A DNA stretch of 64,000 nucleotides. It comes from Actinomycetota bacterium (lineage in GTDB: Bacteria; Actinomycetota; Actinomycetes; Mycobacteriales; Pseudonocardiaceae). A program made the position numbers and the translations under genes. Positions within the stretch are counted from its first letter, which is position 1; each line of letters starts with the position of its first letter. The stretch lies in the NCBI GenBank assembly GCA_021324675.1, contig JAJPIR010000358.1, positions 1-64,000 of the forward strand, given 5' to 3'. Below, in pieces: positions 1 through 64,000 of this stretch. Under the pieces are notes generated by a model. The model was not told the origin of the DNA. It saw only the letters and a list, made by a program, of their open reading frames with translations, and did not search any database.

Positions 1-567
1 CTAGAGACGAATAACACTGGCCACGACTTTTTATCGTCGGAGCTGTCGTTGGGCAGCCACAAAATTGGTTGACGTTCGTCGACAGCGAAAAGATCTACCG
101 CAACCTCGTAGTATCGCAGCTGGAAGTTCATTGCCGCCCTTGCCGCCGAGATGACCAGGTTGATCGCCACACGAATTACCGAGCCCAGCTTCAACCTGGA
201 TCTGCGATCACACGGACCTGAAACCAGACATACTGGATTACGACATCATCTTCAAGGGCACTCCAGGAACAGGGCGGTCACGGCTATTCGATGCCGACCG
301 AGGCTCGATCTGGCGGCCAGACCCATCCGACTTTCTTGGTCATTTACCAGGTACAGACGCACGGGACTGTCTACCCCAAACGGGACGGATTGCACGTCCG
401 GGCAGCCATGGCAAGGCTCCACGTCCCGGGCCGACCCTCCCAAGATCTCTGTTCTATATGCCAACAGGTGGTTGGCGCGGTAAAATATCTTCCTCGTGTA
501 CGGCTAGCAGCAGTCTGTAATGGCTCTCGCTGGCCCGGTGGAGTCCAACGGAGGATTTCGAAGTATT
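1..567. other. No confident gene; upstream of the methyltransferase
   Basis: Several overlapping short open frames exist on both strands, none with a recognisable domain, good start signal or consistent high-GC third-position use. One plus-strand frame without an early start codon runs from about 248 to a TAA near 520. It may be the 3' remnant of a gene entering from the left. I cannot assign it. Confidence 0.4.
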
Positions 568-1353
568 ATGAGCATAATCGAGAAAATCAATTCACAGAGC
601 ATTACTCAAGTCGACTTCGAAATCCGGCTTCCCGAAGTAGGTCATGATCTTGACCAAGACGAGGAGTGGTGCGAGATCGTGACGCGAAAGCGCATTCGCT
701 TCCACGATTATCGTGCAATTTACGGCATCCCCGGCTTATATGAGGAACTCTTCTACGACAGGCTCAAATGTGTGTCACCACGCATGATCCGAACTCAGCT
801 GGCTCAGGTGTTGACCGAACGAGGGACCGAGCCGGCCAAACTTCGGGTCCTCGATGTCGGGGCTGGTAACGGGATCGTCGGTGAGGAACTCCGTGCACTC
901 GGTGCTGGAGCAGTCCTCGGCGTCGACATCATCGAAGAGGCAGCTACCGCAGCCCAGCGCGACCGACCTGGAGTCTATGACCGCTACCTCGTCGCCGACC
1001 TCACTGATCTGGCCCCCGACGAGCGGGCCACGCTCGTCGAAGCTGACCTCAACACCCTGACGACAGTGGCCGCATTGGGCTTCGATGACGTGCCCCCGCA
1101 TGCTTTCGCGACCGCCTACAACATCATTTCCACCCCTGGTCTTGCGGCATTCACGATCAAGGAAGACTTCGTCACCTCGCGTGACGCGAGCGGCTTCAGC
1201 GAGTTAATCCGCCGGATGTTCGCTGAAGGGGTCATCTGTCCCTTGGCCAGGCAGCGCTACCGGCACCGCCTCTCGGTACAGGGCGAGCCGCTGTACTACG
1301 TCGCGTTCGTCGCGGAGAAGATCGGAGACATCCCCCAAGACTGGCTCGACTGA
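568..1353 (+). CDS. Class I SAM-dependent methyltransferase
   Basis: Predicted cytosolic methyltransferase of 261 aa. Motif I (VLDVGAGNGIVG) lies at about residues 94-105 and the acidic residue expected to bind the SAM ribose (VLGVD) at about residue 120, a typical Rossmann methyltransferase layout. The last third carries the variable substrate region, so the acceptor is not predictable. The start at 568 is preferred over the upstream in-frame ATG at 520 because a GGAGG lies about 14 nt before it; the extra 16 residues look non-coding. A nitrilase-family gene follows about 200 bp downstream on the same strand and an AsnB-type amidotransferase converges, which suggests a small amide-modifying set. 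Family call is firm, substrate unknown. Confidence 0.82.
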   Translation: MSIIEKINSQSITQVDFEIRLPEVGHDLDQDEEWCEIVTRKRIRFHDYRAIYGIPGLYEELFYDRLKCVSPRMIRTQLAQVLTERGTEPAKLRVLDVGAGNGIVGEELRALGAGAVLGVDIIEEAATAAQRDRPGVYDRYLVADLTDLAPDERATLVEADLNTLTTVAALGFDDVPPHAFATAYNIISTPGLAAFTIKEDFVTSRDASGFSELIRRMFAEGVICPLARQRYRHRLSVQGEPLYYVAFVAEKIGDIPQDWLD

Positions 1354-1550
1354 CCGCGGTCGGGAATGCAATGACCACAACCACGGTGCCCTTCCTGGTG
1401 CAGCTTCCGTGGCCGGACAGAATCCACGAGTGACGTCGCCAGGATGTGTCCGCAGCATGCGGGAGCTTCATCGCAACCTGATGCTGACCGGAACGTCCTG
1501 ATCGGTACGTTGAGCCGTCCCGTCCCGCCACCGCCGTGTGGGAGGTAGCG

Positions 1551-2402
1551 ATGCGCATCGTGATCGCACAGATCGACTCTCAGCCCGGCGAGCTCGGAGC
1601 CAATATTGCGCATGCTCAGCAGGTGATCACCCATGCGGTCAGCGAAAGCGCCGACCTGGTGGTCTTCCCCGAGCTGTCGCTCAGTGGCTACTCGATCGGC
1701 GATCTCAAGGACGACATCTCGATCGTCCCCGATGACGAGCGGATAGTGAAGCTGGCCAAGGAGGCCAGGGGCGCGGGCCTGCTACTCGGGTTTGCCGAGG
1801 CTCAGGCACACGGTCTACACATCTACAACAGCGCGGCCTACTACGAAAATGGCCTGCTGGTGCATGTGCATCGCAAGCTGTTCCTACCCAACTATGCGAT
1901 CTTTGAAGAGCGTAAGCATTTCCTGCCTGGCCAGTCGTCCCGCGCCTTCCCGATCATGGGTGGACGGCACCGCGCTGCCACTCTGATCTGCAACGACGCG
2001 TGGCAGCCTCAGCTGGCCTACGTAGCCGCTCAAGACGGGGCGATCCTCCTGCTCGTACCCGCCTGCAGCGCGCAGAGCCTGTTCCCCGAGCGGTATGACT
2101 CACGGTCCTACTGGCGTGGCATCACCCGGTTCTACGGGCGGATGTTTCAGATGTACGTAGTCTTCGTTAACCGCGTCGGTACCGAGGGACCGCTGCGCTT
2201 TTGGGGTGGTTCACACGTCGTCGATCCATGGGGCAAAGTGATCGCCGAAGCTGCCGAAGGTGAGGAGCACCTGCTCACCCTCGACATCGACCTGTCGTTG
2301 GTGCGCCGCCGGCGACGCGAGATCCCGCTGGTGCGGGAGGGTCGGCTGGGCCTGCTGCGCCGGGAGATCGATCGGCTCCTTGACGAAGGGGGCGACCTTT
2401 AG
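1551..2402 (+). CDS. Carbon-nitrogen hydrolase (nitrilase superfamily amidase)
   Basis: A 283-aa single-domain nitrilase-superfamily enzyme. The catalytic triad is visible as Glu41 (FPELSLSGY), Lys109 (HRKLFLPNY) and Cys147 (LICNDAW), in the usual order and spacing. Family members hydrolyse amides or act as the glutaminase unit of amidotransferases such as NAD synthetase; the LFLPNYAIFEE stretch resembles that glutaminase branch, but no synthetase domain is attached. GGGAGG lies just upstream of the ATG at 1551, so this start is chosen over the in-frame ATG at 1536. It converges on the asparagine-synthetase-like gene with about 20 bp between stop codons. Substrate is unknown; an amide made or used by the neighbouring enzymes is a reasonable guess. 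Confidence 0.85.
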   Translation: MRIVIAQIDSQPGELGANIAHAQQVITHAVSESADLVVFPELSLSGYSIGDLKDDISIVPDDERIVKLAKEARGAGLLLGFAEAQAHGLHIYNSAAYYENGLLVHVHRKLFLPNYAIFEERKHFLPGQSSRAFPIMGGRHRAATLICNDAWQPQLAYVAAQDGAILLLVPACSAQSLFPERYDSRSYWRGITRFYGRMFQMYVVFVNRVGTEGPLRFWGGSHVVDPWGKVIAEAAEGEEHLLTLDIDLSLVRRRRREIPLVREGRLGLLRREIDRLLDEGGDL

Positions 2403-2420
2403 ATTGCGCCGATGCACCTT

Positions 2421-3950
2421 TCATGGCGTCGCGAAGCGACCCAGCGTGAAGTTCGGCCGCACCCCTGAGAAGTGGTGCTGCCAGATTCGGTAGTAGAGAA
2501 TCTCCTCGTCGCTGCGCAGTGCCCAGCTGTCCGGTGGCTGCCGGGTAGCCCCTTGAGTATGAGCCGCAGCAGCGTTGTTCATGGCCAGCGCTGCGAGCAC
2601 CTCACCGGCGCCCGAGCCTTCGCCAAACTGTTCCTTGCCGCGCCAGAGCAGCTCCTCGGGAAGCCAGCCGGTGAAAGCCTCACGCAGCACCGCCTTTTCC
2701 GGTCGCCCGTCGGTGGCCTGCTTCCACTCCGGCGGCAGGGTCAGCGCCGTGCGCACCACGTTGGTATCGAGGAACGGCTCGCGAGCCTCCAGCCCGAAGC
2801 ACATGGTCGTCCGATCGCATCGCTGCAGGTTCAGGTGATGCAGCTGTTCAAGGCTGCGCACCAGCTCGGCGTGGAGTGCGGTGGGGTCGGCGAACTCAGG
2901 GCTGTGCATGTAGCTGTAGCCGCCGAAGAGCTCGTCTGCGCCCTCACCGGTGAGCACCACCTTGACCTTCTTGGCCGCCTCGCGTGCCAGCAGTAGGTTA
3001 GGCACCGCGCTACGGACCAGAGCCGGGTCGTAATGCTCGATCACTTCAACCGCGTGGTCCAACTCGTCACCGATGGTTTCGGCGGTGGCGATGACCTCGT
3101 GGTGGTCACTGCCGATGAACTCAGCAACGCGCCGGGCAGCCAGCAGGTCGTTGCTGTCCGAAGTGCCGACCGCGAAAGTCGGCAGGACGCCGCCGCGGCG
3201 GCGGGTGTATTCCGCAGCGATTGCCGCAACAATCGCCGAGTCCAACCCCCCGGACAGGAACACCCCTACATCGACATCGCCCATCATCCTCCGTTGGACA
3301 GACAGCACTAAAGAATCCCTGACCTCCTTCAGCACGACGCGTTCCCAGTTCCGGTGTTGTGCCCGTCTGGCGGGGCGCACGTCTACCGGCACAGAGTTGG
3401 CATAGCGCACTATGCCGGCGGCCGGAGTCCACAGACAGCCGGGCGGGAAAGAGACCACCGCGGGACGATCCTCCGGATCAAACGCCCGCAGCTCGCTGGC
3501 GAATAATGTGCCATTCGCGTCATCGATCCAGTACAGCGGCTTGACACCCATGGGGTCCCGCGCGACCAGCCCGTCCCCGTTGCTAGTCACCATCGCCAGC
3601 GCGAACATTCCGTTGAGCTCGGCCACCGATGCCGGCCCATCGCGCATCACAAGATGCAGTGCCGTCTCGGTGTCCGACCGGGTCTGCAGGATCCTGGGAG
3701 GCAGCTTCGCACTGAGGTCCTCGTGGTTGTAGATCTCACCATTGGCGACGATCCACGCCGTGTTCTCGACGTTGGCCAGTGGCTGCTTGCCGCGGCTGAT
3801 ATCCACAATAGACAGTCGCTGATGGCCCAACCAGGCTGAGTCCAGGGCCAATACCCCGGTGTCATCCGGTCCCCTGTGCTGCAACCGGTTGAGCATCCGC
3901 TCGCACTTGCCGGCATCTACCTCGCCGAAGGCCGCGACGATCCCGCACAT
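2421..3950 (-). CDS. asnB: Asparagine synthase (glutamine-hydrolysing)-like amidotransferase
   Basis: A 509-aa two-domain class II amidotransferase. The N-terminal glutaminase domain begins MCGIV, so Cys2 becomes the N-terminal nucleophile; this fixes the start at 3950 rather than the longer in-frame start at 3977. The family motifs RLQHRGPDD and NGEIYNHEDL are present. The synthetase domain carries the ATP-binding loop SGGLDS at residues 233-238 and a GEGADELFGGY motif. Family members transfer ammonia to a beta-aspartyl-AMP type acyl adenylate. Free-living mycobacteria usually carry a core asnB, and this copy sits beside a methyltransferase and an amidase, so it may make an amide in a specialised metabolite rather than asparagine. 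The gene symbol is by family only. Confidence 0.85.
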   Translation of the reverse strand: MCGIVAAFGEVDAGKCERMLNRLQHRGPDDTGVLALDSAWLGHQRLSIVDISRGKQPLANVENTAWIVANGEIYNHEDLSAKLPPRILQTRSDTETALHLVMRDGPASVAELNGMFALAMVTSNGDGLVARDPMGVKPLYWIDDANGTLFASELRAFDPEDRPAVVSFPPGCLWTPAAGIVRYANSVPVDVRPARRAQHRNWERVVLKEVRDSLVLSVQRRMMGDVDVGVFLSGGLDSAIVAAIAAEYTRRRGGVLPTFAVGTSDSNDLLAARRVAEFIGSDHHEVIATAETIGDELDHAVEVIEHYDPALVRSAVPNLLLAREAAKKVKVVLTGEGADELFGGYSYMHSPEFADPTALHAELVRSLEQLHHLNLQRCDRTTMCFGLEAREPFLDTNVVRTALTLPPEWKQATDGRPEKAVLREAFTGWLPEELLWRGKEQFGEGSGAGEVLAALAMNNAAAAHTQGATRQPPDSWALRSDEEILYYRIWQHHFSGVRPNFTLGRFATP

Positions 3951-4096
3951 TGTGGTATCACCTACCCGACATCCCATTGAACATCAGGAAACGTCCGCGA
4001 TCTACCGCATCTGGCGACGCCCGGCAACGATGTGTGAACTTGACATGGTTGCGGGGCCACAAAGGCGTACACATTTTAATTCGTCATAGACAAATC

Positions 4097-4122
4097 GTTA
4101 CCAGTTGGTGACGAGTAGTCAC
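4097..4122. promoter_or_regulatory. Overlapping inverted repeats upstream of the His-rich peptide gene
   Basis: Two overlapping dyads are visible: an imperfect one at 4097-4112 (half-sites GTTACCA and TGGTGAC) and a perfect five-base one at 4108-4122 (GTGAC, 5-nt spacer, GTCAC). They could be an operator for the small gene 180 bp downstream. No regulator is identified and chance cannot be excluded. Confidence 0.25.
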
Positions 4123-4305
4123 TTCTTTCTCTCGGCACGGGCCACATTCACCCCGTCGAGGACGAGCCCCCGGGTACGAACTGGGCAGGATCGGCCTTCT
4201 TCTACGTGATGACTGCTTACGGGGCTGCAGCATCGACTTGGCCGGGAGCGCAGACCCTGGACAGGCAATCCAAGGCACCCGCCAAGCGCAATAGGGAGGA
4301 CTCCG

Positions 4306-4458
4306 ATGATAATCAGTGACATTTTCACCAGCGGCTTGAGGGATCTTAGCGATCACGACCGTGACCATGATTACGACCATCACCATCACCATCACCGTCA
4401 CCACCGTCACCATCACCGGCACTGGTGGGATGGACATCGCTGGCGTGACCGCGACTGA
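4306..4458 (+). CDS. Histidine-rich 50-aa peptide, probable metal binder
   Basis: A short gene that reads cleanly from ATG at 4306 to TGA at 4456, with GGGAGGA about 6 nt before the start and an intrinsic terminator 28 nt after the stop. Of 50 residues, 15 are His, 10 Asp and 8 Arg. Residues 25-30 are six consecutive His, followed by an Arg/His-alternating stretch to residue 39, then two Trp. Such composition is typical of nickel, zinc or copper storage or buffering peptides, for example Hpn-type proteins in other bacteria, but no homology can be shown here. It has no Cys, signal peptide or membrane segment. The complement gives a long Val/Met-rich frame that I consider a shadow. Good initiation signal and its own terminator make translation likely; function is inferred from composition only. 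Confidence 0.68.
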   Translation: MIISDIFTSGLRDLSDHDRDHDYDHHHHHHRHHRHHHRHWWDGHRWRDRD

Positions 4459-4485
4459 GGATGATTAACTCAACCAGCTCAGACG

Positions 4486-4517
4486 GAAGGGGGCCCCACA
4501 GCGGGGCCTCCTTTTTT
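4486..4517 (+). terminator. Rho-independent terminator after the His-rich peptide gene
   Basis: A GC-rich stem (GGGGGCCCC paired with GGGGCCTCC, 5-nt loop) is followed by a run of six T. This classical intrinsic terminator is rather uncommon in mycobacteria, and it closes the short transcription unit at 4306-4458. Confidence 0.8.
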
Positions 4518-4667
4518 GCCCAGCCGGGCCACGAGTGACTCAGATTGGCCTGAGACGCTGGAATTCGCTCCAGAATTCTGGGTGGTCGCTGCCCTCAGCC
4601 GGTGCAACCTCGGCCAGCTCCAACGGTCCTCACTCAGAGCGGCACCAGATTCACAAAGATTGCGTGC

Positions 4668-5048
4668 TCATGGTGAGGTGATGCGTTGCACGCGCAGTGG
4701 CTGTCCGTCGTTGCAGTAGCTGAGCAGCGAGGGCTCAAGAATGCCGGTTACCGTGACCAAGGCGCTGCGTGGTGGGTTGTCGGCGTCCAGCAGCAGGTAA
4801 TGGACGCCGCTCTGGGCGAGCAGCACGTTGCATCCCGGGAGAGATCCCACGTGGATGGTGCCGCGGACGGTCACGGGTCGCACAGGCTGGGACGGATGCA
4901 CCGCCGCTGTTGGCACGGCGCTGACGGCGACGGTAGACGTCGCAGGCGGTGCACCGAGGCCGTGACCGCAGCCGCTGAGCGCAACTATCCCAGCGATGAT
5001 CCCTGCAACCACGATGTGGTGCCCGCAGCGGGTGTATTGCCCTGTCAT
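4668..5048 (-). CDS. Putative lipoprotein, unknown function
   Basis: A 126-aa protein starting MTGQYTR. A hydrophobic segment (residues 12-24) leads to a lipobox L-S-G-C with Cys27 as the predicted lipidation site, so it is expected on the outer face of the plasma membrane. The mature part is short, with an Ala/Pro/Thr/Val-rich linker and a compact beta-rich domain ending in VQRITSP. Two Cys in the mature part (GSLPGCNVLL and LLSYCNDGQ) could form a disulphide. A longer in-frame start at 5117 would put a charged extension before the signal peptide and is rejected. No family is recognised. It is divergent to the secreted peptidase gene beginning at 5342. Confidence 0.65.
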   Translation of the reverse strand: MTGQYTRCGHHIVVAGIIAGIVALSGCGHGLGAPPATSTVAVSAVPTAAVHPSQPVRPVTVRGTIHVGSLPGCNVLLAQSGVHYLLLDADNPPRSALVTVTGILEPSLLSYCNDGQPLRVQRITSP

Positions 5049-5341
5049 CTGGTACCTGTAAACCCGTTTCTCTTTTGAAAGCGTACGTGGGCCGGGATTG
5101 GATGCGCAGACTCGCACTGTCTTTGAGGTAGAGCGCTACCCGTTGCCGGGCGTGCAGCCATCCCTTGCTCGACTGTTGCACGTTTTCCATTCATCTTCAG
5201 TCGGCAACGTTCGGGTGGCAGTAGTGACGCCTGAGGAATAAAGCCGACGCCGCCGTGCACCGGCTGGCTACTCACGCGCAGCGGACCAGCAAGCCAACGA
5301 GCTGTCGCCTGGAAACAATCCTGACCCAACGAGGACGCCGC

Positions 5342-7420
5342 GTGCACATCACCACTAAGACGATCCTGGTGGGGGCCACCATCGTGTCGATAACACTGGG
5401 TCTCGTGATCGCGGCAAGTTCGCATCCAGCTGGTCCTGGGGCGAAGTCCACCGCCACGCTGACGGCGTTTAGTGCGCTGACTCCCAGGGGGAGCCAGCGG
5501 GTGAGCGCCGCCGCCGGCTCAGGTATCCAGCCCAAACGCCACCCCACCGAGCGGGTGTGTCCGGATAACGGCAAGCTGCGGGCATGTTTCGCCATCCGCC
5601 AGACCGACACAGTCCAGCCCCAAGTGACGGCCAACGTAGCCCCACCTGGGTTTGGCCCGGCTGACCTTCGCAGTGCCTACCAGTTGACCACCAACGGCAG
5701 TGCCGCAATGACCGTTGCGATCGTCGATGCCTTCGATGACCCCAATGCTGAATCGGATTTGGCGATGTACCGCTCCACCTTTGGTCTGCCTCCCTGCACC
5801 ACCGCCAACGGTTGCTTCCGCAAGATCAACCAAAACGGCCAAGCCAGCCCGCTGCCTGCACCCGACACCGGCTGGGCTGGGGAAATCTCCCTGGATATGG
5901 ACATGGTCTCAGCGATCTGTCCCAACTGCCACATCCTCTTGGTGGAGGCCAACCGGCCCACAGTGAGCAGCCTGGGCACTGCGGTAAACACCGCGGTGAA
6001 CATGGGGGCGAAATTTGTGTCCAACAGCTATGGCGGCCCTGAAGACGGCGCAGAAAACAATTACGACGCCGCCTACTTCCACCACCCCGGTGTGGTGATC
6101 ACTGCCAGCACAGGAGATGGTGGCTTTGGAGTGTCGTACCCCGCATCCGGCGCCGGCGTGACCGCCGTCGGCGGCACTTCCCTAACTCGGGACACCAGCC
6201 CCCGCGGCTGGTCCGAAGGCGCCTGGAGCGGCGCAGGCTCGGGATGCTCAACCTCGGTAGCCAAACCGGCCTTCCAAACAGGGCTTGCCACCGGATGCTC
6301 CCGGCGCGCCGTAGCCGACGTCGCCGCGGTCGCCGACCCGCAAACAGGCGTGGCCGTCTATCAAAGCTTCGGCGCCAACGGCTGGGCAATCTACGGCGGC
6401 ACCAGCGTCGCCGCTCCCATCATCGCCTCGATCTACGCCCTGGCTGGCAACCCGGGAACGTCCGACTCCCCCAACAGCTACCCCTACGCCCACACCGGTG
6501 CCCTCAACGACGTCACCACCGGCAGCAACGGCCCCTGCGGCGCCCCCCTGTGCACCGCCGGCGCCGGCTATGACGGCCCCACCGGACTAGGCACCCCGCG
6601 CGGCATGCTGGCCTTCGCTGCCAGTGCTGCTGCCACGACGACCACCCTCAGCGCCACCGCCAACCACTCAATGCTCGGCCAGCCGGTGACGTTCACCGCC
6701 ACCGTCAGCTCACCGGCACCTACGACGACCGGCAGCGTGACCTTTACCAGCGACACCACCACGCTAGCAACCGTCACCCTGTCGGATGGCCGGGCCGCCG
6801 TGACCACCTCAACATTGCCGGTAGGCATTCACACCATCACTGCCGCCTACACCGGCGACATCACCACCAATCTGGCAGCCAGCAGCGCCACCGTCAGCCA
6901 AACCATCATTCAGGCGACCACGACTACTGAACTGGCCTCCTCGCTGAACCCGTCGCCGTCTGGCCAGGCTGTTACCTTCACCACCACCGTGACGTCCTCC
7001 GCGGGCACCCCGACCGGCAGCGTGACCTTCACCAGCGACACAACCACGCTAGGCACCGTCACCCTGACCGGAGGCCAAGCCACCCTGAACACGTCGACCC
7101 TTACCACCGGAGACCACACCATCACAGCCAGCTATAGCGGTGACGCGAACTTCCAGCCAAGCAACATCACACTGACCCAGAGCGTCACCCCACCCATGGC
7201 AGGCCTCGCCGATCCGGAGCTTTCCCCGCTCATGAATTCCCTATCCGAAGCCATTACTGACGGCAGCGGACAGCAAATAATCGGACTGGCACCGCCTTGC
7301 GCCATGATGGGTCCTTACCAAGGCCTGTCCGACATCGACAAATTGAACTACTCGATCCAGGCGAACGACGGGTGCCTACAATTCATCACCACCTTTACCG
7401 GCCCTACCACAGACCCATGA
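5342..7420 (+). CDS. Secreted S53 (sedolisin) serine-carboxyl peptidase with two Ig-like domains
   Basis: A 692-aa protein from a GTG start with GAGGAC 5 nt upstream. A signal anchor/peptide (residues about 6-27) is followed by a short basic region and the S53 catalytic domain. Catalytic Glu181 and Asp185 (GWAGEISLDMDM), the oxyanion Asp259 (ASTGDGG) and nucleophile Ser355 (GGTSVAAP) are all present. The large pro-kumamolisin propeptide seen in many sedolisins is missing. After the catalytic domain come two tandem Ig-like repeats of about 90 aa, each with a TGSVTFTSDTTTL motif, then a 75-aa tail with two Cys. An extracellular acid-active endopeptidase is expected; the Ig-like repeats probably mediate wall or substrate binding. 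The two Ig-like units share near-identical stretches, so they arose by duplication. Confidence 0.88.
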   Translation: MHITTKTILVGATIVSITLGLVIAASSHPAGPGAKSTATLTAFSALTPRGSQRVSAAAGSGIQPKRHPTERVCPDNGKLRACFAIRQTDTVQPQVTANVAPPGFGPADLRSAYQLTTNGSAAMTVAIVDAFDDPNAESDLAMYRSTFGLPPCTTANGCFRKINQNGQASPLPAPDTGWAGEISLDMDMVSAICPNCHILLVEANRPTVSSLGTAVNTAVNMGAKFVSNSYGGPEDGAENNYDAAYFHHPGVVITASTGDGGFGVSYPASGAGVTAVGGTSLTRDTSPRGWSEGAWSGAGSGCSTSVAKPAFQTGLATGCSRRAVADVAAVADPQTGVAVYQSFGANGWAIYGGTSVAAPIIASIYALAGNPGTSDSPNSYPYAHTGALNDVTTGSNGPCGAPLCTAGAGYDGPTGLGTPRGMLAFAASAAATTTTLSATANHSMLGQPVTFTATVSSPAPTTTGSVTFTSDTTTLATVTLSDGRAAVTTSTLPVGIHTITAAYTGDITTNLAASSATVSQTIIQATTTTELASSLNPSPSGQAVTFTTTVTSSAGTPTGSVTFTSDTTTLGTVTLTGGQATLNTSTLTTGDHTITASYSGDANFQPSNITLTQSVTPPMAGLADPELSPLMNSLSEAITDGSGQQIIGLAPPCAMMGPYQGLSDIDKLNYSIQANDGCLQFITTFTGPTTDP

Positions 7421-7470
7421 CACGCGAGCGGGTAACACTCTGCCATCGCAGTCCGATCCCAGACGCGGAT

Positions 7471-7496
7471 GCACGATCCTGCTCGCAGGATCATGC
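7471..7496 (+). terminator. Hairpin terminator after the sedolisin gene
   Basis: GCACGATCCTG and CAGGATCATGC pair over 11 positions with one mismatch around a 4-nt loop, 50 nt after the sedolisin stop. There is no T-tract, as is common for actinobacterial terminators. Confidence 0.5.
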
Positions 7497-7586
7497 AGCT
7501 TCAGCACTGCACCTTTAGCTGAGCTTTGCGGCACAAAAAGTGACGGATCGGTGAATTCGCCGGTAAATCTTTCGGAAGGCGACGAC

Positions 7587-7769
7587 ATGTACCGGATAAT
7601 CACAATGGCAGCCACCACAGCGGCAACCATCGTGATGACCGACTACTTGGCCTTGGCTGTGGTATTGACGACCATGCTCGCCATGTCCATAGACAACGTC
7701 ACCGGCGCCCTGCTGATGATCGCGCTGATCGCGTATCTGGCCCCAGCGATCACCAGTGAAGCGCAATGA
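7587..7769 (+). CDS. Small membrane protein (60 aa), unknown function
   Basis: It starts MYRIITMAATTAATIV, with GGAAGG 7 nt before the ATG; an in-frame ATG 36 nt upstream lacks a ribosome site. The protein is almost entirely hydrophobic with two predicted membrane helices (about 8-27 and 33-55) separated by a short polar turn. Its TGA overlaps the ATG of the next gene in an ATGA junction, implying translational coupling. No family recognised. Confidence 0.55.
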   Translation: MYRIITMAATTAATIVMTDYLALAVVLTTMLAMSIDNVTGALLMIALIAYLAPAITSEAQ

Positions 7770-8020
7770 CGAACGTGACAGTATCCAGACGTAGCCAGCA
7801 GTGTCGCACGTTCTCTCGAAACGTTCGGGCGCTAGCGCATGATGTGGCGAGCCTGCGTGCCGATATCGAGCAGTACCGCACGGACCTCCGACAAGTGTTC
7901 GAGTGGCTGCTCCTCGAATACCAACCTGCTCGGAGGTCGCCGCTCCTTCTTACATCGCGTTACCATTTGGTCGCTTACGGACACAGGCGCGATGAACGTG
8001 CACCCGCATCCCGCCGCTGA
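7766..8020 (+). CDS. Small basic coiled-coil-like protein, unknown function
   Basis: An 84-aa protein, rich in Arg, beginning MTNVTVSRRS. Residues about 20-50 (RALAHDVASLRADIEQYRTDLRQ in part) show a heptad-like pattern suggesting a short coiled coil. It overlaps the preceding membrane protein gene by 4 nt (ATGA), so the two are probably co-expressed and may interact. The last 25 residues look less ordered and could reflect a lost stop. No family recognised. Confidence 0.45.
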   Translation: MTNVTVSRRSQQCRTFSRNVRALAHDVASLRADIEQYRTDLRQVFEWLLLEYQPARRSPLLLTSRYHLVAYGHRRDERAPASRR

Positions 8021-8148
8021 GAGCCAGTTGATGGCCCAACCGGTCAAGACACTGCTAGGTTCTCAAGAGCCATTGCTGAACTTCATCTAGCGGTGAACTG
8101 TTGAACGTAGCGACAGTGCCTTGGCGTACCGGCGGGAAGGCCCACACC

Positions 8149-8775
8149 ATGAGCTGTCATCCTATGCAGGTGCGCGCCAGTCTTGCTGCTATTTGCGCGC
8201 TGCTGCTCACTTTTTTCGTAACATCCGGTTCCGGGAAGAGTGGTTCACTGCACCCGATGCGGGAGTCGTCGCCAACCGGGATGGCAGTCAGCAGTGCGGA
8301 ATTTTGGCCGAACTACGTTGCGCCGAACAAACTCAGCGAGAGATCGAACTCAGGCGTCACCGCGCTAGTATCGCAACAAGAGCAAGCAAACGTCGTGCTC
8401 ACTCCAGCCGATGGGCCGCCCGGAACGGTTACAACCGCAGACGGTAGTGGATTCACTCCCAACCAACCAGTCAGGGTTACCCAGTCGGGAGGGCTGGTAG
8501 CCGCCGGAGGCAGCTTAACGATCCGAGCCGATCAGTTCGGTTTGATTACTATAAGTCTCCGCATACCAGACCAGACACCACCTGGCATTATCAGTGTAAC
8601 GTTCACTCAAGGGGAAAATGCAGCCACTGCACAGTTCCGGGTGCGGCGTTCATCATCGGGAATTGGCGGCGCGCTGACCCAGCCCATCAAGGGCACCGTC
8701 GACGAGTTCGCACAATGGCTGAATGCCTGCGTAAACGGGCGGCTCAACATACCTATGTGTACTACCGGCGGATGA
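8149..8775 (+). CDS. Secreted protein with one Ig-like/IPT-like domain
   Basis: A 208-aa protein starting MSCHPMQVR, with GGGAAGG about 10 nt upstream; an in-frame TTG at 8101 is possible but weaker. An N-terminal hydrophobic stretch (about residues 9-25) looks like a signal peptide. Residues about 85-170 form a beta-rich domain with VVLTPADGPPGTVTTADGSG and FTPNQPV motifs resembling bacterial Ig-like/IPT repeats found in surface proteins. The C-terminus holds two Cys (NACVNGRLNIPMC) that may form a disulphide. Role unknown; wall-associated or extracellular location is inferred. Confidence 0.6.
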   Translation: MSCHPMQVRASLAAICALLLTFFVTSGSGKSGSLHPMRESSPTGMAVSSAEFWPNYVAPNKLSERSNSGVTALVSQQEQANVVLTPADGPPGTVTTADGSGFTPNQPVRVTQSGGLVAAGGSLTIRADQFGLITISLRIPDQTPPGIISVTFTQGENAATAQFRVRRSSSGIGGALTQPIKGTVDEFAQWLNACVNGRLNIPMCTTGG

Positions 8776-8810
8776 GAGCCCGCAGCCACGGAGTCACATC
8801 CAAGATACTG

Positions 8811-9272
8811 TCACGCTGTCAGGGCCACTTTGGTTGGCTGCGCATCAGCGGACTGTGGAAGCACGCCGAGCTGATGCAGCAGGGTCGCCGCGTCGAAGTA
8901 GACGGTCTCCTCGCCGACAAGCCCGTCAGCGCCAAGGCTGACGATCGAACAGGTGAGAAGTTCGACCGAACGCTGGGCCGGCGGGTTGCCCATGCAATTT
9001 CCCCGATGGGTGGCTTTGAGTGTCGATTCGATGATGCAGGCCGTCTCGCCACACTGATATGTGCTTCTACGTTCCATCTACAGGTCGGGAAAGGCACGCA
9101 GGTAAGCCTACGCGACAGCCACGAACTGGACGCGACCGCGCAGCACGTCACCCGTAGCGATGACCCGCAGCACGCCATCACCAGAAAACTGTGTCGCAAA
9201 TCTCTGCGCGTCATGCCTGTTCCAGGCTGCTGGCACGCCGTCCACCAGCCTTCTGATCTCCGCATCCATCAT
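8811..9272 (-). pseudogene. SnoaL/NTF2-like protein, broken by two in-frame TAG codons
   Basis: Reading the minus strand from ATG at 9272 gives [20 protein letters not shown] and continues in one frame to a TGA at 8811. It is interrupted only by TAG at 9110-9108 and TAG at 9080-9078, nine codons apart (AYLRAFPDL lies between). The restored protein is about 150 aa with the layout of SnoaL-like polyketide-cyclase/nuclear-transport-factor-2 folds: an N-terminal helix, the AYLRAFPDL motif, and a C-terminal VYFDAATLLHQLGVLP motif. Frame is kept throughout, so these are nonsense changes rather than frameshifts. The start codon overlaps the stop of the carboxylic acid reductase gene (ATGA), so the two were translationally coupled. 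The C-terminal 88 codons could still be read from ATG at 9077. Confidence 0.8.
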
Positions 9273-12200
9273 GGGGCGTTACAACATGTGGTGTGTTTCA
9301 AGTCGGCGATGTATTTAGTGATCAGTGACGCCGACAGGTGCGGGATGTCATGGTGAGTTGCCTGCATGGCCCTCTGGAACTTTTCGGATGGGATAGCGGA
9401 GCCGTCGATGGCTTCGGCGGGATGCCGGTAAGCATCGAGCACGGCCTGTAGGGACTGTTGCCGCTGCTTTTCCGGCAGTGCTTGCAGCGCGGTTTCAAGC
9501 CGCAATATCCACTCGTTGTAGTCGTCGATCCGCTGAATGGGGTTTCCTGCCTCGATCAGCCAGTCGACAAAGGTATCCAGCGAGATGCCGTCATGGTGCG
9601 GGTTGACGACGTGGTAGGTGTGGAACCCTTCGGTGGCTTGTGCCCGTAGTTCGGTGATCGCCTGCGCGACAAAATCGACAGGCAAGCCGTCGTAGTGAGC
9701 CGGATCCGTGTAGGGGAACCGATAAAACGAGCGCGGCGCGATCCCCGTCGCAATCAGGCTGAACAGCAACCGGGTGAACACGTCGGGAACATTGAGCTGC
9801 CCGGCGTAGCTCCCGTGAGCCAAGATCATGCCGCAGCGGAGGACCGTGACAGGAAGGTTGCACAGATCATGGGCTTCGCGCAGCACCACCTCGCCGGCCC
9901 ACTTACTGGTTGCATAGCCGTTGACATAGGTATCCTCAAGCTTGCGCACTGGACTCGCTATACGCAAATCGGCATCTTCATCCAGGACATCATCGCCCAC
10001 GACCGCCGCAGCTATGGTCGAAATATAGGTGACAGGCTTCATTGTCGTCGTGATGGCCAGCCGGATCAGCTCGGCGGTGCCCACGACGTTGGCGGCGAAG
10101 AGCTGGTTGTAGGGCAGCACGTGGTTGACATGCGCCGCAGGGTGCACGATTAAATCGACGCGCTGAGCCAGCCCGTTCCAGATGGCCTCGTCTAGCCCGA
10201 GGTTGGGTTGGCCGATATCGCCGGCGAGCACCTCGAGGTGATCGGCAGCCAGGGTCTGGAAACGCTCGATCAGCTCGCTGTCGGTGTCCAGTGCCATCTC
10301 GATACGCTGGCGTGCCTGCCTGGCGTCGTTACCCCGGGCGATGCAGATCAGCGTGCCGCCGCAAGGGGCCAGCCGCTGCAGCCACTCCAGGGCGAGGAAC
10401 CGCCCGAGGTATCCGGTCGCGCCCGTCAGCAGCACGGTGGTGCTCGCACCGGCCGGCTTCGGCAGGGTCGTGGCGCTCTTCAGGGTCGGGGCATCGATGA
10501 ACTTGTCCAGCGTCAGGTCGCTGGCATAGACCTCGGTGCTGTCGGCGCCGTGCACGGCAGCAAAGGTCAGCCGCTTGGCGCCCGGGCCCCGCTGAGACTC
10601 GATGTAATGGGCCAACTGTTGTAGGTCGCTGGCCGGGTTGAGGAGCACCCCGACCGGTACTTCGGCACCGAACAGGTCTGCTAGCAGGTTCGAAAAGCTC
10701 AGCGCCGACAGCGAATCGCCACCCAGATCGATAAACCGCGCGTCGGGGCGCACGCCGGCCACCGATGCGCCCAGCGTCAGTTCAACGGCCTTGGTGATGG
10801 TTTCCAGCACTGGCCGATGGGAGCTGCCCGCACGTAATGCCCGCAACTTGTTGACCTGCTCCGTGGCCATCTCGGTGTACATATCCTCAAGGCGCTGGCT
10901 GTAGCGGGCCTTCAGTTGTGGCCGCAACAGCTTGCCTGCGCCCGAGAGCAAACCGTTTTTCAGGGTGAACGGCTCGGTCTCGATCAAAAAGTCGCGGGGG
11001 ATCTCATAGCCGTTTAGCTGGGCTTCGGCCGCGATCTGCCGCAGCGACTTACCAATCAACGACTTCACGCGCTGTGCCCCGCCGCGCCCTAACTGGGCGA
11101 TCACCTCAGCGGTCGGTACCACCACGGCCAACAGAAACGACCGCTCGCTGCTGCCGTAGACGAAGATTTGCCGGATCAGCGGGCTAGTGGCAAATACCGC
11201 CTCCAAATGTGATAACGCCACAAACTCGCCCTGAGCCAACTTGACCACATTGTTGCGTCGATCGACATAGATCAGTTGATCCGGGCCGACCTCGGCCATG
11301 ATGTCACCGGTCTTATAGAAGCCGTCCGCATCGAACATCTCGGTGGTGACCTCCGGGCGCATGTAGTAGCCCGGTGTCATGTGCTCGGTCTTGACCAGCA
11401 GCTCGCCCCTGGGATGCGGCTTGTCGGTGCGGAAGTAGCCAAGCTCGGGAACGTCGACGAGCTTATAGTCGATCACCCCTGGGCGTAGGACCTGCCGGTC
11501 CCTCAACACCACGCCCGCCTCCGTTGAGCCGTAAAAATCGATTAGGTGCACATCCAGTAACCACTCGATAAACGCCGACAACTGCGCTGACAGCGGCGCG
11601 GTTCCAAAAATCGCCGACACCACACGACCGCCCAAGAAATTGTCTCGCATGTCGGCTTTTACCGCGGCTTCAACAGTGCCCGAATCAGCTCCATCCGACC
11701 TGCGCCGAGCACATTCGTCCTGGTAGTACCCGTAGATCATTTCGCAAACCCGCGGCACCAGGGTGAGCACCGTGGGCCGCGCCAGGGTAATGTCGTCGAA
11801 TAACGTCGACAGATCACTTTTGGCCGCAAAATAGTTGGTGCCGCCGTTGGCTAAAGTGATTACCAGCGATTGATGGCCGGCGAAATGGCTCATCGGCAGA
11901 TAGCTCAAGCTGATCATTGGCACCTCGAACTGGATCAGCGCCTCCGAAGCACTCTGCCACCCATAGGCGAGCATCCGCTCGGTATACACCGCCCCTTTCG
12001 GGGTACCGGTGCTTCCGGACGTGTAGAACAACGACAGCAGTGGGTTATCGGCGGCGTCAGGCACATGCAACGGTGCCGGCGGGAGCGCCTTGCCACGGCC
12101 GAGCACGGCGTTCAGTGTGTCCACGACCACTGGACTCTCAGCGCGGGCCAAGCGCGAGCACGCGGACACGAACCTGTCTTTCTGATCATCGTCTTCAGGC

Positions 12201-12823
12201 TCGTAGTCAAAAACGATGATGCGTTCGGGCGCACCGCCGGCCAGCACCGCTTCCACAGCAACATCCAAAGACTCGATGCCGACGGCGATGAGACGTGGCC
12301 TGGTCTCGGCAATGATTGCCTTGTGTTGCATGGCGGAAGCGCTGGTCTGCAGTGGCACCGACACCGCGCCCATATGGATGCACGCCAGATCGATCGTGGC
12401 GTAGTCGGTGCTGGTGAAGCCCAGCAGGCACACGAAATCACCGGCGCTTAACGGATACTCCGGATGGTGCTGGCACTCCGCGGCCACCACGCCGACCCGG
12501 GCCCATAACTCGCGATACGTGATGGTCTTAAATTCCAGCAGCAGATGAACAGACCTACGGCCGGTGGCCGGGTCGGTCACCAATTCCTGGACACGCTGAC
12601 CCAGGGCGGGCCGGTCAGCATAGCCCTCCATCACCGTCGCCACAATCTGCGAAAGCCGCATTCCCGGCCGGAGCACTGCCAACGCAATGTCCTTCCGCGG
12701 ACGGGCGTCCCGAACCTGCGCGTCGTTCGCATACAACTCAGCCGTCCGACGTGCCACCCGCTTCTGCCAAGAGCCAGTTGTCACGTCGACAGCATCGGCC
12801 TCAGAGCCTGCGCCAACCATCAT
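9269..12823 (-). CDS. car: Carboxylic acid reductase (adenylation-PCP-reductase)
   Basis: An 1184-aa multidomain enzyme that reduces carboxylic acids to aldehydes with ATP and NADPH. An adenylation domain ([13 protein letters not shown] core, DFYGSTEAG motif) fills roughly residues 60-640. A phosphopantetheine carrier domain around residue 690 has the attachment Ser in [12 protein letters not shown]. The C-terminal thioester reductase begins [11 protein letters not shown] and has a YATSK active-site motif. Domain order and length match the mycobacterial CAR/FadD9 family. Start at 12823 is chosen because GAGGAG lies 7 nt upstream, against an in-frame start at 12877. Activity also needs a phosphopantetheinyl transferase encoded elsewhere. 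The gene runs directly into a SnoaL-like pseudogene with a 4-nt overlap. Confidence 0.95.
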
Positions 12824-13568
12824 CCCCACCCTCCTCAACTGTTGGCGCATCTTTCCTGGCTGGCGCGGCACCGACAACCGGATTTTCGGCCAGCCTCACC
12901 ACAGACAGGGCGAGGACGCAGACCAGCTCTGAATCTCAGATCGGCCTCGTACAGGTGAGTAATGTTTCACCCCGGGCCCGTGACCTGTAGTCAGTCGTGC
13001 AAATAGCCGCAGATCACAAACATAATCAATAATGTCGACTGCATTTCTCACTGCCCCGCTCGAGGTGTGGCGGACTCGCCTCATCACCGCGATCGCCATA
13101 GCCCGCATTCGCTGGGTCTGCAGTCCGGTCGCTTACCGAGCTGAGCTCGGACAACCAACCCTGCGATAACAGATGCAGGCAGATTCCTGAGCCGAGCGCA
13201 CGACATCGGCATGTGATGTTCGGCGGGTGGTGTCCGAGTGTGACACGGTGCTGGTCGCTGCGGTCATGGCTGTGGTCACCCCGTTGCGACCGGGCCGCAT
13301 GATCGTCGCGTAGTGCCCGCAGCGGTAGCCGGCGAGAAGGGTAGCGGGCATCAGGCAGTGGCGGCTGCGCGTCCCGAGGTGGCACCAAGCCATGCCGCAC
13401 AGCAGTGGACGAGGCGAGGGTTTTCGTGGTTTGGGCCGTGAGGATCCCGGCGCTGGCTCGTTAGCAGACAGAGCTGCGGTGTGCTGTGGACAGGATTTCT
13501 CCTGGGCGTTGGGGCCGCGACACCAGCCAAGACAGCCGTCGAGGTTGAGGAGGACCTGAGGTGACTCG
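12824..13568. other. Intergenic region between car and the wag31-like gene
   Basis: The two genes diverge, so both promoters should lie in these 745 bp. Short overlapping frames on both strands show no recognisable motif, and I see no convincing gene or RNA structure. Confidence 0.4.
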
Positions 13569-14378
13569 ATGCCGTTAACGCTTGCCGAACTTCGTGGCGT
13601 TAGCTTCAGTAAGCCGCCGGTCGGTGAGCCCGGTTACCACCCAGACGAGGTGGATGACCTGCTCGACCGGGTTCACGCTGAGCTGGCGCGCTTGATTGAG
13701 GAGAACAACGAGCTGCGCAGTCAGGTCGCCCAGCTCGACGTGCAGCCGCGCAACGCGCCCGTCCACCCGGGGCACAACCACACCTCGCTGCCTCCTGCGG
13801 GGCCACCCATGCCACCGCTGCGGCCACCGATCAGCGAACTGGGCTCCTCCGATACTGATCATGACCTGCAGGCCGCCAAGACGCTGGCTCTTGCCCAGAA
13901 AGTGGCTGACCAGGTTAGGGAACAAGCCCATGCCAAAGCGGACAGGATGCTCACCCAGGCCCGAAGCCACTGTGCGCAGTTGCTTTCCGAGGCCCGTGTG
14001 GCCGCCCAGGATATGGTCGACGAGGCCCGAACCCGGGTCGAGGCCATGGTCCAGGACGCTCGTACTGCTGCGGAAGCCCTGCAACGGCAGTCCGAGGACA
14101 AGGTGGCGTCGCTGGAGCAACAGGCGGCCCACCAACACGCTGAAACCCTGGAAACCTTGCATAAGGAAAAGAGCCTTTTGGAGAACGCTATTGGTAGCCT
14201 CCGGGGCTTCGAACAAAAGTACCGTATTGAGTTGGCGGCACATTTGCAGTCACTACTTCACGAGCTCGATGGACTTGCCGCGCCAGCGGACCCAATAAGC
14301 ACCCCGCAAGACCCGGAGAGCTCCGACCTGGCCGCGCGCAACCAAACCAACCAATCCACACCCACGCAGAATCAGTGA
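13569..14378 (+). CDS. DivIVA/Wag31-like coiled-coil protein
   Basis: A 269-aa cytosolic protein. The first 60 residues match the DivIVA membrane-binding domain of mycobacterial Wag31: MPLTLAELRGVSFSKPP, GYHPDEVDDLLDRV, then an LIEENNELRSQV coiled coil. A Pro/Gly-rich linker (about 60-95) leads to a long Ala/Glu/Gln-rich coiled coil (about 100-235) and a polar tail. Wag31 recruits the elongation machinery to the curved pole; this shorter relative with a divergent tail is probably a paralogue, since the core wag31 sits in the ftsZ region, which is not seen here. It could modulate polar growth or anchor another complex. The start is fixed by the conserved MPLT and by GAGG about 10 nt upstream. 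Confidence 0.85.
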   Translation: MPLTLAELRGVSFSKPPVGEPGYHPDEVDDLLDRVHAELARLIEENNELRSQVAQLDVQPRNAPVHPGHNHTSLPPAGPPMPPLRPPISELGSSDTDHDLQAAKTLALAQKVADQVREQAHAKADRMLTQARSHCAQLLSEARVAAQDMVDEARTRVEAMVQDARTAAEALQRQSEDKVASLEQQAAHQHAETLETLHKEKSLLENAIGSLRGFEQKYRIELAAHLQSLLHELDGLAAPADPISTPQDPESSDLAARNQTNQSTPTQNQ

Positions 14379-14454
14379 GCAGAGTCGAAACCCTTCGCAA
14401 ATAACACACGGCTTACCGGCAGAATAATCACAGGATTGAATCCTTGTGTGGTGG

Positions 14455-14652
14455 TCAGGCAACGTCGAAGAAATGAACCGGGTCCTGAGGGTGGCCGACC
14501 CCGGTGTCATGCCACCAGCGGCGCAGGCAAGTGCCGCATTGCAGCCAGATCAAGTTGATGTCGCAGTCCAGCAGGTACACCGGGGTGGTGCCACACGACG
14601 GGCAGGCCAACCAAGCACGGCGTCCGAAATCTGCGTGGGGGTCGAGCATCAT
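14455..14652 (-). CDS. Small zinc-ribbon protein
   Basis: A 65-aa protein with two Cys pairs, CPSC (about residue 17) and CGTC (about residue 39), spaced as in a zinc ribbon; Trp-rich around WLQCGTCLRRWWHD. Its ATG overlaps the TGA of the upstream gene (ATGA), so the pair is translationally coupled. Function is unknown; nucleic-acid or protein binding is a guess from the fold. Confidence 0.6.
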   Translation of the reverse strand: MMLDPHADFGRRAWLACPSCGTTPVYLLDCDINLIWLQCGTCLRRWWHDTGVGHPQDPVHFFDVA

Positions 14653-14876
14653 GTCTGGACCTCCGCAAGTTCGGGCAACACCCCAGCGGCCAGAAGCAGG
14701 TCGTAGGTGGCCCGCTGATCGGCGTCAAGGCCGGCGTGCAACCGTTGATGCGCCTGGACCTCGTGGATGTACACGTCGACGGGATTCCAATGCCGGCCCA
14801 GGGCGTCCATAACGGCGGCCAGGCGAGCGCCTTCGTGCGCGGTGAGATCGATGGTGAACGGGACAAGACTGGCCAC
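14649..14876 (-). CDS. Small conserved-type protein, unknown function
   Basis: A 75-aa acidic helical protein from a GTG start with GGAGGT 5 nt upstream. It contains the stretch DALGRHWNPVDVYIHEVQA and ends AEVQT. It overlaps the zinc-ribbon gene by 4 nt. The strong ribosome site and coupling support a real two-gene operon. No family is recognised. Confidence 0.6.
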   Translation of the reverse strand: MASLVPFTIDLTAHEGARLAAVMDALGRHWNPVDVYIHEVQAHQRLHAGLDADQRATYDLLLAAGVLPELAEVQT

Positions 14877-15739
14877 AGCACACCTCCATGGGCTTGATGA
14901 AGCGGCAGCGGATCGACACCGAAATCACCACTTTGGTCATCCCGTGCGTCACTGACACCAGAGCAGCGAGTGCGCTGCCTTCGTACAGTCAGGGCCGAGA
15001 TGTCGCACACTGTGACGGAAGGAACTGATCCAGACCACGGCGTCGCGGCCATGGCGCTCGGTAAACCTCACGGTCCTTGGCTACCTCGGGTCGCCAGATA
15101 AACCGGACATCCAACGTCACTATAGGCTTCGATATGGCGACGGAAGGGATAGATAGAGCAATTGATACAGTGGGCCTCCAGCCAACAAAATGAGGCCTCA
15201 CGGCAGTTCAGGCGGCGCACGGCAACGGGGCCAACAAATTGCCCACTCAACCGGCTAGCATGAGCACACCGATAACGAACTCCGCCTCGACGGTTAGCAT
15301 GCATGGTTGATCTGCAAGGTGATATGCGCTTGGTCTGAACATGGGCTTCATTGCCCGTTTGAGAACTGGCGCCAAATTTTAACCGATCTTAAGGGGTCGC
15401 CCTTAGATCAGGCCTGCTTTCTTCGGTAACGAGCAAAACCTACGTTTTTTGAAGTATGAGTCAGCAAGCAGCCGTCTCCCACAGTCTCGCCGTTGCTGAC
15501 CTGCTTACGCAGCAACAGACTGTCTCAGCGGTAGTGCGGTTCCAGCGCGTAGCGTGGCAGTTCAGTCACCAACTGTGCCCACGTCGTCGCAGCGGTAGAG
15601 GCACTCGTTGCCCGAACGTCATCGACACCGAATGCCGGCCGCCGCCCTGGTGGGTGTCCTCAACAGATTCGGACTATCTTCTCACGCAGCAACGCTGCCT
15701 CCAAACGAGTGGATAAGGCAGACAACGGGCCAAAGCCAG
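14877..15739. other. 863-bp stretch without a supported gene
   Basis: Only short, mutually overlapping frames occur. The part from 15340 to 15460 is AT-rich compared with its surroundings and contains the inverted repeat listed separately. Confidence 0.4.
15385..15409. promoter_or_regulatory. Inverted repeat in an AT-rich intergenic stretch
   Basis: GATCTTAAGGG and CCCTTAGATC form a near-perfect dyad (one bulged T) with a 4-nt spacer. It could be an operator or a hairpin; there is no adjacent T-tract or convincing gene. Confidence 0.3.
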
Positions 15740-16150
15740 CTACTGTGGTGAGTGCACTGGGCACCAGGAGTCACCCCCGGGCAGACGCCCGGTTGCGGCC
15801 TTGATCGACTCCCGTTCGCGCAGCAAGGATCTTCTTGAGCACTGCTGGCACGCAAGGAGACCGCAAAGGTGGCACGTAACGGCACGATTGTAGGGATCAG
15901 TGGGCAAAAAAGCTCCGCAAAGGTTCCCCGTCAACGAGGGGTGGGGCGTCCCACCCACGGAGATGGCAAACAATCCAGCAGTCGTGGCCTGGCGCGTGTT
16001 GCACGCGGTTCCATCACGGTCGTGGAGGTTGGCCGTCCCGCCACCTTCTTCCCGATAGGGCTCACTTTTCTGCGCGCGTGGTCGTATCTGCGTTTCGTGA
16101 TCCAGCAAGTCCGGAACCCGAGGTGGTCCGCGGTTGGTTCTGGTGCTCAT
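15740..16150 (-). CDS. Hypothetical Cys-containing protein
   Basis: A 136-aa frame starting MSTRTNRGPPRVPD, with GGGGAG 9 nt before the ATG. The C-terminal half has a possible zinc site CHLCGLLACQQC (about residues 92-103) and ends in WCPVHSPQ. The longer frame to 16420 is rejected because its extra part is Arg/Pro-rich junk on the complement of a better-looking plus-strand frame. It overlaps nothing else convincing. No family recognised. Confidence 0.45.
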   Translation of the reverse strand: MSTRTNRGPPRVPDLLDHETQIRPRAQKSEPYREEGGGTANLHDRDGTACNTRQATTAGLFAISVGGTPHPSLTGNLCGAFLPTDPYNRAVTCHLCGLLACQQCSRRSLLRERESIKAATGRLPGGDSWCPVHSPQ

Positions 16151-16168
16151 GCGCGCAATCTCCCCGCA

Positions 16169-16771
16169 GTGCGGTCTCGTCGGCAGAAGTCGTGGCCCCG
16201 GTGCTCCAGTCCGGGATGTGATCGGCCGGTGCCGCCGGATGCGGTGCACGATCTGTGTGGGCGCGCGGGCCCGTACGTGGCGTTGATTCGAGCACCTCGG
16301 CATGGGGGCCCGTGTTGCCCGGGGACGTGCCCGGGATGCCGGGCGTGTTTGGACACCCCGCGGGTGCAGGCCGGGTGGTGTGCTCGGTGCAGCGTCTGCG
16401 TGGTGTGCTGCCGGGGTCACGACGTGTTAACTCTGCCCACCGTCCGTGAAAGTATCCCCGTTCGAGGCAACCTCAAGCGCCCGAGAACACACGGCCATCG
16501 CCAGGCGCAAGGCGAACTGCGCGCCACACAGCCCGAAGTACCCGTCTCAGCGCAACCCTTCATCCTCCGCCGCTACACCACCGACGAAGAATCCCTAGCC
16601 GATCCGCCCGAGAATCACGACTTCGGCCGCCTGACCATTCACCGCGTCATCCACCACACCCATCCCGACCAGCTGACACCCCTGAGCACTCCCTCCTGGC
16701 CGGATCCTCCCCCGACTCCAGTCCCAGCCGGGTCTCTCGGCGCGAACACTCGCGACAAGGTGCGCCGCTAG
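16169..16771 (+). CDS. Hypothetical Cys-rich zinc-finger-like protein
   Basis: A 200-aa frame whose N-terminal 90 residues hold many Cys in pairs (CSSPGCDRPVPPDAVHDLC, CPGTCPGC, CARCSVCVVC), with high G/C at third codon positions as expected for real mycobacterial coding sequence. The second half is polar, with an FGRLTIHRVIHHTHPDQ stretch. The GTG at 16169 has no clear ribosome site, and the frame stays open upstream to 15869. It is divergent to the 136-aa gene with almost no spacing, so one of the two may be spurious. Confidence 0.35.
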   Translation: MRSRRQKSWPRCSSPGCDRPVPPDAVHDLCGRAGPYVALIRAPRHGGPCCPGTCPGCRACLDTPRVQAGWCARCSVCVVCCRGHDVLTLPTVRESIPVRGNLKRPRTHGHRQAQGELRATQPEVPVSAQPFILRRYTTDEESLADPPENHDFGRLTIHRVIHHTHPDQLTPLSTPSWPDPPPTPVPAGSLGANTRDKVRR

Positions 16772-16812
16772 CGGCTCGACGTCGAGCCCATCGATGCCTG
16801 CGTGAATGCCCT

Positions 16813-17604
16813 CTAGCAGGAGGCAACGATGAGTACCGCCCAGACCACCTTGCCGATGGGAAGCCGGGATGCGGTTCCCCAGGCGCGGCTGAGCTTGTTG
16901 ATGAGTACCAGGCCGCGACCGCCGGGAGCTTGGAGGTTGGGTACGCGTAGCTGGGGTGGGCGCGGATCCGCGTCGGCCACCGCGACGGTAAGCCTGTTGC
17001 TGCGCAACTCCAGGCGCAGCCAGCCATCCGAACGCGCGTGGCGCACCATGTTGTCGGTTAACTCCGAGGCAACGACCACGGCGGCGGCTGCCATGGCGGG
17101 GATCCCCCACTGTTGACAGGTCAGCTCGACTAGCTGCCTAGCTAGCCGAGCGCTAGCCGCTTCACAGGGTAGCTGCACCTGGCGCCGGTGTGGGCGGGGT
17201 GCAGCGTCAAGACCATCGAGGGCGTCGCTGACGCTGTGGTAGGTCGGGACGCAGCGCCGCACCGCGCTGACGTCGAGCAAGGTGCGCAGCGGTTGTTGTG
17301 CCGCTGCCAACGCAAGTGGCACTCCGGGCCAGTTTCTGATGCGGTCACACACGGTGGGAAACACCGTGAGCAACGACGCAATGGTGGTCCGCATGCAGGC
17401 CAGGTCCACTACTATCGCTCCGGGTTCCTCGGCCGCGCATTTGAGCAGGTAATCTCGCAGCTGCTCGTAGGTCTTGGGGGTCAGCTCACCCACCGGTCGC
17501 ACTACCAGGGTGCCGCCGCGGAAGTGAGTCTCCAGCAAAAGGGGGACGGTCACTGATTCCAGGCCGCCCACGCCGTCATCCGGGCCATTCAACCGACTCG
17601 CCAT
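16813..17604 (-). CDS. STAS plus histidine-kinase-type ATPase domain regulator (anti-sigma-factor-like)
   Basis: A 263-aa cytosolic regulator starting MASRLNGPDD, with GGAGGGGG just upstream of 17604; the 99-residue in-frame extension to 17901 is rejected. Residues about 20-125 form a STAS-like domain (VRPVGELTPKTYEQLRDYL, AIVVDLACM). Residues about 145-260 form a GHKL/HATPase_c domain of the RsbW type with an N-box (ELTDNMVRHA), a G1-like DADP and a G2 GGRGLVLINKLS. Such proteins bind and inactivate SigF/SigB-type sigma factors or phosphorylate antagonists. Fusion of both partner domains in one chain is notable. The STAS gene beginning at 17909 diverges 305 bp away and is a plausible partner. 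Confidence 0.8.
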   Translation of the reverse strand: MASRLNGPDDGVGGLESVTVPLLLETHFRGGTLVVRPVGELTPKTYEQLRDYLLKCAAEEPGAIVVDLACMRTTIASLLTVFPTVCDRIRNWPGVPLALAAAQQPLRTLLDVSAVRRCVPTYHSVSDALDGLDAAPRPHRRQVQLPCEAASARLARQLVELTCQQWGIPAMAAAAVVVASELTDNMVRHARSDGWLRLELRSNRLTVAVADADPRPPQLRVPNLQAPGGRGLVLINKLSRAWGTASRLPIGKVVWAVLIVASC

Positions 17605-17908
17605 CTGACCCCCTCCACCCAACGCCAAGGCACCCGTCTCATGTGGGGTCCGCTTTGGAGCCCAGGTGGTGTTGAGTATCCCGCTCGGCGGGCGCACCCA
17701 TGGTTGCCCATCAGGGTGACGTGTGTCTGAACTAGCGGGACGGCAGAGATCCGCGGGGTACTGGGTGCTGGATAGTGATCGACTTACCACCCGGCACGGC
17801 AGCGAGCTGGGGCATGGGGTTCGAGGACCAGTAGCACTGATCAGCATCCTGACCCGCTGACCCGACTGCAGGGTGCCTATCTGTGACTTGCGCTCTATCA
17901 TTCAGGCC

Positions 17909-18271
17909 GTGAACAGCGCATTTCCGGCAGACATTCTCGGCCTACACGTGGCCGGTCACGGTCCCGATGCACGCGTCGTCACCGTGACCGGTGAGGTCGA
18001 TACGGTGACTGCCCCGCAGCTGGCTGCCGTCCTCACCGCGCAGCTGGCAACTGCCCAACTCGTGGTGGTTAACCTTGATGATGTGCAGTTCCTGGGGTCT
18101 GCCGGACTGCAGGTGCTATTCGAAGCCAACGAACTCGCTACCCAACAACACCGCCACCTGCGGTTGGTGTGCAATTCTCCGACCGCCAACCTGACATTGG
18201 AGAGCACCGGATTGCGGGAGCACCTTACCTTTGCCAACAACGTCCCGGACGCCCTGAACAACAGTCCCTGA
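17909..18271 (+). CDS. STAS-domain anti-sigma-factor antagonist
   Basis: A 120-aa single STAS domain. The phosphorylatable Ser lies in FLGSAGLQVLFEA, after VVVNLDDVQ, as in SpoIIAA/RsbV antagonists. GTG at 17909 places the first beta strand close to the N-terminus; an earlier in-frame GTG at 17873 has its only purine run directly against it. It probably works with the neighbouring divergent STAS-HATPase protein in a partner-switching circuit controlling a stress sigma factor that is not encoded in this window. Confidence 0.82.
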   Translation: MNSAFPADILGLHVAGHGPDARVVTVTGEVDTVTAPQLAAVLTAQLATAQLVVVNLDDVQFLGSAGLQVLFEANELATQQHRHLRLVCNSPTANLTLESTGLREHLTFANNVPDALNNSP

Positions 18272-18407
18272 AATCGTCACGACTGTTCGCGCCCTGGCGC
18301 CGGACTCTTGCGGCGGCAGCGACGCTGCGCATGATGGTCCAGATCACGACGGCAGCAGGTAGTGCATTATCTATGTGCCCGATAGGCGGAAAGCAAGAGG
18401 TTCGGTC

Positions 18408-18806
18408 ATGGCGAGCGCAGTTCCTGAGGATCTTAGGTACAGCAAGGACCACGAATGGGTGCGGCAGCGTGATGGTGTCGCGGTGGTAGGCCTCACCGAT
18501 TACGCCCAACAGCAGCTGGGAGACATCGTCTTCGTCGAGCTACCGAAGGCCGGCGAGCGCCTTGAGGCGACTGAGGCGTTCGGGACGGTGGAATCAGTCA
18601 AGGCGGTCAGCGAGGTGTACGCACCGGTCACCGGTCAGATTGCCAAGGTCAACGAAGAAATCAACGACTCTCCAGAAGATATCAACCATGACCCCTACGG
18701 AGCTGGATGGCTAATTGAAATCCAGATGGACAACACTGCTCAGGCGAATGGGCTGCTTACTGCGGCCGAGTACGCCGCATACCTGCAAGGCGAGACAGAC
18801 AGCTAA
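18408..18806 (+). CDS. gcvH: Glycine cleavage system H protein
   Basis: A 132-aa lipoyl carrier that shuttles the aminomethyl group between GcvP, GcvT and the lipoamide dehydrogenase. The lipoylation Lys65 sits in GTVESVKAVSE; SKDHEWVR and GLTDYAQQQLGDIVFVELP are characteristic. Length is normal for the family. ATG at 18408 with AGAGG 8 nt upstream is preferred to an in-frame start 33 nt earlier. No other glycine-cleavage gene and no glycine riboswitch is visible nearby, so it is a solitary gcvH. Confidence 0.95.
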   Translation: MASAVPEDLRYSKDHEWVRQRDGVAVVGLTDYAQQQLGDIVFVELPKAGERLEATEAFGTVESVKAVSEVYAPVTGQIAKVNEEINDSPEDINHDPYGAGWLIEIQMDNTAQANGLLTAAEYAAYLQGETDS

Positions 18807-19115
18807 CCAATCTCCGAACAGTTGGAAGATGGATCACGTTGACCCAAAACCGCTGATTCTCGGACCCTGACCGTGATAGTGGTTGTCAGTGGAAAGCGCC
18901 GATTACCAGCGGCTTTCGCAAGCGCTAACACTCATCGTCCGTGGTCGTTTTCGGTTGTCTGGAGGTGCTTTGTGGCCATAAAGTGTCCAAAATGATCAAC
19001 GGCTCGGCGTGTCACGGTAGTCCTGGATCACCATTATCCGGCCGCCATTATCAGCTCTGACGACGTGTCACCGCTGGTGACCCAAACAAGAAGTAGATGG
19101 ACACAAGCGTCGTCG
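18807..19115. other. Intergenic region holding direct-repeat copy A
   Basis: There is no gene here. The region between gcvH and the convergent DUF805 gene contains the first of two imperfect direct repeats (18935-18998). Confidence 0.5.
18935..18998 (+). repeat. Imperfect direct repeat, copy A
   Basis: About 64 bp resembling the stretch at 19716-19778 in the same orientation, roughly three-quarters identical by eye. The shared core is CATAAAGTGTCCA (13 nt) with a TTTGTG just upstream. The two copies bracket the DUF805 gene. Confidence 0.6.
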
Positions 19116-19511
19116 TTAGGCGACGATGGCAGTCTCACCGGGGACAGCCTTCGGGTCTGGTCCGTAGGCGTTGGGCTGTCGTTGGCCGTCGGTGGCGAAA
19201 AACACGATGAGCACGATCAAGCCAATCACCGGGATGAGGCCGATCAACAGCCACCAGCCACTGCGGCCGATGTCGTGCAGCCGGCGAGCGCCAACGGCCA
19301 GAGTCGGCAGCAACACCGCCAGCGAGTAGAGGTCCCCGAGCAGGCCAAAGTGGAACACGCCGATGTCGCCGTCAAGACCGAGCATGCCGTCGAGGATCGC
19401 CAGCACCACGGAAATGATCAAGCTGATCAGCGTGAACATCCAGTATTCTTTCCGCCGGGCGCGGCCGGTGAAATCGGCGTACTGGCGAAGCACCTTCAGA
19501 TAGCACTCCAT
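19116..19511 (-). CDS. DUF805 membrane protein
   Basis: A 131-aa membrane protein. The N-terminal motif VLRQYADFTGRARRKEYWMF is the hallmark of DUF805, followed by three to four hydrophobic helices and the conserved ARRLHDIGRSGWWLLIGLIP loop before the last helix. ATG at 19511 has AGGA about 9 nt upstream; the in-frame extension to 19625 is not DUF805-like. Function of the family is unknown (inner-membrane, often stress- or phage-associated). It lies on the minus strand between two direct repeats, consistent with arrival as a small mobile unit. Confidence 0.85.
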   Translation of the reverse strand: MECYLKVLRQYADFTGRARRKEYWMFTLISLIISVVLAILDGMLGLDGDIGVFHFGLLGDLYSLAVLLPTLAVGARRLHDIGRSGWWLLIGLIPVIGLIVLIVFFATDGQRQPNAYGPDPKAVPGETAIVA

Positions 19512-19980
19512 GATCGACTCCTGTCCTTCACGGCCACCGTGGGGCACCAGAGGTGGCGCTGCGCCGGTAAGCACACTACGACCCATTCCGCTTGATAGAG
19601 GAGTCTCGACGTCACGCTGATACAACCTTGGCGCTGTCGCAATCCGACTCCAACCATCAAAGACCTTCGAGACTCAATTCTTTCCACGCAGACCAAGCAA
19701 TTAAGAGCACGTCTACGTCGTCTGCGATCGTTCTGGGTTATCTGAAATGTTTTGTGACATAAAGTGTCCATACGATCATCGATACCATGGGATCATAGAT
19801 CATCTTGGGTGCTGGGAGTTCTCTGCCTGTGATCCGGCTACGGATCCGGGTGAACTGCTGGTGGCGTGATCCATGCTGGGAGTGGTCTACGTGCCGCTGG
19901 GATGCCGAGCAGTAGGCGAAAATCGTTTTCCAGTCTCCACGTGCGGTGCCATGGTTGTCGGTCAGACGTACGGAGGCACC
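19512..19980. other. 469-bp intergenic region with repeat copy B
   Basis: Between the divergent DUF805 and peptidase-hydrolase genes. It contains direct repeat B (19716-19778) and a short run of GATCAT-type elements (19773-19812). I see no gene. Confidence 0.45.
19716..19778 (+). repeat. Imperfect direct repeat, copy B
   Basis: Partner of 18935-18998 in the same orientation, sharing the CATAAAGTGTCCA core. It lies about 200 bp upstream of the peptidase-hydrolase fusion gene. Confidence 0.6.
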
Positions 19981-22956
19981 ATGAGCACGACAAGCAAGCA
20001 GAGCCCGGTAACGGGCGGGAACGTCTTGGCAGCAGCGTTCCTGGCTGACGTCGCTGAGCCGGTCCGCGACCAGTTGGCCGGCTCGGTGACGTTGCCCGAC
20101 TTTCTCCGCAGCGCCGGCACGCTGACGTTGCCGGAGCGCCGGCTGCTGGTCGACCAGGCCCTGGTGTTGCTCGAGCAGAACTACGTCCACCTCCCGCTCA
20201 AGGTGGCGATGCATGCAGTCAATCCGGTACAGCGGTTACGCCTGCTGCGCATCCGCCTCGAGCGCCAGAGCACTGATCAACTCGATCCGGAGTGGTTGTT
20301 CCACAGCGAGATGTCGGAGATTTTCCATTCCGTCCGCGACTTGCACACCAACTACCTGCTGCCCCGTCCTTTTGCAGGCAAGGTCACCTTCCTGCCTTTT
20401 CGAGTGGAGGAGTTCTTCGACGAGGAAGGCGCGCAGTATATCGTGTCCCAGGTCGTGCAGGGCTTCTCCGCGCCCGGTTTCGGCCCAGGTGCCGAAGTGA
20501 CCCACTGGAGCGGAATCCCCATCGCCCGTGCCATCGCGCTGAACGCGGCCCGCTTCGCCGGCAGTAACGGCGCCGCCCGACTCGCTCGTGGTCTGGACTC
20601 GCTGACTGTCCGGCCTCTGGTCATCCACCTGCCCCCTGACGAGGAATGGGTCACCGTCAGCTATGTCGGCACCGACGGCATCGAACGCGAGCTTCGCCAG
20701 AAGTGGCTGGTCACCGATAACCTGCCGCCTTTCGTGGGCGATCCCAACGAGGTCAGCGCCAGCGCTGCTGCCCTGGGACTTGACCTTGATGGCGACGAGG
20801 CCAACCGGGCCAGGACGCTGCTGTTCGCGCCGCAGGTGGCGGGCCAGGCGCAGGCCGCCGAGCTGCCTACGCTCACCGCCGTGGCGGCTGCCCCCGGTGA
20901 AGATGTACCGACCGCCATGCCGGGGATTTTCCGAGCCCGCAGCGTGGTGACGTCCGCCGGCACATTCGGTCACATCCGGATCTTCACCTTCAACGTGAGC
21001 GATCCCATCGGTTTTGTCACGGAATTCGTCAGGTTGATCGGCCTGCTCCCGCAGAATGGGTTAATCCTGGATGTGCGGGACAATGGTGGTGGCCACATCT
21101 TCGCCAGTGAGTTCACCCTGCAAACCCTCACGCCACGCCGGATTGTTCCCGAACCGGTCCAGTTCATCAGCACGCCACTGAACACCCGCCTTTGCCGCAA
21201 ACACAAGGACAACCCGACCGGCCAGATCGACCTCGGACCGTGGTTCCCCTCATTGGACCAAGCCCCTGAGACCGGCGCTCCGTACTCGAACGCCTTTCCC
21301 ATCACTCCAGAGGACGGCGCCAACGCAATTGGCCAGCAGTACCACGGCCCCGTCGTCCTCGTGACCAACGCCCGCTGCTACTCGGCCACCGACATCTTCA
21401 TCGCCGGATTCCGGGACCACGCCATCGGCCCGATCCTCGGTGTCGATGACAACACCGGGGCCGGTGGAGCCAACGTGTGGACGCATGGGCTACTCACAGC
21501 CCTGGTGCAGGACCCGCTGGCAGACCCCCCTTCGCCGTACAAACCCTTGCCGAAGGGTGCGAACATGCGGGTGTCCGTACGGCGTACGTTGCGGGTCGGA
21601 CCCCTGGCCGGCACACCCGTGGAGGACCTCGGCATCACACCCGATGTGCGCCACCACATGACCCGCCGGGATCTGCTGGAAGGCAACGTCGACCTGCTCG
21701 AGCGCGCAGGCCAGCTGCTGGCCGCGCGTCCGGTGCGCAAGCTGGAGGTCGCCGTCCACCCCGGTGCTAGCGGCGCGCTGCGGATCGAGCTGGAGGTGGC
21801 CGGCATGAACCGCGCGGACATCTATATCGACGGCCGCCCGCGTCGGTCCGTCGACATCACGGAGACCACCGCTTCGGCCGCCTTCGATGACGTGCCGGGT
21901 GCTCGGCTCGTGTGTGTGGAGGGCTTCTCGGACACAGAGCTGGTGGCGAAACGGATCGTGGACCTGCAGGAAAGCCTGGGAGCGTCAAGACGCTCCGTCC
22001 GAGCCGCCGCGCTGGGTACCACGGGCGATGAGATCACCGTGGTCTACGTCCACGGGGCTGGCAACAAGCCGCCCAGGGATGTGCTCAAGCGACAGTGGGA
22101 TAACGATCTATTCGGCCGGGAGATGGGCCAGCGAACCCGGATGGCCCACTACGCAGACCTGTTGCACGCCCAGCCTGACGCGATCGGATCCGATCCGTCC
22201 ACGCCGGACGAGGCGTTGGCCGCCCTGGCCGCCGTGACCGGCGCACCCGTCACGGCCTTGGGAGCAGGGCCCACCGGTGACCAGATCATGGCAGCCCAGG
22301 AAGCCAAGTTATTCGCCGGGTTAACCCCAGGCGGGCAACAACTAGCGCTGAGCCTATCCATCCACATGGCGACCCGGGCGGCGAGCCAGCAGCTGACCTT
22401 GGACGAGAGCAAGACTGGCGTCCTGCCCGTGCCGGTACCAGTACGCCGCCTGCTGTTGCGCCAGCTTCTGCAACGGTTCATCCCTGATGCTGACAGCTAC
22501 ATTTTCACCGACAAGCGAAACGCCATCCAAGACCGGCTCCGGCAAGCCCTGGATGCGGTGACCGGGCCGGTGGTCGTGGTCAGCCACAGCCTCGGCACGA
22601 TCATCGCCTACGATGTGTTGAGCGATCCGCGCTTCGCGGGCCGGTCAGTGCCGCTGCTGGTCACCCTGGGCGCGCCGCTTGGCTACACCGAGGTCCAGGA
22701 TGTGATTGCCCACCCGCTGCGTGTCCCGGCGCCGGTCGAGCTGTGGGCGAACTTCGCCGACCCACTGGACGTGATCACACTCGACACCAGCCTTGCTGAC
22801 GACTTCGGCGCGGGATCCAGAATCATCGATACCCAGGTCGACAACCCAGCACCCGACAACCATGACTCGGGTGGGTATCTGCGTGCCCCTCAAGTGCGCT
22901 CGAGAGTGACCGCTGCCGTGCCGACCAATACCAACTCAGTTGGAACTTTGTCGTGA
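19981..22956 (+). CDS. S41-family peptidase fused to an alpha/beta hydrolase
   Basis: A 991-aa protein from ATG 19981, with GGAGGC 5 nt upstream. Residues about 60-600 resemble the tail-specific/S41 peptidase fold: a helical N-terminal part, then GLILDVRDNGGGHIFASE (around 360-378), then the nucleophile Ser467 in CYSATDIFIAGF and a DNTGAGGANVWTHG loop. A beta-rich linker (about 610-670) follows. From about residue 685 an alpha/beta hydrolase begins (VVYVHGAGNKPP), with nucleophile Ser870 in SHSLGT and a probable catalytic His961 (NHDSGG). No signal peptide or membrane helix is seen, so both units should act in the cytosol. I do not know a characterised protein with this architecture. It stands alone, next to the DUF805 repeat unit. 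Confidence 0.78.
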   Translation: MSTTSKQSPVTGGNVLAAAFLADVAEPVRDQLAGSVTLPDFLRSAGTLTLPERRLLVDQALVLLEQNYVHLPLKVAMHAVNPVQRLRLLRIRLERQSTDQLDPEWLFHSEMSEIFHSVRDLHTNYLLPRPFAGKVTFLPFRVEEFFDEEGAQYIVSQVVQGFSAPGFGPGAEVTHWSGIPIARAIALNAARFAGSNGAARLARGLDSLTVRPLVIHLPPDEEWVTVSYVGTDGIERELRQKWLVTDNLPPFVGDPNEVSASAAALGLDLDGDEANRARTLLFAPQVAGQAQAAELPTLTAVAAAPGEDVPTAMPGIFRARSVVTSAGTFGHIRIFTFNVSDPIGFVTEFVRLIGLLPQNGLILDVRDNGGGHIFASEFTLQTLTPRRIVPEPVQFISTPLNTRLCRKHKDNPTGQIDLGPWFPSLDQAPETGAPYSNAFPITPEDGANAIGQQYHGPVVLVTNARCYSATDIFIAGFRDHAIGPILGVDDNTGAGGANVWTHGLLTALVQDPLADPPSPYKPLPKGANMRVSVRRTLRVGPLAGTPVEDLGITPDVRHHMTRRDLLEGNVDLLERAGQLLAARPVRKLEVAVHPGASGALRIELEVAGMNRADIYIDGRPRRSVDITETTASAAFDDVPGARLVCVEGFSDTELVAKRIVDLQESLGASRRSVRAAALGTTGDEITVVYVHGAGNKPPRDVLKRQWDNDLFGREMGQRTRMAHYADLLHAQPDAIGSDPSTPDEALAALAAVTGAPVTALGAGPTGDQIMAAQEAKLFAGLTPGGQQLALSLSIHMATRAASQQLTLDESKTGVLPVPVPVRRLLLRQLLQRFIPDADSYIFTDKRNAIQDRLRQALDAVTGPVVVVSHSLGTIIAYDVLSDPRFAGRSVPLLVTLGAPLGYTEVQDVIAHPLRVPAPVELWANFADPLDVITLDTSLADDFGAGSRIIDTQVDNPAPDNHDSGGYLRAPQVRSRVTAAVPTNTNSVGTLS

Positions 22957-23084
22957 GACCATTCGCAAACGACGGTCGGAAGCGCCATCCACGGCGTCAA
23001 CCTCTCGTGCTGGCTCGCAGGTAGGTTCTGATCATGGAGGAAGGCCACGTACTCAAGTCGGCCCGGTGGTAATTGACTACTCCA

Positions 23085-23864
23085 CTAACCCATGAGAACA
23101 GTCCGGCAGGTGCGCTGGACCATGGTCGAGGGCATGGCGTAGCCGGCTGGAACTCCGAGCGCGGATGCGCTATCAGCAGCCAAGTTGCTCGATTTCCCCC
23201 AGGGATCAGCGCAGAAAGGTGAACAGCTTTTGCCCGTGGGCAGTGACATCGGTATCCCGTCATATCGCACCACGCCGACGGCCGGCCAACTGTCGCGATC
23301 CAATGTGGCATAATGGAGCTCGGAGAAGCCAGCAGCCGCAAAATGAGCCCGGACTAAGTCGTTGCGGTTCCCGTCGGCTCGCGCCCGCGACCACAGCAAA
23401 GTCGCCGCTGGCTGACACAACGCCGGTGCGGTAGCGATGGTTTGGGCCAAGTGGGTATCGCTGATGTTGCCCAAGATGCCCACCAGCAAGACCAGCTCGG
23501 CCGGCACCGCGCCGAGGTAGGTGTCGGTAATTCCGGCATCCGCGGTGCGGACCTCCACCTGCGCGGCCACTGCAGCCGCGGACCGCCGGGCATGGTCGGC
23601 AATCACCGGGTGCGCCTCCACGAGCACGGCGCTGACGCGCTCGGCATCGCGACGCTGGGCCAGCACCTCCAACACGTCGCGACCGTCACCAGAGCAGCAA
23701 CTCAGGATGCGGATCGGCCCGGTATAGCTGTCGAGTGCTTGCCGGAGGTAACTCTGGACCGTGCGCAGTCGCCACGACAGGTCCGAGGTGGGGTCGTCGT
23801 AGCGGCGATGCCATTGCTCGTAGTCACGCAACTCGCTCACCGCCAACTCCAACCGACAATTCAC
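23085..23864 (-). CDS. SAM-dependent methyltransferase, C-terminus altered by frameshift
   Basis: A 259-aa frame. Residues 1-205 form a class I methyltransferase: ELRDYEQWHRRYDDPTSDLSWR at the start, motif I SCCSGDGRDVL near residue 55, the acidic loop VEAHPV, and YATLDRDSWPAVGVVRYDG near the end. After PMSLPTGK the frame shifts: the neighbouring frame reads QKLFTFLR and then a stop at 23206-23208, the usual end for such proteins. One base (probably a G in the run at about 23233) is missing, so the last eight or nine residues are replaced by about 45 unrelated ones. The catalytic domain is intact, so it may still fold, or it may be an early pseudogene. A sequencing error is possible. Confidence 0.7.
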   Translation of the reverse strand: MNCRLELAVSELRDYEQWHRRYDDPTSDLSWRLRTVQSYLRQALDSYTGPIRILSCCSGDGRDVLEVLAQRRDAERVSAVLVEAHPVIADHARRSAAAVAAQVEVRTADAGITDTYLGAVPAELVLLVGILGNISDTHLAQTIATAPALCQPAATLLWSRARADGNRNDLVRAHFAAAGFSELHYATLDRDSWPAVGVVRYDGIPMSLPTGKSCSPFCADPWGKSSNLAADSASALGVPAGYAMPSTMVQRTCRTVLMG

Positions 23865-24262
23865 GGACGAGTGATCAGCTCACACGTTTTCGAAAAGCCA
23901 CCATCCTGATCAATACTCTCAGTGGTCAGTGTCGCAATGACCAAGGATGCGCGGATCTGGAGCGGACTTCGCCCGTGGCGGACCTGCCATCTAGACGCTG
24001 GATCCACGGTGACTAGGAGAGTGGATAGATCGCCCCAGCCCCGCGACGTCACTGTGAGTGATTCATCGCGAGGTTTCGTGCATGTTCTTTCTCGTTCAGG
24101 TCTAGGGATAGCTCAAATAGCCCTGTCTTCCGCCTCGCTGGCAAACGTAACGTAACAATAATGAGATCTGTATATCAGTCCCTCGGTTGACCAAGTGGTC
24201 GCTGGCGTGACTCTCGGAACCAAGGCTCCGGCCCGGGCCGGCGTTGCCGCGAGGAGGAACTT
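23865..24262. other. 398-bp intergenic region
   Basis: Between the divergent methyltransferase and cupin genes. It is AT-richer near 24130-24180 (repeated AACGTAACGTAAC-like sequence), probably promoter DNA for the cupin gene. No gene seen. Confidence 0.4.
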
Positions 24263-24622
24263 ATGATCTTCCAGTCAAGGAATCTGGATAATCCGGATGA
24301 AATCCGGAAGTTCACCAATGGTGAACTCGGGGTAGTCACCTTATCTGGTGCAATCGTCGGTAGAGCTGTCTTCCAGCCCGGCTGGCGGTGGTCCAACGAT
24401 GTCAAGCCGGTTGCTGGCACGGAGTCCTGCGAGGCGGCTCACACTGGATACATCGTCTCCGGCCGGATGCACGTCATCATGGACGATGGCACCGAGGGCG
24501 ATCTAGGGCCTGGTGACGCGTTCGTCATTTCGCCCGGCCACGATGCGTGGATCGTCGGTAATGAGCCATGCGTAGCTCTCGACTGGTCTGCCGCAGCGGA
24601 TTACGCCAAGTCTGCTGAATGA
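24263..24622 (+). CDS. Cupin-domain protein
   Basis: A 119-aa single cupin barrel. The first cupin motif is degenerate; the region GYIVSGRMHVIMDDGTEGDLGPGDAFVISPGHDAWIVG is a typical second half. Only some metal-binding His/Glu are present (His in AAHTGY, His in PGHDAW), so metal binding is uncertain. GAGGAGGAAC lies 6 nt before the ATG, a very strong ribosome site. It could be a small-molecule isomerase or binding protein; substrate unknown. Confidence 0.82.
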   Translation: MIFQSRNLDNPDEIRKFTNGELGVVTLSGAIVGRAVFQPGWRWSNDVKPVAGTESCEAAHTGYIVSGRMHVIMDDGTEGDLGPGDAFVISPGHDAWIVGNEPCVALDWSAAADYAKSAE

Positions 24623-24694
24623 TGACGCAGTGGGCTGGCCGCATAAGTCCTTTCGATAGCGGTCGGGTGAGTCACAGGTGGACAGCAGTGCTGG

Positions 24695-25852
24695 TCAGGT
24701 CGTGACTCCTCCACGGGCGATCAACTGGGAAGTGATGATGTTGCGCTGGATCTCGTTGGTGCCCTCGCCGACGATCATGAGCGGGGCGTCGCGGAAGTAG
24801 CGTTCGACATCGAATTCCGTGGAGTAGCCGTAGCCGCCGTGGATTCGTACCGCGTTGAGCGCGATCTCCATCGCGGTCTCGGAGGCAAACAGCTTCGCCA
24901 TCCCGGCTTCCATGTCACAACGGTCTCCGGCGTCGTAGCGTTCGGCGGCCAGCAGCACGAGCTGGCGTGCTGCGGTGTACGTGGTGGCCATGTCGGCGAG
25001 GTAGTTGCCGATGGACTGGTGCTTCCAGATCGGTTTGCCGAAGGTCTGGCGTTGCTGGGCGTAGCGCAATGCGTCGTCGATCGCGGCGCGGGCGACGCCC
25101 AGCGCTCGCGAAGCGACCTGGATGCGGCCGATTTCCAGGCCCTTCATCATCTGGGCGAATCCGCGGCCTTCGTCGGCGCCCAGCAGCGCGTCGATCGGGG
25201 CGCGGTAGTCGGCGAAGGACACCTCGCAGCTCTCGACACCCTTGTAGCCGAGTTTGGGCAAGTCCTTGGACACGGTGAATCCGTCCCCGGGTTCGACGAG
25301 CAGGATGCTGATGCCCCGGTGCGTGGGTTTGGCCTTCGGGTCGGTCTTGCATAACAGCGCGATCAGCTGGGAGCGGCGGGCGTTGGTGATCCACGTTTTT
25401 GAGCCGTTGACAACGTAGTGTCTGCCGATCCGGCGAGCACTGGTGGTCAGTGCCTGCAGGTCCGAGCCGCCGCTGGGTTCGGTCAGGGCCATGGTGGCGC
25501 GGATTTCGCCGGTGGCCATCTTCGGCAGGTAGCGCTGCTTCTGCTGCTCGGTACCGAAGGTGCAGATGAGCTTGGCGACGACAGTGTGACCGCCCATGGC
25601 GCCGGCCAGGCTCATCCAGCCGCGTGCCAGTTGCTCGGTGACCTGGACGTAGCAGGGGGTGGACACGGCAACCTCGCCATAGGGCTCGGGGATCGCCAGG
25701 CCGAAGACGCCAAGCTGCTTCATCTGCTCGATCAGCTTCTCCGGGTATGCGTTGGCGTGTTCCAGCTCTCGGGCAACTGGACGGACGTCACGGTCGACGA
25801 ACGTGCGCACGGTGTCGACGATCGCCTGCTCTTCTTCGTTCAGAGTGCTCAC
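24695..25852 (-). CDS. Acyl-CoA dehydrogenase
   Basis: A 385-aa FAD enzyme oxidising an acyl-CoA to the trans-2-enoyl-CoA. It shows the standard helical N-terminus, the FAD/substrate motif MALTEPSGGSDLQAL, WITNARRSQ, and the C-terminal RIHGGYGYSTEFDVERYFRDAP and EGTNEIQRNII segments. The expected catalytic base Glu is in EGTNEIQ. GTG at 25852 with AAGGAGG 7 nt upstream defines the start; a 98-residue in-frame extension to 26146 is low-complexity and rejected. It is the only clear beta-oxidation gene here. Confidence 0.92.
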   Translation of the reverse strand: MSTLNEEEQAIVDTVRTFVDRDVRPVARELEHANAYPEKLIEQMKQLGVFGLAIPEPYGEVAVSTPCYVQVTEQLARGWMSLAGAMGGHTVVAKLICTFGTEQQKQRYLPKMATGEIRATMALTEPSGGSDLQALTTSARRIGRHYVVNGSKTWITNARRSQLIALLCKTDPKAKPTHRGISILLVEPGDGFTVSKDLPKLGYKGVESCEVSFADYRAPIDALLGADEGRGFAQMMKGLEIGRIQVASRALGVARAAIDDALRYAQQRQTFGKPIWKHQSIGNYLADMATTYTAARQLVLLAAERYDAGDRCDMEAGMAKLFASETAMEIALNAVRIHGGYGYSTEFDVERYFRDAPLMIVGEGTNEIQRNIITSQLIARGGVTT

Positions 25853-26445
25853 GCGGGATCCTCCTTGTGATGGTCGAAGGAGAACTCGATGGCGCCGTCC
25901 GCGCAGGGCGGCGAGGTCGGTGTCACGGCGACCTGGGCTGTGCAAGATGCCTTCGGTGTGACCGTCTAATGCCGGGACCGGGTACAGGTTGGTGAGACTG
26001 GCCTGTTCTGGATGGCCAGTAACACGGTCTCCTCGTAGCAGTGGTGAACGGGTTGGGCGGGGCGAGCCCGGCGCTGGCCACAAGCACCTTGCCGCCGGCC
26101 GGCAGCCGGAAGTTCGGATTTTTGTGTTCGACGTTAACAAGGTCACAGTGGCATGTTTCGCAAAAGGCTTACAGTAAAGAGCTGATAAGCGTCGTTAGGA
26201 CGTTTTTCGTCTTCTCCGAATTGGCGCGATGGTCGGCTGCCCGGCCAGTAGTCGCACCACATTTGCCCACCGCGACCAGATCGAGGCGGCGCGCGGGAGG
26301 CCAGCTGCCAGGTCTCGGTGCACGCCTTGAGCCCACGCCACGCCGCACCATCTGCATGCATATGCACGTGCATAGACACGCGCATACGCCTCCGCTACCT
26401 TCGTGCTGCAACTTGCACGTGTAGATGCATGGGAGGTCAATCAGC
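25853..26445. other. 593-bp region without a confident gene
   Basis: The minus strand at about 26000-26120 reads NFRLPAGGKVLVASAGLAPP in one frame and may be a fragment of a decayed gene. The part at 26350-26425 is rich in TGCAT/GTGCA-type short repeats. Nothing else is supported. Confidence 0.35.
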
Positions 26446-26847
26446 TTGTCACCACACTTCTATAACGGCATGCCCGCCGCAGCCCTTGCCGGCGTCATCT
26501 GGCGCAAGAGCAGGCGCAGTGGGTGTCTGGGCAACTGTGTCGAGGCCGCTGTTCTTAACCGTGGCCACGTCGCGCTGCGCAATTCCCGCGATCCACGGGG
26601 CCCCGCATTGATCTTCAGCCGCGGGGAGATGGCTGCTTTCTTAGCAGGAGCTAAAGACGGTGAATTTGACAGCGTCGTCACACCCGCCACCCCCCGCGCT
26701 TCCGCTACGGCGTTCGGGGATGACCCGCCACGCTGCGCCAGCGTGCTCGGACACATCAACAGCTTGGCAGACGATGACGAGTGGCACTGTCAGCTGCCCG
26801 AAGGCCACGAGGATCCGTGCCAGGCTCCCGACGGGACGACGTGGTGA
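26446..26847 (+). CDS. DUF397-domain protein with Cys/His C-terminal extension
   Basis: A 133-aa protein. The first 70 residues are a DUF397 domain (GMPAAALAGVIWRKSRRSG, CVEAAVL, VALRNSRDPRGPALIFSRGEMAAFLAGAKDGEFD), an actinobacterial domain usually encoded beside an XRE/DUF5753 regulator. The last 50 residues add a Cys/His pattern (CASVLGH, WHCQLPEGHEDPC) that could bind zinc. TTG at 26446 is chosen because GGGAGG lies 9 nt upstream; ATG at 26425 precedes that site. No XRE partner is nearby. Its TGA overlaps the GTG of the thioesterase gene, so the two are coupled. Confidence 0.82.
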   Translation: MSPHFYNGMPAAALAGVIWRKSRRSGCLGNCVEAAVLNRGHVALRNSRDPRGPALIFSRGEMAAFLAGAKDGEFDSVVTPATPRASATAFGDDPPRCASVLGHINSLADDDEWHCQLPEGHEDPCQAPDGTTW

Positions 26848-27311
26848 CTACCGACCTGGTCCCGGGTCTGACCCATACCGTGACGTACCAGGTGCGCCCC
26901 CGGGACCTGGTCACCACGCTGTTTCCCGATGCACCCGAGTTCGCCCGCAAACCCGCCGTGCTGGCTACCGGCATTCTCGTCGCACTATGTGAATGGCCCG
27001 CGATGGAGGCGCTACGCCAAGTCATCGACGACGACCAAGACAGCCTGGGCACCCAGGTGCACATTGCTCACCGAGCACCGGTACGCGCCGGAACCCAACT
27101 GAACATTACCGCGCGATGCACCAGCGTCACCGGCCGCTCCAGCCGCTGGGACGTCAACGTTAGTGCCGGTATCCAGCGCGTGGCCAGCGGATGGGTCCAG
27201 TTCGCCATCGTGCACACTGGGGCGTTCCTTCAGCGACACGGTCTAAAACCCACCGCCGTCGCCCGTCCCGGGATCACACACCCGCAGTTGATGGGCGGTA
27301 CGCAACGCTGA
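26844..27311 (+). CDS. FlK-like hotdog thioesterase
   Basis: A 155-aa hotdog-fold protein resembling the fluoroacetyl-CoA thioesterase FlK: VTYQVRPRDLVTTLFPDAPEFA, then a VLATGILVALCEWPAMEAL helix and the SLGTQVHIAHRAPVRAG strand. Family members use Thr, Glu and His around these motifs; Glu in CEWPAME and His in HIAH are present. It begins at GTG 26844, overlapping the DUF397 stop (GTGA). A hydrolase of a small acyl-CoA is expected; specificity is unknown. A strong hairpin terminator follows. Confidence 0.78.
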   Translation: MTTDLVPGLTHTVTYQVRPRDLVTTLFPDAPEFARKPAVLATGILVALCEWPAMEALRQVIDDDQDSLGTQVHIAHRAPVRAGTQLNITARCTSVTGRSSRWDVNVSAGIQRVASGWVQFAIVHTGAFLQRHGLKPTAVARPGITHPQLMGGTQR

Positions 27312-27383
27312 CTGGTACCAACCTAACCTGAACCTCAAGGCACTGACCCCATAACAAACACCAATGCTGGCAGTGCCGACAAC

Positions 27384-27426
27384 CCGGGGGTAGGCACGAG
27401 CTTCGCCGCTGCCTGCCTACCCCCGG
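27384..27426 (+). terminator. Perfect 12-bp hairpin after the thioesterase gene
   Basis: CCGGGGGTAGGC and GCCTACCCCCGG pair perfectly around a 19-nt loop, 73 nt past the thioesterase stop. There is no T-run, typical of actinobacterial terminators. The rest of 27312-27774 shows no gene. Confidence 0.65.
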
Positions 27427-27774
27427 ACTCAACGCACCGCACAGCCCGTCAACTGCCGCTAGTAACCATCCTGCATGTCAGAGCCGATGCGGAAACGCCT
27501 CGCTGATGCAGTCTTCACCCGACATCCCCAGCATGCCGAGCATGGTTGCCCATCCCGCAGGCACCCACCTACGGCGGCTTCGGCCCAAGAAACATTGCCG
27601 CGCACCCGCCTATCTTGCTGAACTTTCGTTGTCCTGCCATTGCGCCGGCCAAGCCGATCGCTGAGGTGGCGAAATATCTACGAAATCGACTGCAAAACCG
27701 GCAAGCGTGAGGTCGACGGCTTGAGACCATGTTGCGAAGATGCTCCGACGACTGCGGCACACCACCGATGTGTG

Positions 27775-28545
27775 CTAGCGGTCCCGGTACAGCTCGGCGA
27801 GCAGTGGAATGGCGGCGATCTTGCCCTCGGTGAGCTCGGACCAGCGGATGCCCGCAACGGGACGGCCCCCGCGTTGACAGCGCAGCGTCCGGTCCGGTGT
27901 CACGATGAGGTCCAGCCCGACGTCATGCTGGGCAACTGGAATCTTAGCGGCGTCGCGCACCTGCAGCTCATGCACCGTGGTGATCACCGGGGTTTGCGGG
28001 CCGACCAAGCCGGCTTCGGCGGCGAGCGCGAACTCCAGGTCGGCGAACCCGCCGCCCTTGCCCAGCCGGGCACCGTCCACCCCGGCCGCCACGCACCCAC
28101 AGACCACCAGATCCACCCGCCCCAGTTCGCTCACCGCCACCCGCCGGGCCGACCGGAAGGCGCCTTTGATCGACGACGCGGCCCGGACAGAGTCAGCTAG
28201 CTGCTCCGGATCCAGCACGAAAAACGGATCGCGCTCGGCCAGCAGGGGCACGGCCATGTAAACGAGTTTCCCATCGGCGAGAGCTCGCTGGCGCACTGGC
28301 CACTGCGCAGCGTCCGGATTCGCCTTGATCGCCCGCGCAGATCGCCAGACGTCGGTCTCACGCAGCCGCTCGGCGGCCGCTTCGGCTCCGGTGAAGTTCG
28401 GGATGCGGCCCTGCGCGCCGGGAAAGCGAGCCACGCCGGCGTCCCGCATCGCCTGCCAGACCTCTTGCCGCAGCGCTGCTTTGGCCGCAAGCAGCGCGGC
28501 CGACCCGCCCGCGTTCTCGTCGTGTCGGGGCGGCCGGCGTGGCAT
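27775..28545 (-). CDS. 5-formyltetrahydrofolate cyclo-ligase family protein
   Basis: A 256-aa protein of the ATP-dependent MTHFS family, which converts 5-formyl-THF to 5,10-methenyl-THF. Its N-terminal KAALRQEVWQAMRDAGVARFP, FTGAEAAAERLR, and the C-terminal GARLGKGGGFADLEFAL and VITTVHELQV motifs are of the longer MTHFS-like branch, often annotated simply as cyclo-ligase family. The glycine-rich ATP loop RLGKGGGFADLE is intact. The start MPRRPPRHDE at 28545 is chosen over 28575; neither has a strong ribosome site. With gcvH and folD elsewhere in the window it is one of three one-carbon genes, but they are not clustered. Confidence 0.85.
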   Translation of the reverse strand: MPRRPPRHDENAGGSAALLAAKAALRQEVWQAMRDAGVARFPGAQGRIPNFTGAEAAAERLRETDVWRSARAIKANPDAAQWPVRQRALADGKLVYMAVPLLAERDPFFVLDPEQLADSVRAASSIKGAFRSARRVAVSELGRVDLVVCGCVAAGVDGARLGKGGGFADLEFALAAEAGLVGPQTPVITTVHELQVRDAAKIPVAQHDVGLDLIVTPDRTLRCQRGGRPVAGIRWSELTEGKIAAIPLLAELYRDR

Positions 28546-28730
28546 CACATCACTGTAGGAGCCAGACAGACCCAAGCCATACGGTCTAGCGGCGTGAACA
28601 GCATGCGGTCGACGCCCTCGCGATCTCCGTAGTCGATAAGCACCGGCCGGGGTAAGCCGCAGGCTCGCATGAGTTGGCCATTCTCGCTCGCATCGGTGTC
28701 AAGCTACTCACATCTTACCGGGACCCCCAG

Positions 28731-30203
28731 TTACGTGTTCTTCGCCGCGCTCATGGATAGCTCAGGATGGTCATTGCCAATCATCGGCGGCCAGGGGACA
28801 TCCATCTCGGGTACTGCGAATACGCGAAGATCCTCATAGTGCTGCGCGATCGATGAGATGAAGAGATCGCGACTTATTCCGTCAGCAATTCGATGCGCGG
28901 CCTGTTTCATTCCATTGATGGATGCGCCGCTGGGTCCGTGACTAACGGTGGCGGCAGCAGTGAAGTTGTAGATGTCCGATAGGTATGGAGCTGCGCCTGG
29001 GGCTCGTTCGACATACTCGAAATTTGGACCGAGGTAAGGGAATTGGCTCATGCCTTCGTGCCGCTCCCCGGCAGGTGGCGTGTACTTATCAGCCCACCGG
29101 GCGATGTAGGGTTGGAGATTTCTGATCTCAGGCCTTACTCGTAGGTCTTGCGCTAGCCCAACAGCAATGATGAGGTGGTCAAAGTAGTGCTTGGCGTCTC
29201 TCGAGGTATGTATCTCGATTTTGTTGTCGACCAGTCGCATCGATTCCCATGTCGATCCGAGATGTAGCGAGAAGTTTGGATGACGCGTAGCGCGTTTGAA
29301 TGTTTCCGGTGGCGGGGGTTCATTCAAGGGGAGAATGTGTCGCATAAATCGCCAACGCCACTCGTCGGGGAGGTCTCGGAAGTGGTCGAGGAACCCACTG
29401 AATTCGGTCCACTTGTGTGGGTTGACTCGGTGGAGTTCGGGGCGGCGAAAGAAGAGATCTACGGAGGCAGCTCCCTGTTCAAGAGCTGTTGCAGCGTTGT
29501 CATACGCCGAGGCGCCGCCGCCGAGGATACCGATGCGTCGGCCGGCGAGGGCGCTGAAGTCGATGTCGTCGGCGGCCTGGTTATATCGCTCGGCGGGAAG
29601 GCTGTCCCGCACAGTTGCGGGAACGTTCCAGTGGCCGCTGCCGTCCGCGCCGGTCGCGAAGACAATTTTTCGCGCGTACACACGGTCTGGACCCGAGGCG
29701 CTTTCTACTTCTACCTCGTGCGTTCTCTGAGCGGGAAGGACCGAGGTGACGCGGGTCCGGTAGGAGACTGGAATTGACGTGACGCGCTGGAACCAGAGCA
29801 GATACTCCTGCCAGTGTTCCTTGGGGATCTTCTCGATTGTGTCCCAGCTCTCGTCGCCGTAGCGTGCGCGGTACCATGCTTCACAGGTCAGGCTTGGAAT
29901 ATCTAGGTCAGGTCCGTTGAAGTGCTTTGGCGACCGTAAGGTGAGCATTCGACCGTACGTGGTCCACGGGCCCTGGCGACCCGGTTCTTCCGCGTCGAAT
30001 ACTTGAATATTCGTGATTCCTCGTCGTTGCAGGGCGAACGCGAGTGTGAGCCCGCAGTGTCCCGCGCCTACGATGACGACGTCATACACATGCTGATCCT
30101 CAGGGCCTTCCGTCGGGATAACCCACTGACGATCAGGGAAACGGATCATATATAGGTCGGCGCGTACTCTGCTTTCGAGCTTGGCGAGGGCATCCTTGGG
30201 CAT
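28731..30203 (-). CDS. FAD/NAD(P)H-dependent monooxygenase-like protein
   Basis: A 490-aa flavoprotein. The first dinucleotide-binding motif GAGHCG (residues 46-51) binds FAD; the second, GGGASA (228-233), follows GRRIGIL and binds NAD(P)H. An ATG (FATG) motif near residue 182 and SGHWNVPATV fit flavin monooxygenases that hydroxylate amines, sulfur or ketones. The C-terminal NFTAAATVSHGPSGASINGMK is typical of the substrate/FAD domain. Start at 30203 has GGAG 8 nt upstream. It lies 36 bp downstream of the MFS gene in the same orientation and is probably co-transcribed with it under the DeoR regulator. Substrate unknown; an amino sugar or cyclitol is one option. Confidence 0.82.
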   Translation of the reverse strand: MPKDALAKLESRVRADLYMIRFPDRQWVIPTEGPEDQHVYDVVIVGAGHCGLTLAFALQRRGITNIQVFDAEEPGRQGPWTTYGRMLTLRSPKHFNGPDLDIPSLTCEAWYRARYGDESWDTIEKIPKEHWQEYLLWFQRVTSIPVSYRTRVTSVLPAQRTHEVEVESASGPDRVYARKIVFATGADGSGHWNVPATVRDSLPAERYNQAADDIDFSALAGRRIGILGGGASAYDNAATALEQGAASVDLFFRRPELHRVNPHKWTEFSGFLDHFRDLPDEWRWRFMRHILPLNEPPPPETFKRATRHPNFSLHLGSTWESMRLVDNKIEIHTSRDAKHYFDHLIIAVGLAQDLRVRPEIRNLQPYIARWADKYTPPAGERHEGMSQFPYLGPNFEYVERAPGAAPYLSDIYNFTAAATVSHGPSGASINGMKQAAHRIADGISRDLFISSIAQHYEDLRVFAVPEMDVPWPPMIGNDHPELSMSAAKNT

Positions 30204-30239
30204 GTAATTACTCCAGTGAAGGGAATGGATCGTATCGCA

Positions 30240-31445
30240 TCAGTTGGCGTTGTCGGGTCTTTGTTGCAGTTGTGGCCGTATTTCGACTACCGATGCCAAA
30301 GCCGTCATGAGCAAGCAACAGGTGGCGACGATGCCGAGTGCGACGGTCAGGGAGAAGAGGCCGGAAAGGAAGCCGATCAGCGGGGGTCCGCAGACGAAGC
30401 CTGCCCACCCAAAGGCCGTGGTGAAGGCTAGCGAGGCTGCTGGTGGGCTGCCCGGGACGCGGGTACTGGCACTGAAGATGGAGGGGATGACGAGGCCGAG
30501 GCCGAGGCCGAGCAGGGCAAAGCCAGCGATGCTGGTGGCCGGGCGGCCGATGAGGAGGGCCGTTCCGAAGGCTACGCCGGCAATGAGTGTGCCGGCTCGG
30601 ACAGCGTTGCGGGGGCCGATGCGAGTGATGATTCGATCGCCGATGATCCGACCGGTGAACATTGCGAGGGCGAACGCGGCGTAGCCGCTGCCTGCGGCGC
30701 TGGCGGGTAGGGCGAGGGCGTCGTGGAGGTAGACCGCACTCCAGTCTGCGGCGGCTCCCTCGCTGAGCAGGCCGAGCAACGCGATGGCGCCGAGGCCGAT
30801 CAAGGTGAGGTTAGGACGGGGAAGACTATGGTTGCCAACGTTCGCCGGGTCGGCGTTGGCCGGCAGGAGCCAGCGGGTCAGGGGTAGAACGGTGGCGGCG
30901 ATGATGAGCCCCATGGCGAGGAGATGCCAGCGCAGCGAGATGCCGAGAGCAATCGACATCGCGCCTAGGCCCGTGCCAAAGAAACCTCCAAGGCTCCAGC
31001 ATGCGTGGAAACTGGAGAAGATTGAACGGCCGTACCAGCGTTCGACACTGCCGGCCTGCGAGTTCATCGCGACGTCCAGGCTGCCTTGGAAGGCGCCCCA
31101 GCAGAAAAGAGCGCCGAAAAGCGTCGACACGGAGTTTGAGAAGCCGATCAGGACAGGGGTCAGGCAGTAGCCGGTGAGGGTCAACCGTATGACCGCAGTA
31201 CTGCCCCACCGGGAGATCAGGCAGCCTGCGGTGATCATGGCGACGACCGAGCCAGCAGGGGCACCCAGCAGGGCGACGCCGAGGAGGGCATCGCCCGTGC
31301 CGAGGCTCGCTTTGACCGCCGGAATGTGGGGTGTCCAAGAAGCAAAAAGGGCGGCGTGGGTAACGAAGACAGCGCTCGTGACCAGGCGGCTGCGCTGCAA
31401 CCTGCCTGGCTCCGTCGCGACGACGGCGGTACTGGATAAAGACAT
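30240..31445 (-). CDS. MFS transporter (YbjJ-like)
   Basis: A 401-aa integral membrane protein with about 12 hydrophobic segments. The first loop contains the MFS-like GCLISRWGSTAVIRLT, and SSFHACWSLGGFFGTGLGAMS is characteristic of the YbjJ-like branch of the major facilitator superfamily. Start at 31445 has GGAGGT 6 nt upstream. A palindromic operator (31463-31489) lies just upstream of the start and matches one in front of the divergent DeoR gene, so it is probably repressed by that protein. It likely imports or exports the compound handled by the neighbouring enzymes. Confidence 0.88.
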   Translation of the reverse strand: MSLSSTAVVATEPGRLQRSRLVTSAVFVTHAALFASWTPHIPAVKASLGTGDALLGVALLGAPAGSVVAMITAGCLISRWGSTAVIRLTLTGYCLTPVLIGFSNSVSTLFGALFCWGAFQGSLDVAMNSQAGSVERWYGRSIFSSFHACWSLGGFFGTGLGAMSIALGISLRWHLLAMGLIIAATVLPLTRWLLPANADPANVGNHSLPRPNLTLIGLGAIALLGLLSEGAAADWSAVYLHDALALPASAAGSGYAAFALAMFTGRIIGDRIITRIGPRNAVRAGTLIAGVAFGTALLIGRPATSIAGFALLGLGLGLVIPSIFSASTRVPGSPPAASLAFTTAFGWAGFVCGPPLIGFLSGLFSLTVALGIVATCCLLMTALASVVEIRPQLQQRPDNAN

Positions 31446-31462
31446 CACACCTCCATCTTGTT

Positions 31463-31489
31463 CATTCGAACACACATCGTGCTCGAATG
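31463..31489. promoter_or_regulatory. Palindromic operator 1 (probable DeoR site, MFS promoter)
   Basis: Half-sites CATTCGAACAC and GTGCTCGAATG, 5-nt spacer, match at 10 of 11 positions. The dyad sits 18 bp upstream of the MFS start. A related dyad lies in front of the DeoR gene, so the pair looks like one regulator's binding sites. Confidence 0.7.
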
Positions 31490-31676
31490 TCGAGGAGGTT
31501 CTTCTGTCGCTTCACTTGCGCCGAGGAACAGTCGCCTCCGACCGGGCGAACTGTACCCGCCGTGAGCTGGCCTGATGGACCCCTCAGAGCATGATGGGGC
31601 GCTGTTCCCGGTCGCTACGGGCGAAAAGGACAGAGTAGGCGAAGGGAACGAAGCGGGCGAGGAAGTGCGCGGTTGT

Positions 31677-31703
31677 CATTTGCACGGAATAAGTGTTCAA
31701 ATG
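31677..31703. promoter_or_regulatory. Palindromic operator 2 (probable DeoR autoregulatory site)
   Basis: CATTTGCAC and GTGTTCAAATG form an imperfect dyad of the same family as operator 1 (CATTYG...CRAATG, inner CAC/GTG) with a 7-nt spacer. It ends 5 bp before the DeoR ATG at 31709, overlapping the expected ribosome site. Confidence 0.65.
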
Positions 31704-31708
31704 GCCAG

Positions 31709-32467
31709 ATGGACACTTCAGCGCGCCAAGCCGCGATCGTGGCGGCGGTGAACGAACGATCTCGGGTGTCTGTTACGGAACTCGCTGAGCTTACGGCATG
31801 CTCGGAGATGACCATCCGCCGAGACCTCGAAGCTCTTGAGCGCGGCGCCGCTTTACGACGGGTGCACGGGGGTGCGGTCAGCGTTCCGCTTAGCGCAGTC
31901 GAGCCGCCGTGGGCGGTGCGTGCCCTCACCAATCAGGAGATCAAGCGGAAGCTCGCCTCCGCGTGCGTCGAACTCTTGTCGGACGGCGAGTCCATCATCC
32001 TCGACACCGGCACCACTGCTTTGGAGATCGGCAAAGCGCTGCGTGGGCGATCGGTGACCGTTGCGCCATTATCGGCGCAAGTCATGTGCGCACTGTCGGA
32101 CTCGGCCGGAATTCAGTTGATGGTACCGGGAGGCACGCTTCGGTTGGGCGAGCTGGCCTTCGTCGGTGAGCATGCTGAACGTGCCTTCGCCGACCTTCGA
32201 TTCGATACTATGATCTTGACCTGTTGCGGCCTGGACGCCCGTAACGGCGCCAGTGCCCACCATCTCGAAGACGTCCGCGTTAAGCGCGCCGCCCTTGCAT
32301 CGGCCCGTCGCGTGCTGGCGGTAGTCACCGGCGAGAAACTCGGCCGCGTGGCCTTCGGCCAGATATGCCCACCCAGCCGTATCGACAGGATTATCACCAG
32401 TGCAGACGATGACCAGCTTGAGGTGGATGGCCTGCGGTCAGCTGGGGTCACCGTTATGACGGTCTGA
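31709..32467 (+). CDS. DeoR-family transcriptional regulator
   Basis: A 252-aa repressor. Residues about 4-57 form the DeoR winged helix (RQAAIVAAVNERSRVSVTELAELTACSEMTIRRDLEALE, then GAALRRVHGGAV). Residues about 75-230 form the DeoR sugar-phosphate sensor domain (DGESIILDTGTTALEIGKAL; GEHAERAFADLRFD). ATG at 31709 fits DeoR N-termini better than the earlier in-frame start at 31673. Family members sense phosphosugars, which suggests a sugar-derived inducer for this locus. Two matching operators flank the intergenic region to the MFS gene, implying autoregulation and control of the MFS-monooxygenase unit. Confidence 0.9.
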   Translation: MDTSARQAAIVAAVNERSRVSVTELAELTACSEMTIRRDLEALERGAALRRVHGGAVSVPLSAVEPPWAVRALTNQEIKRKLASACVELLSDGESIILDTGTTALEIGKALRGRSVTVAPLSAQVMCALSDSAGIQLMVPGGTLRLGELAFVGEHAERAFADLRFDTMILTCCGLDARNGASAHHLEDVRVKRAALASARRVLAVVTGEKLGRVAFGQICPPSRIDRIITSADDDQLEVDGLRSAGVTVMTV

Positions 32468-32491
32468 CATGGTGGAGACGATGGAGCCACG

Positions 32492-32650
32492 ATGCATAGT
32501 CCGATCTTTGATATCGGTGGAGTGATCGTCGGGCCGCTGCTGCGTGCGCAGGCGCCGCCGTTCGCGATTACAAACTGGGCGGTCAGAACCTTTCCTATCG
32601 ACCCCTGTCAGCATCCAGCGCTCCGAACCTACACATATTCACTGACATAG
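32492..32650 (+). pseudogene. HAD-hydrolase N-terminal remnant
   Basis: A 52-codon frame starting MHSPIFDIGGVIVGPLLRAQ, which matches a HAD motif I (FDIGGVI), then loses similarity and stops at 32648. It sits between the DeoR gene and an intact HAD gene and is probably what remains of an older paralogue. Confidence 0.4.
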
Positions 32651-32674
32651 CTCCGAGCCTGAAAGGTAAGCTAG

Positions 32675-33322
32675 ATGTCAATTTTACTGTTCGATTTGTT
32701 TGGCGTCATCGCCAGGAAACAGTCCGAGCAGGGCTGTGCCGAGATAGAACAGGCGGCTGGCGTATCAGGAGCTGGCTTCTGGAAGTCCTACTGGTCGCTG
32801 CGCCCGCCCTACGACCGTGGCCAGCAGACTGGGCCAGAGTACTGGCATGCGGTGGCCCAGGATCTCGGTGCGAGCTTCACTGATCAGCGGATCGCCGATC
32901 TCGTGGCGGCCGACGTGCGGAGCTGGAGGGAGGTCGACGACGAGATGGTGGCGTTCGTCTGCGACCTTGCCGAGGAGGGAGTGCGCCTCGGCCTGCTGTC
33001 CAACATCCCGGCGGAATTGGCTACCGACTATGAGCAGCGGCATCCCTGGCTGGATGTGTTCAGCGTGCGGGCTTTTTCCTGCCGTATCGGGTGCGCTAAG
33101 CCGGAGCCCGGTGCCTATGCATGGTGCGGGGCTGCTTTCGAAGCTCCGGCGTCGGACGTCCTGTTCATCGATGACCGGACAGAAAACGTCAAGGCCGCCG
33201 AGATGGCGGGTATGCGAAGCCATCTATTCACCTCGCTCGACACGCTTCGCGTGGCGCTCATGCAAGCATTTTCAGCGGATCGTCGGCGATTCCCATCCGG
33301 ACTGGCTGCGGCGGCCGACTAA
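32675..33322 (+). CDS. HAD-superfamily phosphatase-like hydrolase
   Basis: A 215-aa HAD subfamily IA protein. Motif I is FDLFGV: the nucleophile Asp7 is kept but the second Asp, usually the general acid, is Phe. Motif II is LLSNIP, motif III Lys lies in GCAKPEPGAY and motif IV is LFIDDRTENV. The Phe replacement is also known in YihX/epoxide-hydrolase-like HADs, so activity is possible but altered. GAAAGG lies upstream of the ATG. Its 3' end overlaps the convergent glycosidase gene by 51 bp. Confidence 0.85.
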   Translation: MSILLFDLFGVIARKQSEQGCAEIEQAAGVSGAGFWKSYWSLRPPYDRGQQTGPEYWHAVAQDLGASFTDQRIADLVAADVRSWREVDDEMVAFVCDLAEEGVRLGLLSNIPAELATDYEQRHPWLDVFSVRAFSCRIGCAKPEPGAYAWCGAAFEAPASDVLFIDDRTENVKAAEMAGMRSHLFTSLDTLRVALMQAFSADRRRFPSGLAAAAD

Positions 33323-35290
33323 ATCCCTCGCCGGAACGGCTACCTGTCCAACCGTTAATCGGGGAGAGAACTCATCTCCAATGGTCCCTCGGTTAACCAG
33401 GAATCCTTGGAGTTCGCCGTCCTTGACCACTAGGACCGCCACGCCTCTCGGTGCTAATGATACAGTCACGTCGGTCCCGCCGATGCCATTGGTTATAGTT
33501 TGTTCGCAGTCTTTGCGGCTGAAGAGATAAAGTACCGTGGTGTTGGTACGGGGGTCTGTTCGCCGCAGCCTTAACAGGTTTCCGGCGCCAGAGGGCGCCC
33601 CCTCGGCCAGCACTCTGTGGACCCGTTCGGCGGCGTCCGACAGACCGAGCCCGTTCACGGAAACCTGACGCGCTGTGTCGCTGGCCCTCAGGCCCTGTGC
33701 TAGCACATCGCAGGCGGCACCCGTCTCATCCCGTTCTGGCACTGGACCGATCAAGATAAGTCGATGACCTACTGGAATCAGGGCGGCCAGCTGTTGTTGG
33801 GTTCGTTCGCTCATGGTTAGGCCGCCGACCACGAGCCACGTCCGCTGCCGGGCGTCGGTGTGAGCGTGATCGAGGATGTGATCGCCGGGTCGCGCGATGC
33901 CGACCTCGACGCCGTGGTGGAGCAGCCAGCGAGTCGCTGTGGCGGCGGCCACACTCAGCGGGGCTGCTTCGATGGATTGGTCAGGCCATGCAGTCGCTGC
34001 AACCGACACGGGATCCACCACCAAGTGTGCTCCCACCTCGGCAGTGGCCGATCGCAGCACGTCACCGAACCAGCCAGTGAACGTGGTGAGCAGCCGCAGG
34101 GCCGCAGCGTTGGGATGGGTAGCCCCGGACTCGTCAAGCGGAGCACCAGGGCAGTACGGCGGGGCGAAATCCTCGGGTTTTCCGCCTTCTTGTAGAACAC
34201 CCTCCACACAGGGGCTCAGGTGCGGATCCCAATGGTAGGTGGTGCAGGCCGTGTAGACGCTCACCGTGCTGGAACCGAGGGCCAGACCGAGCAACGAGTG
34301 ATATAGGGGCACTGCGGGTGACGCGTAGGAGTCATCGGTCCAGGTAAAGCCCCAGTTGTCCTCCACCACATCCGTGCGCGCGAACCGCATACCGAGTAGG
34401 AGCGCGGTGAGTGCCTCGTCGGAGAACGTGGCGTTGCCTGTCCAACTGGTGTTAGCCGCGAGCGTACCTGTAGGCATGACCTCAGCCGCACGCACGAGCC
34501 AGGCTTCGGGCAACCGTTGCGCGCCTGGCAGTCCGGGCAGCGGCAGGTTCACCACAACGGGCAGGCTGTTCCCCAAAGCCTCCTTGAAAGAGGTCAGCAC
34601 AGTGCGGGTGCCGATTCCGGTCCATCGCATCCATGTCTCACGGGCGGCGGCGTCAGTCGGAACGCTTGCCCGCTGCCCTAACCACCGGGAGTGGGCGGCC
34701 AGCGCGGCGGCGGAGAAGTCGTCCATGTCGACTGGCTGATGCAGGTCACTAAACGTACCCTCGTTGCCGATCTGCAGAGCGATTACCGGGCCGCGCGGAT
34801 ACGCGACGATGTCCAGGACCTCCTTGTGAACAGTGTGAAGCCACTCGGCTGTCGCAGCCGCGAACTCGCTGCTATGCGCCGACGGCGTTGGCTCGCCCTC
34901 ATCAGTGATCGTGGTACCGCGTGCTGACAGCCGTGAGGGCAGCTTTGTGAGCCGATCCGGCAGGCCGCCGAGCCGGATCTCGGCATGGATGAACGGTCCG
35001 GGTTTGAGGACGGCCTTGAGCCCACTCTCCGCCAGGAGTCCGCAGAATCCCACGACGTCCCGCTGAGGATGGGTGCGCCCGATGAAGTCATACCCCGCCG
35101 CGTTATCGATCTCGGGATCCAACTCGTGCCATCGCCACGGCACGTACGCGGTGATCACCGTGACGCCGAGTTCCTTCAGCGCGCGCAAGTTGTTCGCCCA
35201 GGCGGCTGGGTCCGCACGGTAGTACGGATACTCGGCAAGCACTGCCACCTGCCCGGCCGGCAGTGGTTTCAGATCCGCGAGTCGGCTCAT
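33272..35290 (-). CDS. Glycoside hydrolase family 35-like beta-galactosidase
   Basis: A 672-aa (beta/alpha)8 glycosidase. The N-terminal EYPYYRADPAAWANNLRALKELGVTVITAYVPWRWHE, the LKPGPFIHAEIRLGGLP strand and the acid/base region IALQIGNEGTF (Asn-Glu pair) are GH35-like; a second Glu in VVEDNWGF is a good nucleophile candidate. The C-terminal part is unassigned beta domains. No signal peptide, so it acts in the cytosol on an imported or internally made glycoside. ATG at 35290 shares its A with the dehydrogenase stop (a GTG at 35293 is the alternative). It is the last gene of the four-gene operon. Family 42 is a less likely alternative. Confidence 0.78.
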   Translation of the reverse strand: MSRLADLKPLPAGQVAVLAEYPYYRADPAAWANNLRALKELGVTVITAYVPWRWHELDPEIDNAAGYDFIGRTHPQRDVVGFCGLLAESGLKAVLKPGPFIHAEIRLGGLPDRLTKLPSRLSARGTTITDEGEPTPSAHSSEFAAATAEWLHTVHKEVLDIVAYPRGPVIALQIGNEGTFSDLHQPVDMDDFSAAALAAHSRWLGQRASVPTDAAARETWMRWTGIGTRTVLTSFKEALGNSLPVVVNLPLPGLPGAQRLPEAWLVRAAEVMPTGTLAANTSWTGNATFSDEALTALLLGMRFARTDVVEDNWGFTWTDDSYASPAVPLYHSLLGLALGSSTVSVYTACTTYHWDPHLSPCVEGVLQEGGKPEDFAPPYCPGAPLDESGATHPNAAALRLLTTFTGWFGDVLRSATAEVGAHLVVDPVSVAATAWPDQSIEAAPLSVAAATATRWLLHHGVEVGIARPGDHILDHAHTDARQRTWLVVGGLTMSERTQQQLAALIPVGHRLILIGPVPERDETGAACDVLAQGLRASDTARQVSVNGLGLSDAAERVHRVLAEGAPSGAGNLLRLRRTDPRTNTTVLYLFSRKDCEQTITNGIGGTDVTVSLAPRGVAVLVVKDGELQGFLVNRGTIGDEFSPRLTVGQVAVPARDLVGRRSQSGWESPTIR

Positions 35291-36321
35291 CACTCACTGT
35301 CTTCCGTGGTGCTGCGAATGACGACCTTGAGTGCACGGTAACTCTGGTTGGTGCCAACGGCCAGTGCCGCGAACGCTGCCTCGTGCTCCTCCAACGGAAA
35401 GTGATGGGTGACGAGCTTCTCAAGCGGAAGTCGCGCAGTCAGCGCGACGGCGCGGAGGAAGTGTGGACCCTTGAAGTCGCCCGCTCCGACGATCCGCAGG
35501 CCACGCTGCAGAATCTTCAGTGGCTGCACGTTTATTTCGGCACGGCTGTCATATCCCATGATCACGACAGTGCCTGCGGGCGCCGCGAGGTCGACCGCGA
35601 ACGCAAGTTGGTTGCCGACGGTGTCGATCACGACTGGCCCTGGTGGCAAGGAGGTCATGCCATCTGCGGACACCACGGTGATTCCATCAGGGAAGATGTC
35701 GGTGAGCAGCTTGAGTGCCTGCTTACGCCGGTACTCGTCGCGCTCGACCACGGTGACCGGGCTACCTAAGTACCGCGCGGCCATAGCGCAGAGCAGGCCG
35801 ATAGGGCCACCGCCGATCAGGATGACCCAATCACCCGGCGTGAGATGTGCGGCGTCGAGATTATTCAGCACGCAGGCCAGCGGTTCCGCGAGCACCGCAC
35901 GGTCGTAGCTGACTCCGTCCGGGATTCGGTGCAAGAACCGGTCCTCCAAGACCAGGTAGTCTGCGTACGAGCCGTCTCGGTCGATGCCTACCTCGGTGCC
36001 GACCTTGTTGAGGCAGAAGTTCGTCCGCTCGTCGAGACAGGGCCCACACCGTCCACAATAGAGCGTGGGATTGACGATGACCCGGTCGCCGACGGCCAAG
36101 TTGGTGACGTCTACACCGATCTCGGCGACCTCGCCGACCGACTCGTGCCCCATGATGACACCGTGTGCGGCCGAGAACTTGCCGACAAGCACGCTGCGGT
36201 CAGTACCGCACACGCCGGTCTGGTACACCCGAACCAGCACGTCACGGGATCCAGCGATGGCGGGACGTGCCCGCTCGACCAACTCTAGCTTCAGCGAGTC
36301 GTTGAGCACGAGCGCACGCAT
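35290..36321 (-). CDS. Zinc-dependent medium-chain dehydrogenase
   Basis: A 343-aa MDR-family alcohol/polyol dehydrogenase. Catalytic zinc ligands are Cys38 (TGVCGTD) and His58-Glu59 (MGHESVG); structural zinc Cys87, Cys90, Cys93 and Cys101 are all present (CGRCGPC...C). The Rossmann motif ILIGGGPIGLL is intact. It is nearest to threonine/sorbitol-type and cyclitol or sugar dehydrogenases. Its stop overlaps the glycosidase start and its ATG overlaps the previous gene's TGA by one base (TGATG), so translation is coupled. In the operon it could oxidise a cyclitol or sugar hydroxyl to the ketone that the aminotransferase uses. Confidence 0.88.
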   Translation of the reverse strand: MRALVLNDSLKLELVERARPAIAGSRDVLVRVYQTGVCGTDRSVLVGKFSAAHGVIMGHESVGEVAEIGVDVTNLAVGDRVIVNPTLYCGRCGPCLDERTNFCLNKVGTEVGIDRDGSYADYLVLEDRFLHRIPDGVSYDRAVLAEPLACVLNNLDAAHLTPGDWVILIGGGPIGLLCAMAARYLGSPVTVVERDEYRRKQALKLLTDIFPDGITVVSADGMTSLPPGPVVIDTVGNQLAFAVDLAAPAGTVVIMGYDSRAEINVQPLKILQRGLRIVGAGDFKGPHFLRAVALTARLPLEKLVTHHFPLEEHEAAFAALAVGTNQSYRALKVVIRSTTEDSE

Positions 36322-37277
36322 CAGGCAACGCCTCCAACTATCGGGTCGGTGCCTGGAGAGCTCAAATCCCAGGCCACTGCTTCGAGAATTCGGTTGTGTA
36401 GCTGTGGGTTGGCGGCTGCGATACAGGACTGCTGGTTTTTCGGCCTAAGGTCAAACAGTCTGGTGCCGTGCAGCGAGTTCCCGTACCCGTCGGTGATTAC
36501 TACGCCCGCTCGCTCGGCGAGCAGCACGCTCGCCGCGATGTCGTATGGGAACAGATGCAGGATGCTGCCCCGGCCCGCGGCCAGGAACGCCGCCTCCGTC
36601 TCAGGGTGCTCTTGCAGTACCCGATTCCCGATATCGACATAGGCGTCGAGTTGCCCACTGATGATCCGCGAAATTGAGAATGACGCGCTGTTGAAGACAA
36701 ACACCCCTCCCGTGTTGGCCGACATGTCGACGAGGTGTGCGTACGCCGCGGTCATCAGACGCATGGGGTGACCGTTGAACTCGATGGACCAAAACATTTT
36801 CGCGAGATCGGAGTTGGAGCTCAGGTTGGGCAGTCCGCGCGGGTAGCCCTCGCCTATGAGCGTTGGTTCGTCGGCGCCGGTGTACATCCATGCGCCGCTT
36901 TTCAGTTCCAAAAGCAGCGCGTGGTCGACGTCGGCCAGAGTCGCATCGTCCGACATAGGCGCTGCGGCAATCGATACCGTTGCCAGTTCAAGGTCGGCGG
37001 ACGCGGGCCTTGTGCCGTCGATTGGATCCACTACGAGTACGTGCTGCGGATTCGGCCCCGTCGAACGCAGGCCGTGGTCCTCTGTGTAGACCGCGAAGGA
37101 CTCACCGATGTTCGCGCGAAGGTAGTCCCAGACGACACGCTCGGCGGCAGCGTCGATGTCGAACTGGGCATCGCCTCCGGGAGAGTCGTTGAGCACCCGC
37201 CGAGCTTTGTTCACCATTCGACCAGCGTCGAGTTCGGCCCGGATCGCATGAGCCAACCCCAGCATGAGGCGCTTCAT
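36321..37277 (-). CDS. Inositol-monophosphatase-like phosphatase
   Basis: A 318-aa member of the lithium-sensitive IMPase/FBPase superfamily. The metal ligands are visible: Glu66 (YTEDHG), Asp84 and Asp87 (DPIDGTRPA), and the C-terminal PYDIAASVLLAERAG with the last Asp. The family removes phosphate from inositol, sugars or nucleotides. Length is slightly longer than the usual 260-290 aa because of an insert around 150-200. It overlaps the aminotransferase by 4 nt (ATGA) and the dehydrogenase by 1 nt. Confidence 0.86.
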   Translation of the reverse strand: MKRLMLGLAHAIRAELDAGRMVNKARRVLNDSPGGDAQFDIDAAAERVVWDYLRANIGESFAVYTEDHGLRSTGPNPQHVLVVDPIDGTRPASADLELATVSIAAAPMSDDATLADVDHALLLELKSGAWMYTGADEPTLIGEGYPRGLPNLSSNSDLAKMFWSIEFNGHPMRLMTAAYAHLVDMSANTGGVFVFNSASFSISRIISGQLDAYVDIGNRVLQEHPETEAAFLAAGRGSILHLFPYDIAASVLLAERAGVVITDGYGNSLHGTRLFDLRPKNQQSCIAAANPQLHNRILEAVAWDLSSPGTDPIVGGVA

Positions 37278-38563
37278 GCGAGCTCCTCCTTCAATAGCCC
37301 TTCGAGCCGGTCACAGATCAGGTCTGCTTCCGTCAGGGTGAGAGTCAACGGCGGCCGGATCTTCAACACGTTCCCGTAGCCGTACCGAGAGGTGCGAATG
37401 ATCAGGCCGTGGTCCATGGCCTTCTTGGCCAAGTGGTTTGTTAGCGCCACGTCGGGCTCGCCATCACCCTTGTCCATTTCGAAGCCGATCATCAGGCCGA
37501 CGCCGCGCACGTCGCCGATCTGGCGGTAGCGAGCTTGCATGTCCCCCAGGCGCCCCAGGATGTGGTTGCCTGTGGCGCGAACGTTGGCGAGGAAGTCCGG
37601 CTTGCTGATGACGTCAAGAGTCGCGTTGGCCGCCGCAGCGGCGAGCAGGTTCGCGCCATAGGTGAAGGAGTGGTGATGGGCGGGAAGACCGGCCAACATG
37701 TCATTGGTGAGGATGCCAGCGATCTGGGCACCGGAACCGCCGAGACCCTTCGCGACCGTGATGACGTCCGGCTCGACACCGAAATGGTCGGCGGCGAACA
37801 TGTGGCCGGTCCGGCCGATGCCGGTCTGGATCTCGTCGAAGATTAGCACGATATCGTTGTTGTCGCAGAACTGTCGTAGCGCCTGGAAGTAACCTTCTGG
37901 CGGCACGATGTTGCCACCATTGCCAGAAATTGGTTCGACGACCACCGCAGCGACCTGCCCACTGCTGGCGTATTCCACGAAGTCGCCGATTCGCTGCACA
38001 CACAGCATGCCGCAGGTGCCTTTCACTTGCTTGTAAAAGCAGCGATGACAGTACGGATCAGGGACCTGCAAGCCGCCGGAATAAAGTAATGGGAACGGTT
38101 CTTTGCGGAATGCGTTGCCGGACAAGGAAGTCATCATCATCGTCTGGCCGAGATGGCTGCGGAACATCGAGATGACGTCCCGCTTACCGGTGGCCAGCTG
38201 CGCCATCTTGATCGCACCCTCGTTGGCCGTCGATCCACTGGATACCTTCAAGTGTACCTTCGTGAGATTCTTCGGCGACAGCTCCACCAGCTTAGTGACC
38301 AACTCGTTGATGGGCTTGGACTGAAAGCTGGAGGTGATGTGAATGAGCTGTGCCGCCTGCTCGGTGATGGCCTTGATGACTGCGGGGTGGCCGTAGCCGA
38401 GGCTGAGATTGAAGGTGGCCGAGGCGCAGTCAACGTAGGACCCGCCCTCCGAATCGTAGAGGTAGATACCCTCACCCCGCAGCATCATCTTGTCCGATAC
38501 CGAATAATAAATGTGCTCCTTGATTGACTGACGTAATACTTCGTTCGCCACGCCATTCATCAT
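37274..38563 (-). CDS. Class III PLP-dependent aminotransferase
   Basis: A 429-aa fold-type I aminotransferase of the omega/acetylornithine type. The PLP-phosphate region is VSSGSTANEGAIKMA; Asp243 (LIFDEIQTGIGRTG) pairs with the pyridine nitrogen and Lys272 (VAKGLGGSG) forms the Schiff base. Four Cys (172, 175, 184, 188: YCHRC...CGMLC) form the Cys cluster seen in some GABA-type aminotransferases. First gene of the operon. ATG 38563 is chosen; an extension to ATG 38653 is possible. The 5' third has lower third-position GC than its neighbours, hinting at transfer. It could aminate a keto-sugar or keto-cyclitol; a plain omega-amino acid is the alternative. Confidence 0.86.
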   Translation of the reverse strand: MMNGVANEVLRQSIKEHIYYSVSDKMMLRGEGIYLYDSEGGSYVDCASATFNLSLGYGHPAVIKAITEQAAQLIHITSSFQSKPINELVTKLVELSPKNLTKVHLKVSSGSTANEGAIKMAQLATGKRDVISMFRSHLGQTMMMTSLSGNAFRKEPFPLLYSGGLQVPDPYCHRCFYKQVKGTCGMLCVQRIGDFVEYASSGQVAAVVVEPISGNGGNIVPPEGYFQALRQFCDNNDIVLIFDEIQTGIGRTGHMFAADHFGVEPDVITVAKGLGGSGAQIAGILTNDMLAGLPAHHHSFTYGANLLAAAAANATLDVISKPDFLANVRATGNHILGRLGDMQARYRQIGDVRGVGLMIGFEMDKGDGEPDVALTNHLAKKAMDHGLIIRTSRYGYGNVLKIRPPLTLTLTEADLICDRLEGLLKEELA

Positions 38564-38946
38564 GCCCCCACATTTGGTGATTTCTTCTTTGCGGTCGTAC
38601 CAACGATCATTTTCCAAACCATAGGTAGCCTTAGCATTCAGGCGAAGCCGCATCGCCAAACCTGAAAGCCGGTCTCACGCAACGCCACTGGCCGGAAGCG
38701 GTGGACATGATCGTCACTCTTATGGTCGCCCACTCCCGGCGTCTCGGAATTGCGCTTACGGTCCCATCATCGCAGCCTTTGAGGCGATTCTCTTGTCTGT
38801 ATGTGCAGACTCCTTGTCCATATGCGCACATTAACGTCTACAGGGATGACGTACGCTTGACAAGGGTCTTCCATGCGGAAAATGCAAGGTCCACTGCGAT
38901 GCGTGGCGCCGTACCCGCGTGTTTAATCGACGGTCACATCTAGCGT

Positions 38947-39000
38947 ATCGATCGTACGCCTATTGGTGGATCGATCGTACGCCTATTGGTCGATCGATAC
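38947..39000 (+). repeat. 23-bp tandem repeat across the AraC stop codon
   Basis: Two copies of a 23-bp unit (38947-38969 and 38970-38992) differ at one base, followed by 8 bp of a third. Each copy contains ATCGATCGTACG, itself self-complementary in part. The AraC-type gene's TAG lies inside copy 2, so the repeat may have arisen by duplication at its 3' end or serve as a regulator site for the operon. Confidence 0.7.
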
Positions 39001-39933
39001 GGTAAACTCGTTGTGCCGACAATCCCGAGGACTCAGGCCATAGGCGGTCTTGAAAACACGGCTGAAATGCGCCGAATCCGCGAACCCCCAGCGGTCAGCA
39101 ATAACGGTTATTGGCACGCCGCGCTGATCCGGATTGACCAGATCGCGGCGAGCATGTTCCAGTCGACGTTCCCGGATCCAGCTCGAGACAGTCAGCGCCT
39201 GATCCTCGAACAATCTTTGAAGGTAACGAACGGAGATATGATGCGCAGCGGCCACCGTGGTTGGAGACAGCCCCGGATCGGTCAAATTTTCTTCAATGTA
39301 CGCTTTTATTCTCAGTATAAGTGACCGCTGCGCAGCGCCCTCAATACCGGGCTCGGTCCCACGCAGATCAGCAAAAAACGTCGACAGCAAATCAAGCGTA
39401 TGACCGGCCAGCCTGGCCGCCGTCGCGGACTGGACGTCCCCCGACTGTTTAGCCAGCTGGCGAAGGAAGGACGTTAACAGGGCGCCAACCCCACGACCCG
39501 TCGGTAACACGGTCGCCGCACCCTTGACGAGAGCCTCGAGGTCGGAACCAACGGCCTGGCGCGGAAAAACGAATGCCAAAAAATTAACCGGCTCGCGACA
39601 CACCAACGTGCAGGGACGTTCGGGATCAAAAATGGCCAATTCCCCCGGACGGCGAAGTATCTCCTGGCCGTCCTGGGCGATCAGATGAGGTCCACTCAAC
39701 TGCAGAGAACAAAAAATCTGACCTGGACTACACTCGCGCGTCGGCGAGCGGTGCACCACATACGGGGTTGCCCCGGCCTCTAGGACTTCAATCGATCCCA
39801 TCCGCCTTACCTGCATCCAAGCATGAAAAGACTGGCCAGGAGCGGGTGATGGTTCCATTGGCCGGACATACTCACCGACCAGCTCATGCCACGTCTCAAC
39901 ATGGTAGTCGTCGACCTCGGTTGCGGTCCTCAT
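38983..39933 (-). CDS. AraC-family transcriptional regulator
   Basis: A 316-aa regulator starting MRTATEVDDYHVE, with GAGGAT upstream of 39933; the 55-residue in-frame extension is rejected. Residues about 40-180 form an N-terminal cupin-like sensor domain of the AraC-binding-domain-like group (FCSLQLSGPHLIAQDGQ, PGELAIFDPERPCTL). The C-terminal 100 residues are the double HTH (LSPTTVAAAHHISVRYLQRLFEDQ; GVPITVIADRWGFADSAHFSRVFKTAYGLSPRD). It lies beside the enzyme operon in the same orientation, about 320 bp upstream of it, and may be its activator. Confidence 0.88.
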   Translation of the reverse strand: MRTATEVDDYHVETWHELVGEYVRPMEPSPAPGQSFHAWMQVRRMGSIEVLEAGATPYVVHRSPTRECSPGQIFCSLQLSGPHLIAQDGQEILRRPGELAIFDPERPCTLVCREPVNFLAFVFPRQAVGSDLEALVKGAATVLPTGRGVGALLTSFLRQLAKQSGDVQSATAARLAGHTLDLLSTFFADLRGTEPGIEGAAQRSLILRIKAYIEENLTDPGLSPTTVAAAHHISVRYLQRLFEDQALTVSSWIRERRLEHARRDLVNPDQRGVPITVIADRWGFADSAHFSRVFKTAYGLSPRDCRHNEFTVSIDQ

Positions 39934-40110
39934 CTTTGTATCCTCGGCGCTTGGGCGCCGCCACCCTCGACGGCGTGCACTCTCTGCCAGATGGCGGTTA
40001 CCGCGCTGATTCCGGCGCACGGTCCCTCTAGGCTGAAACTCACCCCATCGGTGCGGCAGCGAAGGTTTATCTGATGACCGAGCATCCGAACCCGTCATCT
40101 CGTTCCTCCA

Positions 40111-40470
40111 TCACAGTGCGGCTTTGATGGCGCTTGACTCGACGGCCCCTGAGACGTCAGGCAGCTGGTACAGCAGCTTGTTCTGCTTGCTGACGGTGTA
40201 AGGAGCCGTGCAGCGGTCTGCTGATACCCAGGCTGGGTGACCAATCACCGGGTTGGCCTGCCAAAGGATCCGTCGTGGCCCGATCGTTGAGTGGTTCCAC
40301 CGCAGGGTCCCCAGCGGTGACGACGCGGCACCCGCGACGGTGACCTGGCCCCTGGACAGCGGCTTCCGGCCGAGACCACGCTGGTCGAACGGTTTCGGAT
40401 AAGCCTGCCCACATCCGCAAGCACACGGCGAAGGACTAAGCGGATCGCCGCACGGTCGGCACCTACGTCA
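40111..40470 (-). pseudogene. 3' fragment of an unknown gene with a Cys-rich motif
   Basis: After an in-frame TGA near 40470 the minus strand stays open for about 118 codons to TGA at 40111, with no usable start. It reads coherently: CRPCGDPLSPSPCACGCGQ, then LGRKPLSRGQVTVAGAAS, WQANPVIGHPAWVSADRCTA and YTVSKQNKLLYQLPDVSG. The Cys cluster could be a zinc site. No family recognised; 5' end lost. Confidence 0.45.
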
Positions 40471-41949
40471 AAGAACAACGCCGACGCCGTCCCCGAGGCC
40501 GTTGCGGCACCACACGCGGGCTGAAATCGCTGCTTTGCCACAACTTCCCGCGCAGTTGTGGTAACCATCTCCAATGGCGCAACAGTCCGCGCCTGTGGGT
40601 GTCGATATCGCGGCTTACTAGCAGGCGCTGAGTGGAGGCAGTGGATAGCTCCTCCGTTGGATCGGATGGTGGAGCGGCACGAATTGGGTGGTCGGCTGCT
40701 GGCGGCTTTGTGTTGCTCCAGGCAGATGAACGCGCCATCAGATGATTGTTGTTCGGCGCGTCACATGGCCGCGAGGAAGCATTTTTGGCAAACACGGTGT
40801 ACACCCTTTCAGACGGTGACTATCCCGTTGCTATCCTGAGCCGGAGCCGACCGAACCCTTTCTATGTGGTAGGTCGATGAGTGTAGTAGGTGGATGGGTC
40901 GCTGTCGGAGCCAGTTCACTCACTCCTAGAAACACCTCTATCGTCAGCGGTCAAGGCGGTGGCGTCCACGACTTGCCTGTTTTCCAAGCCGATCCAAAAA
41001 GGTCAACCCGTGGACTTCAACGCCCTCAACCAGCGACATTGGAAATCTCAAGGCCACACGCCCGGCACCACCGGCCGCCATGAGTGAAGGTGTCGTCCAC
41101 GACGTACCTTGCGGTACTTACTCTGACTACTCAAACATTCCGTAGGGACTGTAGTAATCCTTACGGCCATAGCGCTAAGTCGCTTGAGCAAGCCTCTTAA
41201 TCTGTCGTCAACGCCGACAAGTGCGGCGATCATCATACGAGCCCTTCTCTGATCAATCAAGCGATCTAGGGCAGCGTCGCCACAGAGCGGACCGCCCCTC
41301 CGGACGCGTCCTCAAGATACCTTACAGACAAGCCAGTCAGCGTCAAGTGAAATTATCAGAGACTGCCCACGGCGCGCCTCGAATGATCTTTGGGTGTTCG
41401 TGATCTACTATGCAATAGTAAATCGATCTACACTAAAGATCGATGGTGAAAACGCCCCCCAGGTCGTTCTCAAATGCAAAGGTCACGACCATCAGCGTTG
41501 GACGTTTACTGCGTATTCGTTCGTTATTTGGATATCGTTTGTCGGCCGCTACTCAATAGGAGCGATCTCTCCGGCGGCAATGCGCTTCATTTCTGCCTGC
41601 AACTTCACTCCCCTATGAGCTTCGGTATCCAGAGATGCGCACGGACCTGGCGCAGAGAAGCTGGGCGACGATCACGAGCAGCCGGGCGTGCCGGCGGTGC
41701 GGTAGGAAGGTGGCTAGTACCGCGTGGCCGACGCCCAAGCCGGTCGACGATAGTGCCGGGGTCGGGGCCGATGCCCTGGCGGTGATGAGTTGATCGCGGG
41801 CGACCCTACAAGGCGGTGGTGAAGCTGGCCCGATGAGGGTCGAGGCCGGGGTCTCGATCACTTTAACAACGAGTGCGGGAGGAGGCTGTCCCCAGCCGCA
41901 AAGAGCGCGGAATCCGTGGTCGGCGGGTGTGGCGGTGTGCGGAGTACAT

Positions 41950-42110
41950 CCGCGCACGGAAAGCGGTCACCGACACCTGAGCTCGATTGAGCTGGTCAGT
42001 GATCTTGCGGACGCTTACCCCGGCCGCGTCGAGCAGCGTCGCTGCCGTCCTACGGGAGACGTTAGGTAGGAGCGATGACGCGCGGGCCGGCAAGAGCTCG
42101 TCTGCAGCCT
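41950..42110 (-). pseudogene. Tyrosine recombinase (integrase) C-terminal remnant
   Basis: The minus strand reads VSRRTAATLLDAAGVSVRK then ITDQLNRAQVSVT, close to the conserved tyrosine-recombinase helix (HxxR/K TxATLLDxAGLSARxIADQLGHAxVSMT). The catalytic Tyr segment is lost to decay downstream. It indicates a former prophage or integrative element; no attachment site or tRNA gene is evident nearby. Confidence 0.55.
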
Positions 42111-42505
42111 TGACGGTGCGTGTCACCAGTACCGCACACTGCGCCGACTGCGCTTCAATGCTGGCAACCAGCAATGAGCAGACCATTGCACCACAGACAC
42201 GCTGCCCGCCATTGAGCTTGCCGCCCGAGGGCTAACCAATTCTCCGACCAGCGGCACTTGGTTCAGGTATCACACCAGAACTGTTCTGCACGCTGGTGCC
42301 GTTGTTCATTGCTGACTCAGCCGGCTAAGGCTGCACATGTAATATTCCATTGAGCGCATTAATGAAGTCCTACCTCATTAATGGTCTGATGATAGTGACC
42401 GGCTGGTCATGTCGCTCACCGCCGCCGAACAGTTGCAGCAGTATCCTTGCTGCCCAGGAGTACCAGTTGGGCATAGGCGCTTTGCGCGAACAATGGAGGT
42501 TGATC

Positions 42506-43168
42506 GTGAGACTAATGAATGAACTTATCGCGCGTTTTTGCGACGTGGACACGACGGCGATTTGCGATGCCGACAAGACTACCAGAGTCATGGATTCTGC
42601 GATTCGGTGTCGATCCGCCACAGTCCGCATCTTAGGTCCGGCATTCACTGTTCGTTGCAGAAACGACTTCCTAGCGGTGCTGAGAGCGGTTGAGTTGGCT
42701 TCTCCAGGGGATGTGATCGTGGTTGATGGCGGGGCGGCGCAGATTGCTTTGGCCGGTGAGTTGTTTGCCCGAGGCGCCCTGGTGCGAGATCTTGGCGGTA
42801 TCATTGTTGACGCAGGCTACCGAGACATGACCTACGTGACGAGGTGTGAACTACCTATCTACAGCCGATTCGTCACACCACTTGCGGGCACGGCGTCCGA
42901 GCTTGGTGAGCTACAGATATCAGTGACTTGCGGTGGAGTCTTGGTCAACCCTGGCGACGTGATCCTGGCCGACAATGAGGGTGTTGTCGTGGTAGACGCC
43001 GAGAGGGTTCGAACCGTACTTGAGCTGGCAGCCAAGATCAAGGCGGCAGAGGGGAAGCTCATTGAGCGGTTGAATGACGGTTTTACGTTGAGCGACAGAT
43101 TAAACCTTCAGGAGCATGTCGACACTCTTGAGCGCGGCGAGTCCTCGACGCTACGATTTATCCCCTAA
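42506..43168 (+). CDS. RraA-like family protein
   Basis: A 220-aa protein of the RraA/HMG-aldolase fold. Conserved blocks are TTAICDADKTTRVMD, the GPAFTV strand, PGDVIVVDGGAAQIALAGELFA, and the active-site-like LGGIIVDAGYRDMTYV (Asp/Arg metal-pyruvate site in the aldolase and decarboxylase branch), then NPGDVILADNEGVVVV. GTG at 42506 with GGAGG about 7 nt upstream is preferred over far-upstream starts. It may be an oxaloacetate decarboxylase or HMG aldolase, or an RNase-E inhibitor-like protein; the sequence fits the enzyme branch better. AT-rich relative to neighbours and isolated in a decayed region, so probably acquired. Confidence 0.8.
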   Translation: MRLMNELIARFCDVDTTAICDADKTTRVMDSAIRCRSATVRILGPAFTVRCRNDFLAVLRAVELASPGDVIVVDGGAAQIALAGELFARGALVRDLGGIIVDAGYRDMTYVTRCELPIYSRFVTPLAGTASELGELQISVTCGGVLVNPGDVILADNEGVVVVDAERVRTVLELAAKIKAAEGKLIERLNDGFTLSDRLNLQEHVDTLERGESSTLRFIP

Positions 43169-43519
43169 TACTCGACAACAGGATCCGCCGGAGTGTGCCA
43201 TCTTAGCCTCCTTGCTAAAATAGCCGCCTATGCAACAGATTCGCTCGGTGGCATTTGTCGTCCCGACCGACGGCCGGCAATCGACCTATTCAGTAGTCAC
43301 CGCCACCTGCCCAAAAGAGTTGGCGCACCCAGCAGCTTAGAGCACAGGTCTTGGCAGCAGCACACAGCAAGCATGAATACCCCACCAATCAGCCGATCCG
43401 GCGGCTGTCCCCGCACAGCACCGTCACACCGTGCTCAACCGCTTCTTAGGCAATCAGGAGACTGTCTTCAGTTGATCATTTGAGTGGCAAACGGTCATTG
43501 ACCGGCCGCAGGCGGTGTA
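43169..43519. other. 351-bp stretch without a supported gene
   Basis: Between the convergent RraA-like and DUF6209-like genes. I see no gene, hairpin or repeat. Confidence 0.4.
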
Positions 43520-43861
43520 TTACTCGGAGCCGACTTCTAGCCAGTAGTTCTGCCCGTAACGGCTGTCCCAGGCAGTGCATCCTGTTTGGTCTGTGTTACT
43601 GAACCATATCTCGATCTCTTCGGCATCATTCGGTACTGCAACTTCCCACGGCTGCGACACGGGCGCCACGCGTCCGGATCGCTCCTGGCCGCCGGGATGA
43701 AAACGAAGGTAGGCGACGATACTCCAAGAAGGCTGGCCATAGCGATACGACCGGCAGTGCGGCAACCGCTGGGGATCGTATTCAATGTGCAACAGTTCGC
43801 CAGCTCGAATATTACCGTCTTGTTGTTGTGACCAATCCGACAAGAAACGAACAGTCACCAC
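43520..43861 (-). CDS. DUF6209-like protein
   Basis: A 113-aa beta-rich protein. The strands HIEYDPQRLPHCR, WSIVAYLRFHPGGQ, the VPNDAEEIEIWFSN block and the terminal GCTAWDSRYGQNYWLEV are, from memory, typical of DUF6209 proteins. GTG at 43861 follows a GGGGGAGGG ribosome site. No signal peptide. Function unknown. Confidence 0.65.
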   Translation of the reverse strand: MVTVRFLSDWSQQQDGNIRAGELLHIEYDPQRLPHCRSYRYGQPSWSIVAYLRFHPGGQERSGRVAPVSQPWEVAVPNDAEEIEIWFSNTDQTGCTAWDSRYGQNYWLEVGSE

Positions 43862-44540
43862 CGTTAGCCCTCCCCCAATACTGACTTCTTAGGTTTCCCC
43901 GTTGGCTTTTGCGGTGACGCATGCCACCGTCGGGATGTCCAGCCCTGACAGCATCTCAGATCTGGCCAGCCTTCCTCCACGACCCTGCCCCAGTCGTGTC
44001 GGTGTCCAGTCTGTACGCTCTGGAGCGAATGTGTTCAGCCCTAGGGCGGAGAGCTGGGTAGGGGTCAGGGGTCCACAGAGCTGTCCGCGCATGCGGTAGC
44101 GCATCAGTGCGCTCGGAACGGCAAAGGTTGAACAGCGAATTAGTCGGAGTTACCGCGGAGCTGGGTACCCGCAAAAGGCTTAGTTGCACCGAAAGCAATA
44201 ACACCGGCTCCGACATACCTACCGGAGCTGCCGCCACCTTCAAAATAACTGTTTGGGAAACAGGAATTGTTTTCTGTGGGATGCCATGACCCGACGGCCA
44301 CGGAGAGAACCACCGGGGTCGTCGGATTAGCCCGCTTCACTGGCACCGGGCGGGTCTTAATCGGTGCGGCGATTCTATGCGCCGCATTTTGTGTCTCTAT
44401 GTCCATCAGTGGTGGGGTTTTGAGGGCCACCATGGTTGCTGGTTAGCCCTGTGACGGGTACTTTTGGCCATCGTTAGCGTCAGGCCGGTGGTTCGGTTTT
44501 GTTGGTCTGCGGTTGCGAGGTTTAGGGCTAGTCTGGCAGA
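43862..44540. other. 679-bp stretch of doubtful frames
   Basis: A minus-strand frame (44140-44433) reads smoothly (SYFEGGGSSGRYVGAGVIAFG) but has no good start or family. Everything else is short. I do not call a gene. Confidence 0.35.
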
Positions 44541-44740
44541 TCATTTCTCTTCGATCCGGCCGAACCGCCAGACGGCCAGCGCGATGAGCCAGGCGACGAC
44601 GAACAGCACGACGATGCCAAAGCCGAGGCAGGTTAAACGCGGCCGCTCCACCGGGCCAGCACCAGCAGACCAACTTCGGTGGCGGTGTCGAAATGCAGCC
44701 CGAACAACACGCCGATCGGATAGATCTGCCAGGGCTTGTT
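44541..44740 (-). pseudogene. nicT: nicT-like nickel/cobalt transporter, C-terminal remnant
   Basis: The minus strand reads NKPWQIYPIGVLFGLHFDTA in one frame and, after a frameshift, FGIVVLFVVAWLIALAVWRF then GRIEEK and a stop. These match the NiCoT permease signature region (GLGFDTATE, here GLHFDTATE) and its C-terminal helix. Everything upstream is lost or scrambled. An internal stop follows the first piece, so this is not functional. Confidence 0.7.
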
Positions 44741-44941
44741 GCAAATAAGTATCGCCATGTTGCTCAACAACACGACCAGTACCTGGATGCCCTCGCTAAC
44801 CACATTTGCATGAGCCGAAACAGCGCATCCGCGCCACGCGGATACGGCGAGGCCCGTCTGCGCAGTGGTAATAGGATCCCCGTTCGAGCGCTCGACTCGG
44901 CAACGAACGCATGGTCAAGGACGACAAGAAAGCTAGTCAGG

Positions 44942-45283
44942 TCATCGACGGTGCGGATATCCACCGCCAGACTCATCACGTCGCCGTGATTGATCGACAG
45001 TCGATCGCGGGGTTGGCCGCATAGCGAACCGATCTTTCGGCACATTCTCAGCAACCTCGATCAGTGCCGGTAGCGCCTTTACCACCAGCCCAGAAGTTTG
45101 GTTGATTCGGCCGAGTCCAGACAAAACGACCTCAGCGTGCTCGACAATCTTCTTCGTGTTATCCAAGCAATCATCGAGATTGTCGGCAATATTGCCGAGC
45201 AGAATCGCGATCGCAAAGAGAAAACACCCCACGATTATCAGAAACAGCGCGATGAGGACCACGGTCACGGTGATAAGAATCAT
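44942..45283 (-). CDS. Small single-pass membrane protein, possibly chimaeric C-terminus
   Basis: A 113-aa frame. An N-terminal hydrophobic helix (MILITVTVVLIALFLIIVG and on) is followed by a helical, acidic LGNIADNLDDCLDNTKKIVE segment. From about residue 85 (FAMRPTPRSTVD) the sequence turns Arg/Ser-rich, probably because the original end was replaced when the neighbouring remnants were joined. ATG 45283 has GGAAAG about 9 nt upstream. It follows a frameshifted gene in the same orientation. Confidence 0.5.
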   Translation of the reverse strand: MILITVTVVLIALFLIIVGCFLFAIAILLGNIADNLDDCLDNTKKIVEHAEVVLSGLGRINQTSGLVVKALPALIEVAENVPKDRFAMRPTPRSTVDQSRRRDESGGGYPHRR

Positions 45284-45348
45284 CTTCAATTTCTTTCCGA
45301 GGGTTCTGGCGATTCATCACCACATCACCGCCGGGCGCGCCGGCGCAC

Positions 45349-45662
45349 TCAGGTCGGCGATGACAGCTGCTTGCGGGTTGCCACGTCGAGCAGGGTGACC
45401 AGCTCATAGCCGTAGGCGTCGGGATTGAAGTCGGGGAAGACCAGGATCTGCGGCGCAGTCGAGTCGATAGCCGGTGGCAGTACCCGCGCCATGCCGCGAA
45501 AGCGAACTCGCCGAATTCACCGCTTCGTTGACTGGCTTCAAGCAACTCACCCAGCGGCGCGAACAGCGGCTCGTCGGCCACCGCGTAGGCCGCCTGCTGG
45601 ACCTCACGGAACTTCGCTAGATAGGCGAGATCGGTCAGGCCCTTGCCAGCCACTGCGCCCAC
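45349..45662 (-). pseudogene. Frameshifted unknown gene
   Basis: It starts MGAVAGKGLTDLAYLAKFRE and reads to about 45495 (GEFGEFAFAAW), then the coherent frame changes by one base to ARVLPPAIDSTAPQILVFPD and ends LLDVATRKQLSSPT at TGA 45349. A single-base indel restores a protein of about 104 aa. The promoter side has the paired CTAC/GTAG operators. Family unknown. Confidence 0.55.
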
Positions 45663-45675
45663 CTCCCGGAGCGAT

Positions 45676-45714
45676 GTTCCTACCTTAGGGTAGGAACTTT
45701 CTACTGTATGGTAG
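45676..45714. promoter_or_regulatory. Two CTAC-N6-GTAG operators
   Basis: Site 1 lies at 45680-45693 inside a perfect 9-bp dyad (45676-45684 with 45689-45697). Site 2 is at 45701-45714. The two CTAC...GTAG dyads start exactly 21 bp apart, two helical turns, just upstream of the minus-strand unit at 45662. Such spacing suggests cooperative binding of a dimeric repressor (TetR, PadR or MarR type). The regulator gene is not in view. Confidence 0.7.
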
Positions 45715-45919
45715 TTTTGTCAAGCGGAGAAGCCCACCGTGGTCCCGCTGGGCTTAAGGCGTCCGGGCCCGGGCCGGCGTGCTCGGGCGGCCCTTCTGGG
45801 TGCCGAACGTCGGCGTCCGCTGATCGTGGATGCGACGTGGTGGTCTATGGCGATCGGGTTATATGGGCACCTCAGAACGAGCTTGTCGATGACTGGATCC
45901 CTATTCGGCACCCACAGGG

Positions 45920-46279
45920 TCACCGAGGGACGGGGTATCTGTCGCGTCGACGCCGACACGATGGGATACCCGTGGCGATGTGCCCGCCCAACTTGCCCAT
46001 CCGCACCACATCGCTCACCGCACCCAGAACCGCGACCACAACCCGCAAATCGGTGGCGACCGGTGCCTGGAGGACCAGCAACCGAACACAGCGCCGCTCG
46101 ATGTCATCACACAGCGCCGTGGTGACCTTGCTCTGGCCGCAGGTGATCGACTCGGCGAGACGAAAGTCGGCATGCCACAGCGCCGTGGAGGCGCCGGTCA
46201 TCATCCGCCCGACCCGCCGAGCGAGCTTGACCAGACCGCTGATCAACTCGTCCAACTCGGCGTGGAACGCCTGTCGCAT
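45920..46279 (-). pseudogene. PhoU-like remnant, N-terminal half
   Basis: It reads MRQAFHAELDELISGLVKLA, then CVRLLVLQAPVATDLRVVVA and DVVRMGKLGGHIA, which match the first PhoU three-helix domain (LQAPVAxDLR motif). It stops about 20 codons later, where PhoU should continue for another 100 residues. PhoU proteins regulate phosphate uptake; this half is probably non-functional. Confidence 0.7.
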
Positions 46280-46734
46280 CCCCGAGACAACACAATCCGG
46301 GCAGTACACCATGGACAGCACGGAACTGATCCCCTTCAACACCGCACCCAGCGGTCCCCTAGCGCGCGCCCGCAGGCCTCCACCCGCAATGAGTCTTCCC
46401 GGCCTGACGACAAGGGTCGAGCACCGCGTCACGCCAGGTGGAGATCCAGTCCGGACCGCACAGGGGCGGAAGCCAAGCCCGCCGTCGTACCACACGCGGG
46501 TCACAAGTCAGGGTCAATATCGGTCAACTGCAGCATCATTGCAAAGTTTCCAAGCTTCTTGATCAACTGGTTGTGCCTCGAACGGGCCTCGAGCTTCGGA
46601 TGATTACAGGTCCGGGCGTGGAAGAAAGTGGTAGACGCCAGCGAGGTGAGGTTCCCGCCCGTCTGCGCATCGCAACCGTTGTTAATCGTATCGGGGCAAG
46701 TCGAAAACATACGGAACTCACGCCCACTCTCGTG

Positions 46735-47290
46735 CTCGCCCCCCTCGGCGTGCAGACCCTGGCCACCCAGTTCTGGGCCTACCAAAGCGAGGTCGCTTAC
46801 GGAACCGCCGCCCTCTACGGCTGGTCATCATCGCCCTCGCCGCAGTACCCGGCACCTTTCTCGGGCTCTGGTTCGACCGGGAATGCCATACCCGTAGCCT
46901 GGCGCCGGCACGCCGGGACCGTAACAATCGGTGGGCAAGTGGTCGACGACGGACATCGCACGGTCCGCACTCAACACCGCGACGTGGGCTACGTACCCCA
47001 GGAAGGCGCGCTGTTCCCCCACCTCACCGTGAAACGGAATATCGGCTTCGGGATGCTGCGGTGAGACCGGCACACCGTGCAGCATCTCGTCGACCTCGTC
47101 GCCCGCGGCCTTGAACGGCGCTATTCCCACCAACTGCCCAGCAATCAACAGCAACGAGTCGCACTTGTCCGGGCCCTCGCCATCCGCTCCAAGGTCATCC
47201 TCCTCGACGAACCATTCAGTTCCCTCGACGCATCCCTGCGCGACACCGTGCGCCGAGCCGTCAGCCGCGTGCTTCACAAACTTCGGCAAG
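46735..47290 (+). pseudogene. Iron-type ABC transporter (permease end plus ATPase) remnants
   Basis: Pieces in different frames: a permease C-terminus (LAPLGVQTLATQFWAYQSE, then LVIIALAAVPGTFLGLWFDR after a shift), an ATPase Q-loop piece (DVGYVPQEGALFPHLTV), and a signature/Walker B piece (QQQRVALVRALAIRSKVIL then LDEPFSSLDASLRD). The signature LSGGQ is degenerate (LPSNQ) and Walker A is missing. This was a ferric-ion FbpBC-type system, now decayed. Confidence 0.7.
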
Positions 47291-47903
47291 GCCAAAATTT
47301 TGCCCGCCGACGTTCAGGCCGACCGTGCCCATTGTGTACTCGGTGCCATTACCGTCCACAACAACAAGTCTCCAGTGCGAGTGGCGTGGCTGGGTCGGCG
47401 GCTGTTTGGCTAGGGGTTTGACCTGATCAGCGTGTGCTTTTGCTGCTGCCGTTGGCCATCACTCGGCGGTGGCTGTGGTTGCGGCGTTCGTCGCGATCGG
47501 TTTTCCATGTCCAGCCCGGGATGGTCTTCAAAACAGCGCGTTGCGGGCAGGAAGAGCGCCGGCGACGTGGGCGGCGCACTGGGCAGCGGACCAGGCGCCG
47601 ATGCGAAGGCGGTCGATGGGCGGTATCGCCGACGGGCCGCCGCGTTGCCTCTGCGCGACTACGCCTTGACCGGCCACGCACCCTCAACGCCCCATCCCCA
47701 GATACCCCGCAGCCGCGCAAACCTCTTTGACTTCCTCTAACAACGACTCAAAGAATCACCAGCGAGCCTTGACTGCGTTGCCACGAACACCAAAAAAGCC
47801 GCGCACGTGCATATGCAGCGGAAAAATACCGTTCGTCATGTTTCGTTGACAACTGGCCGTATAGCCAGCTAATATGGCCGGCCCCACAACCCCAAAAGGA
47901 GAC
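47291..47903. other. 613-bp stretch without a supported gene
   Basis: Arg/Pro-rich overlapping frames only; none resembles a family. Confidence 0.4.
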
Positions 47904-48300
47904 ATGTCAGATTCGCGCGCGGAAACACCGCCCACGAAGTCTGGCGACTAATTCGATGAGTAATCCCAGATCAGCCGAAAAGACGGCCGCAGTTGCCGCC
48001 GTGCTGGCTAAACTCGCTATTCGCCCCGGAGAACGGGTGCTCATCATGCTGCCGGACGGTTCCGGCTTCGCCGAGGCATTCGCCGGCACCATCAAATATG
48101 GAGCGGTGCCACTACCAGTTAATCCATTACTCTTCGCCCATGACATTCTGACAGCCGCCGCCGAGTCGGGTGCGCGACTACTGCTGGCTTCAGCGGATCA
48201 AATTCAAACTCTCGCCGATATGGGTGCGGAGCCACCGGTCCTGATCGACGGACCCCAGAGGCCATGGGCAGCGGCGCTGCCCTTGTGCTCGTTAAGTAAA
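47904..48300 (+). pseudogene. Acyl/aryl-CoA ligase N-terminal remnant
   Basis: An AAAGGAGAC ribosome site precedes ATG 47904, but that frame stops after 15 codons. A second frame from ATG 47956 reads LAIRPGERVLIMLPDGSGFA, then GAVPLPVNPLL and SGARLLLASADQIQ, the N-terminal part of AMP-forming ligases of the benzoate-CoA-ligase type. Similarity ends near 48290, before the ATP-binding motif. The rest is gone, and IS110-type sequence follows. Confidence 0.68.
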
Positions 48301-48499
48301 ACGGTGCTCCCATCAAGACTGAAGAACCGCGCGAGCAACCACCCCGACACAAGAGCGATCTGGCGCACCGGATTCCGAATCGCAACCCTAGCTCTGATAC
48401 CAGACCAAGCAGCGTGTCCGACACGGCCTGCAGGCCCACCAATCGTCCGCATGCTACCCGACTAAAGCCAAGGACTCTTACCGTACATGCCTCGCACCG

Positions 48500-49015
48500 G
48501 CGCTGCGCCGTCAGCAACTGCGCCCAACCGGTGCTGATCGAGCAGGTGATGAGCACCCAGACGTTCGTTTTCCTTGCCGCGTTCAATGCTGCCTTCGACG
48601 GTTTAGATCAGCTCGCCGAGGCGATCTGCACGCATTTCCAGCAACATCCCGACTGCGCGGTGATCACCAGTTTCCCGGCCTGGCCGAGGTCACCTGAGCC
48701 TGCATCCTTACCGAAGTCGGCGACGACCGCTCCGCTTCGCCGACGTCCGGGCACTCAGGTCTACGCCGGCTCAGCCCGCATCACCCGCGCTTCCGGAGCC
48801 AGCCACGTCATCACCACCGCCGGATCGAAAACGACCGCATCGCCGCTACGCCTGAGCGTTCATGGTCATGACCAACGCACCCGAAGCCCGAGCCCACTAC
48901 CAGCCCCGCAAAACCCCACTGCGCCGCGCGACGCACCTGTTTAAGGCGCATGCTCGTCAGCTATAGCACTGCCTACAAACCGGTCAGAACTACGAACTGA
49001 TCAAGACATTCGGCC
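48500..49015 (+). mobile_element. IS110-family transposase, 3' remnant
   Basis: The reading is broken by stops and frame changes, but the C-terminal transposase (Transposase_20) order is clear: LIEQVMSTQTFVFLAAFNAA, DQLAEAICTHFQQHPDCAVI, FPGLAEVT (TGA) ACILTEVGDDRSRFADVR, YAGSARITRASG, NAPEARAHYQPRK, and a final LQTGQNYELIKTFGH. The DEDD N-terminal half is absent, so it cannot transpose. Confidence 0.75.
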
Positions 49016-49357
49016 ACACCGCCGGCCAGGCCAAACAGATTGCCTCGGGAGTCCTTGGCCGTCCGGGAGCGGACCGACGAAACAACCTGTGCCTTGGAGC
49101 TGAGCAGCTTGCCTGTAACTCGATTCCAGGATCGGTACCGGGTTGGGCGGCCGGGCTCTTGTGAGCAGCTTCGAGTCCGTGGCCCCGTCCAACTTCGCGC
49201 AACTCGATATCAGCAACGCCTCGCGGCGCGTGCAGTTGACGCGGCATGCAGATGCAGGTCCGGCCCGGACTCCCAGGCGGCGAGCGAGAACTCGAAGAGG
49301 CTGACCAGGCCACCAGAGTCGCGCCACCCGCGCCCGATACTCCTCGATCAGCTCCTG

Positions 49358-49999
49358 TTACATGCCGAACCGCGCGCGTCGCACGGCTTCCACCGCCGCA
49401 TCCGGCCCACTCACCTCGACCTGTGCCGCGACCTGCCGACCGAAGAGGTAGAGCAGCACTTCGCCTGGAGATCCGGCGATGCGGGCAGTAGGTTCCCCCA
49501 GCCGTGCTCGAACGGTCTTAGCAGTCCCCGCCCACTGAAGCTCCAGACCTGCGCCGTGCAGTCGCCGCGCGAGAAACCAGGGCGCCAGACTGACGTTGCG
49601 CCACAGGGCCTCGTCCAGTGCAGGTTCGTTCGTTCGAGGACCACGACCGTCGGCTCTGCGTACGTCCTCGTGGTGGACGAAGAATTCGTTAAGGTTCGCA
49701 AACCGGCGTACCCATCCGATGCGGAACAAGCCTGGCGGCGGTCCCGATCGAATCGTCGCAACGAGCCCTGCAAAGTCCCTCAGCGCGAGCGCTCTTCTTC
49801 GTCGTTCAGCGAAGCGGCCCCAAGCACCAGGCAGCACAAGCCCGGGACCAGCGAGGTAGTCGCGCTCGCGGAGGACGAGGTGCGCCGCGAGATCGCGGGT
49901 CGTCCACGGCTCGAGGAGAGTTGGTGCCTCGGGACCGAGCTCGTCGAACAGGTCGCTGAGCTGTGCTCGCTCGACGGCGTCAAAGAGCACATCGGCCAT
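49358..49999 (-). CDS. TIGR03085-type (DinB/mycothiol-isomerase-like) protein
   Basis: A 213-aa protein of the actinobacterial DinB-like superfamily. The N-terminus (DAVERAQLSDLFDELGPEAP, LEPWTTRDLAAHLVLRERDY) and the central NEFFVHHEDVRRADG motif, with His residues for metal binding, are typical. The C-terminal 60 residues form the sterol-carrier-like part (GLELQWAGTAKTVRARLGEP). Start MADVLF at 49999 is chosen; the in-frame upstream part to 50263 is unlike the family. Members are thought to be mycothiol-dependent enzymes; role unknown. Intact inside a decayed area. Confidence 0.82.
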   Translation of the reverse strand: MADVLFDAVERAQLSDLFDELGPEAPTLLEPWTTRDLAAHLVLRERDYLAGPGLVLPGAWGRFAERRRRALALRDFAGLVATIRSGPPPGLFRIGWVRRFANLNEFFVHHEDVRRADGRGPRTNEPALDEALWRNVSLAPWFLARRLHGAGLELQWAGTAKTVRARLGEPTARIAGSPGEVLLYLFGRQVAAQVEVSGPDAAVEAVRRARFGM

Positions 50000-50900
50000 A
50001 TCGCCGTAGTGTAGCGACGCCGGCGGCGGCTTCGAGGATCCCTGATAACGAACCGCATCCAGCCGACGCGGGCCGGTCGACCTGGACAATTCACGTATCG
50101 GTGGGGCTAGCGCTGCATTCTTTCCGATGTTCTTCGCGCCCCGGCCCAGGCGGCTGCGGCGTCTCCAAGCGCACGTTATCGACGGCCAATCGATGCCGTG
50201 CGGTGAGGCACTTGGACACGATGGCCGGATTGAAGCTTCTTTCGCGGCTGCTGTGTAGGGCAATGTTCGTTCGCCTGGATCCGAGCGGGGGGCCCCTCCT
50301 GGATGGGCTCAACCACGTTGCTGGAGCTCGGTGGGGCTTGGTGTTGTCCCTGGTTGTGGCCCAGGGTCTTGACGACATCGGGGATGGGGCAGGTGTTTGA
50401 CTATTTTCCTGACGAGCCTCGGCCCATAGGTGCGGTTGAGGTAGTTCATGACCTCGGCGATCGCCGCGTCGTCCAGGAAAGATTGCGCAGCTTGCGCACC
50501 AGTTGTTCCGTTGACTGTGCCATTCCCGCACCCGTCCCTGCGACACCACAACTGACCCTCGCACCACATCTACCCACCCCCTTCACCCCACCCCTGGTCG
50601 CCTCAGCACCCCAGATCATCACCCAACCCCAGCAAGCACCGGCTCCCCACAAACCACTTAAGTCACAAACACTGCTCCATCGACGAATTAACCCAACACC
50701 AGCACCACCTCCGACGCCTGCGCCACCACCAACTAATCCCGCTACACCCGACAGGTCAGCAAGCCAGGCGCACCACCGGAGCTGTCCTGACCAACCCAAC
50801 GGCCCAATACCTAGATCGCGCACGACGATTTGCAATGTCGTAGGGGCGTGTGTTGGATCTGGCGGATTCTCCTGGGATTGACCCGCCGGGTAGAGGAAAG
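50000..50900. other. 901-bp region; one decayed frame and a C-rich tract
   Basis: A minus-strand frame with AAIAEVMNYLNRTYGPRLVR (about 50400-50490) reads like a gene fragment, and a start (MAQSTEQLVRKLRNLS) lies in another frame 40 codons upstream, so a small gene has probably frameshifted. From 50525 to 50760 the plus strand is unusually C/A-rich and G-poor. No intact gene. Confidence 0.45.
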
Positions 50901-51650
50901 ATGAGATCCATGAAGCTCACCGTCATCGGCGGTACCGGACTGATTGGCTCGCAGGTGGTCCAGAAGCTGACCGCAGCCGGGCACCAGGCCGTGGCTGCGG
51001 CGCTGTCCACCGGCGTCGACCTGATCACGGGCAAGGGCCTGGACCACGCCCTGGAGGGCGCCGAGGTCGTGGCGAACCTGGCGAACTCGCCGACATTCGA
51101 CGAGGCATCCCTGGGCTTTTTCCGCGCCTCCATGACCAACGTGCTGGCCGCGGGACAACGTGCGGGTGTCGGGCACCAGGTGATCCTGTCGATCGTCGGT
51201 GTCGACCAGGTGCCCCAGCTGGACTACTACCGTGCCAAGACCCTGCAGGAGGACCTGCTGCGCCAGGGACCCACGCCGTACTCCATCGTGCGCGCCACCC
51301 AGTTCTTCGAATTCGTCAACGCGGTGTTGTCCTGGACCTCTGACGACACCACCGTTCGCCTGCCCTCTACCCGCCTTCAGCCCATCGCTGCCGCCGATGT
51401 CGTCGACGCGGTCGTCGACGTCGCCACCGGCGCGCCGCTGTGCGGTATCCGCAACGTTGCCGGCCCGGACGTCTTTGCCCTCGACGAACTCGGCAGGATC
51501 ACTCTGGCAGCACAGCAGGACAACCGGACCGTGATCACCGACGACAAGGCCGGCATGTTCGCGGCCGTCACCGGTGACGTGCTCACCGCAGGCCCGGACG
51601 CACACCTGGCACCCACGCACTACCAGGACTGGATTCAAACGGTCCGATAA
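50901..51650 (+). CDS. Atypical short-chain dehydrogenase (NmrA/SDR-a5-like)
   Basis: A 249-aa Rossmann protein starting MRSMKLTVIGGTGLIGSQVV: GGTGLIG at about residues 10-16 is the NAD(P)-binding motif. It lacks the SDR Tyr-x3-Lys in its usual place but has DYYRAKTLQEDLLRQGPTPYSIVRATQFFEF, as in NAD(P)-sensing atypical SDRs. AGAGGA precedes ATG 50901; ATG 50910 is an alternative. Likely a redox sensor or NAD(P)H-binding oxidoreductase; substrate unknown. Confidence 0.85.
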   Translation: MRSMKLTVIGGTGLIGSQVVQKLTAAGHQAVAAALSTGVDLITGKGLDHALEGAEVVANLANSPTFDEASLGFFRASMTNVLAAGQRAGVGHQVILSIVGVDQVPQLDYYRAKTLQEDLLRQGPTPYSIVRATQFFEFVNAVLSWTSDDTTVRLPSTRLQPIAAADVVDAVVDVATGAPLCGIRNVAGPDVFALDELGRITLAAQQDNRTVITDDKAGMFAAVTGDVLTAGPDAHLAPTHYQDWIQTVR

Positions 51651-52044
51651 CCGGGCAGCCGGGAAAATGCCGTGACTCATGATCGGCTAGACGGTCCCGC
51701 CAACCGCCGGGCCTATGACGGCCATCCGCACCATAGCCAGCGCTCTACCGACAGCTAGCTGCGCACAACACCAGCCGCCTCCTTCGACGCCAGGTTGGTA
51801 GCACTCGACGCGGAGCAAGACATGAGCTGGCGACGAGACGTGAGACCTGTGCTTCGAGTGGCCTTAGCACTGGTGTTCAGCGGCGGGCCGTGCCGGAGCG
51901 GAGGCCTGCCGGAGCCACCTGTCTGCTTGTGGGTTTGGATGATCAGGATGCTCGGCGCTGGCAGATACTCGTCGAGTTGTCCGATGAGGTAGCTCGGATG
52001 TCGGTTTGGCCCATATTGGCAAGCGGTAGCGGGAGAGTGGATTG
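51651..52044. other. 394-bp intergenic region
   Basis: Between the SDR and NACHT genes. Only Arg/Pro-rich frames on the minus strand; no gene or hairpin I would support. The NACHT promoter should be here. Confidence 0.4.
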
Positions 52045-54450
52045 ATGCTGGCTCGCCGTGATCGGCGCTGGACCGCGTGGGCTGCGGCACTATGCATGCT
52101 GGCATTAGTGGGCGGTGCAGCGTGGTTGATGTTGATCTGGTACCGCCATGGCGCTGTGGACGCAGATCCCCGGGCGTCGGTGTTAGGTTTCTTGCTCGCG
52201 GTTGCCGTCGCTGCTGTGGGGTTGGGGGGATGGATACGCCGGCAGCGTGGTGCAGCAGGGATGCCGGTAACTGCTGATCAGGCCGGACGATCTGCGGCCA
52301 CGTTGGCTGAGATGGTGGCCGAGCAGTGGGCACGGGAGGCTCTGGCTCGTTCGCTGGGCAATGCGGAGCCAATGCCGGTGCGCTGGCGGCTGTCGCCGAC
52401 CATGTCGGGTACTCCGGTGATGGATCATCCTGAGGTGATCGCTACGGCCGGATTGTCTTTCACGGTCAGTTCCGAGCGTATCAGTGAGGTTGTGGCGGCG
52501 TTTCGTGGGTTGGATCGCCGCCGTTTGGTGATTACTGGTGGGGCCGGGACTGGAAAAACCACGTTGGCGGTACAGCTGTTATTGGAGCTGCTGGCCCATC
52601 CCCGGCGCGGTGAACCGGTGCCTGTGTTGTTCTCTCTGGTCGGTTGGGATCCACGGAAGCAGCCACGACTACAGGACTGGCTCGCCGCTCGGCTGGAGCG
52701 CGATTATCCAGCGCTGCGGGGTTTCGGAGAGGATACTGCGCGAGCCTTGGTGGAGCGAGGGAAAATTCTGCCGATTCTTGACGGCCTTGACGAATTGCCT
52801 GTCACGCTGCGAGCGGACATTGTTACCGCGCTTAATGACGCTGTGCTTCCGGGGGGCGGTGGGCTGATCCTGACTAGCCGCCGCGCGGAATTCGCCGAGG
52901 CAGTGACTGATGCGGGGGATGTGCTGACCGCGGCCGCTGTCATCGCCCCACTGGCCCTGACCCGTATCGAGGCTGTCAGCTACCTTCGTAAACTTCTTCC
53001 TCCCGACCCTGGTACGACGTGGTCAACCGTGCTGAGCCAGCTGGAGACGGGTGAGGCGGCGGACCTTGCGGCTGTCACGGCGAGCCCACTCGGGTTATGG
53101 CTGGTTCGCACCGTGTACGTCGATGGCCACCGAGACCCCACCCCGTTGATCGAAAAGGCTCACCCCGATCGATCCACACGCCTTACTCTGAAAGCGCACC
53201 TGCTCGATCAGCTCATTCCCGCCGTCTTGGCCAGTCGACCACCGGCAGCACACTGTCATCCAAGCGTGAGAACTGACCTGCCGCTGCGACCACGCCACAG
53301 GTATAGGCCTCACGATGTGCGAAAATGGCTCACTACCCTTGCTCTTGAACTTCGGGCCGCTGAGACCAGGGACTGGTTGTGGTGGCATCTCGCCCGTCAT
53401 AATTTCCCCACCGTCAGCAGCGCACTCGCAGCAAAACTGGCAGTTGGATCAATTGTCGGTCTGGCATTCGGACTAGCGGGCAGGCAAACGACCCGGCTGG
53501 TGAGTGAAGTGGTGTACGGAGTGGCGGGAGGGCTGGTGGGCGGACTGACTTTCGGGCTGGTGGTTGGGCTCGTAGTCGGACTGGCGGTTGCACTGGCGCT
53601 CAGGCTAACTGCTGAACCGATGCACACTGAACTGCGGCCAGGGGGACGAGTCCGTGACCTGGAGCGCAGTCTGGCGTTCGCGCTGGCAAGTGGATTGGCG
53701 TTCGGACTGTCGTTCGAAATAGAGGAAAACTTGCCTGGAGGGCTGCTAATCGGGCTATCTGGGCTAGCGGTTGGACTGGCGTTCAGGCTGACTGGTGAAC
53801 CGGCGCGCACTGACCTGCGGTTACGAGGACGAGTACCCGAGGTACTGCGCAGTCTACGGTTCGCGTTGGGATTTGGGCTCGCGTTCGGGTTGGCGTTTGG
53901 GCTGCCGTTAAGCCTGGTGGGCTTGTTGAAGTCCGGGCCGCTGGGCGGGCTGGTATACGGATTGGCATTCGGATTGGCTTTCGGACCAGCGGGCGGGCTA
54001 ACATTCGGACTGATCAACTTCGGAGCCAGCCGGAGCGTTGCACCGGGAATAAGTTCTCCCGCTGAAAGTCAGCACGGAGACAGACGACTCACAGTTCTTG
54101 TCACTGGTGCGGCTGGATTGGCCTTCGGGCTGGCGTTCGGATTTCCAATTGGCCTTGCATGCGTGTTGGTCGTGGGGCCGGCATTCGGGTTGGCGTTCGG
54201 CTTGGTGTTCGGGCCGGCAGGCGGGCTGGCCTTCGGGTTGGCGTTTGGTCTGGTAAGCCAGGCGTGGCCTGCTTTCCTTGCCGCGTCAGGGTGGCTGGCG
54301 ATACGCCGTCGCTTCCCGTGGCGGTTGATGACCTTTCTCGACGACGCCCACCGGCTTGGGTTGCTGCGGGTGGTCGGACCGGCTTACCAATTTCGCCATG
54401 CCGAGTTGCAGGATCATTTGGCCCCGCTCCCAGCCGTACGACCTAAGTGA
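52045..54450 (+). CDS. Membrane NACHT-family STAND NTPase with Gly-Leu repeats
   Basis: An 801-aa protein. Residues about 10-33 and 45-63 are two membrane helices. The NACHT NTPase follows: Walker [10 protein letters not shown] with Lys171, sensor region, and Walker [12 protein letters not shown] (Asp246, Asp249, Glu250), which is the NACHT DGLDE signature, then [11 protein letters not shown] helical part (about 300-450) leads to a striking C-terminal half (about 465-740) of glycine-spaced hydrophobic repeats ([29 protein letters not shown]) predicted to lie in the membrane, and a short soluble end (residues 755-801). Start ATG 52045 has GGGAGAG upstream. Related bacterial NACHT proteins act in phage defence; this one is a candidate. 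Confidence 0.88.
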
Positions 54451-54453
54451 CCA

Positions 54454-54474
54454 CTGCTCTCCAGAGGACAGCAG
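54454..54474 (+). terminator. Hairpin after the NACHT gene
   Basis: CTGCTCTCC and GGACAGCAG pair around a 3-nt loop with one mismatch, four nt past the NACHT stop codon. No T-tract; a weak terminator candidate. Confidence 0.4.
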
Positions 54475-54666
54475 CTAGCCGTCGTTCGGCAATCGTCGAT
54501 CTTCGATCGTTGCACGACAGAGGGCAGACCTTGCCCCATAGGTCCCGGACGAGACGTGGAGGGCAGTGTGCGCATGGGTCTCGCTTCGATGAATCTTCGA
54601 GTTGGTGTGATCACCTGACTTGGCCCCGGCTGGGCTAGTCGCCGTCTGGCGTGCCGGTTAGAGTGG

Positions 54667-54752
54667 TGCCCGTCGCGACTGGCGTAGGTGGGCTACCACC
54701 GGGGAGCGCAGCTTCGGAGCGTCGACCGCCTGGGTGCTCCCGACAGAGGGAG
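54667..54752 (+). ncRNA. ZTP (ZMP/pfl) riboswitch with SD-sequestering hairpin
   Basis: The leader of folD contains the conserved elements of the pfl/ZTP class in order: GUCGCGACUGGCG (54672-54684), a short stem with ACCACCGGGGAGCG (54695-54708), a UUCG-capped stem (54709-54721), and CCGCCUGGGU (54727-54736) that makes the ligand-dependent pseudoknot. The class senses ZTP/ZMP, a sign of 10-formyl-THF shortage. Downstream, CTCCC (54737-54741) can pair with GGGAG (54748-54752), which is the Shine-Dalgarno of folD 5 nt before its ATG. This points to translational control. It is a by-eye motif match without a covariance-model run. Confidence 0.82.
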
Positions 54753-54757
54753 TTGCC

Positions 54758-55621
54758 ATGAGCGCGACTGTGATGGACGGCACCGCCGTCGCCAACGAGT
54801 TACTCCGTGACACCGGTCGGCGAGCCGCCGAGTTCGAGCGCGCACACGGACGCAAGGCCACCTTGGCCACCGTGCTCGTCGGAGACAACCCCGCCTCGCA
54901 CACTTATGTGCGCATGAAGACCCATCGATGCCGAAGGGCTGGCCTGGCCTCGCAGCGCCACGACCTTGCCTCCGAGGCCACCACAGCGCAGGTCGTCGAC
55001 CGCGTCCAGCAGCTATCCACTGACCCTGTCGTCGACGGCATCCTGGTCCAGCACCCACTGCCGGCATCCATTGATCAACGGCGCGTCTTCGAGGCGATCA
55101 CCCCCGCCAAGGACGTCGACGGCGTCACCTCGGCATCTTTCGCCGCGATGGCCTTCGGCCAGCCCGGCTTCGCCTCCTGCACTCCCGCCGGCATCATGCA
55201 TCTACTCGACACCTACAACGTCCCGCTCGCTGGGCGCCACACCGTGGTCGTCGGGCGCAGCCCCATCCTGGGCAAACCGCTCGGCATGTTGCTACTCGCC
55301 CGCGATACCACGTTGACCTACTGCCACTCCAAAACCACCGATCTGCCGGACGTGGTCGCCCGAGCCGACATCCTCATCGCCGCCGTCGGCCGACCCGAAC
55401 TCATCCGCGGCGAGTGGATCAAGCCTGGTGCCGTCGTCATCGATGCGGGCTACAACCCGGGCAACATCGGCGATGTCGACTACGACACAGCAAGCACCCG
55501 CGCAAGCCTCATCACACCCGTCCCCGGCGGCGTCGGCCCAATGACCATCGCCGTCCTACTAGCCCAAACACTCGACGCCGCCCACGCCGCAGCAAATAAG
55601 GTCAGACTTCCTAGCAACTAA
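54758..55621 (+). CDS. folD: Bifunctional methylene-THF dehydrogenase/methenyl-THF cyclohydrolase
   Basis: A 287-aa enzyme that interconverts 5,10-methylene-, 5,10-methenyl- and 10-formyl-THF. Catalytic Tyr50 and Lys54 (SHTYVRMK) and VDGILVQHPLP, KDVDGVTSASF, VVVGRSPILGKPLGMLL and TPVPGGVGPMTIAVLL are all canonical. The start MSATVMDG at 54758 is set by GGGAG 5 nt upstream. It is preceded by a ZTP riboswitch, so it is expected to be induced when 10-formyl-THF falls. No purH or other purine gene is adjacent; a core folD is likely elsewhere, so this may be a folate-stress-induced extra copy. Confidence 0.94.
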   Translation: MSATVMDGTAVANELLRDTGRRAAEFERAHGRKATLATVLVGDNPASHTYVRMKTHRCRRAGLASQRHDLASEATTAQVVDRVQQLSTDPVVDGILVQHPLPASIDQRRVFEAITPAKDVDGVTSASFAAMAFGQPGFASCTPAGIMHLLDTYNVPLAGRHTVVVGRSPILGKPLGMLLLARDTTLTYCHSKTTDLPDVVARADILIAAVGRPELIRGEWIKPGAVVIDAGYNPGNIGDVDYDTASTRASLITPVPGGVGPMTIAVLLAQTLDAAHAAANKVRLPSN

Positions 55622-56369
55622 CCGGTGCCGAAATACTTGACCAAACGCATCGGACAGACGTGGACCTCTTGAGGTCCTTGCGACGCTCTCACTTACGTAG
55701 CCACCAAACCCCGTGGGCTGGCCAGTTCCGCACGATGAGGAGGAAATCTGGTCGTCATTTGATCACGCCATGCTGAAACAACGTGCACGTCTCTCCAACG
55801 TCAACGGCTGGGTCGGCGTGCTACGGCGGTTGTCGGCTCCGTACTTGCGATCCTGAGTAGCGCCGCTCTGCTTGACAGCATCAGTAAAGGTTAAAGTCAT
55901 TGGGTCTGAGCCATTCACTTACAGCTGTGTCGGCAAGAGTGACGCGAATTGTTGATTTTCGTAGTAGCCAGAAGAATCTCGAAGATCCCGCAGTAGTTGC
56001 GTGGTAGTAGATCAATAACGGTCCCGGAAGGGAGACGCCACCAGCGGCGGGGCAGCCGGTGAGGGTGGCCCTAGCGGCTCACTTAGCGTCGGATCCTGTA
56101 TCGGTGGGCGCAGCGTGTCAGTGACGATCACATCCGGCGGGGTCTTGGAGTGCAGGTATTCCGGCGCAGTTCGGACATAGCCATCCTTACTGGGCCAGGC
56201 GGGGACGTTGCGTCGCGCCGTGACAGGGAGCCGCGGTAGACGAATTCCCCTACTGTGCGAACTTGCACATTATTCTGCGTTGCTTGAGGTAAGCGCGGGT
56301 TTACGGTGGGATGGTATCCGCCGCCGAGGTGGCTCGCCCTGTCGGGCGGGTCGGAAATCAGGACCGTTG
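55622..56369. other. 748-bp region with a possible 3' gene fragment
   Basis: The minus strand from about 56215 to TGA at 56012 reads coherently (VPAWPSKDGYVRTAPEYLHS, then a Pro-rich tail ending ASPFRDRY) but has no start, so it is probably the end of a truncated gene. The rest shows nothing. Confidence 0.4.
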
Positions 56370-57671
56370 ATGGCCAGCTCCCGTATGCCGACCGCCGAGA
56401 AGTCCGCCCTGTCTCCCATGCGGGATGACGCGGTGTTGCAGCTGCCGCTGCCGCCGCAGCTCTTGCAGCGCGGCCGCTGCCCGTTTGATCCGCCTGAGGC
56501 GCTTGACCGGATGCGAGCGCAGTCGGCGGTGAGCCCGGTGATGCTGCGCAATGGCCGCACCGCCTGGGTGGTCACTGGATTCGATCAGGCGCGGGCGGTG
56601 CTGTCGGATCCGCGCTTTAGCGCCGACCGGTTGCGCCACGGGTCACTGTTGAGCGACGTCTCCGATGAGCTGCGCAAGCAGCTGCTCGATGAGCGCTTGC
56701 GGGCCGGCTCGTTTATCTCGATGGATCCTCCCGAGCACAGCCGCTACCGCAAACTGGTTACGGGGGCGTTCACGGTGCGGCGGATGCGCCAGCTCACTCC
56801 GCGCATCGCGGAGATCGTGACCGAGCACATCGATGCGATGCTGGCCACCGGCACCTCGGCTGACCTGGTGTCAGCATTCGCGCTGCCGGTTCCCTCGCTG
56901 GTGATCTGTGAGCTGCTCGGCGTGCCCTACACCGCGCGCCGCGAGTTCCAGCACCGCAGCGCGATGATTCTGCGCCTAGATACGCCGATCGAGGATTTCC
57001 TTCGCCTGCGCCAACAACTACGGCAATTCATGCAGCACCTGGTCGCCCACAAGCGCTCCGAGCCTGGTGATGACCTGCTATCCGAGCTTGTCCACAGCGA
57101 CGCCGAGCCCGCGCTGACCGACGACGAGCTGGTCAGCATCGCCAACTTGCTGCTGATTGCCGGGCACGAGACCACCGCCAATATGCTCGCTCTTGGCATC
57201 TTTGCGCTGTTGGAGCACCCCGACCAGCTCCACACCTTGCGGGCCGACCCCTCGCTGATCAATGGCGCGGTCGAAGAACTGCTGCGCTACCTGTCTATTG
57301 TGCACATCGGTCTTACCCGCGTGGCGCTCGAGCCGGTGACGATCAGTGGCCACGAGATCCCCGCGGGTGCGACAGTGCTGATCTCCGTGCCGGAGACCAA
57401 CCGCGATCCCCAGCACTGGAGCAATCCTGGATGCCTGGACCTGACCCGACCACGCCGGCCGCATCTGGCCTTTGGCCACGGCGTGCACCAGTGCCTGGGC
57501 CAACAGCTCGCCCGGGTGGAAATGACCGTCGGTTTCACCCAGCTGCTCCAGCGACTGCCCGGCCTGCGCCTGGCGATACCGTCACAAGACGTCCCGCTGC
57601 GCAGCGACATGCTCATCTTCGGAGTCCACGCCCTGCCGGTGCGCTGGGACGATCTGAGGCTTCCGCGATGA
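56370..57671 (+). CDS. Cytochrome P450
   Basis: A 433-aa soluble bacterial P450. The oxygen-activating I-helix motif AGHETT (264-269, Thr268/269), the ExxR pair (EELLRY), and the haem loop FGHGVHQCLGQQLA with Cys375 are all present. MDPPEHSRYRKLV fits the CYP105/107-type bacterial group. ATG 56370 with AGGA about 8 nt upstream is chosen; a 54-residue extension to 56208 is rejected. Its TGA overlaps the ATG of a 3Fe-4S ferredoxin gene, giving it a dedicated redox partner; a reductase is not present. Substrate unknown. Confidence 0.93.
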   Translation: MASSRMPTAEKSALSPMRDDAVLQLPLPPQLLQRGRCPFDPPEALDRMRAQSAVSPVMLRNGRTAWVVTGFDQARAVLSDPRFSADRLRHGSLLSDVSDELRKQLLDERLRAGSFISMDPPEHSRYRKLVTGAFTVRRMRQLTPRIAEIVTEHIDAMLATGTSADLVSAFALPVPSLVICELLGVPYTARREFQHRSAMILRLDTPIEDFLRLRQQLRQFMQHLVAHKRSEPGDDLLSELVHSDAEPALTDDELVSIANLLLIAGHETTANMLALGIFALLEHPDQLHTLRADPSLINGAVEELLRYLSIVHIGLTRVALEPVTISGHEIPAGATVLISVPETNRDPQHWSNPGCLDLTRPRRPHLAFGHGVHQCLGQQLARVEMTVGFTQLLQRLPGLRLAIPSQDVPLRSDMLIFGVHALPVRWDDLRLPR

Positions 57672-57868
57672 ACATTCACGTCGACCCCACGGTCTGCATT
57701 GGCGCCGGGCACTGCGCGCTGCGGGCACCTGCGGTGTTTGACCAAAGCCAACACGACGGGACGGTGATCGTGCTCGACACCCAGCCCGATACCGAGCACC
57801 AGGCCGATGTCCAAGCGGCAGTCGAGCTGTGCCCCTCAGGGGCGATCTGGGTCAGTTTCGCGCCATAG
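57668..57868 (+). CDS. 3Fe-4S ferredoxin, P450 partner
   Basis: A 66-aa ferredoxin of the kind paired with actinobacterial P450s. Cys10, Cys16 and Cys55 are the cluster ligands; the position that would be a fourth Cys is Ala13, so a 3Fe-4S cluster is expected (CIGAGHC, ELCPSGAI). It overlaps the P450 gene by 4 nt (ATGA). Confidence 0.93.
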   Translation: MNIHVDPTVCIGAGHCALRAPAVFDQSQHDGTVIVLDTQPDTEHQADVQAAVELCPSGAIWVSFAP

Positions 57869-58017
57869 AGACCAGCGAGACCAACTCCCAGACAGAGCTA
57901 ATGGGTCCAGCCGCGTGTGGCGCCATGTGACATTGTTCTGCCCCGTGTGCGGCGCCAAGGCCGCCAGTCGTGAGCTGATCTCGTCCTTCGACAGCTCTAT
58001 CGATCATGAAATGATCA

Positions 58018-58190
58018 CGGACCGTGTTGTTCCGGCTGCTGTACCTGATCTGTTGCGCGGTGTTCGGCTGGCTGCGCCGCCCACCGGTCAGCGACGAACT
58101 GCGCGACCTGGCGCTGCGCCTGGCACAGGAGAATCCGTCTTGGGGGCACCGCCGCCTCCAGGGTGAACTCCTCGGCTCGGACACCGCCTG
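58018..58190 (+). mobile_element. IS transposase fragment (integrase-core type)
   Basis: The frame reads [17 protein letters not shown], then [20 protein letters not shown] and RRLQGELLG. This matches pieces of actinobacterial integrase-core transposases (the RxxENPxWGYRRIQGEL block) joined by an internal deletion. No inverted repeats or other parts are seen. Confidence 0.6.
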
Positions 58191-58531
58191 GGGCAACTAC
58201 GATCCGCCGAAATCCTGGCCGCTGCGGCCTCGGGCCGGCACCACGGCGAGCAGATACCAGCTGGCGAACCTTTTCCGCGCTATGCGACTTGGTCAATTCG
58301 CGTGCTGCTGTGTAAGCGTTGTGCCCACGGGGGCCTGTGGGAAACGACTTTTGCCTGGCGTTGATCAACAACTGTGTTGATCACACTTACCGAGTGGAAC
58401 TGTTTCAATCCGGCCGCAGCCGCATTCATCCCCGAACTTGCGCACTCCGGGTCAGCGGGAGCGGCCGTTGTTTTTAACGGATCGCGTGGTGGCCAGACAG
58501 TACAAGGACAACGGGTGGTTGGAGGGATGAG

Positions 58532-59383
58532 ATGCAAAACCAAACCATGGACCCGAGCTCGGGATATGTGTACACGCAGACCAATGAGTCTGGGCGCAAT
58601 CGGCTGCTGGTCTTCAAACGCGCCAGCGACGGAACGCTGACGGCCTGCGGTGCCTGGGAGACCGGCGGGGTCGGCGACGGAACTCCGCACCTGACCTCGA
58701 AGGGATGGTGCTGCTCGCCGGCATGGGGCAGTACCTGCTGGTGACCAACACCTTCAGTGGCGACATGAGCATCTTCGCCGTCGACGACGAGGGATTGTCG
58801 CTTGCCCAGACGGTGGCAACCGGCAGCGCGCCGATGAGCGTCGCCGAACATGAGGGCCTGATCTACGTGCTCAACACCGGCGATCCGTCCCTGACCGGAT
58901 TCCGGCTCAGCGGCCGGGCAACATCGTACGGCTTTGCTTTACTCACCGCGGCGCACTTATCGTCACCGAGGCGTTTGGTGCGCAAAAAGGCAAGGCCGCC
59001 GCGTCGTCGTACCTGCTCAGCGAGCGGGGTCTGGCCCCGGTGTCGCGCTCGGTGGGCAACGGCCGAAGCGAGATCTGCTGGGCGGTGGCCACCAAAGATG
59101 ATCGTTACGTGTTCACCACCAATTTCGCCGACGGGGCCGTATCCCGCTATTCAATCGGCGCCGACGGCAGCATCACGCTGGACCAAGCCACGGCCGGGCT
59201 AGCCGTGGGCGGGCAGCCGGTCTTCGGGATCTGGCTCTAAGCAGCAACAACCGGTTTTTGTACGCAGTCGACGCCGACTCGGCGCACATGTGGGGCTGGG
59301 CTGTGGGTGAGCGTGGCGCGCTGTCGCCTATCGGGTCGTGGGACGGACTGCCCGCAACCGTGGCCGGACTCGCGGCCAGCTAA
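58532..59383 (+). pseudogene. Beta-propeller lactonase/3-carboxymuconate cyclase-like, frameshifted
   Basis: Pieces in three frames from ATG 58532 to TAA 59381 rebuild a protein of about 280 aa: MDPSSGYVYTQTNESGRNRL, MGQYLLVTNTFSGDMSIFAV, EGLIYVLNTGDPSLTGFRLSG, ASSYLLSERGLAPVSRSVGN, FTTNFADGAVSRYSIGADGS, and YAVDADSAHMWGWAVGERG. These are blades of the Lactonase_7 propeller. At least three frame changes and a stop after VFGIWL break it. Confidence 0.72.
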
Positions 59384-59784
59384 GACAATGCGCCTCGTCC
59401 CGCTGTATCGGATGACGTTCACCACGCCAGAGGCGTGGAGCGTCGAGCTGGTCGGCCCAGCCGGCAGCGAAGGGCAAAGCGCGACCGGCCTTGCGCCCGG
59501 TCAGTATCCCCGTGCCACCGTGTAGCCGATGCCGTCCGACCAAGCTGGAGGGGCGGATCTCCATAGGGCACGCTACGACATCTGCCTGACGGCAGCACCA
59601 TTGCACTACCCTGAGGCAGGGCCAATGCCGGAGAACGGTGCAATGGGCTGGGCTATTAGGCTGGCCGGGCTTGTCATCGGTGAGGATGTCGCCGGCGGGA
59701 CTGAACGGCCGCATGGGGGGCAGACGAAAGTTCGGAAGACGCCGTATCTGTCCCCCGGTCACGGCCGCGACTTCGACGTTATTG
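59384..59784. other. 401-bp stretch without a supported gene
   Basis: Between the lactonase remnant and the convergent small gene. Only short frames; nothing recognised. Confidence 0.4.
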
Positions 59785-60084
59785 TCAACCGGCGGATGGT
59801 TGGAAATAGTCGACCAGCCGGGCGGCGTAGTAGGACTCCCACGGCTCGGCGGGGTGCTCTGCGGTGTATTGCTTGTCTAACCCCACAAGCATGTAGATCA
59901 ACTCACTGCGCACCGGCTTCACCTTGAGCAATGTCGGCAGTTCAGAAAGATTGATCAGCCAGTCCGCATACCAGGAACCCCAATCGTCGTCGGCTCCATC
60001 GGTAATGCGGAAGACGCGGTGGTGAACTTCGGCCACCTCGTGCAATAGATTGCCGATTTCTTGTACTGGTGTATAGGTATCCAT
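59785..60084 (-). CDS. Small conserved-type acidic protein
   Basis: A 99-aa protein, Trp/Tyr-rich, starting MDTYTPVQEIGNLLHEVAEV, with AGGA 8 nt upstream of the ATG. DDWGSWYADWLINLSELP and EPWESYYAARLVDYFQP look like a compact helical domain. The composition and clean start support a real gene; the family is not recognised. Confidence 0.6.
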   Translation of the reverse strand: MDTYTPVQEIGNLLHEVAEVHHRVFRITDGADDDWGSWYADWLINLSELPTLLKVKPVRSELIYMLVGLDKQYTAEHPAEPWESYYAARLVDYFQPSAG

Positions 60085-60922
60085 CTCAATTCCTGGTGTC
60101 CTGTCGCGAGGTCAGTACCTGTCAAGGCGCTGCCACCAGCGATGGTCTCCATCCACGCAGACGAGGCGGTGCCATCCAGGCACGGTTTCCACGTCTCACA
60201 CTCCAACCCGCCATTGCATAACAACTAGGGCCTACCGTCGGCTGCCCTAGCCCAGACCCTGGCCAGACCGCTGCGCGCAGACGGCTTCACCACCGCTGAC
60301 TACATCGGCTCCGCGGGCTGTATCCCTGCTCCGACCCGTTAAACCAGTGCTCACCAGCAGGCTACACAGGCTAACCGGCCCACCGTGGCCAAGCAGGCGG
60401 AGCAGGCGGTCTCAATGCTGATAGGGCAATCCGTAACCTCGGTGGACGGAACGGCCACGATGCTGAGGCCATTGCCGCCTCACACGCCGATGTTGCGTCT
60501 GGGTGAATAATGCAGTGGCCAGGGCGGCGGGTCCGCGAGTGCGGCCATTCCCGTGATCGCCGGTCTGACCGGCGACACCCATACCGACCCGGCGCGGGGC
60601 GGTTCCTCCCGCATTTCGGGTAGCGATCTGGATTTGCGTTGGTCTACTCGCTGCAGGCAGCGTCGTGGCGGTGCTGACCATCCGCAACACTCGGGTTGCG
60701 GTGGCACGTGATCGCATCCGCTGGTATGTGTCAGCCGCGCTGGGGAGCCGCCGCCTGCGACGTCGTGACCGTAGGACGCCACCGGAAGGTGCATGGGCTT
60801 CCTGGTCATGGTTAGACGATCACCGTTTCGGCTGTACCCACGGGCACACCCCGGCCTCACGCAACGCCCCGGAGCGGCTGATCAGCCGGGTCGGTGAGAA
60901 AAGCCATGCTGTTTGGAAGCCG
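60085..60922. other. 838-bp region with decayed frames
   Basis: A plus-strand frame at 60340-60510 reads TVAKQAEQAVSMLIGQSVTS and on to LRLGE before a stop, interrupted upstream by an in-frame TAA. It is probably a gene remnant of unknown family. The rest is Arg-rich noise. Confidence 0.35.
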
Positions 60923-61285
60923 CTATCGGGACGGGGGATGCGAACGTTCCGGCGTGGAACCAGCCGGCTCACCATCACCCACGGTGCCCGACGTCGGCGC
61001 GCCATGTGCGGTGTCGACGCCGTAGGCGGCGATATGTCGAGCGATGTTCAAGGCGCTCGCCAAGATTGCCGGTGGTATGCGCTCGCCGGCTACTACCGAG
61101 CGGGCCACAGCCTCGAGCATGCCGGCCACACTGAATAAGGCAAACTCCAACGTCCCCTGGTGCTGCGCGGTTGATGATGCGCGGCGCAGGGTGACAACAG
61201 CTTGCTGCAGCACCACGTCGTCCAACTCGAGTCCAGCGCTGGAAAGCGGTTTTACGGGGCCGCCGAGGTGGTCGTCTGAAGTCAT
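60923..61285 (-). CDS. Small hypothetical protein
   Basis: A 120-aa protein starting MTSDDHLGGPVKPLSSAG, with GGAG about 8 nt upstream; the in-frame extension to 61348 is rejected. The middle is helical (LDDVVLQQAVVTLRRASS, FALFSVAGMLEAVARSVVAG, ILASALNIARHIAAYG) and the tail is disordered. No family recognised. Confidence 0.5.
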   Translation of the reverse strand: MTSDDHLGGPVKPLSSAGLELDDVVLQQAVVTLRRASSTAQHQGTLEFALFSVAGMLEAVARSVVAGERIPPAILASALNIARHIAAYGVDTAHGAPTSGTVGDGEPAGSTPERSHPPSR

Positions 61286-62383
61286 GGGGCCAGGCTCCTT
61301 AATCAACGGCTCACGGCAACCGTCCACCATCCTGGATGAGATCCCCAACCGGTCAAAGACCCTGAGAGCGTGGCCACCAACAGCGATCGTTGCTCACCCC
61401 GATGCCAGCATGCGCCCGATCACGGCCCCTCTCGGGCGCAGTATTTGAGTCGTCAGTTTGCGGGCGGAGCCCGAACTTCTCGCTGGGCTTTCACACGGCC
61501 CGGCCGGACGCCCCTTCATTAGGATCCGCCCCACCAGTATCTGCGGTGGCTCTACACCCAGGGACCAGGTCCAGTCCAGCGCTCCTGGCCGCGGGGCCCC
61601 GCGCCCTGTCAGTGATCACGGTCGATGCCATGTCCTACGCAGCCGGGTCGCTGACGTACTAGGCGCTCAACAGGCATGTCGCCACGACGCCGTCGCCGCG
61701 GCGTTGCCCAAGCTGATTCGGGACCTGCACACCACCGTCGCTGCGAGGCGAGACACCGCAAACATGCTTAAGGTTGGTGGCGCTGCTGCACGTCCAGATC
61801 ACCCAGGCGTGGTTGCGTGACATCGGCGCCCTCGTGGACTCCCGTTTGATCGCTGCGGGTGGTGTTTCCCGCCGCGGCGCCTTACGTCGCACTTCGCGGA
61901 CGCTGAGTTGCGCTAGCCGGCTAACGGTCTGGCCCAGATCGGCTACCTTCGGCGCGGCTCGAACTTGCAGCGGTCAGTTCGGCGATCCCCTTGCGTAGCT
62001 TGATTCCGTGGTCGCGCTCGCAGTGTCTTTGAGGATGAAGCCGCCGGCGCCGTTTGGGCTGGTCCGTTCATTCTGGGGCCGTGTGGGTTACATCATCCTT
62101 GTGTGTTTCACTCGCCGACGGCTACAAAGATGTACATAACGATTATTCCCCTCATGAAGAAGCTTCCAATTGCGGACCTCACCTCCGGCCCCTCTCTAAG
62201 AGCGGAAGGATTGGGCTAACCTGGAGCGGTGAGCGTCCACCACCGTGCCAGGGTGTAGTTGATCATAGGCCTCGGACACTGCGCTAGACTTGGCCGGACA
62301 GTCCGACCTTGATTGTTCGCTATTTGACTACGAGGACAGGTATTCATGCGTCGGGTGCTCGGCGGGAGACGATGAGGAATGGA
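61286..62383. other. 1.1-kb region without an intact gene
   Basis: A plus-strand frame ending near 61660 contains PRALSVITVDAMSYAAGSLT, similar to an MFS transporter helix, and may be a remnant. No other support. The DNA becomes AT-richer from about 62100 towards the PI-PLC-like gene. Confidence 0.4.
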
Positions 62384-63412
62384 ATGATGGACGAGCCCGT
62401 TACTCACACTTCTTGGATGCTTTCCGTTCCCGATGATACCTCAGTGATGGCTCTGAGTATTCCAGGGACGCATAATTCTTGCTGCATTCATGGGGCACTG
62501 GGGGTTGGAAAGACCCAGGATCTAGATCTGCCCGATCAGTTAAATGCGGGGATACGTTTCCTTGACATCAGGTTTACGCATTATCAGGATAACCTTTGCG
62601 TGCACCACGACGTTATTTGCACCGAAAGAAGCTATGTGAATATTCTGACCACTTGTTTCAACTTCCTTAGGCGACACCCTTCTGAAACTATTTTGATGTC
62701 AGTGGATCACGAGAGTCGCTTCGATGATACGCTCGGCAAGTTTGCCCCTTCTCAGATTTTCTGCAGATTACCCCTAGCGGGCACTGCAAGTCGCGGCAAA
62801 AACACTCGCTCGTTTGAAGACACGTTTAACGAAAAAACATGGGAGTGTATTGAGGATATACCACTATTCTACAATTTCACCGCTACTCCTCCTGGCGGCA
62901 ATTCTGTGGCGAGCAGCCCTGCGCTCACATCCAAAACAACGTTGGGAGACGTTCGCGGTAAGATCGTCTTGTTGCGCAGGTTCGAAGGAAGTCAAGAGGT
63001 TGGATTCGATCTTTCTTACTGGCCAGAAGACCAGTGTTTCAGAAGTCCGGCGCCTCCATTCTACGATGTCGAAGATCGCTATCGGAGGCCTGGAAAGGAT
63101 AACAAATTCAACTATGTTGTCGACCACATAGAAAAAGCCAGATGCGGCGATCCAAATGAGTTATATATTACGTTTTCCAGTGCCGTTGGATTGACGGCAC
63201 GCGGTTACTCAAATAAATTGAACCTGCGCCTCAATAACTATCTTGCCAAATCCTCACCTGGCCGCATTGGAATTATCGCAATGGACTACTACCAGGAACC
63301 CAAGGAATTGGTCTCGAACGTGATCAAAGCGAATGTCAAACGGAAGCAACCGGCACTTCAGACAGAACCGCCACGTCAAGCGACCGGTAGGACCACGCAA
63401 CACCAGTTATAG
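62384..63412 (+). CDS. PI-PLC X-domain (phosphatidylinositol phospholipase C-like) protein
   Basis: A 342-aa protein of the bacterial PI-PLC family. Catalytic His30 (IPGTHNS) and His75 (VHHDV) with GIRFLDIR and LRRHPSETILMSVDHES are the conserved first-half blocks; the LGDVRGKIVLLRRF strand and a terminal IGIIAMDYY complete the TIM-barrel half. No signal peptide is seen, unlike most secreted bacterial PI-PLCs. ATG 62384 (or 62387) has AGGA 5 nt upstream. Base composition and codon use are clearly AT-richer than the window average, pointing to recent transfer. Mycobacteria make phosphatidylinositol and its mannosides, so these are possible substrates. Confidence 0.85.
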   Translation: MMDEPVTHTSWMLSVPDDTSVMALSIPGTHNSCCIHGALGVGKTQDLDLPDQLNAGIRFLDIRFTHYQDNLCVHHDVICTERSYVNILTTCFNFLRRHPSETILMSVDHESRFDDTLGKFAPSQIFCRLPLAGTASRGKNTRSFEDTFNEKTWECIEDIPLFYNFTATPPGGNSVASSPALTSKTTLGDVRGKIVLLRRFEGSQEVGFDLSYWPEDQCFRSPAPPFYDVEDRYRRPGKDNKFNYVVDHIEKARCGDPNELYITFSSAVGLTARGYSNKLNLRLNNYLAKSSPGRIGIIAMDYYQEPKELVSNVIKANVKRKQPALQTEPPRQATGRTTQHQL

Positions 63413-63948
63413 GTAAGGAAAGCACGGGACATCTCGGTCAACTCTTGTAAGTCGGCCAACAGCCAGCCTGTCGATGCCAGGCTACCGGGATGCTGCGGTC
63501 CGTCCCTCGTTGCTGTGAGCCGCTGGCGTCAACGTTGGTCGTTGACGAGGCCCTTGGATACCGGCCACTCATAGATCTCCGGAATACAGACAGCGGGATA
63601 AGCACGGCAACGCGCTCCGACGGAGGGCTATGTGCTAGTTACAGACCTGAGCCGTAGGCGGTTGCACTCAGTGCTACGGCGGGTAGTTTCTCACCCACCG
63701 GGCCGGATTGTGTCCACCGCCGCGCTGGCGCGTCCAGGTCGAACGTGTGCGGGGGATCCCGAGCCCCACACCGAGAGTCGCTACGCGACCGCCTTGCGGC
63801 GGACGTGGACCCGCCTGAGTGTGGTCAGCTGACTGACCCCGGCTGGTGCGGTTTTCTCCCTTCGAGGACAACTGCAACGTTTAAGGCCCTTTGCTCGCGG
63901 GCAGGCCCGCCGCAGCCAGCGTCCGTCCTGAGCGGGGGTGCCGTAGCT
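63413..63948. other. 536-bp region without a supported gene
   Basis: The sequence returns to high GC after the PI-PLC-like gene. Only short Arg-rich frames are present. Confidence 0.4.
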
Positions 63949-64000
63949 GTGGTTGGTTTCGAGTCAGCGCGTGCGGTGGCTGATGCGGTGCTGTATGAGG
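63949..64000 (+). CDS. Start of a gene that leaves the window
   Basis: GTG at 63949 opens VVGFESARAVADAVLYE and runs to the last base. The ADAVLYE stretch resembles the beginning of an actinobacterial conserved protein seen beside hydrogenase genes, but 17 residues are too few to be sure. Confidence 0.35.
   Translation, partial: MVGFESARAVADAVLYE

Follow-up and report, generated by a model that had tools for sequence, protein, structure and literature searches.

A small gene for a histidine-rich peptide, present in three diverged copies in one actinobacterial assembly, and its possible role in metal buffering

MymT, the Cys-based metallothionein of mycobacteria, is one of several described systems to which the small peptide reported here bears some likeness, both being very small proposed metal buffers. 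The peptide differs in having no Cys in the copy first noticed and 0 and 1 in its two paralogs, counts that rule out a MymT-type metallothionein and bear out the original prediction of a His-based rather than Cys-based peptide. Hpn is a small His-rich protein that sequesters nickel, and Hpn and Hpn-2 of gastric Helicobacter species are described as small, very His-rich, present as paralogs in a genome, narrow in species range and linked to the nickel supply of urease and hydrogenase (PMC4671568). The peptide resembles them in all but the last of these traits, whereas hydrogenase-type genes occur here also in genomes without the peptide. In PacL1 (Rv3269, DUF1490), the C-terminal motif DLHDHDH binds zinc 1:1 as a synthetic peptide, with a KD of about 6 µM (PMC9374683). 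The stretch (L)xDHDxDHD of our peptide is likewise short, disordered and made of alternating Asp and His, but PacL1 also has a transmembrane segment and Glu/Ala repeats and is partnered by a P-type ATPase (PMC9374683); the peptide lacks all three. DUF2510 domains (PF10708) carry WWDGxRW near their end, as in a protein of a related genome scoring 36.6 bits, and the peptide contains this motif without the rest of the domain. The open-access literature yielded no report of this His-rich peptide family and no paper on DUF2510.

The window (the whole stretch of 64,000 nucleotides that was analysed) belongs to an assembly of 364 contigs and 5.63 Mb, here called G000. The locus and its parts are listed in Table 1. 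The frame of 50 codons encodes a peptide of 50 amino acids, 15 of which are His (30%), with HHHHHH at codons 25-30. The strong ribosome site, the clean frame with six consecutive His and the His content of the original prediction were therefore all recovered. It had also expected that gene finders with length cut-offs would miss such a gene; such programs commonly accept genes from about 90 nt upwards, so that a frame of 150 nt would pass. Its comparison was drawn with mycobacterial peptides, but nothing in the analysis supports a mycobacterial source; the family of G000 includes genomes as large as 12.8 Mb, from which we infer a different family within that order.

Table 1. Positions of the features at the peptide locus, counted from the first nucleotide of the window.
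Feature	Codons	Position	Strand	Basis
Operator-like inverted repeats (putative) in the interval that separates the peptide gene from the divergent asnB-like gene		4095..4122	.	sequence only
Shine-Dalgarno sequence AGGGAGGA		4293..4300	+	five bases before the ATG
His-rich peptide gene, ATG 4306 to TGA 4458, product MIISDIFTSGLRDLSDHDRDHDYDHHHHHHRHHRHHHRHWWDGHRWRDRD	50	4306..4458	+	two paralogs within G000, divergence biased to silent sites
Amphipathic segment M[IL][IV]S[DE]IF[TS]xGLxxL, conserved	1-14	4306..4347	+	hydrophobic moment and model
Asp-His segment DHDRDHDYD	16-24	4351..4377	+	resembles Zn-binding DLHDHDH of PacL1
His/Arg run HHHHHHRHHRHHHRH	25-39	4378..4422	+	alignment of copies
WWDGHRW (WWDGxRW in all three copies)	40-46	4423..4443	+	resembles the end of DUF2510 domains
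Terminator hairpin with U-run		4485..4515	+	folding; hairpins at the same place after both paralogs

The composition of the frame was of little help in recognising a gene. In 20 shuffled versions of the window, the His count of every frame stayed at or below 9 per 50 codons, and two out-of-frame stretches (6574-6930 and 6931-7137) of a Thr-rich gene with an Ig-like region (5255-7420) reached 14-15 His per 50 codons. Because these readings are as His-rich as the peptide, His content alone is a poor proof of a gene and was ruled out as such; the two stretches provide a useful negative control for calling His-rich small frames.

The evidence for coding came from paralogs. The single window sequence was searched against 61 relatives, and it located two paralogs within G000 itself, one of 47 aa on the minus strand of contig C3 (about 628-768, E 6e-15) and one of 48 aa on the plus strand of contig C227 (1375-1521, E 4e-10). 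All three share the start given in Table 1, an Asp/His plus His/Arg centre and a WWDGxRWxD end, and both paralogs are likewise preceded by a comparable purine-rich ribosome site and followed by a hairpin past the stop, although this set of family traits was derived from the same three copies that show it. The chains contain 10-15 His, and the paralogs are 63-82% identical in protein sequence to the window copy. In the three codon-aligned pairs, the differences at codon positions 1/2/3 amounted to 7/4/18, 9/10/25 and 9/8/20, so that the third position took 18 of 29, 25 of 44 and 20 of 37 differences, and pS values of 0.74, 0.90 and 0.71 stood against pN values of 0.10, 0.20 and 0.19, with gaps set on the protein alignment, which favours gaps in codon phase. 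When the same substitutions were placed at random, as many residues were kept in none of 2000 trials for any of the pairs. CAC and CAT were swapped silently between the copies. Frame +1 was the best conserved frame and the sole one free of stops in every pair (82, 63 and 65% identity), and the remaining frames contained stops and showed 33-67% identity between copies.

Because two extra genomic copies diverge mainly at silent sites, the frame can be regarded as coding. We conclude from these comparisons that it is very probably a real small protein gene under selection, one of a three-member family in the assembly, and the pattern indicates purifying selection on all three copies; because their silent sites are near saturation, the copies appear to be old. 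The expectation of a real, autonomous coding unit is borne out by the two paralogs, the silent-site bias and the ribosome sites and hairpins belonging to each copy. A low-complexity small frame that composition could not prove has thereby been shown to be a constrained gene. A small non-coding RNA that holds an open frame by accident would also be a compact unit with a terminator, but the codon-based divergence pattern contradicts it and Rfam at gathering strength returned nothing between 3900 and 5300, which leaves it hardly credible.

Three technical origins of the copies were considered. A vector-derived His tag or an assembly artefact is ruled out by three diverged genomic copies. The C3 and C227 contigs have GC contents of 0.642 and 0.610 and tetranucleotide correlations to the window of 0.92 and 0.88, compared with 0.89-0.95 for pieces of the window itself; they give no sign of contamination by these measures, on which the contig of a close relative would score alike (0.94 for the related genome G002). 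A mobile repeat is disfavoured by the extent of the similarity between the paralogs, which runs from the ribosome site to near the stop or the hairpin.

The region behind the stop codon folds strongly. The hairpin of the window copy begins 26 nt past the stop and contains 13 pairs, including one G-U pair inside a GC core, and folding of 4459-4517 gave -27.1 kcal/mol (z -3.81), a value that none of 200 shuffles equalled. For the window, C3 and C227 copies, the z values were -3.8, -4.8 and -3.2, with equally stable folds in 0, 0 and 2 of 200 shuffles; the hairpin sequences differ among the copies, and that of C3 has no T-run. The original prediction of a perfect intrinsic terminator therefore stands as to a strong hairpin and fails as to perfection, since the T-run partly pairs with the A's 5' of the stem and the hairpin escaped a simple scan for terminators. 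Judged by its sequence, the window copy is an autonomous unit, which stands alone and carries a terminator of its own.

A series of His codons ahead of a terminator is also what an attenuator leader peptide for a downstream operon would present, read either in frame or, from 4361, in the +2 frame with its Thr/Ile codons, and Rfam gave a sub-threshold threonine-leader match at 4374-4517 (21.4 bits against a cut-off of 55, E 0.31). However, there is nothing to regulate downstream of any of the three copies: past the terminator of the window copy, the next gene lies on the other strand, the C3 copy points towards a TIG-domain frame of opposite orientation, and about 1.5 kb separate the C227 copy from the next recognised gene, a kinase. 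The frame test is contrary as well, because stops interrupt the +2 frame, in which the copies are just 37-50% identical. Leaders of amino-acid operons, including a Thr leader, were ruled out on the missing same-strand biosynthetic operon and the frame test, and we give the leader reading next to no chance.

Upstream, an asnB-like gene is transcribed divergently from the window copy, and two putative operator-like inverted repeats occupy the interval. The first is TCGTTACCA-gt-TGGTGACGA (4095-4114) and the second GTGAC-N5-GTCAC (4108-4122), whose arms GTGAC and GTCAC are kept in G002 with a different middle. No Zur-, Nur- or CRP-like site was recognisable in the region upstream of the peptide gene, the best matches to their consensuses being about as good as in shuffled sequence.

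The family is narrowly distributed. A profile search found intact copies in one of the 11 genomes of the genus, namely G000 itself, with a next best match at E 0.046; combined searches by start pattern, DNA and profile found no intact copy in the other ten. At the syntenic place in G002, recognised by the same asnB-like/nitrilase/methyltransferase block and a nearby small lipoprotein-like gene that looks homologous, there is a recognisable copy whose frame is broken as assembled, either through a real break or an assembly error. Gap runs of 1, 12, 10 and 1 fall in its coding stretch, and 100 of 129 aligned bases are identical. The last of these runs is one extra base near the 3' end of the window copy. 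The window copy ends in RDRD before its stop, the C3 copy ends in DDDWDD, and Trp-Asp-Asp is absent from the window copy, which seems from this comparison to have lost its last three residues. The original prediction had made its case depend on conservation of the frame at the protein level among relatives; the frame is kept as protein among three copies in one assembly, but in none of the ten other genus genomes is it intact, and in G002 it is broken. Because of this distribution, relatives evidently do without the peptide.

Wider scans agreed with this picture. Among 397 genomes of the order, there was one real match (G000) and four weak ones (E 4e-4 to 9e-3), which lie inside stop-to-stop frames of 65, 387, 302 and 244 aa and have neither the family start nor WWDGxRW. 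A profile search of a contig set covering 84,980 species gave 583 stretches with the pattern, none of which was confirmed, although low-complexity filtering may hide some, and viral contigs gave 231 stretches by profile. The N-terminal pattern gave 43 stretches in the contig set and 9 in the viral contigs; all 52 were relocated, and none has at least 6 His in its first 60 residues. A protein search of plasmids and phages gave no match, a profile search of the PDB gave weak matches alone, mostly to tagged constructs, and those other His-run places in the genus that were inspected do not resemble the peptide. The WWDGxRW pattern occurs at 77 places in 65 of 390 genomes of the family (G000 included), three of them the peptide's own copies. 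Inspection of 41 of the other 74 places revealed no short His-rich peptide; several have the look of DUF2510, and one was confirmed (36.6 bits in Pfam). On these sequence searches the family is narrow, with no relative found beyond the assembly's own copies.

An alternative that fits this distribution is a lineage-restricted gene of little present use, young or selfish, drifting in copy number and decaying, as suggested by intact copies in one of 11 genomes, the broken copy in G002 and the shortened end of the window copy. Against this, pN is far below pS in all pairs and silent sites are near saturation, which speaks for long-kept constraint, and we consider such a gene improbable.

No family of Pfam or NCBIfam reaches its cut-off for the peptide, as the original prediction of novelty required. 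Below the cut-offs, names of His-rich metal proteins (ZrgA, nickel/cobalt efflux) do appear, which reflects composition only, and the Hpn family is absent from the matches up to E 10. To our knowledge, Hpn has no WWDGxRW end and no conserved amphipathic start. Membership in DUF1490/PacL (PF07371) was ruled out, because the peptide gave no match and no ATPase occurs among the neighbouring frames put to Pfam. Likewise, none of the three copies matched DUF2510 up to E 10, which argues against membership there given the 36.6 bits of the positive example.

The preferred reading of the peptide is a cytosolic buffer or carrier for metal (Zn, Ni, Cu or Co), which we hold tentatively and rate slightly below an even chance. 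It would be a soluble, largely disordered, metal-holding micro-protein, in which the Asp-His segment and the His/Arg run may bind a divalent metal (Zn, Ni, Co or Cu). Each chain would probably take up several ions, bound with modest affinity and exchanged rapidly, so that metal would be buffered or handed on. We infer the translation level, the binding of metal in the cell and the kind of metal from sequence. Metal holding is suggested because (L)xDHDxDHD is close to the zinc-binding DLHDHDH described for PacL1 (PMC9374683), and the His/Arg run would add metal sites, as His does in Hpn (PMC4671568).

A demand for metal exists in this genome, because it contains [NiFe]-hydrogenase-type large subunits and a DUF1490/PacL gene. 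The start of one such subunit lies at the end of the window's contig, beyond the window (G000:C262:66890-66994). The DUF1490/PacL gene (G000:C246:4432-4689) is unique to G000 among the 11 genus genomes and adjoins two frames identified by eye, one for a P-type ATPase with a CPC motif and one Fur-like; its presence together with the peptide in one genome is weak evidence. Several points count against a metal role. The neighbourhoods of the three copies have no metal gene in common, the only one beside any of them being of Na/Ca-exchanger type and lying on the C3 contig (2382-3446), some 1.6 kb upstream of the peptide copy there; there is no regulator box; and there is no link to nickel enzymes across the genus. 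Matches to the hydrogenase subunits occur in 10 of the 11 genomes of the genus, in 9 of them above the cut-off, so that the distribution of nickel enzymes does not follow that of the peptide.

The conserved ends bear on what else the peptide may do. Across the three copies, the two ends are the best conserved parts, and Asp, Arg and Trp are as well kept as His; the His/Arg run varies in length by whole codons in a protein-guided alignment. The first 14 codons have a hydrophobic moment of 0.51, which 3.9% of shuffles reach, and an AlphaFold model places a helix at residues 6-14 with a mean pLDDT of 56, a low confidence at which a fold is neither supported nor denied. The conservation suggests that the amphipathic start and the WWDGxRW end might dock the peptide to a partner or to itself. 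A serious rival is accordingly a disordered peptide, zwitterionic and capped by aromatic residues, whose target would be a protein, nucleic acid or membrane or which would sense pH through its His, with metal binding being incidental. The conserved ends, the ending of DUF2510 domains of related genomes in WWDGxRW, the equal conservation of Asp, Arg and Trp and a net charge without His of -2, -4 and 0 in the three copies would all suit such a peptide. However, the His/Arg centre is also kept despite free silent change, and a His run of six to eight is unusual in a pure linker. We regard this rival as unlikely but worth serious consideration, and the decaying gene discussed above comes next after it.

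Another candidate is the precursor of an antimicrobial peptide that is modified or secreted. Such precursors usually keep their N-terminal part conserved and vary more in the core that follows, and the asnB-like gene adjoins the window copy. The asnB-like protein, however, combines a glutaminase with a synthase domain, as ordinary asparagine synthetases do; among the frames beside the C3 and C227 copies that were put to Pfam, none was recognised as a modification enzyme or a transporter; both ends rather than the start alone are conserved; and the charge is near neutral. A precursor is therefore quite improbable.

If the preferred reading of a metal buffer holds, the peptide would act like Hpn or like a free-standing PacL motif while belonging to neither by family match, and the lineage would possess a His-based counterpart, missed by present family libraries, to the Cys-based metallothioneins. 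A more specific proposal, to which we assign a rather low probability, sees the peptides as free-standing Asp-His/His-Arg metal carriers that constitute a new family; in them, a PacL-like stretch would be joined to a DUF2510-like aromatic cap and the differing His/Asp/Arg mixes of the three copies would suit different metals or clients.

Two other sets of short frames were noticed in the course of the searches. A second small-peptide family in the genus starts with MTGYFK[SP]F[DE]RA from GTG or TTG and continues in an Arg/His/Ser-rich tail. It gave nine matches in six of the 11 genus genomes (G006 C264 and C210; G005 C269; G009 C42 and C368; G008 C31; G001 C217 and C115; G000 C99:25861-25998), and the DNA over its start is near-invariant in five species. 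An inverted repeat lies just upstream in six of the seven copies inspected, and a GC-rich hairpin-like stretch follows the stop. Comparison of its profile with that of the His-rich family by hhalign gave a probability of 0.5% and E 0.11, which fails to show homology. In genome G681, four near-identical short frames with PVIIWWDGYRWT occur at four places and probably represent a repeated element.

What the first reader, a model, noticed from the sequence alone, without database searches (positions are those of the whole stretch)
28731..39933. Possible new amino-sugar/aminocyclitol glycoside locus
Seen: an overlapping four-gene operon (class III aminotransferase, IMPase-like phosphatase, zinc dehydrogenase, GH35-like glycosidase; junctions ATGA, TGATG and TGATG), an adjacent AraC regulator, a HAD phosphatase, and a divergent MFS-flavin monooxygenase unit with a DeoR repressor. 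Known: a dehydrogenase plus aminotransferase acting on cyclitols or sugars, with phosphatases, is the core logic of aminocyclitol and amino-sugar pathways. Inference: the locus imports or makes an amino-substituted sugar or cyclitol glycoside and hydroxylates it. I know of no named system with this arrangement.
Basis: partly seen in the sequence, partly recalled or inferred. Interest (0 to 1): 0.8.

Follow-up and report, generated by a model that had tools for sequence, protein, structure and literature searches.

The report
Azasugar operon with a fixed glycosidase
This is a bacterial operon of the known kind that makes sugar-mimicking enzyme blockers (azasugars such as deoxynojirimycin), but it carries a fourth gene for a sugar-bond enzyme that travels with the known three genes through at least four bacterial phyla and that I found mentioned in no paper on these clusters.

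Summary
In detail: four intact, overlapping genes (aminotransferase, IMPase-type phosphatase, zinc dehydrogenase, GH35-like protein) with junctions ATGA, TGATG, TGATG. They are the azasugar 'three gene cluster' (gabT1-yktC1-gutB1): same order, same Pfam families, the diagnostic aminotransferase motif, and 62%, 55% and 40% identity to a Bacillus velezensis locus (the FZB42 cluster of that species makes 1-deoxynojirimycin). The locus therefore most likely makes an azasugar, not an aminocyclitol. What may be new is gene four. The quartet recurs in the same order in about 20 other species of Actinomycetota, Pseudomonadota, Myxococcota and Bacillota, with co-varying divergence (AT-GH35 r = 0.90). 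The GH35 protein keeps both catalytic glutamates, has no evident signal peptide, and is nearest in fold to a GH35 beta-1,2-glucosyltransferase that binds two deoxynojirimycin molecules (in a nucleophile mutant). My best guess is that it makes or breaks a beta-glycoside of the azasugar in the cytosol; this is inferred. HAD, DeoR and MFS-FMO genes belong to the system by conservation; the AraC gene does not. No product has been shown. New variant of a known kind.

The parts
37274..38563 (-). Azasugar-type class III aminotransferase (GabT1 orthologue); PLP lysine K272 (numbered from the ATG at 38563). The ORF can be extended to a TTG at 38659.
   Evidence: PF00202; motif SGNAFRKEPFPLLYSGGLQVPDPYCHRC, same spacing as in B. 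velezensis; 80% to Sinosporangium album, 65% to B. velezensis L054
36321..37277 (-). IMPase-family phosphatase (YktC1 orthologue); E66, D84-P-I-D87-G-T and D246 kept
   Evidence: PF00459; 79% to L024, 55% to B. velezensis L054; invariant residues
35290..36321 (-). Zinc MDR aminopolyol dehydrogenase (GutB1 orthologue); C38, H59, E60, E146 and structural zinc C89/C92/C95/C103 kept
   Evidence: PF08240/PF00107; 40% to B. velezensis L054, 35% to the gene annotated gutB1 on a P. polymyxa plasmid
33272..35293 (-). GH35-like glycosidase or transglycosidase without an evident signal peptide; acid/base E178, nucleophile E311. ATG start at 35290 (TGATG junction).
   Evidence: PF01301 plus GLMA_2nd; AF2 model pLDDT 89; nearest fold IaSGT, Z 39.5; E178, E311, Y50, E105, N177 invariant in 22 loci
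32675..33322 (+). HAD hydrolase (second phosphatase), convergent with the operon
   Evidence: PF00702; 51-62% identical HAD beside the quartet in ten loci, 32-39% in four more
31709..32467 (+). DeoR-family regulator (ATG at 31709; the ORF can be extended to a TTG at 31673)
   Evidence: PF08220 and PF00455; 29-55% identical DeoR beside many quartets
30240..31475 (-). MFS transporter (likely start ATG at 31445); candidate exporter
   Evidence: PF07690; related MFS genes beside azasugar loci L028, L032, L042, L049, L074
28731..30203 (-). FAD/NAD(P)-dependent monooxygenase-like enzyme (tailoring candidate)
   Evidence: PF13738 and PF13434; 53% identical gene directly behind GH35-MFS in B. jicamae L042
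31459..31472 (.). Dyad TGTTC-N4-GAACA just upstream of the MFS ribosome-binding site; possible DeoR operator, weak evidence
   Evidence: only exact copy in the window; not seen at equivalent places in other loci

Best explanation
The locus makes an azasugar (a glycosidase inhibitor of the nojirimycin/mannojirimycin type). The aminotransferase puts an amino group on C2 of a ketose phosphate (fructose 6-phosphate in the studied relatives), the IMPase removes the phosphate, and the dehydrogenase oxidises the freed C6 hydroxyl so that the amine closes the ring. These steps are inferred from orthology with studied enzymes. The fourth gene, a GH35-like enzyme with an intact active site, then most likely forms or cleaves a beta-glycosidic bond to the azasugar in the cytosol, with the azasugar at subsite +1, so that an inactive or differently targeted glycoside is handled. 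The MFS protein exports the product, the flavin enzyme and the HAD phosphatase trim it, and DeoR controls the genes; all of these are inferred. Sub-estimates: azasugar biosynthesis about 0.9; GH35 belongs functionally to the pathway about 0.85; GH35 acts on a glycoside of the azasugar about 0.4.
For: Same genes, order and families as the three gene cluster of PMC8382821. Identities to B. velezensis AT 62-65%, IMPase 55%, MDR 40%; the AT and MDR values exceed those that the paper gives for the known producers S. subrutilus (60.8/32.9) and C. pinensis (46.6/32.2) against B. velezensis FZB42. Diagnostic motif. In the AT tree the window lies in one clade with B. velezensis, B. atrophaeus and S. 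lavendulae. GH35: quartet conserved in four phyla; Mantel r AT-GH35 0.90, MDR-GH35 0.96; in 395 class genomes full-length GH35 of this type occurs in 5, and 4 of those have the AT in the same operon. Catalytic set intact; nearest solved relative is a glucosyltransferase in whose nucleophile mutant deoxynojirimycin occupies subsites -1 and +1 (PMC8861115). Clostridial versions carry a GT2 glycosyltransferase and a MatE exporter beside GH35.
Against: No product or activity has been shown for any GH35-bearing locus. Most loci have no separate glycosyltransferase, so the glycoside is hypothetical. The nearest non-azasugar relatives of the GH35 look catabolic (ABC sugar importer operon in Nonomuraea). 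S. monomycini (L074) has AT-IMPase-MDR-HAD-DeoR without GH35 in the fetched stretch, so GH35 is dispensable in at least one close relative.
Confidence: 0.75

Rival explanations
1. The GH35-like enzyme is for self-protection: an inhibitor-tolerant or inhibitor-binding glycosidase that keeps a needed activity going, or soaks up the azasugar, inside the producer.
For: It is the enzyme class that azasugars inhibit and it lies in the producer's operon; IaSGT binds DNJ; cytosolic (no signal peptide seen in the sequence).
Against: The residues invariant in azasugar-locus GH35s are the same in the non-azasugar relatives L120 and L139, so there is no sign of a tolerance change. No essential cytosolic GH35 is known in actinobacteria (own knowledge).
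Confidence: 0.2
2. The locus is catabolic: it imports an amino-sugar or azasugar glycoside, GH35 releases the sugar, and the dehydrogenase and aminotransferase run in the breakdown direction.
For: DeoR regulators and cytosolic GH35s are typical of sugar uptake operons; a relative of this GH35 lies behind an ABC importer in Nonomuraea; the FMO family occurs in rhizobial catabolic contexts.
Against: The three core enzymes are orthologues of studied biosynthetic ones. Quartet neighbours include tailoring genes (P450, amidase, AMP-binding, GMC oxidoreductase, GNAT, second aminotransferases) and a MatE exporter rather than ABC importers.
Confidence: 0.1
3. The GH35 fold has been re-used for one of the missing late steps of azasugar synthesis (epimerisation or dehydration of mannojirimycin on the way to nojirimycin/DNJ).
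For: Those enzymes are unidentified (PMC8382821); GH35 is fixed behind the dehydrogenase; DNJ fits subsites -1 and +1 of IaSGT.
Against: Proven DNJ loci of Bacillus lack GH35. The active site looks like that of an ordinary retaining glycosidase and is shared with relatives outside azasugar loci.
Confidence: 0.07
4. Aminocyclitol or amino-sugar (kanosamine, scyllo-inosamine) pathway.
For: Aminotransferase, dehydrogenase and phosphatases together; the MDR has weak similarity to scyllo-inosose 3-dehydrogenase (135 bits, cut-off 450).
Against: The AT is class III with the azasugar motif, not DegT/StrS; no cyclitol synthase in the listed neighbourhood; the best-matching orthologues are azasugar genes.
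Confidence: 0.03

Closest known systems
Azasugar three gene cluster gabT1-yktC1-gutB1 (Bacillus velezensis FZB42 and others; PMC8382821)
   Same: Same three enzyme families, same order aminotransferase-phosphatase-dehydrogenase, same AT motif, MFS gene nearby; AT 62-65%, IMPase 55%, MDR 40% identical to a B. velezensis locus
   Different: Bacillus loci have no GH35, HAD, DeoR or flavin enzyme of this kind; here a GH35-like gene is translationally coupled behind the dehydrogenase
IaSGT, GH35 beta-1,2-glucosyltransferase of Ignavibacterium album (7vkx, 7vkz; PMC8861115)
   Same: Fold (Z 39.5, rmsd 3.4 over 577 residues); Y52/E102/N175/E176 correspond to Y50/E105/N177/E178; no signal peptide; DNJ bound at -1 and +1 of its nucleophile mutant
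   Different: 17% identity overall; Leu100 replaced by invariant His103; middle catalytic part not alignable by sequence; activity here unknown
GlmA archaeal exo-beta-glucosaminidases (5gsm, 5gsl)
   Same: GH35 fold and domain order (Z about 35); NCBIfam weak match
   Different: 78 bits against a cut-off of 1500; Asn177 where GlmA has Asp178, the residue tied to glucosamine recognition
Canonical and 'disordered' gabT1-yktC1-gutB1 clusters of Streptomyces (PMC8466323)
   Same: Same three orthologues in actinobacteria
   Different: The interleaved genes named there are aminoglycoside phosphotransferase, ROK, dioxygenase and sugar-nucleotide types, not GH35
Galactosyrin cluster gsn of Pseudomonas syringae (PMC11844564)
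   Same: Phosphatase, MDR-type oxidase and a transporter make an iminosugar
   Different: No aminotransferase; starts from phosphoribosylamine; no GH35

Membership tests
Azasugar three gene cluster (3GC) | Class III aminotransferase (PF00202) with the motif SGNxFR..FP..LxVPxPYCxRC | tested here: met
   spacing as in B. velezensis L054
Azasugar three gene cluster (3GC) | Adjacent phosphatase PF00459 (or HAD) and dehydrogenase PF00107/PF08240 | tested here: met
   overlapping junctions
Azasugar three gene cluster (3GC) | AT at least 40% identical to GabT1 and in one cluster with known producers | tested here: met
   62-65% to B. velezensis; tree
Azasugar three gene cluster (3GC) | Production of an azasugar | not testable with these tools
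   needs culture or heterologous expression and LC-MS
GH35 | Fold and the two catalytic glutamates on strands 4 and 7 of the barrel | tested here: met
   E178 and E311 invariant
GH35 beta-1,2-glucosyltransferase (IaSGT) | Subsite -1 set Y52, E102, N175, E176, N275, E343, Y378 | tested here: inconclusive
   first four aligned and conserved; E311 and Y347 fit by position only; N275 not aligned
GH35 beta-1,2-glucosyltransferase (IaSGT) | Transfer of beta-1,2-linked glucose without hydrolysis | not testable with these tools
   needs purified enzyme
GlmA exo-beta-glucosaminidase | NCBIfam NF041127 cut-off of 1500 bits | tested here: not met
   78 bits
GlmA exo-beta-glucosaminidase | Asp178 for recognition of the 2-amino group | tested here: not met
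   Asn177, invariant in the azasugar-locus set
Aminocyclitol / kanosamine aminotransferase | DegT/DnrJ/EryC1/StrS aminotransferase PF01041 | tested here: not met
   AT is PF00202
GABA aminotransferase / threonine dehydrogenase housekeeping | NCBIfam equivalog cut-offs | tested here: not met
   GABA AT 245 of 507 bits; Tdh 141 of 458 bits

The most novel reading that the evidence does not exclude
A separate, widely spread branch of azasugar clusters exists in which a cytosolic GH35 enzyme is a fixed biosynthetic partner that glycosylates the azasugar (or de-glycosylates it), so that these bacteria make glycosylated azasugars by a transglycosidase instead of a nucleotide-sugar glycosyltransferase.
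Probability: 0.3. Interest if true: 0.75.

Novelty: new variant of a known kind. Interest (0 to 1): 0.52.

Why it matters
Azasugars are drug leads (miglitol and miglustat are derivatives of deoxynojirimycin; own knowledge), their natural roles are unknown, and the enzymes after the first three steps have not been identified (PMC8382821). A fourth gene that co-inherits with the three known ones in four phyla, and whose nearest solved relative binds deoxynojirimycin in two subsites, gives a concrete enzyme to test for glycosylation, self-protection or a late step. It also splits the roughly 400 predicted clusters into classes that may make different products.

Tried and rejected
GH35 as a generic neighbour: rejected, since ordinary GH35s in the same class genomes are not near the AT and the full-length type mostly is. 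GH35 as a decayed pseudo-enzyme: rejected, since all catalytic residues are kept. Azasugar-specific active-site residues in GH35: none found; the invariant set, including H103, is shared with two relatives outside azasugar loci. Recent foreign DNA: no compositional sign (operon 62% GC; sampled genome contigs about 63-66%, leaving out one contig that reads 0 GC). DeoR operator TGTTC-N4-GAACA: one exact site, no supporting copies at equivalent places. Promoter and terminator scans gave chance numbers. AraC as a pathway regulator: no co-localisation elsewhere. Literature on a GH35 link to azasugar clusters: none found in the held open-access library; subscription papers and supplementary tables were not searchable, so the quartet may be noted elsewhere. 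My own gene caller merged frames in GC-rich loci; conclusions rest on tblastn placements instead. The printed 30-residue consensus has two positions more than any real sequence here, including B. velezensis, so literal scores understate the match.
Full report
What was checked. The junctions ATGA, TGATG and TGATG were read from the sequence. The operon does not differ in GC from the window or from sampled contigs of the genome.

The first three genes are a known system. The azasugar 'three gene cluster' is defined by a class III aminotransferase, a phosphatase (PF00459 or HAD) and a zinc dehydrogenase, in the order AT-phosphatase-dehydrogenase in Bacillus (PMC8382821). The window meets each of these. 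Its AT has SGNAFRKEPFPLLYSGGLQVPDPYCHRC; B. velezensis (L054) has SGNSFRKEPFPPQISFGLQVPDPYCSRC. Identities to L054 are 62-65% (AT), 55% (IMPase) and 40% (MDR). For comparison, the paper gives 60.8% and 32.9% for AT and MDR of S. subrutilus, and 46.6% and 32.2% for C. pinensis, against B. velezensis FZB42. In a tree of 81 ATs the window falls in one clade with B. velezensis, B. atrophaeus and S. lavendulae. No NCBIfam equivalog is reached by any of the three proteins. PLP lysine, IMPase metal ligands and both zinc sites are kept. An annotated gutB1 ('2-amino-2-deoxy-D-mannitol dehydrogenase') on a P. polymyxa plasmid lies in MFS-AT-gutB1-HAD order and is 35% identical to the window MDR.

The fourth gene. 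A scan of one genome for each of 84,980 species with the AT, followed by tblastn with the window proteins, found AT-IMPase-MDR-GH35 in the same order and strand in Sinosporangium, Actinomadura, Streptomyces, Actinopolyspora, Jidongwangia, Actinoplanes, a termite-gut Propionibacteriaceae genome, Pseudomonas sp. RIT-PI-AD, Bradyrhizobium jicamae, Archangium and Anaerobacterium. In Anaeromicropila a MatE gene lies between MDR and GH35, and Pseudobutyrivibrio lacks the IMPase but has a PHP-domain gene. Bacillus DNJ loci and the S. lavendulae group lack GH35. On the AT tree the GH35 label needs 6 changes against 19.6 in shuffles. Pairwise divergences of the four proteins co-vary strongly over 20 loci (Mantel r 0.88-0.96, none of 2000 permutations as high), as expected of a unit inherited together. 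A search in the other direction, with a GH35 profile in 395 genomes of the class, found 5 genomes with a full-length match. Four of them, the window included, have the AT in the same operon, while the AT itself occurs in only 8 of the 395. The profile was built from azasugar loci, one of which (S. piniterrae) is among those four, so this count leans somewhat towards them.

What the GH35 protein is. The AF2 model (pLDDT 89) is closest to IaSGT, a GH35 beta-1,2-glucosyltransferase (Z 39.5, rmsd 3.4 A over 577 residues), then to archaeal exo-glucosaminidases and beta-galactosidases. E178 (QxxNE) and E311 sit at the ends of the strands expected for acid/base and nucleophile, and are invariant in 22 azasugar-locus sequences, with Y50, E105 and N177. 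N177 corresponds to IaSGT N175, where glucosaminidases have Asp, which argues for a neutral sugar at -1. IaSGT's Leu100 is an invariant His103 here. In the IaSGT E343G mutant, deoxynojirimycin was seen at subsites -1 and +1 (PMC8861115). Relatives outside azasugar loci exist: L120, and Nonomuraea L139, the latter behind an ABC sugar importer. They share the whole invariant set and nest with the clostridial and myxobacterial branch. The family was therefore probably a cytosolic catabolic beta-glycosidase that joined azasugar operons once with a later loss, or more than once.

Mechanism. By orthology: ketose phosphate, amination at C2, dephosphorylation, oxidation at C6, ring closure to a nojirimycin-type azasugar. 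Inferred: the GH35 enzyme makes or cleaves a beta-glycoside of that azasugar. The clostridial variants, with a GT2 glycosyltransferase and MatE exporter beside GH35, fit a glycosylation/de-glycosylation cycle; the loci without a glycosyltransferase fit transglycosylation. Neither is shown. The MFS-FMO pair of the window recurs directly behind GH35 in B. jicamae, so it is probably part of the system; the flavin enzyme may oxidise the ring nitrogen or a carbon. HAD and DeoR are conserved beside many quartets. Other quartets carry GMC-GNAT-DegT, class III AT plus AMP-binding, or P450-amidase modules, so the quartet looks like a core onto which different tailoring genes are attached.

Verdict. The locus is a member of the known azasugar three gene cluster, in a variant with a fixed GH35 gene that I did not find described (with the limits of an open-access library). 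The identity of the product and the role of GH35 remain open.

Noticed in passing
L036, L037, L040, L045, L046, L047, L048, L069: Azasugar-type aminotransferases (60-71% to the window) in Mesobacillus, Anoxybacillus, Fictibacillus, Clavibacter, Rathayibacter, Streptomyces and Paenibacillus without any IMPase or MDR hit nearby; several share other conserved neighbours (clusters c9, c27, c28, c32). Possibly a different use of this aminotransferase.
   Followed up: no
L038, L043, L044: Cyanobacteria (Brasilonema, Cylindrospermum) carry the azasugar-type AT (with an adjacent IMPase in L038) together with a second, 27% identical class III aminotransferase (L038, L043) and more distant MDR genes.
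   Followed up: no
L072:11331-16956, L073:10426-14765: In Lachnospiraceae a MatE transporter lies between dehydrogenase and GH35, followed by a PHP-domain protein and a GT2 glycosyltransferase; Pseudobutyrivibrio lacks the IMPase, so PHP may be its phosphatase. L073 also lies next to lanthipeptide synthetase genes.
   Followed up: partly
L013-L022: Related class III aminotransferases (51-55%, motif NGxSRMRAPFP instead of SGNxFR) in other conserved neighbourhoods of the same family, including one in the same genus (L021); probably another pathway. L013 itself has the azasugar motif (63%).
   Followed up: partly
38947-38992: Two tandem 23-base copies (ATCGATCGTACGCCTATTGGTGG/CG) at the end of the AraC gene, between it and the aminotransferase.
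   Followed up: no
L080, L081: Nearly identical aminotransferase loci in records titled Kitasatospora sp. GP82 and Saccharothrix sp. ST-888, two families apart: recent transfer or a mislabelled record.
   Followed up: no
L139:5933-11000: In Nonomuraea gerenzanensis a relative of the GH35 follows an ABC sugar importer (binding protein and two permeases): a likely catabolic ancestor type. The 11.85 Mb record is filed as a plasmid.
   Followed up: partly
window:28731-30203: The flavin enzyme belongs to a family found in more than 300 plasmid records, mostly Rhizobiaceae, in contexts such as an ABC sugar transporter with isochorismatases or a xanthine-dehydrogenase-type operon; its reaction is unknown.
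   Followed up: partly

Follow-up and report, generated by a model that had tools for sequence, protein, structure and literature searches.

A NACHT-type protein of an actinobacterium with a predicted winged-helix domain split by a glycine-rich membrane block

A 64,000-nucleotide stretch of DNA from an Actinomycetota bacterium of the Pseudonocardiaceae (contig JAJPIR010000358.1; hereafter the window) encodes a NACHT protein that carries a long, glycine-rich, hydrophobic repeat array towards its C-terminus. The locus raises the question of where in the NACHT switch this array sits, and whether it acts as an effector, a sensor or an anchor. The reading frame is intact, open and complete; the ATG at 52045 is preceded by a Shine-Dalgarno-like GGGAG ∼9 nt upstream, and an alternative start, TTG 52042, would give 802 residues. 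Residue numbers below are counted from TTG 52042 (K172 here is K171 of the original prediction). The features of the gene are as follows:

52045..54450 (+), whole gene, split-winged-helix NACHT protein, 801 aa from ATG 52045
52063..52254 (+), two N-terminal hydrophobic helices, aa 8-35 and 43-71 (by hydropathy; low pLDDT in the model)
52516..52995 (+), NACHT nucleotide-binding domain (NBD), aa 159-318 (PF05729)
52537..52560 (+), Walker A GGAGTGKT, aa 166-173 (K172 in 46/46 family members)
52768..52794 (+), Walker B region LPILDGLDE, aa 243-251 (D247 in 46/46, E251 in 43/46)
52879..52881 (+), putative sensor-1-like arginine R280 (44/46)
52996..53241 (+), helical domain 1 (HD1), aa 319-400, with conserved P349-L350 (P349 in 46/46; AlphaFold2 model)
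53308..53406 (+), predicted first half of the winged-helix domain (WHD), aa 423-455: helix 423-439, short strand, helix 447-453; WW447-448
53407..54264 (+), putative inserted membrane block with Gly-zipper repeats, aa 456-741 (repeat statistics, hydropathy and charge)
53797..53832 (+), conserved Arg-rich loop, aa 586-597 (P587 in 42/46)
54055..54087 (+), conserved Arg-rich loop, aa 672-682 (P673 in 42/46, R681 in 44/46)
54265..54423 (+), predicted second half of the WHD, aa 742-794: helix 760-771, hairpin 775-784, helix 787-793
54397..54399 (+), H786 of F-x-H-x-x-x-Q-D, the WHD histidine expected at ADP (42/46)

The first part of the protein was much as originally predicted. Two hydrophobic segments were recovered by hydropathy where two N-terminal membrane helices had been proposed, and the NACHT ATPase described as intact scored 30.5 bits against PF05729 (Pfam cut-off 26.7; aa 159-318), with both GGAGTGKT and DGLDE present. 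The Walker A lysine, the Walker B acidic residues, the sensor-1 arginine and the HD1 proline are all in place, as expected of the NACHT clade of STAND NTPases; R280 is taken from its position to be sensor-1-like. The NACHT profile matched at E ≤ 1 in 43 of the 46 family members described below. Comparison with the defence families catalogued in PADLOC returned only weak matches, at the level of the P-loop (best 3.3e-4). The N-terminal two-helix slot is proposed to be an output or an anchor.

The glycine-repeat array had been put forward as able to sit in the membrane, and repeat statistics and hydropathy agreed. A GLxxG-repeat block of ∼285 residues stands far above chance: residues 449-742 hold 53 glycines in 294 positions and 28 GxxxG motifs, compared with a single GxxxG in the remainder of the protein. 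Glycine pairs at a lag of 4 numbered 28 in this region versus 9.3±2.6 in 2000 shuffles (maximum 20), and the maximum was likewise 20 when shuffling was restricted to 20-residue pieces. Eight hydrophobic segments were called in the block and two at the N-terminus by a crude hydropathy count (own script), which also called one segment in the soluble core and therefore over-calls a little. Arg-rich loops (∼523–545, 578–603 and 660–685) alternate with Arg-poor loops along the block. The positive-inside rule, by which Arg-rich loops are read as cytosolic, suggests therefore that the block may form ∼8 segments arranged as four hairpins with their bases facing the cytosol. Both the putative placement in the membrane and this topology are drawn from hydropathy and charge, and AlphaFold2 confidence across the block was low (pLDDT ∼36–73). 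Conserved residues within the block also include G612 (44/46) and G620 (42/46). A recent origin of the array by slippage was considered and ruled out, since the DNA copies are diverged (TRF rows with 60–82% matches and one 28-bp row with 93%) and the position of the block is conserved across the family. The block may be a sensor of some kind or could be a mere anchor.

The sequence that follows the block was placed using structure models. In the AlphaFold2 model of the window protein (11 sequences, mean pLDDT 65.7, pTM 0.60), the C-terminus forms helix 760-771, a hairpin (775-778/781-784) and helix 787-793 at pLDDT ∼77–81. Foldseek ranked NLRC4 first for this model (E 1.1e-4), and VIA-align matched it to NLRP3 (7vtp; Z 20.4, rmsd 4.8, 319 aligned, model 83..802 on chain 135..556), NLRC4 (4kxf; Z 20.0, rmsd 5.1, 343 aligned, model 76..802 on 93..467) and NOD2 (5irm; Z 18.6, rmsd 5.0, 345 aligned). 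A second, independent model, of a distant protein from a Saccharothrix MAG (L016; 532 aa), has helix 495-504, hairpin 508-517 and helix 520-528, and was matched to NLRP3 (7alv; Z 13.2, rmsd 4.7, 266 aligned, 50..532 on 134..537). Both models thus superpose on closed NLRs up to the end of the WHD, the window protein on NLRP3, NLRC4 and NOD2. Alignment of several open or active NLR structures (8ej4, 8swf, 6b5b and 3jbl) to the window model ends at aa 391-399, which fits a closed arrangement; there are counter-cases, however, in that the open structure 8fw2 aligns through to residue 802 (rmsd 10.3), and 8ej4 and 8swf align to the end of the L016 model (rmsd 11.5 and 16.2).

The C-terminal motif of the window protein, F784-R-H786-AEL-Q790-D791-H-L-A794, is the NLR WHD motif with E changed to D. 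According to the accessible part of PMC7583971, NLR WHDs carry FxHxxxQEhxA, the histidine of which contacts ADP, and NLRC4 H443L is constitutively active. By analogy, H786 is expected to be the ADP-contacting histidine of the WHD; it is absent in 4 of the 46 members, and the CHAT-bearing member L110 has an Asn at this position. The modelled fold and the NLR motif together identify the C-terminal part as the closing half of the WHD, and the membrane block is therefore predicted to be inserted within this domain, at the helix2-helix3 turn. The WHD with its FxHxxxQE-type histidine is thus found as in an NLR-type module, by the predicted fold of two models and by H786 in 42 of 46 members, but it is not contiguous in sequence, its halves lying 114–475 aa apart in 46/46. 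In an NLR proper the WHD is followed by a C-terminal repeat sensor such as an LRR, whereas the window protein stops 8 residues past A794. Sequence profiles alone were also tried as a link between the WHD and NLRs and gave nothing significant: the excised-block WHD profile A6 recovered no NLR from the PDB (best E 0.62, unrelated), and the profile A2 paired the motif with YSFIHLSFQQFLTA of NLRP2 at a non-significant −3.1 bits.

The generality of the split layout was assessed in an alignment of 46 proteins, comprising the window protein, 37 from relatives' genomes (of 40 region loci; L070, L071 and L083, with a broken frame or partial, were left out) and 8 from named actinobacterial genomes (of 12 loci; L009, L014, L018 and L019 were partial). 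The layout is common to all 46, and the search for homologues with the same repeat domain, proposed originally as a check, accordingly found the block in every aligned member. The distance from Walker A to WW447-448 is 247–291 aa in 45 members (205 in L016) and the second WHD half measures 51–53 aa in all of them, while the block ranges from 114 to 475 aa (median 246) with 3–12 hydrophobic segments. Mean pairwise identity is 0.54 in the second WHD half, the most conserved region of the family, compared with 0.42 in both the NBD and the first WHD half and 0.27 in the block; GxxxG exceeds twice its expectation in 38/46. The suggestion that the short soluble C-terminus is a sensor is therefore not upheld, as this part is by the models the closing half of the WHD, with a fixed length and the strongest conservation.

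In a class-wide sample, P0001 matched 41 of 296 genomes (18 of 115 genera). Homologues are carried by 22 of 61 relatives, so that the distribution is patchy and the gene is not core. Within the genus, 9 of the 11 genomes match, the window's own included. A WHD profile with the block excised matched in 43 of the 296 class genomes (≤12 candidates scored per genome); among the matches listed, each covers one half, and no match extends from before position 99 to beyond position 135 of the 165. The same scan served to look for an uninterrupted ancestor, and none was seen in the 296 genomes at ≤12 candidates scored in each.

The slot in front of the NACHT domain is variable, being occupied by the two membrane helices (2TM), TIR, CHAT, Xre-HTH or SARP modules. 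An Xre-type HTH is N-terminal in 7/46 members, a SARP (Trans_reg_C plus BTAD) in L010, a TIR_2 domain in L074 (3.5e-10) and, by record annotation, a CHAT domain in a Nostoc plasmid protein, directly upstream of which lies a trypco2 gene. In a tree built from the core with the block removed, the HTH rows require one change and the 33 rows labelled 2TM require six, the latter label being assigned by exclusion, in some rows without individual inspection of the N-terminus. Every one of the 46 aligned members retains the block, those with HTH, SARP or TIR among them, and so does a CHAT-NACHT protein. The swapping of N-terminal modules in front of a retained block points to the N-terminus as the output and speaks against the block as the effector, contrary to the original idea of a repeat domain released on sensing. 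HTH and SARP members could be plain regulators.

Further modules are appended to some members. A WD40 propeller follows the WHD in L059, the usual place of a sensor, and a TPR-like domain was recognized by eye in the same position at the C-terminus of L073. The C-terminal 400 residues of L081 contain, by eye, a membrane helix and a periplasmic-binding-protein-like domain after the WHD, which is a possible external sensor. Two proteins encoded on the + strand, L115 and L116, were read by eye as two NACHT-membrane block-WHD units in tandem within one ORF, with a TIR-like N-terminus and a degraded Walker A in the second unit.

Cyanobacterial plasmid proteins, which at first gave NACHT-only matches, were considered as a control lacking the insertion and had to be rejected as such because they have the same split layout. 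In this sequence reading, the proteins from Tolypothrix, Nostoc and Crinalium plasmids share the C-terminal YRF[IL]HKLLQDH and all have hydrophobic segments, with GLIFGLIFG repeats in two of the three. On a Crinalium plasmid (L111:2702-5892, +), an EAD1 gene, the split-WHD NACHT gene and an EAD1 plus CHAT-like gene stand in a row, the CHAT-like assignment being made by eye. As read from sequence, the arrangement thus occurs in two phyla, Actinobacteria and Cyanobacteria, and this suggests that membrane events may be the direct trigger of such switches. A Nostoc member matched 37 plasmid records, mostly cyanobacterial, and the window protein matched 36. No copy of the window protein was found in 50,697 phage records and none was confirmed in viral contigs.

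The window gene itself stands alone, without the EAD1 or trypco2 partners of cyanobacterial members. Downstream of it lies a FolD-like methylenetetrahydrofolate dehydrogenase (54734-55618, +), one of three matches in the genome. This flanking gene has matches in 10/11 genomes of the genus and the flanking NAD(P)-binding gene in 7/11, many of them as diverged homologues; in five sister stretches, none of the window's ORFs for other genes matched beside these hits, one of which lies near a contig end, and the locus is therefore not syntenic. The statement that the gene lies next to decayed mobile DNA held in part. Partial profile matches identify remnants of an ABC-transporter ATPase (47077-47421) and of an AMP-binding enzyme (47956-48465), which are signs of local gene decay, but a mobile element was not demonstrated, the transposase-like scrap at 58024-58377 having been seen by eye and having no Pfam match. 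Elsewhere in the window are an apparently intact pair formed by a cytochrome P450 and an overlapping ferredoxin ORF (56208-57868, +) and a PI-PLC X-domain protein (62309-63412, +; 25.9 bits).

Neighbours of family members were compared with arbitrary regions using PADLOC. The 135 neighbours (of 167 called) from 37 relatives' loci, with those of the 8 named-genome loci left out, included mad2 6 times, mad3 3 times, JetC twice, GajB not at all and a few singletons, versus mad2 twice, JetC not at all, GajB once and several singletons among 135 control genes (of 148 called) from 16 regions. In this small sample there was no clear enrichment of defence genes near family members. The original prediction had named core, conserved homologues outside defence islands, giving no phage phenotype, as the outcome that would count against it; the homologues are not core, while their neighbours give no clear sign of defence islands. 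PCMT-like methyltransferases recur (6/135 neighbours), with a cluster of seven proteins at six loci, and FtsX/ABC neighbours are also recurrent. The loci with an adjoining PCMT-like gene are L050, L065, L077, L080, L081 and L082. A partial JetC (Wadjet MukB-like; L053:1694-4633, +; 1.2e-148) lies beside one family member.

The switch of NLRs and of Apaf-1 has its lock in the winged-helix domain. We lean, by a modest degree of confidence, towards reading the window protein as a membrane-integral STAND/NACHT switch, the WHD of which is split by a Gly-zipper bundle that couples the lock to the membrane. Since the bundle is inserted within the WHD, the half with the presumed ADP-locking histidine would be reached only through the membrane. 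At rest, with ADP bound, the bundle would clamp the WHD in a closed state. If the membrane were disturbed, or if a partner bound to the bundle or to its conserved Arg-rich loops, the two WHD halves would be pulled out of register and H786 freed from ADP, so that the bundle would be the sensor, or the anchor, that draws the WHD off its nucleotide. Exchange for ATP and assembly of a ring at the membrane could follow, clustering the N-terminal modules: in the window protein the 2TM hairpin, perhaps as a pore or platform, and in relatives TIR, CHAT protease or DNA-binding modules. The likely use would be a response to stress or infection, up to cell suicide, and an antiphage role would be plausible. 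We hold only tentatively, with rather less than even expectation, the broader proposal that NLR-like switches of two phyla have their lock opened directly by the state of the membrane (voltage, tension, or perforation by phage or toxin) and so fire interchangeable outputs.

The strongest rival, which we nevertheless think doubtful, is that the block is a membrane anchor only, placing an NLR-like switch near the envelope while a partner protein or the NACHT/HD1 region does the sensing. The weak conservation and strongly variable length of the block (114–475 aa) suit an anchor, as do the two relatives in which a further domain stands at the C-terminus, where a sensor usually lies (WD40 in L059 and, by eye, TPR-like in L073). 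An anchor need not, however, sit in the ADP-locking domain, yet no uninterrupted relative was seen among the 43 matching genomes of the 296, and the conserved loops, together with G612 and G620, lie within the block. The protein might otherwise regulate metabolism or envelope upkeep as a one-protein system tethered to the membrane, with no part in defence, the HTH and SARP members being typical and the 2TM members derived. The HTH in 7/46 and the SARP of L010 point this way, as do the recurrent PCMT-like and FtsX/ABC neighbours and the absence of clear defence enrichment among the neighbours; TIR, CHAT, EAD1 and trypco2 partners, patchy distribution, carriage on plasmids and a gene context not shared with sister genomes speak against it, and we regard it as unlikely.

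Distinctly unlikely, in our estimation, is that the block is itself the effector, which the NACHT switch would set free as a pore or a membrane-disrupting bundle, with the C-terminal part as sensor. Gly-zipper helices do pack together and are able to make pores, toxins of the glycine-zipper type feature in published titles and abstracts, and the block is large, Gly-rich and variable. Against this, the C-terminal part is by the models the end of the WHD and not a sensor, and the block is kept alongside a separate HTH, SARP, TIR or CHAT module. Both of its ends are also joined to the switch, so that it could not be released whole without cutting the chain.

The split-WHD membrane layout is a new form of STAND/NACHT NTPase; no published description of a NACHT or NLR-type switch with a membrane block in its WHD was found in a search covering mainly open-access papers. 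It bears on the triggering of bacterial STAND proteins that lack repeat sensors, and a lock threaded through the membrane gives a concrete, testable proposal in which the state of the membrane is the ligand. If true, this would link switches of the innate-immunity type to envelope sensing and place the same front end before outputs of at least five kinds.

In animal NLRs, the NBD-HD1-WHD unit is closed by ADP. The window protein resembles NLRC4, NLRP3 and NOD2 in its NBD-HD1-WHD fold, as modelled, in its Walker motifs and in the FxHxxxQE motif of the WHD; it differs in that the WHD of the family is broken by the putative membrane block, and 40/46 members have ≤31 residues after the WHD and therefore no HD2-LRR sensor. 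The bNACHT antiphage proteins, of which bNACHT25 belongs to clade 6 and bNACHT02 and bNACHT12 to clade 14, share with the family a central NACHT and an N-terminal effector slot, whereas they are described with NCH1 or SNaCT C-terminal domains and with no mention of a membrane insertion in the accessible portion of PMC12169576. EAD and trypco2 are parts of conflict systems with STAND NTPases (PMC7159879, accessible sections). Some cyanobacterial members adjoin EAD1 or trypco2 genes or carry CHAT, as in such systems, although a membrane block inside the WHD does not figure in those sections (PMC7159879) and the window gene stands by itself. Metacaspase-NACHT-WD40 proteins likewise combine a NACHT with effector and WD40 modules, and some metacaspases have membrane helices, but in the part of PMC3501461 that was available these helices flank the domains and leave the switch uninterrupted.
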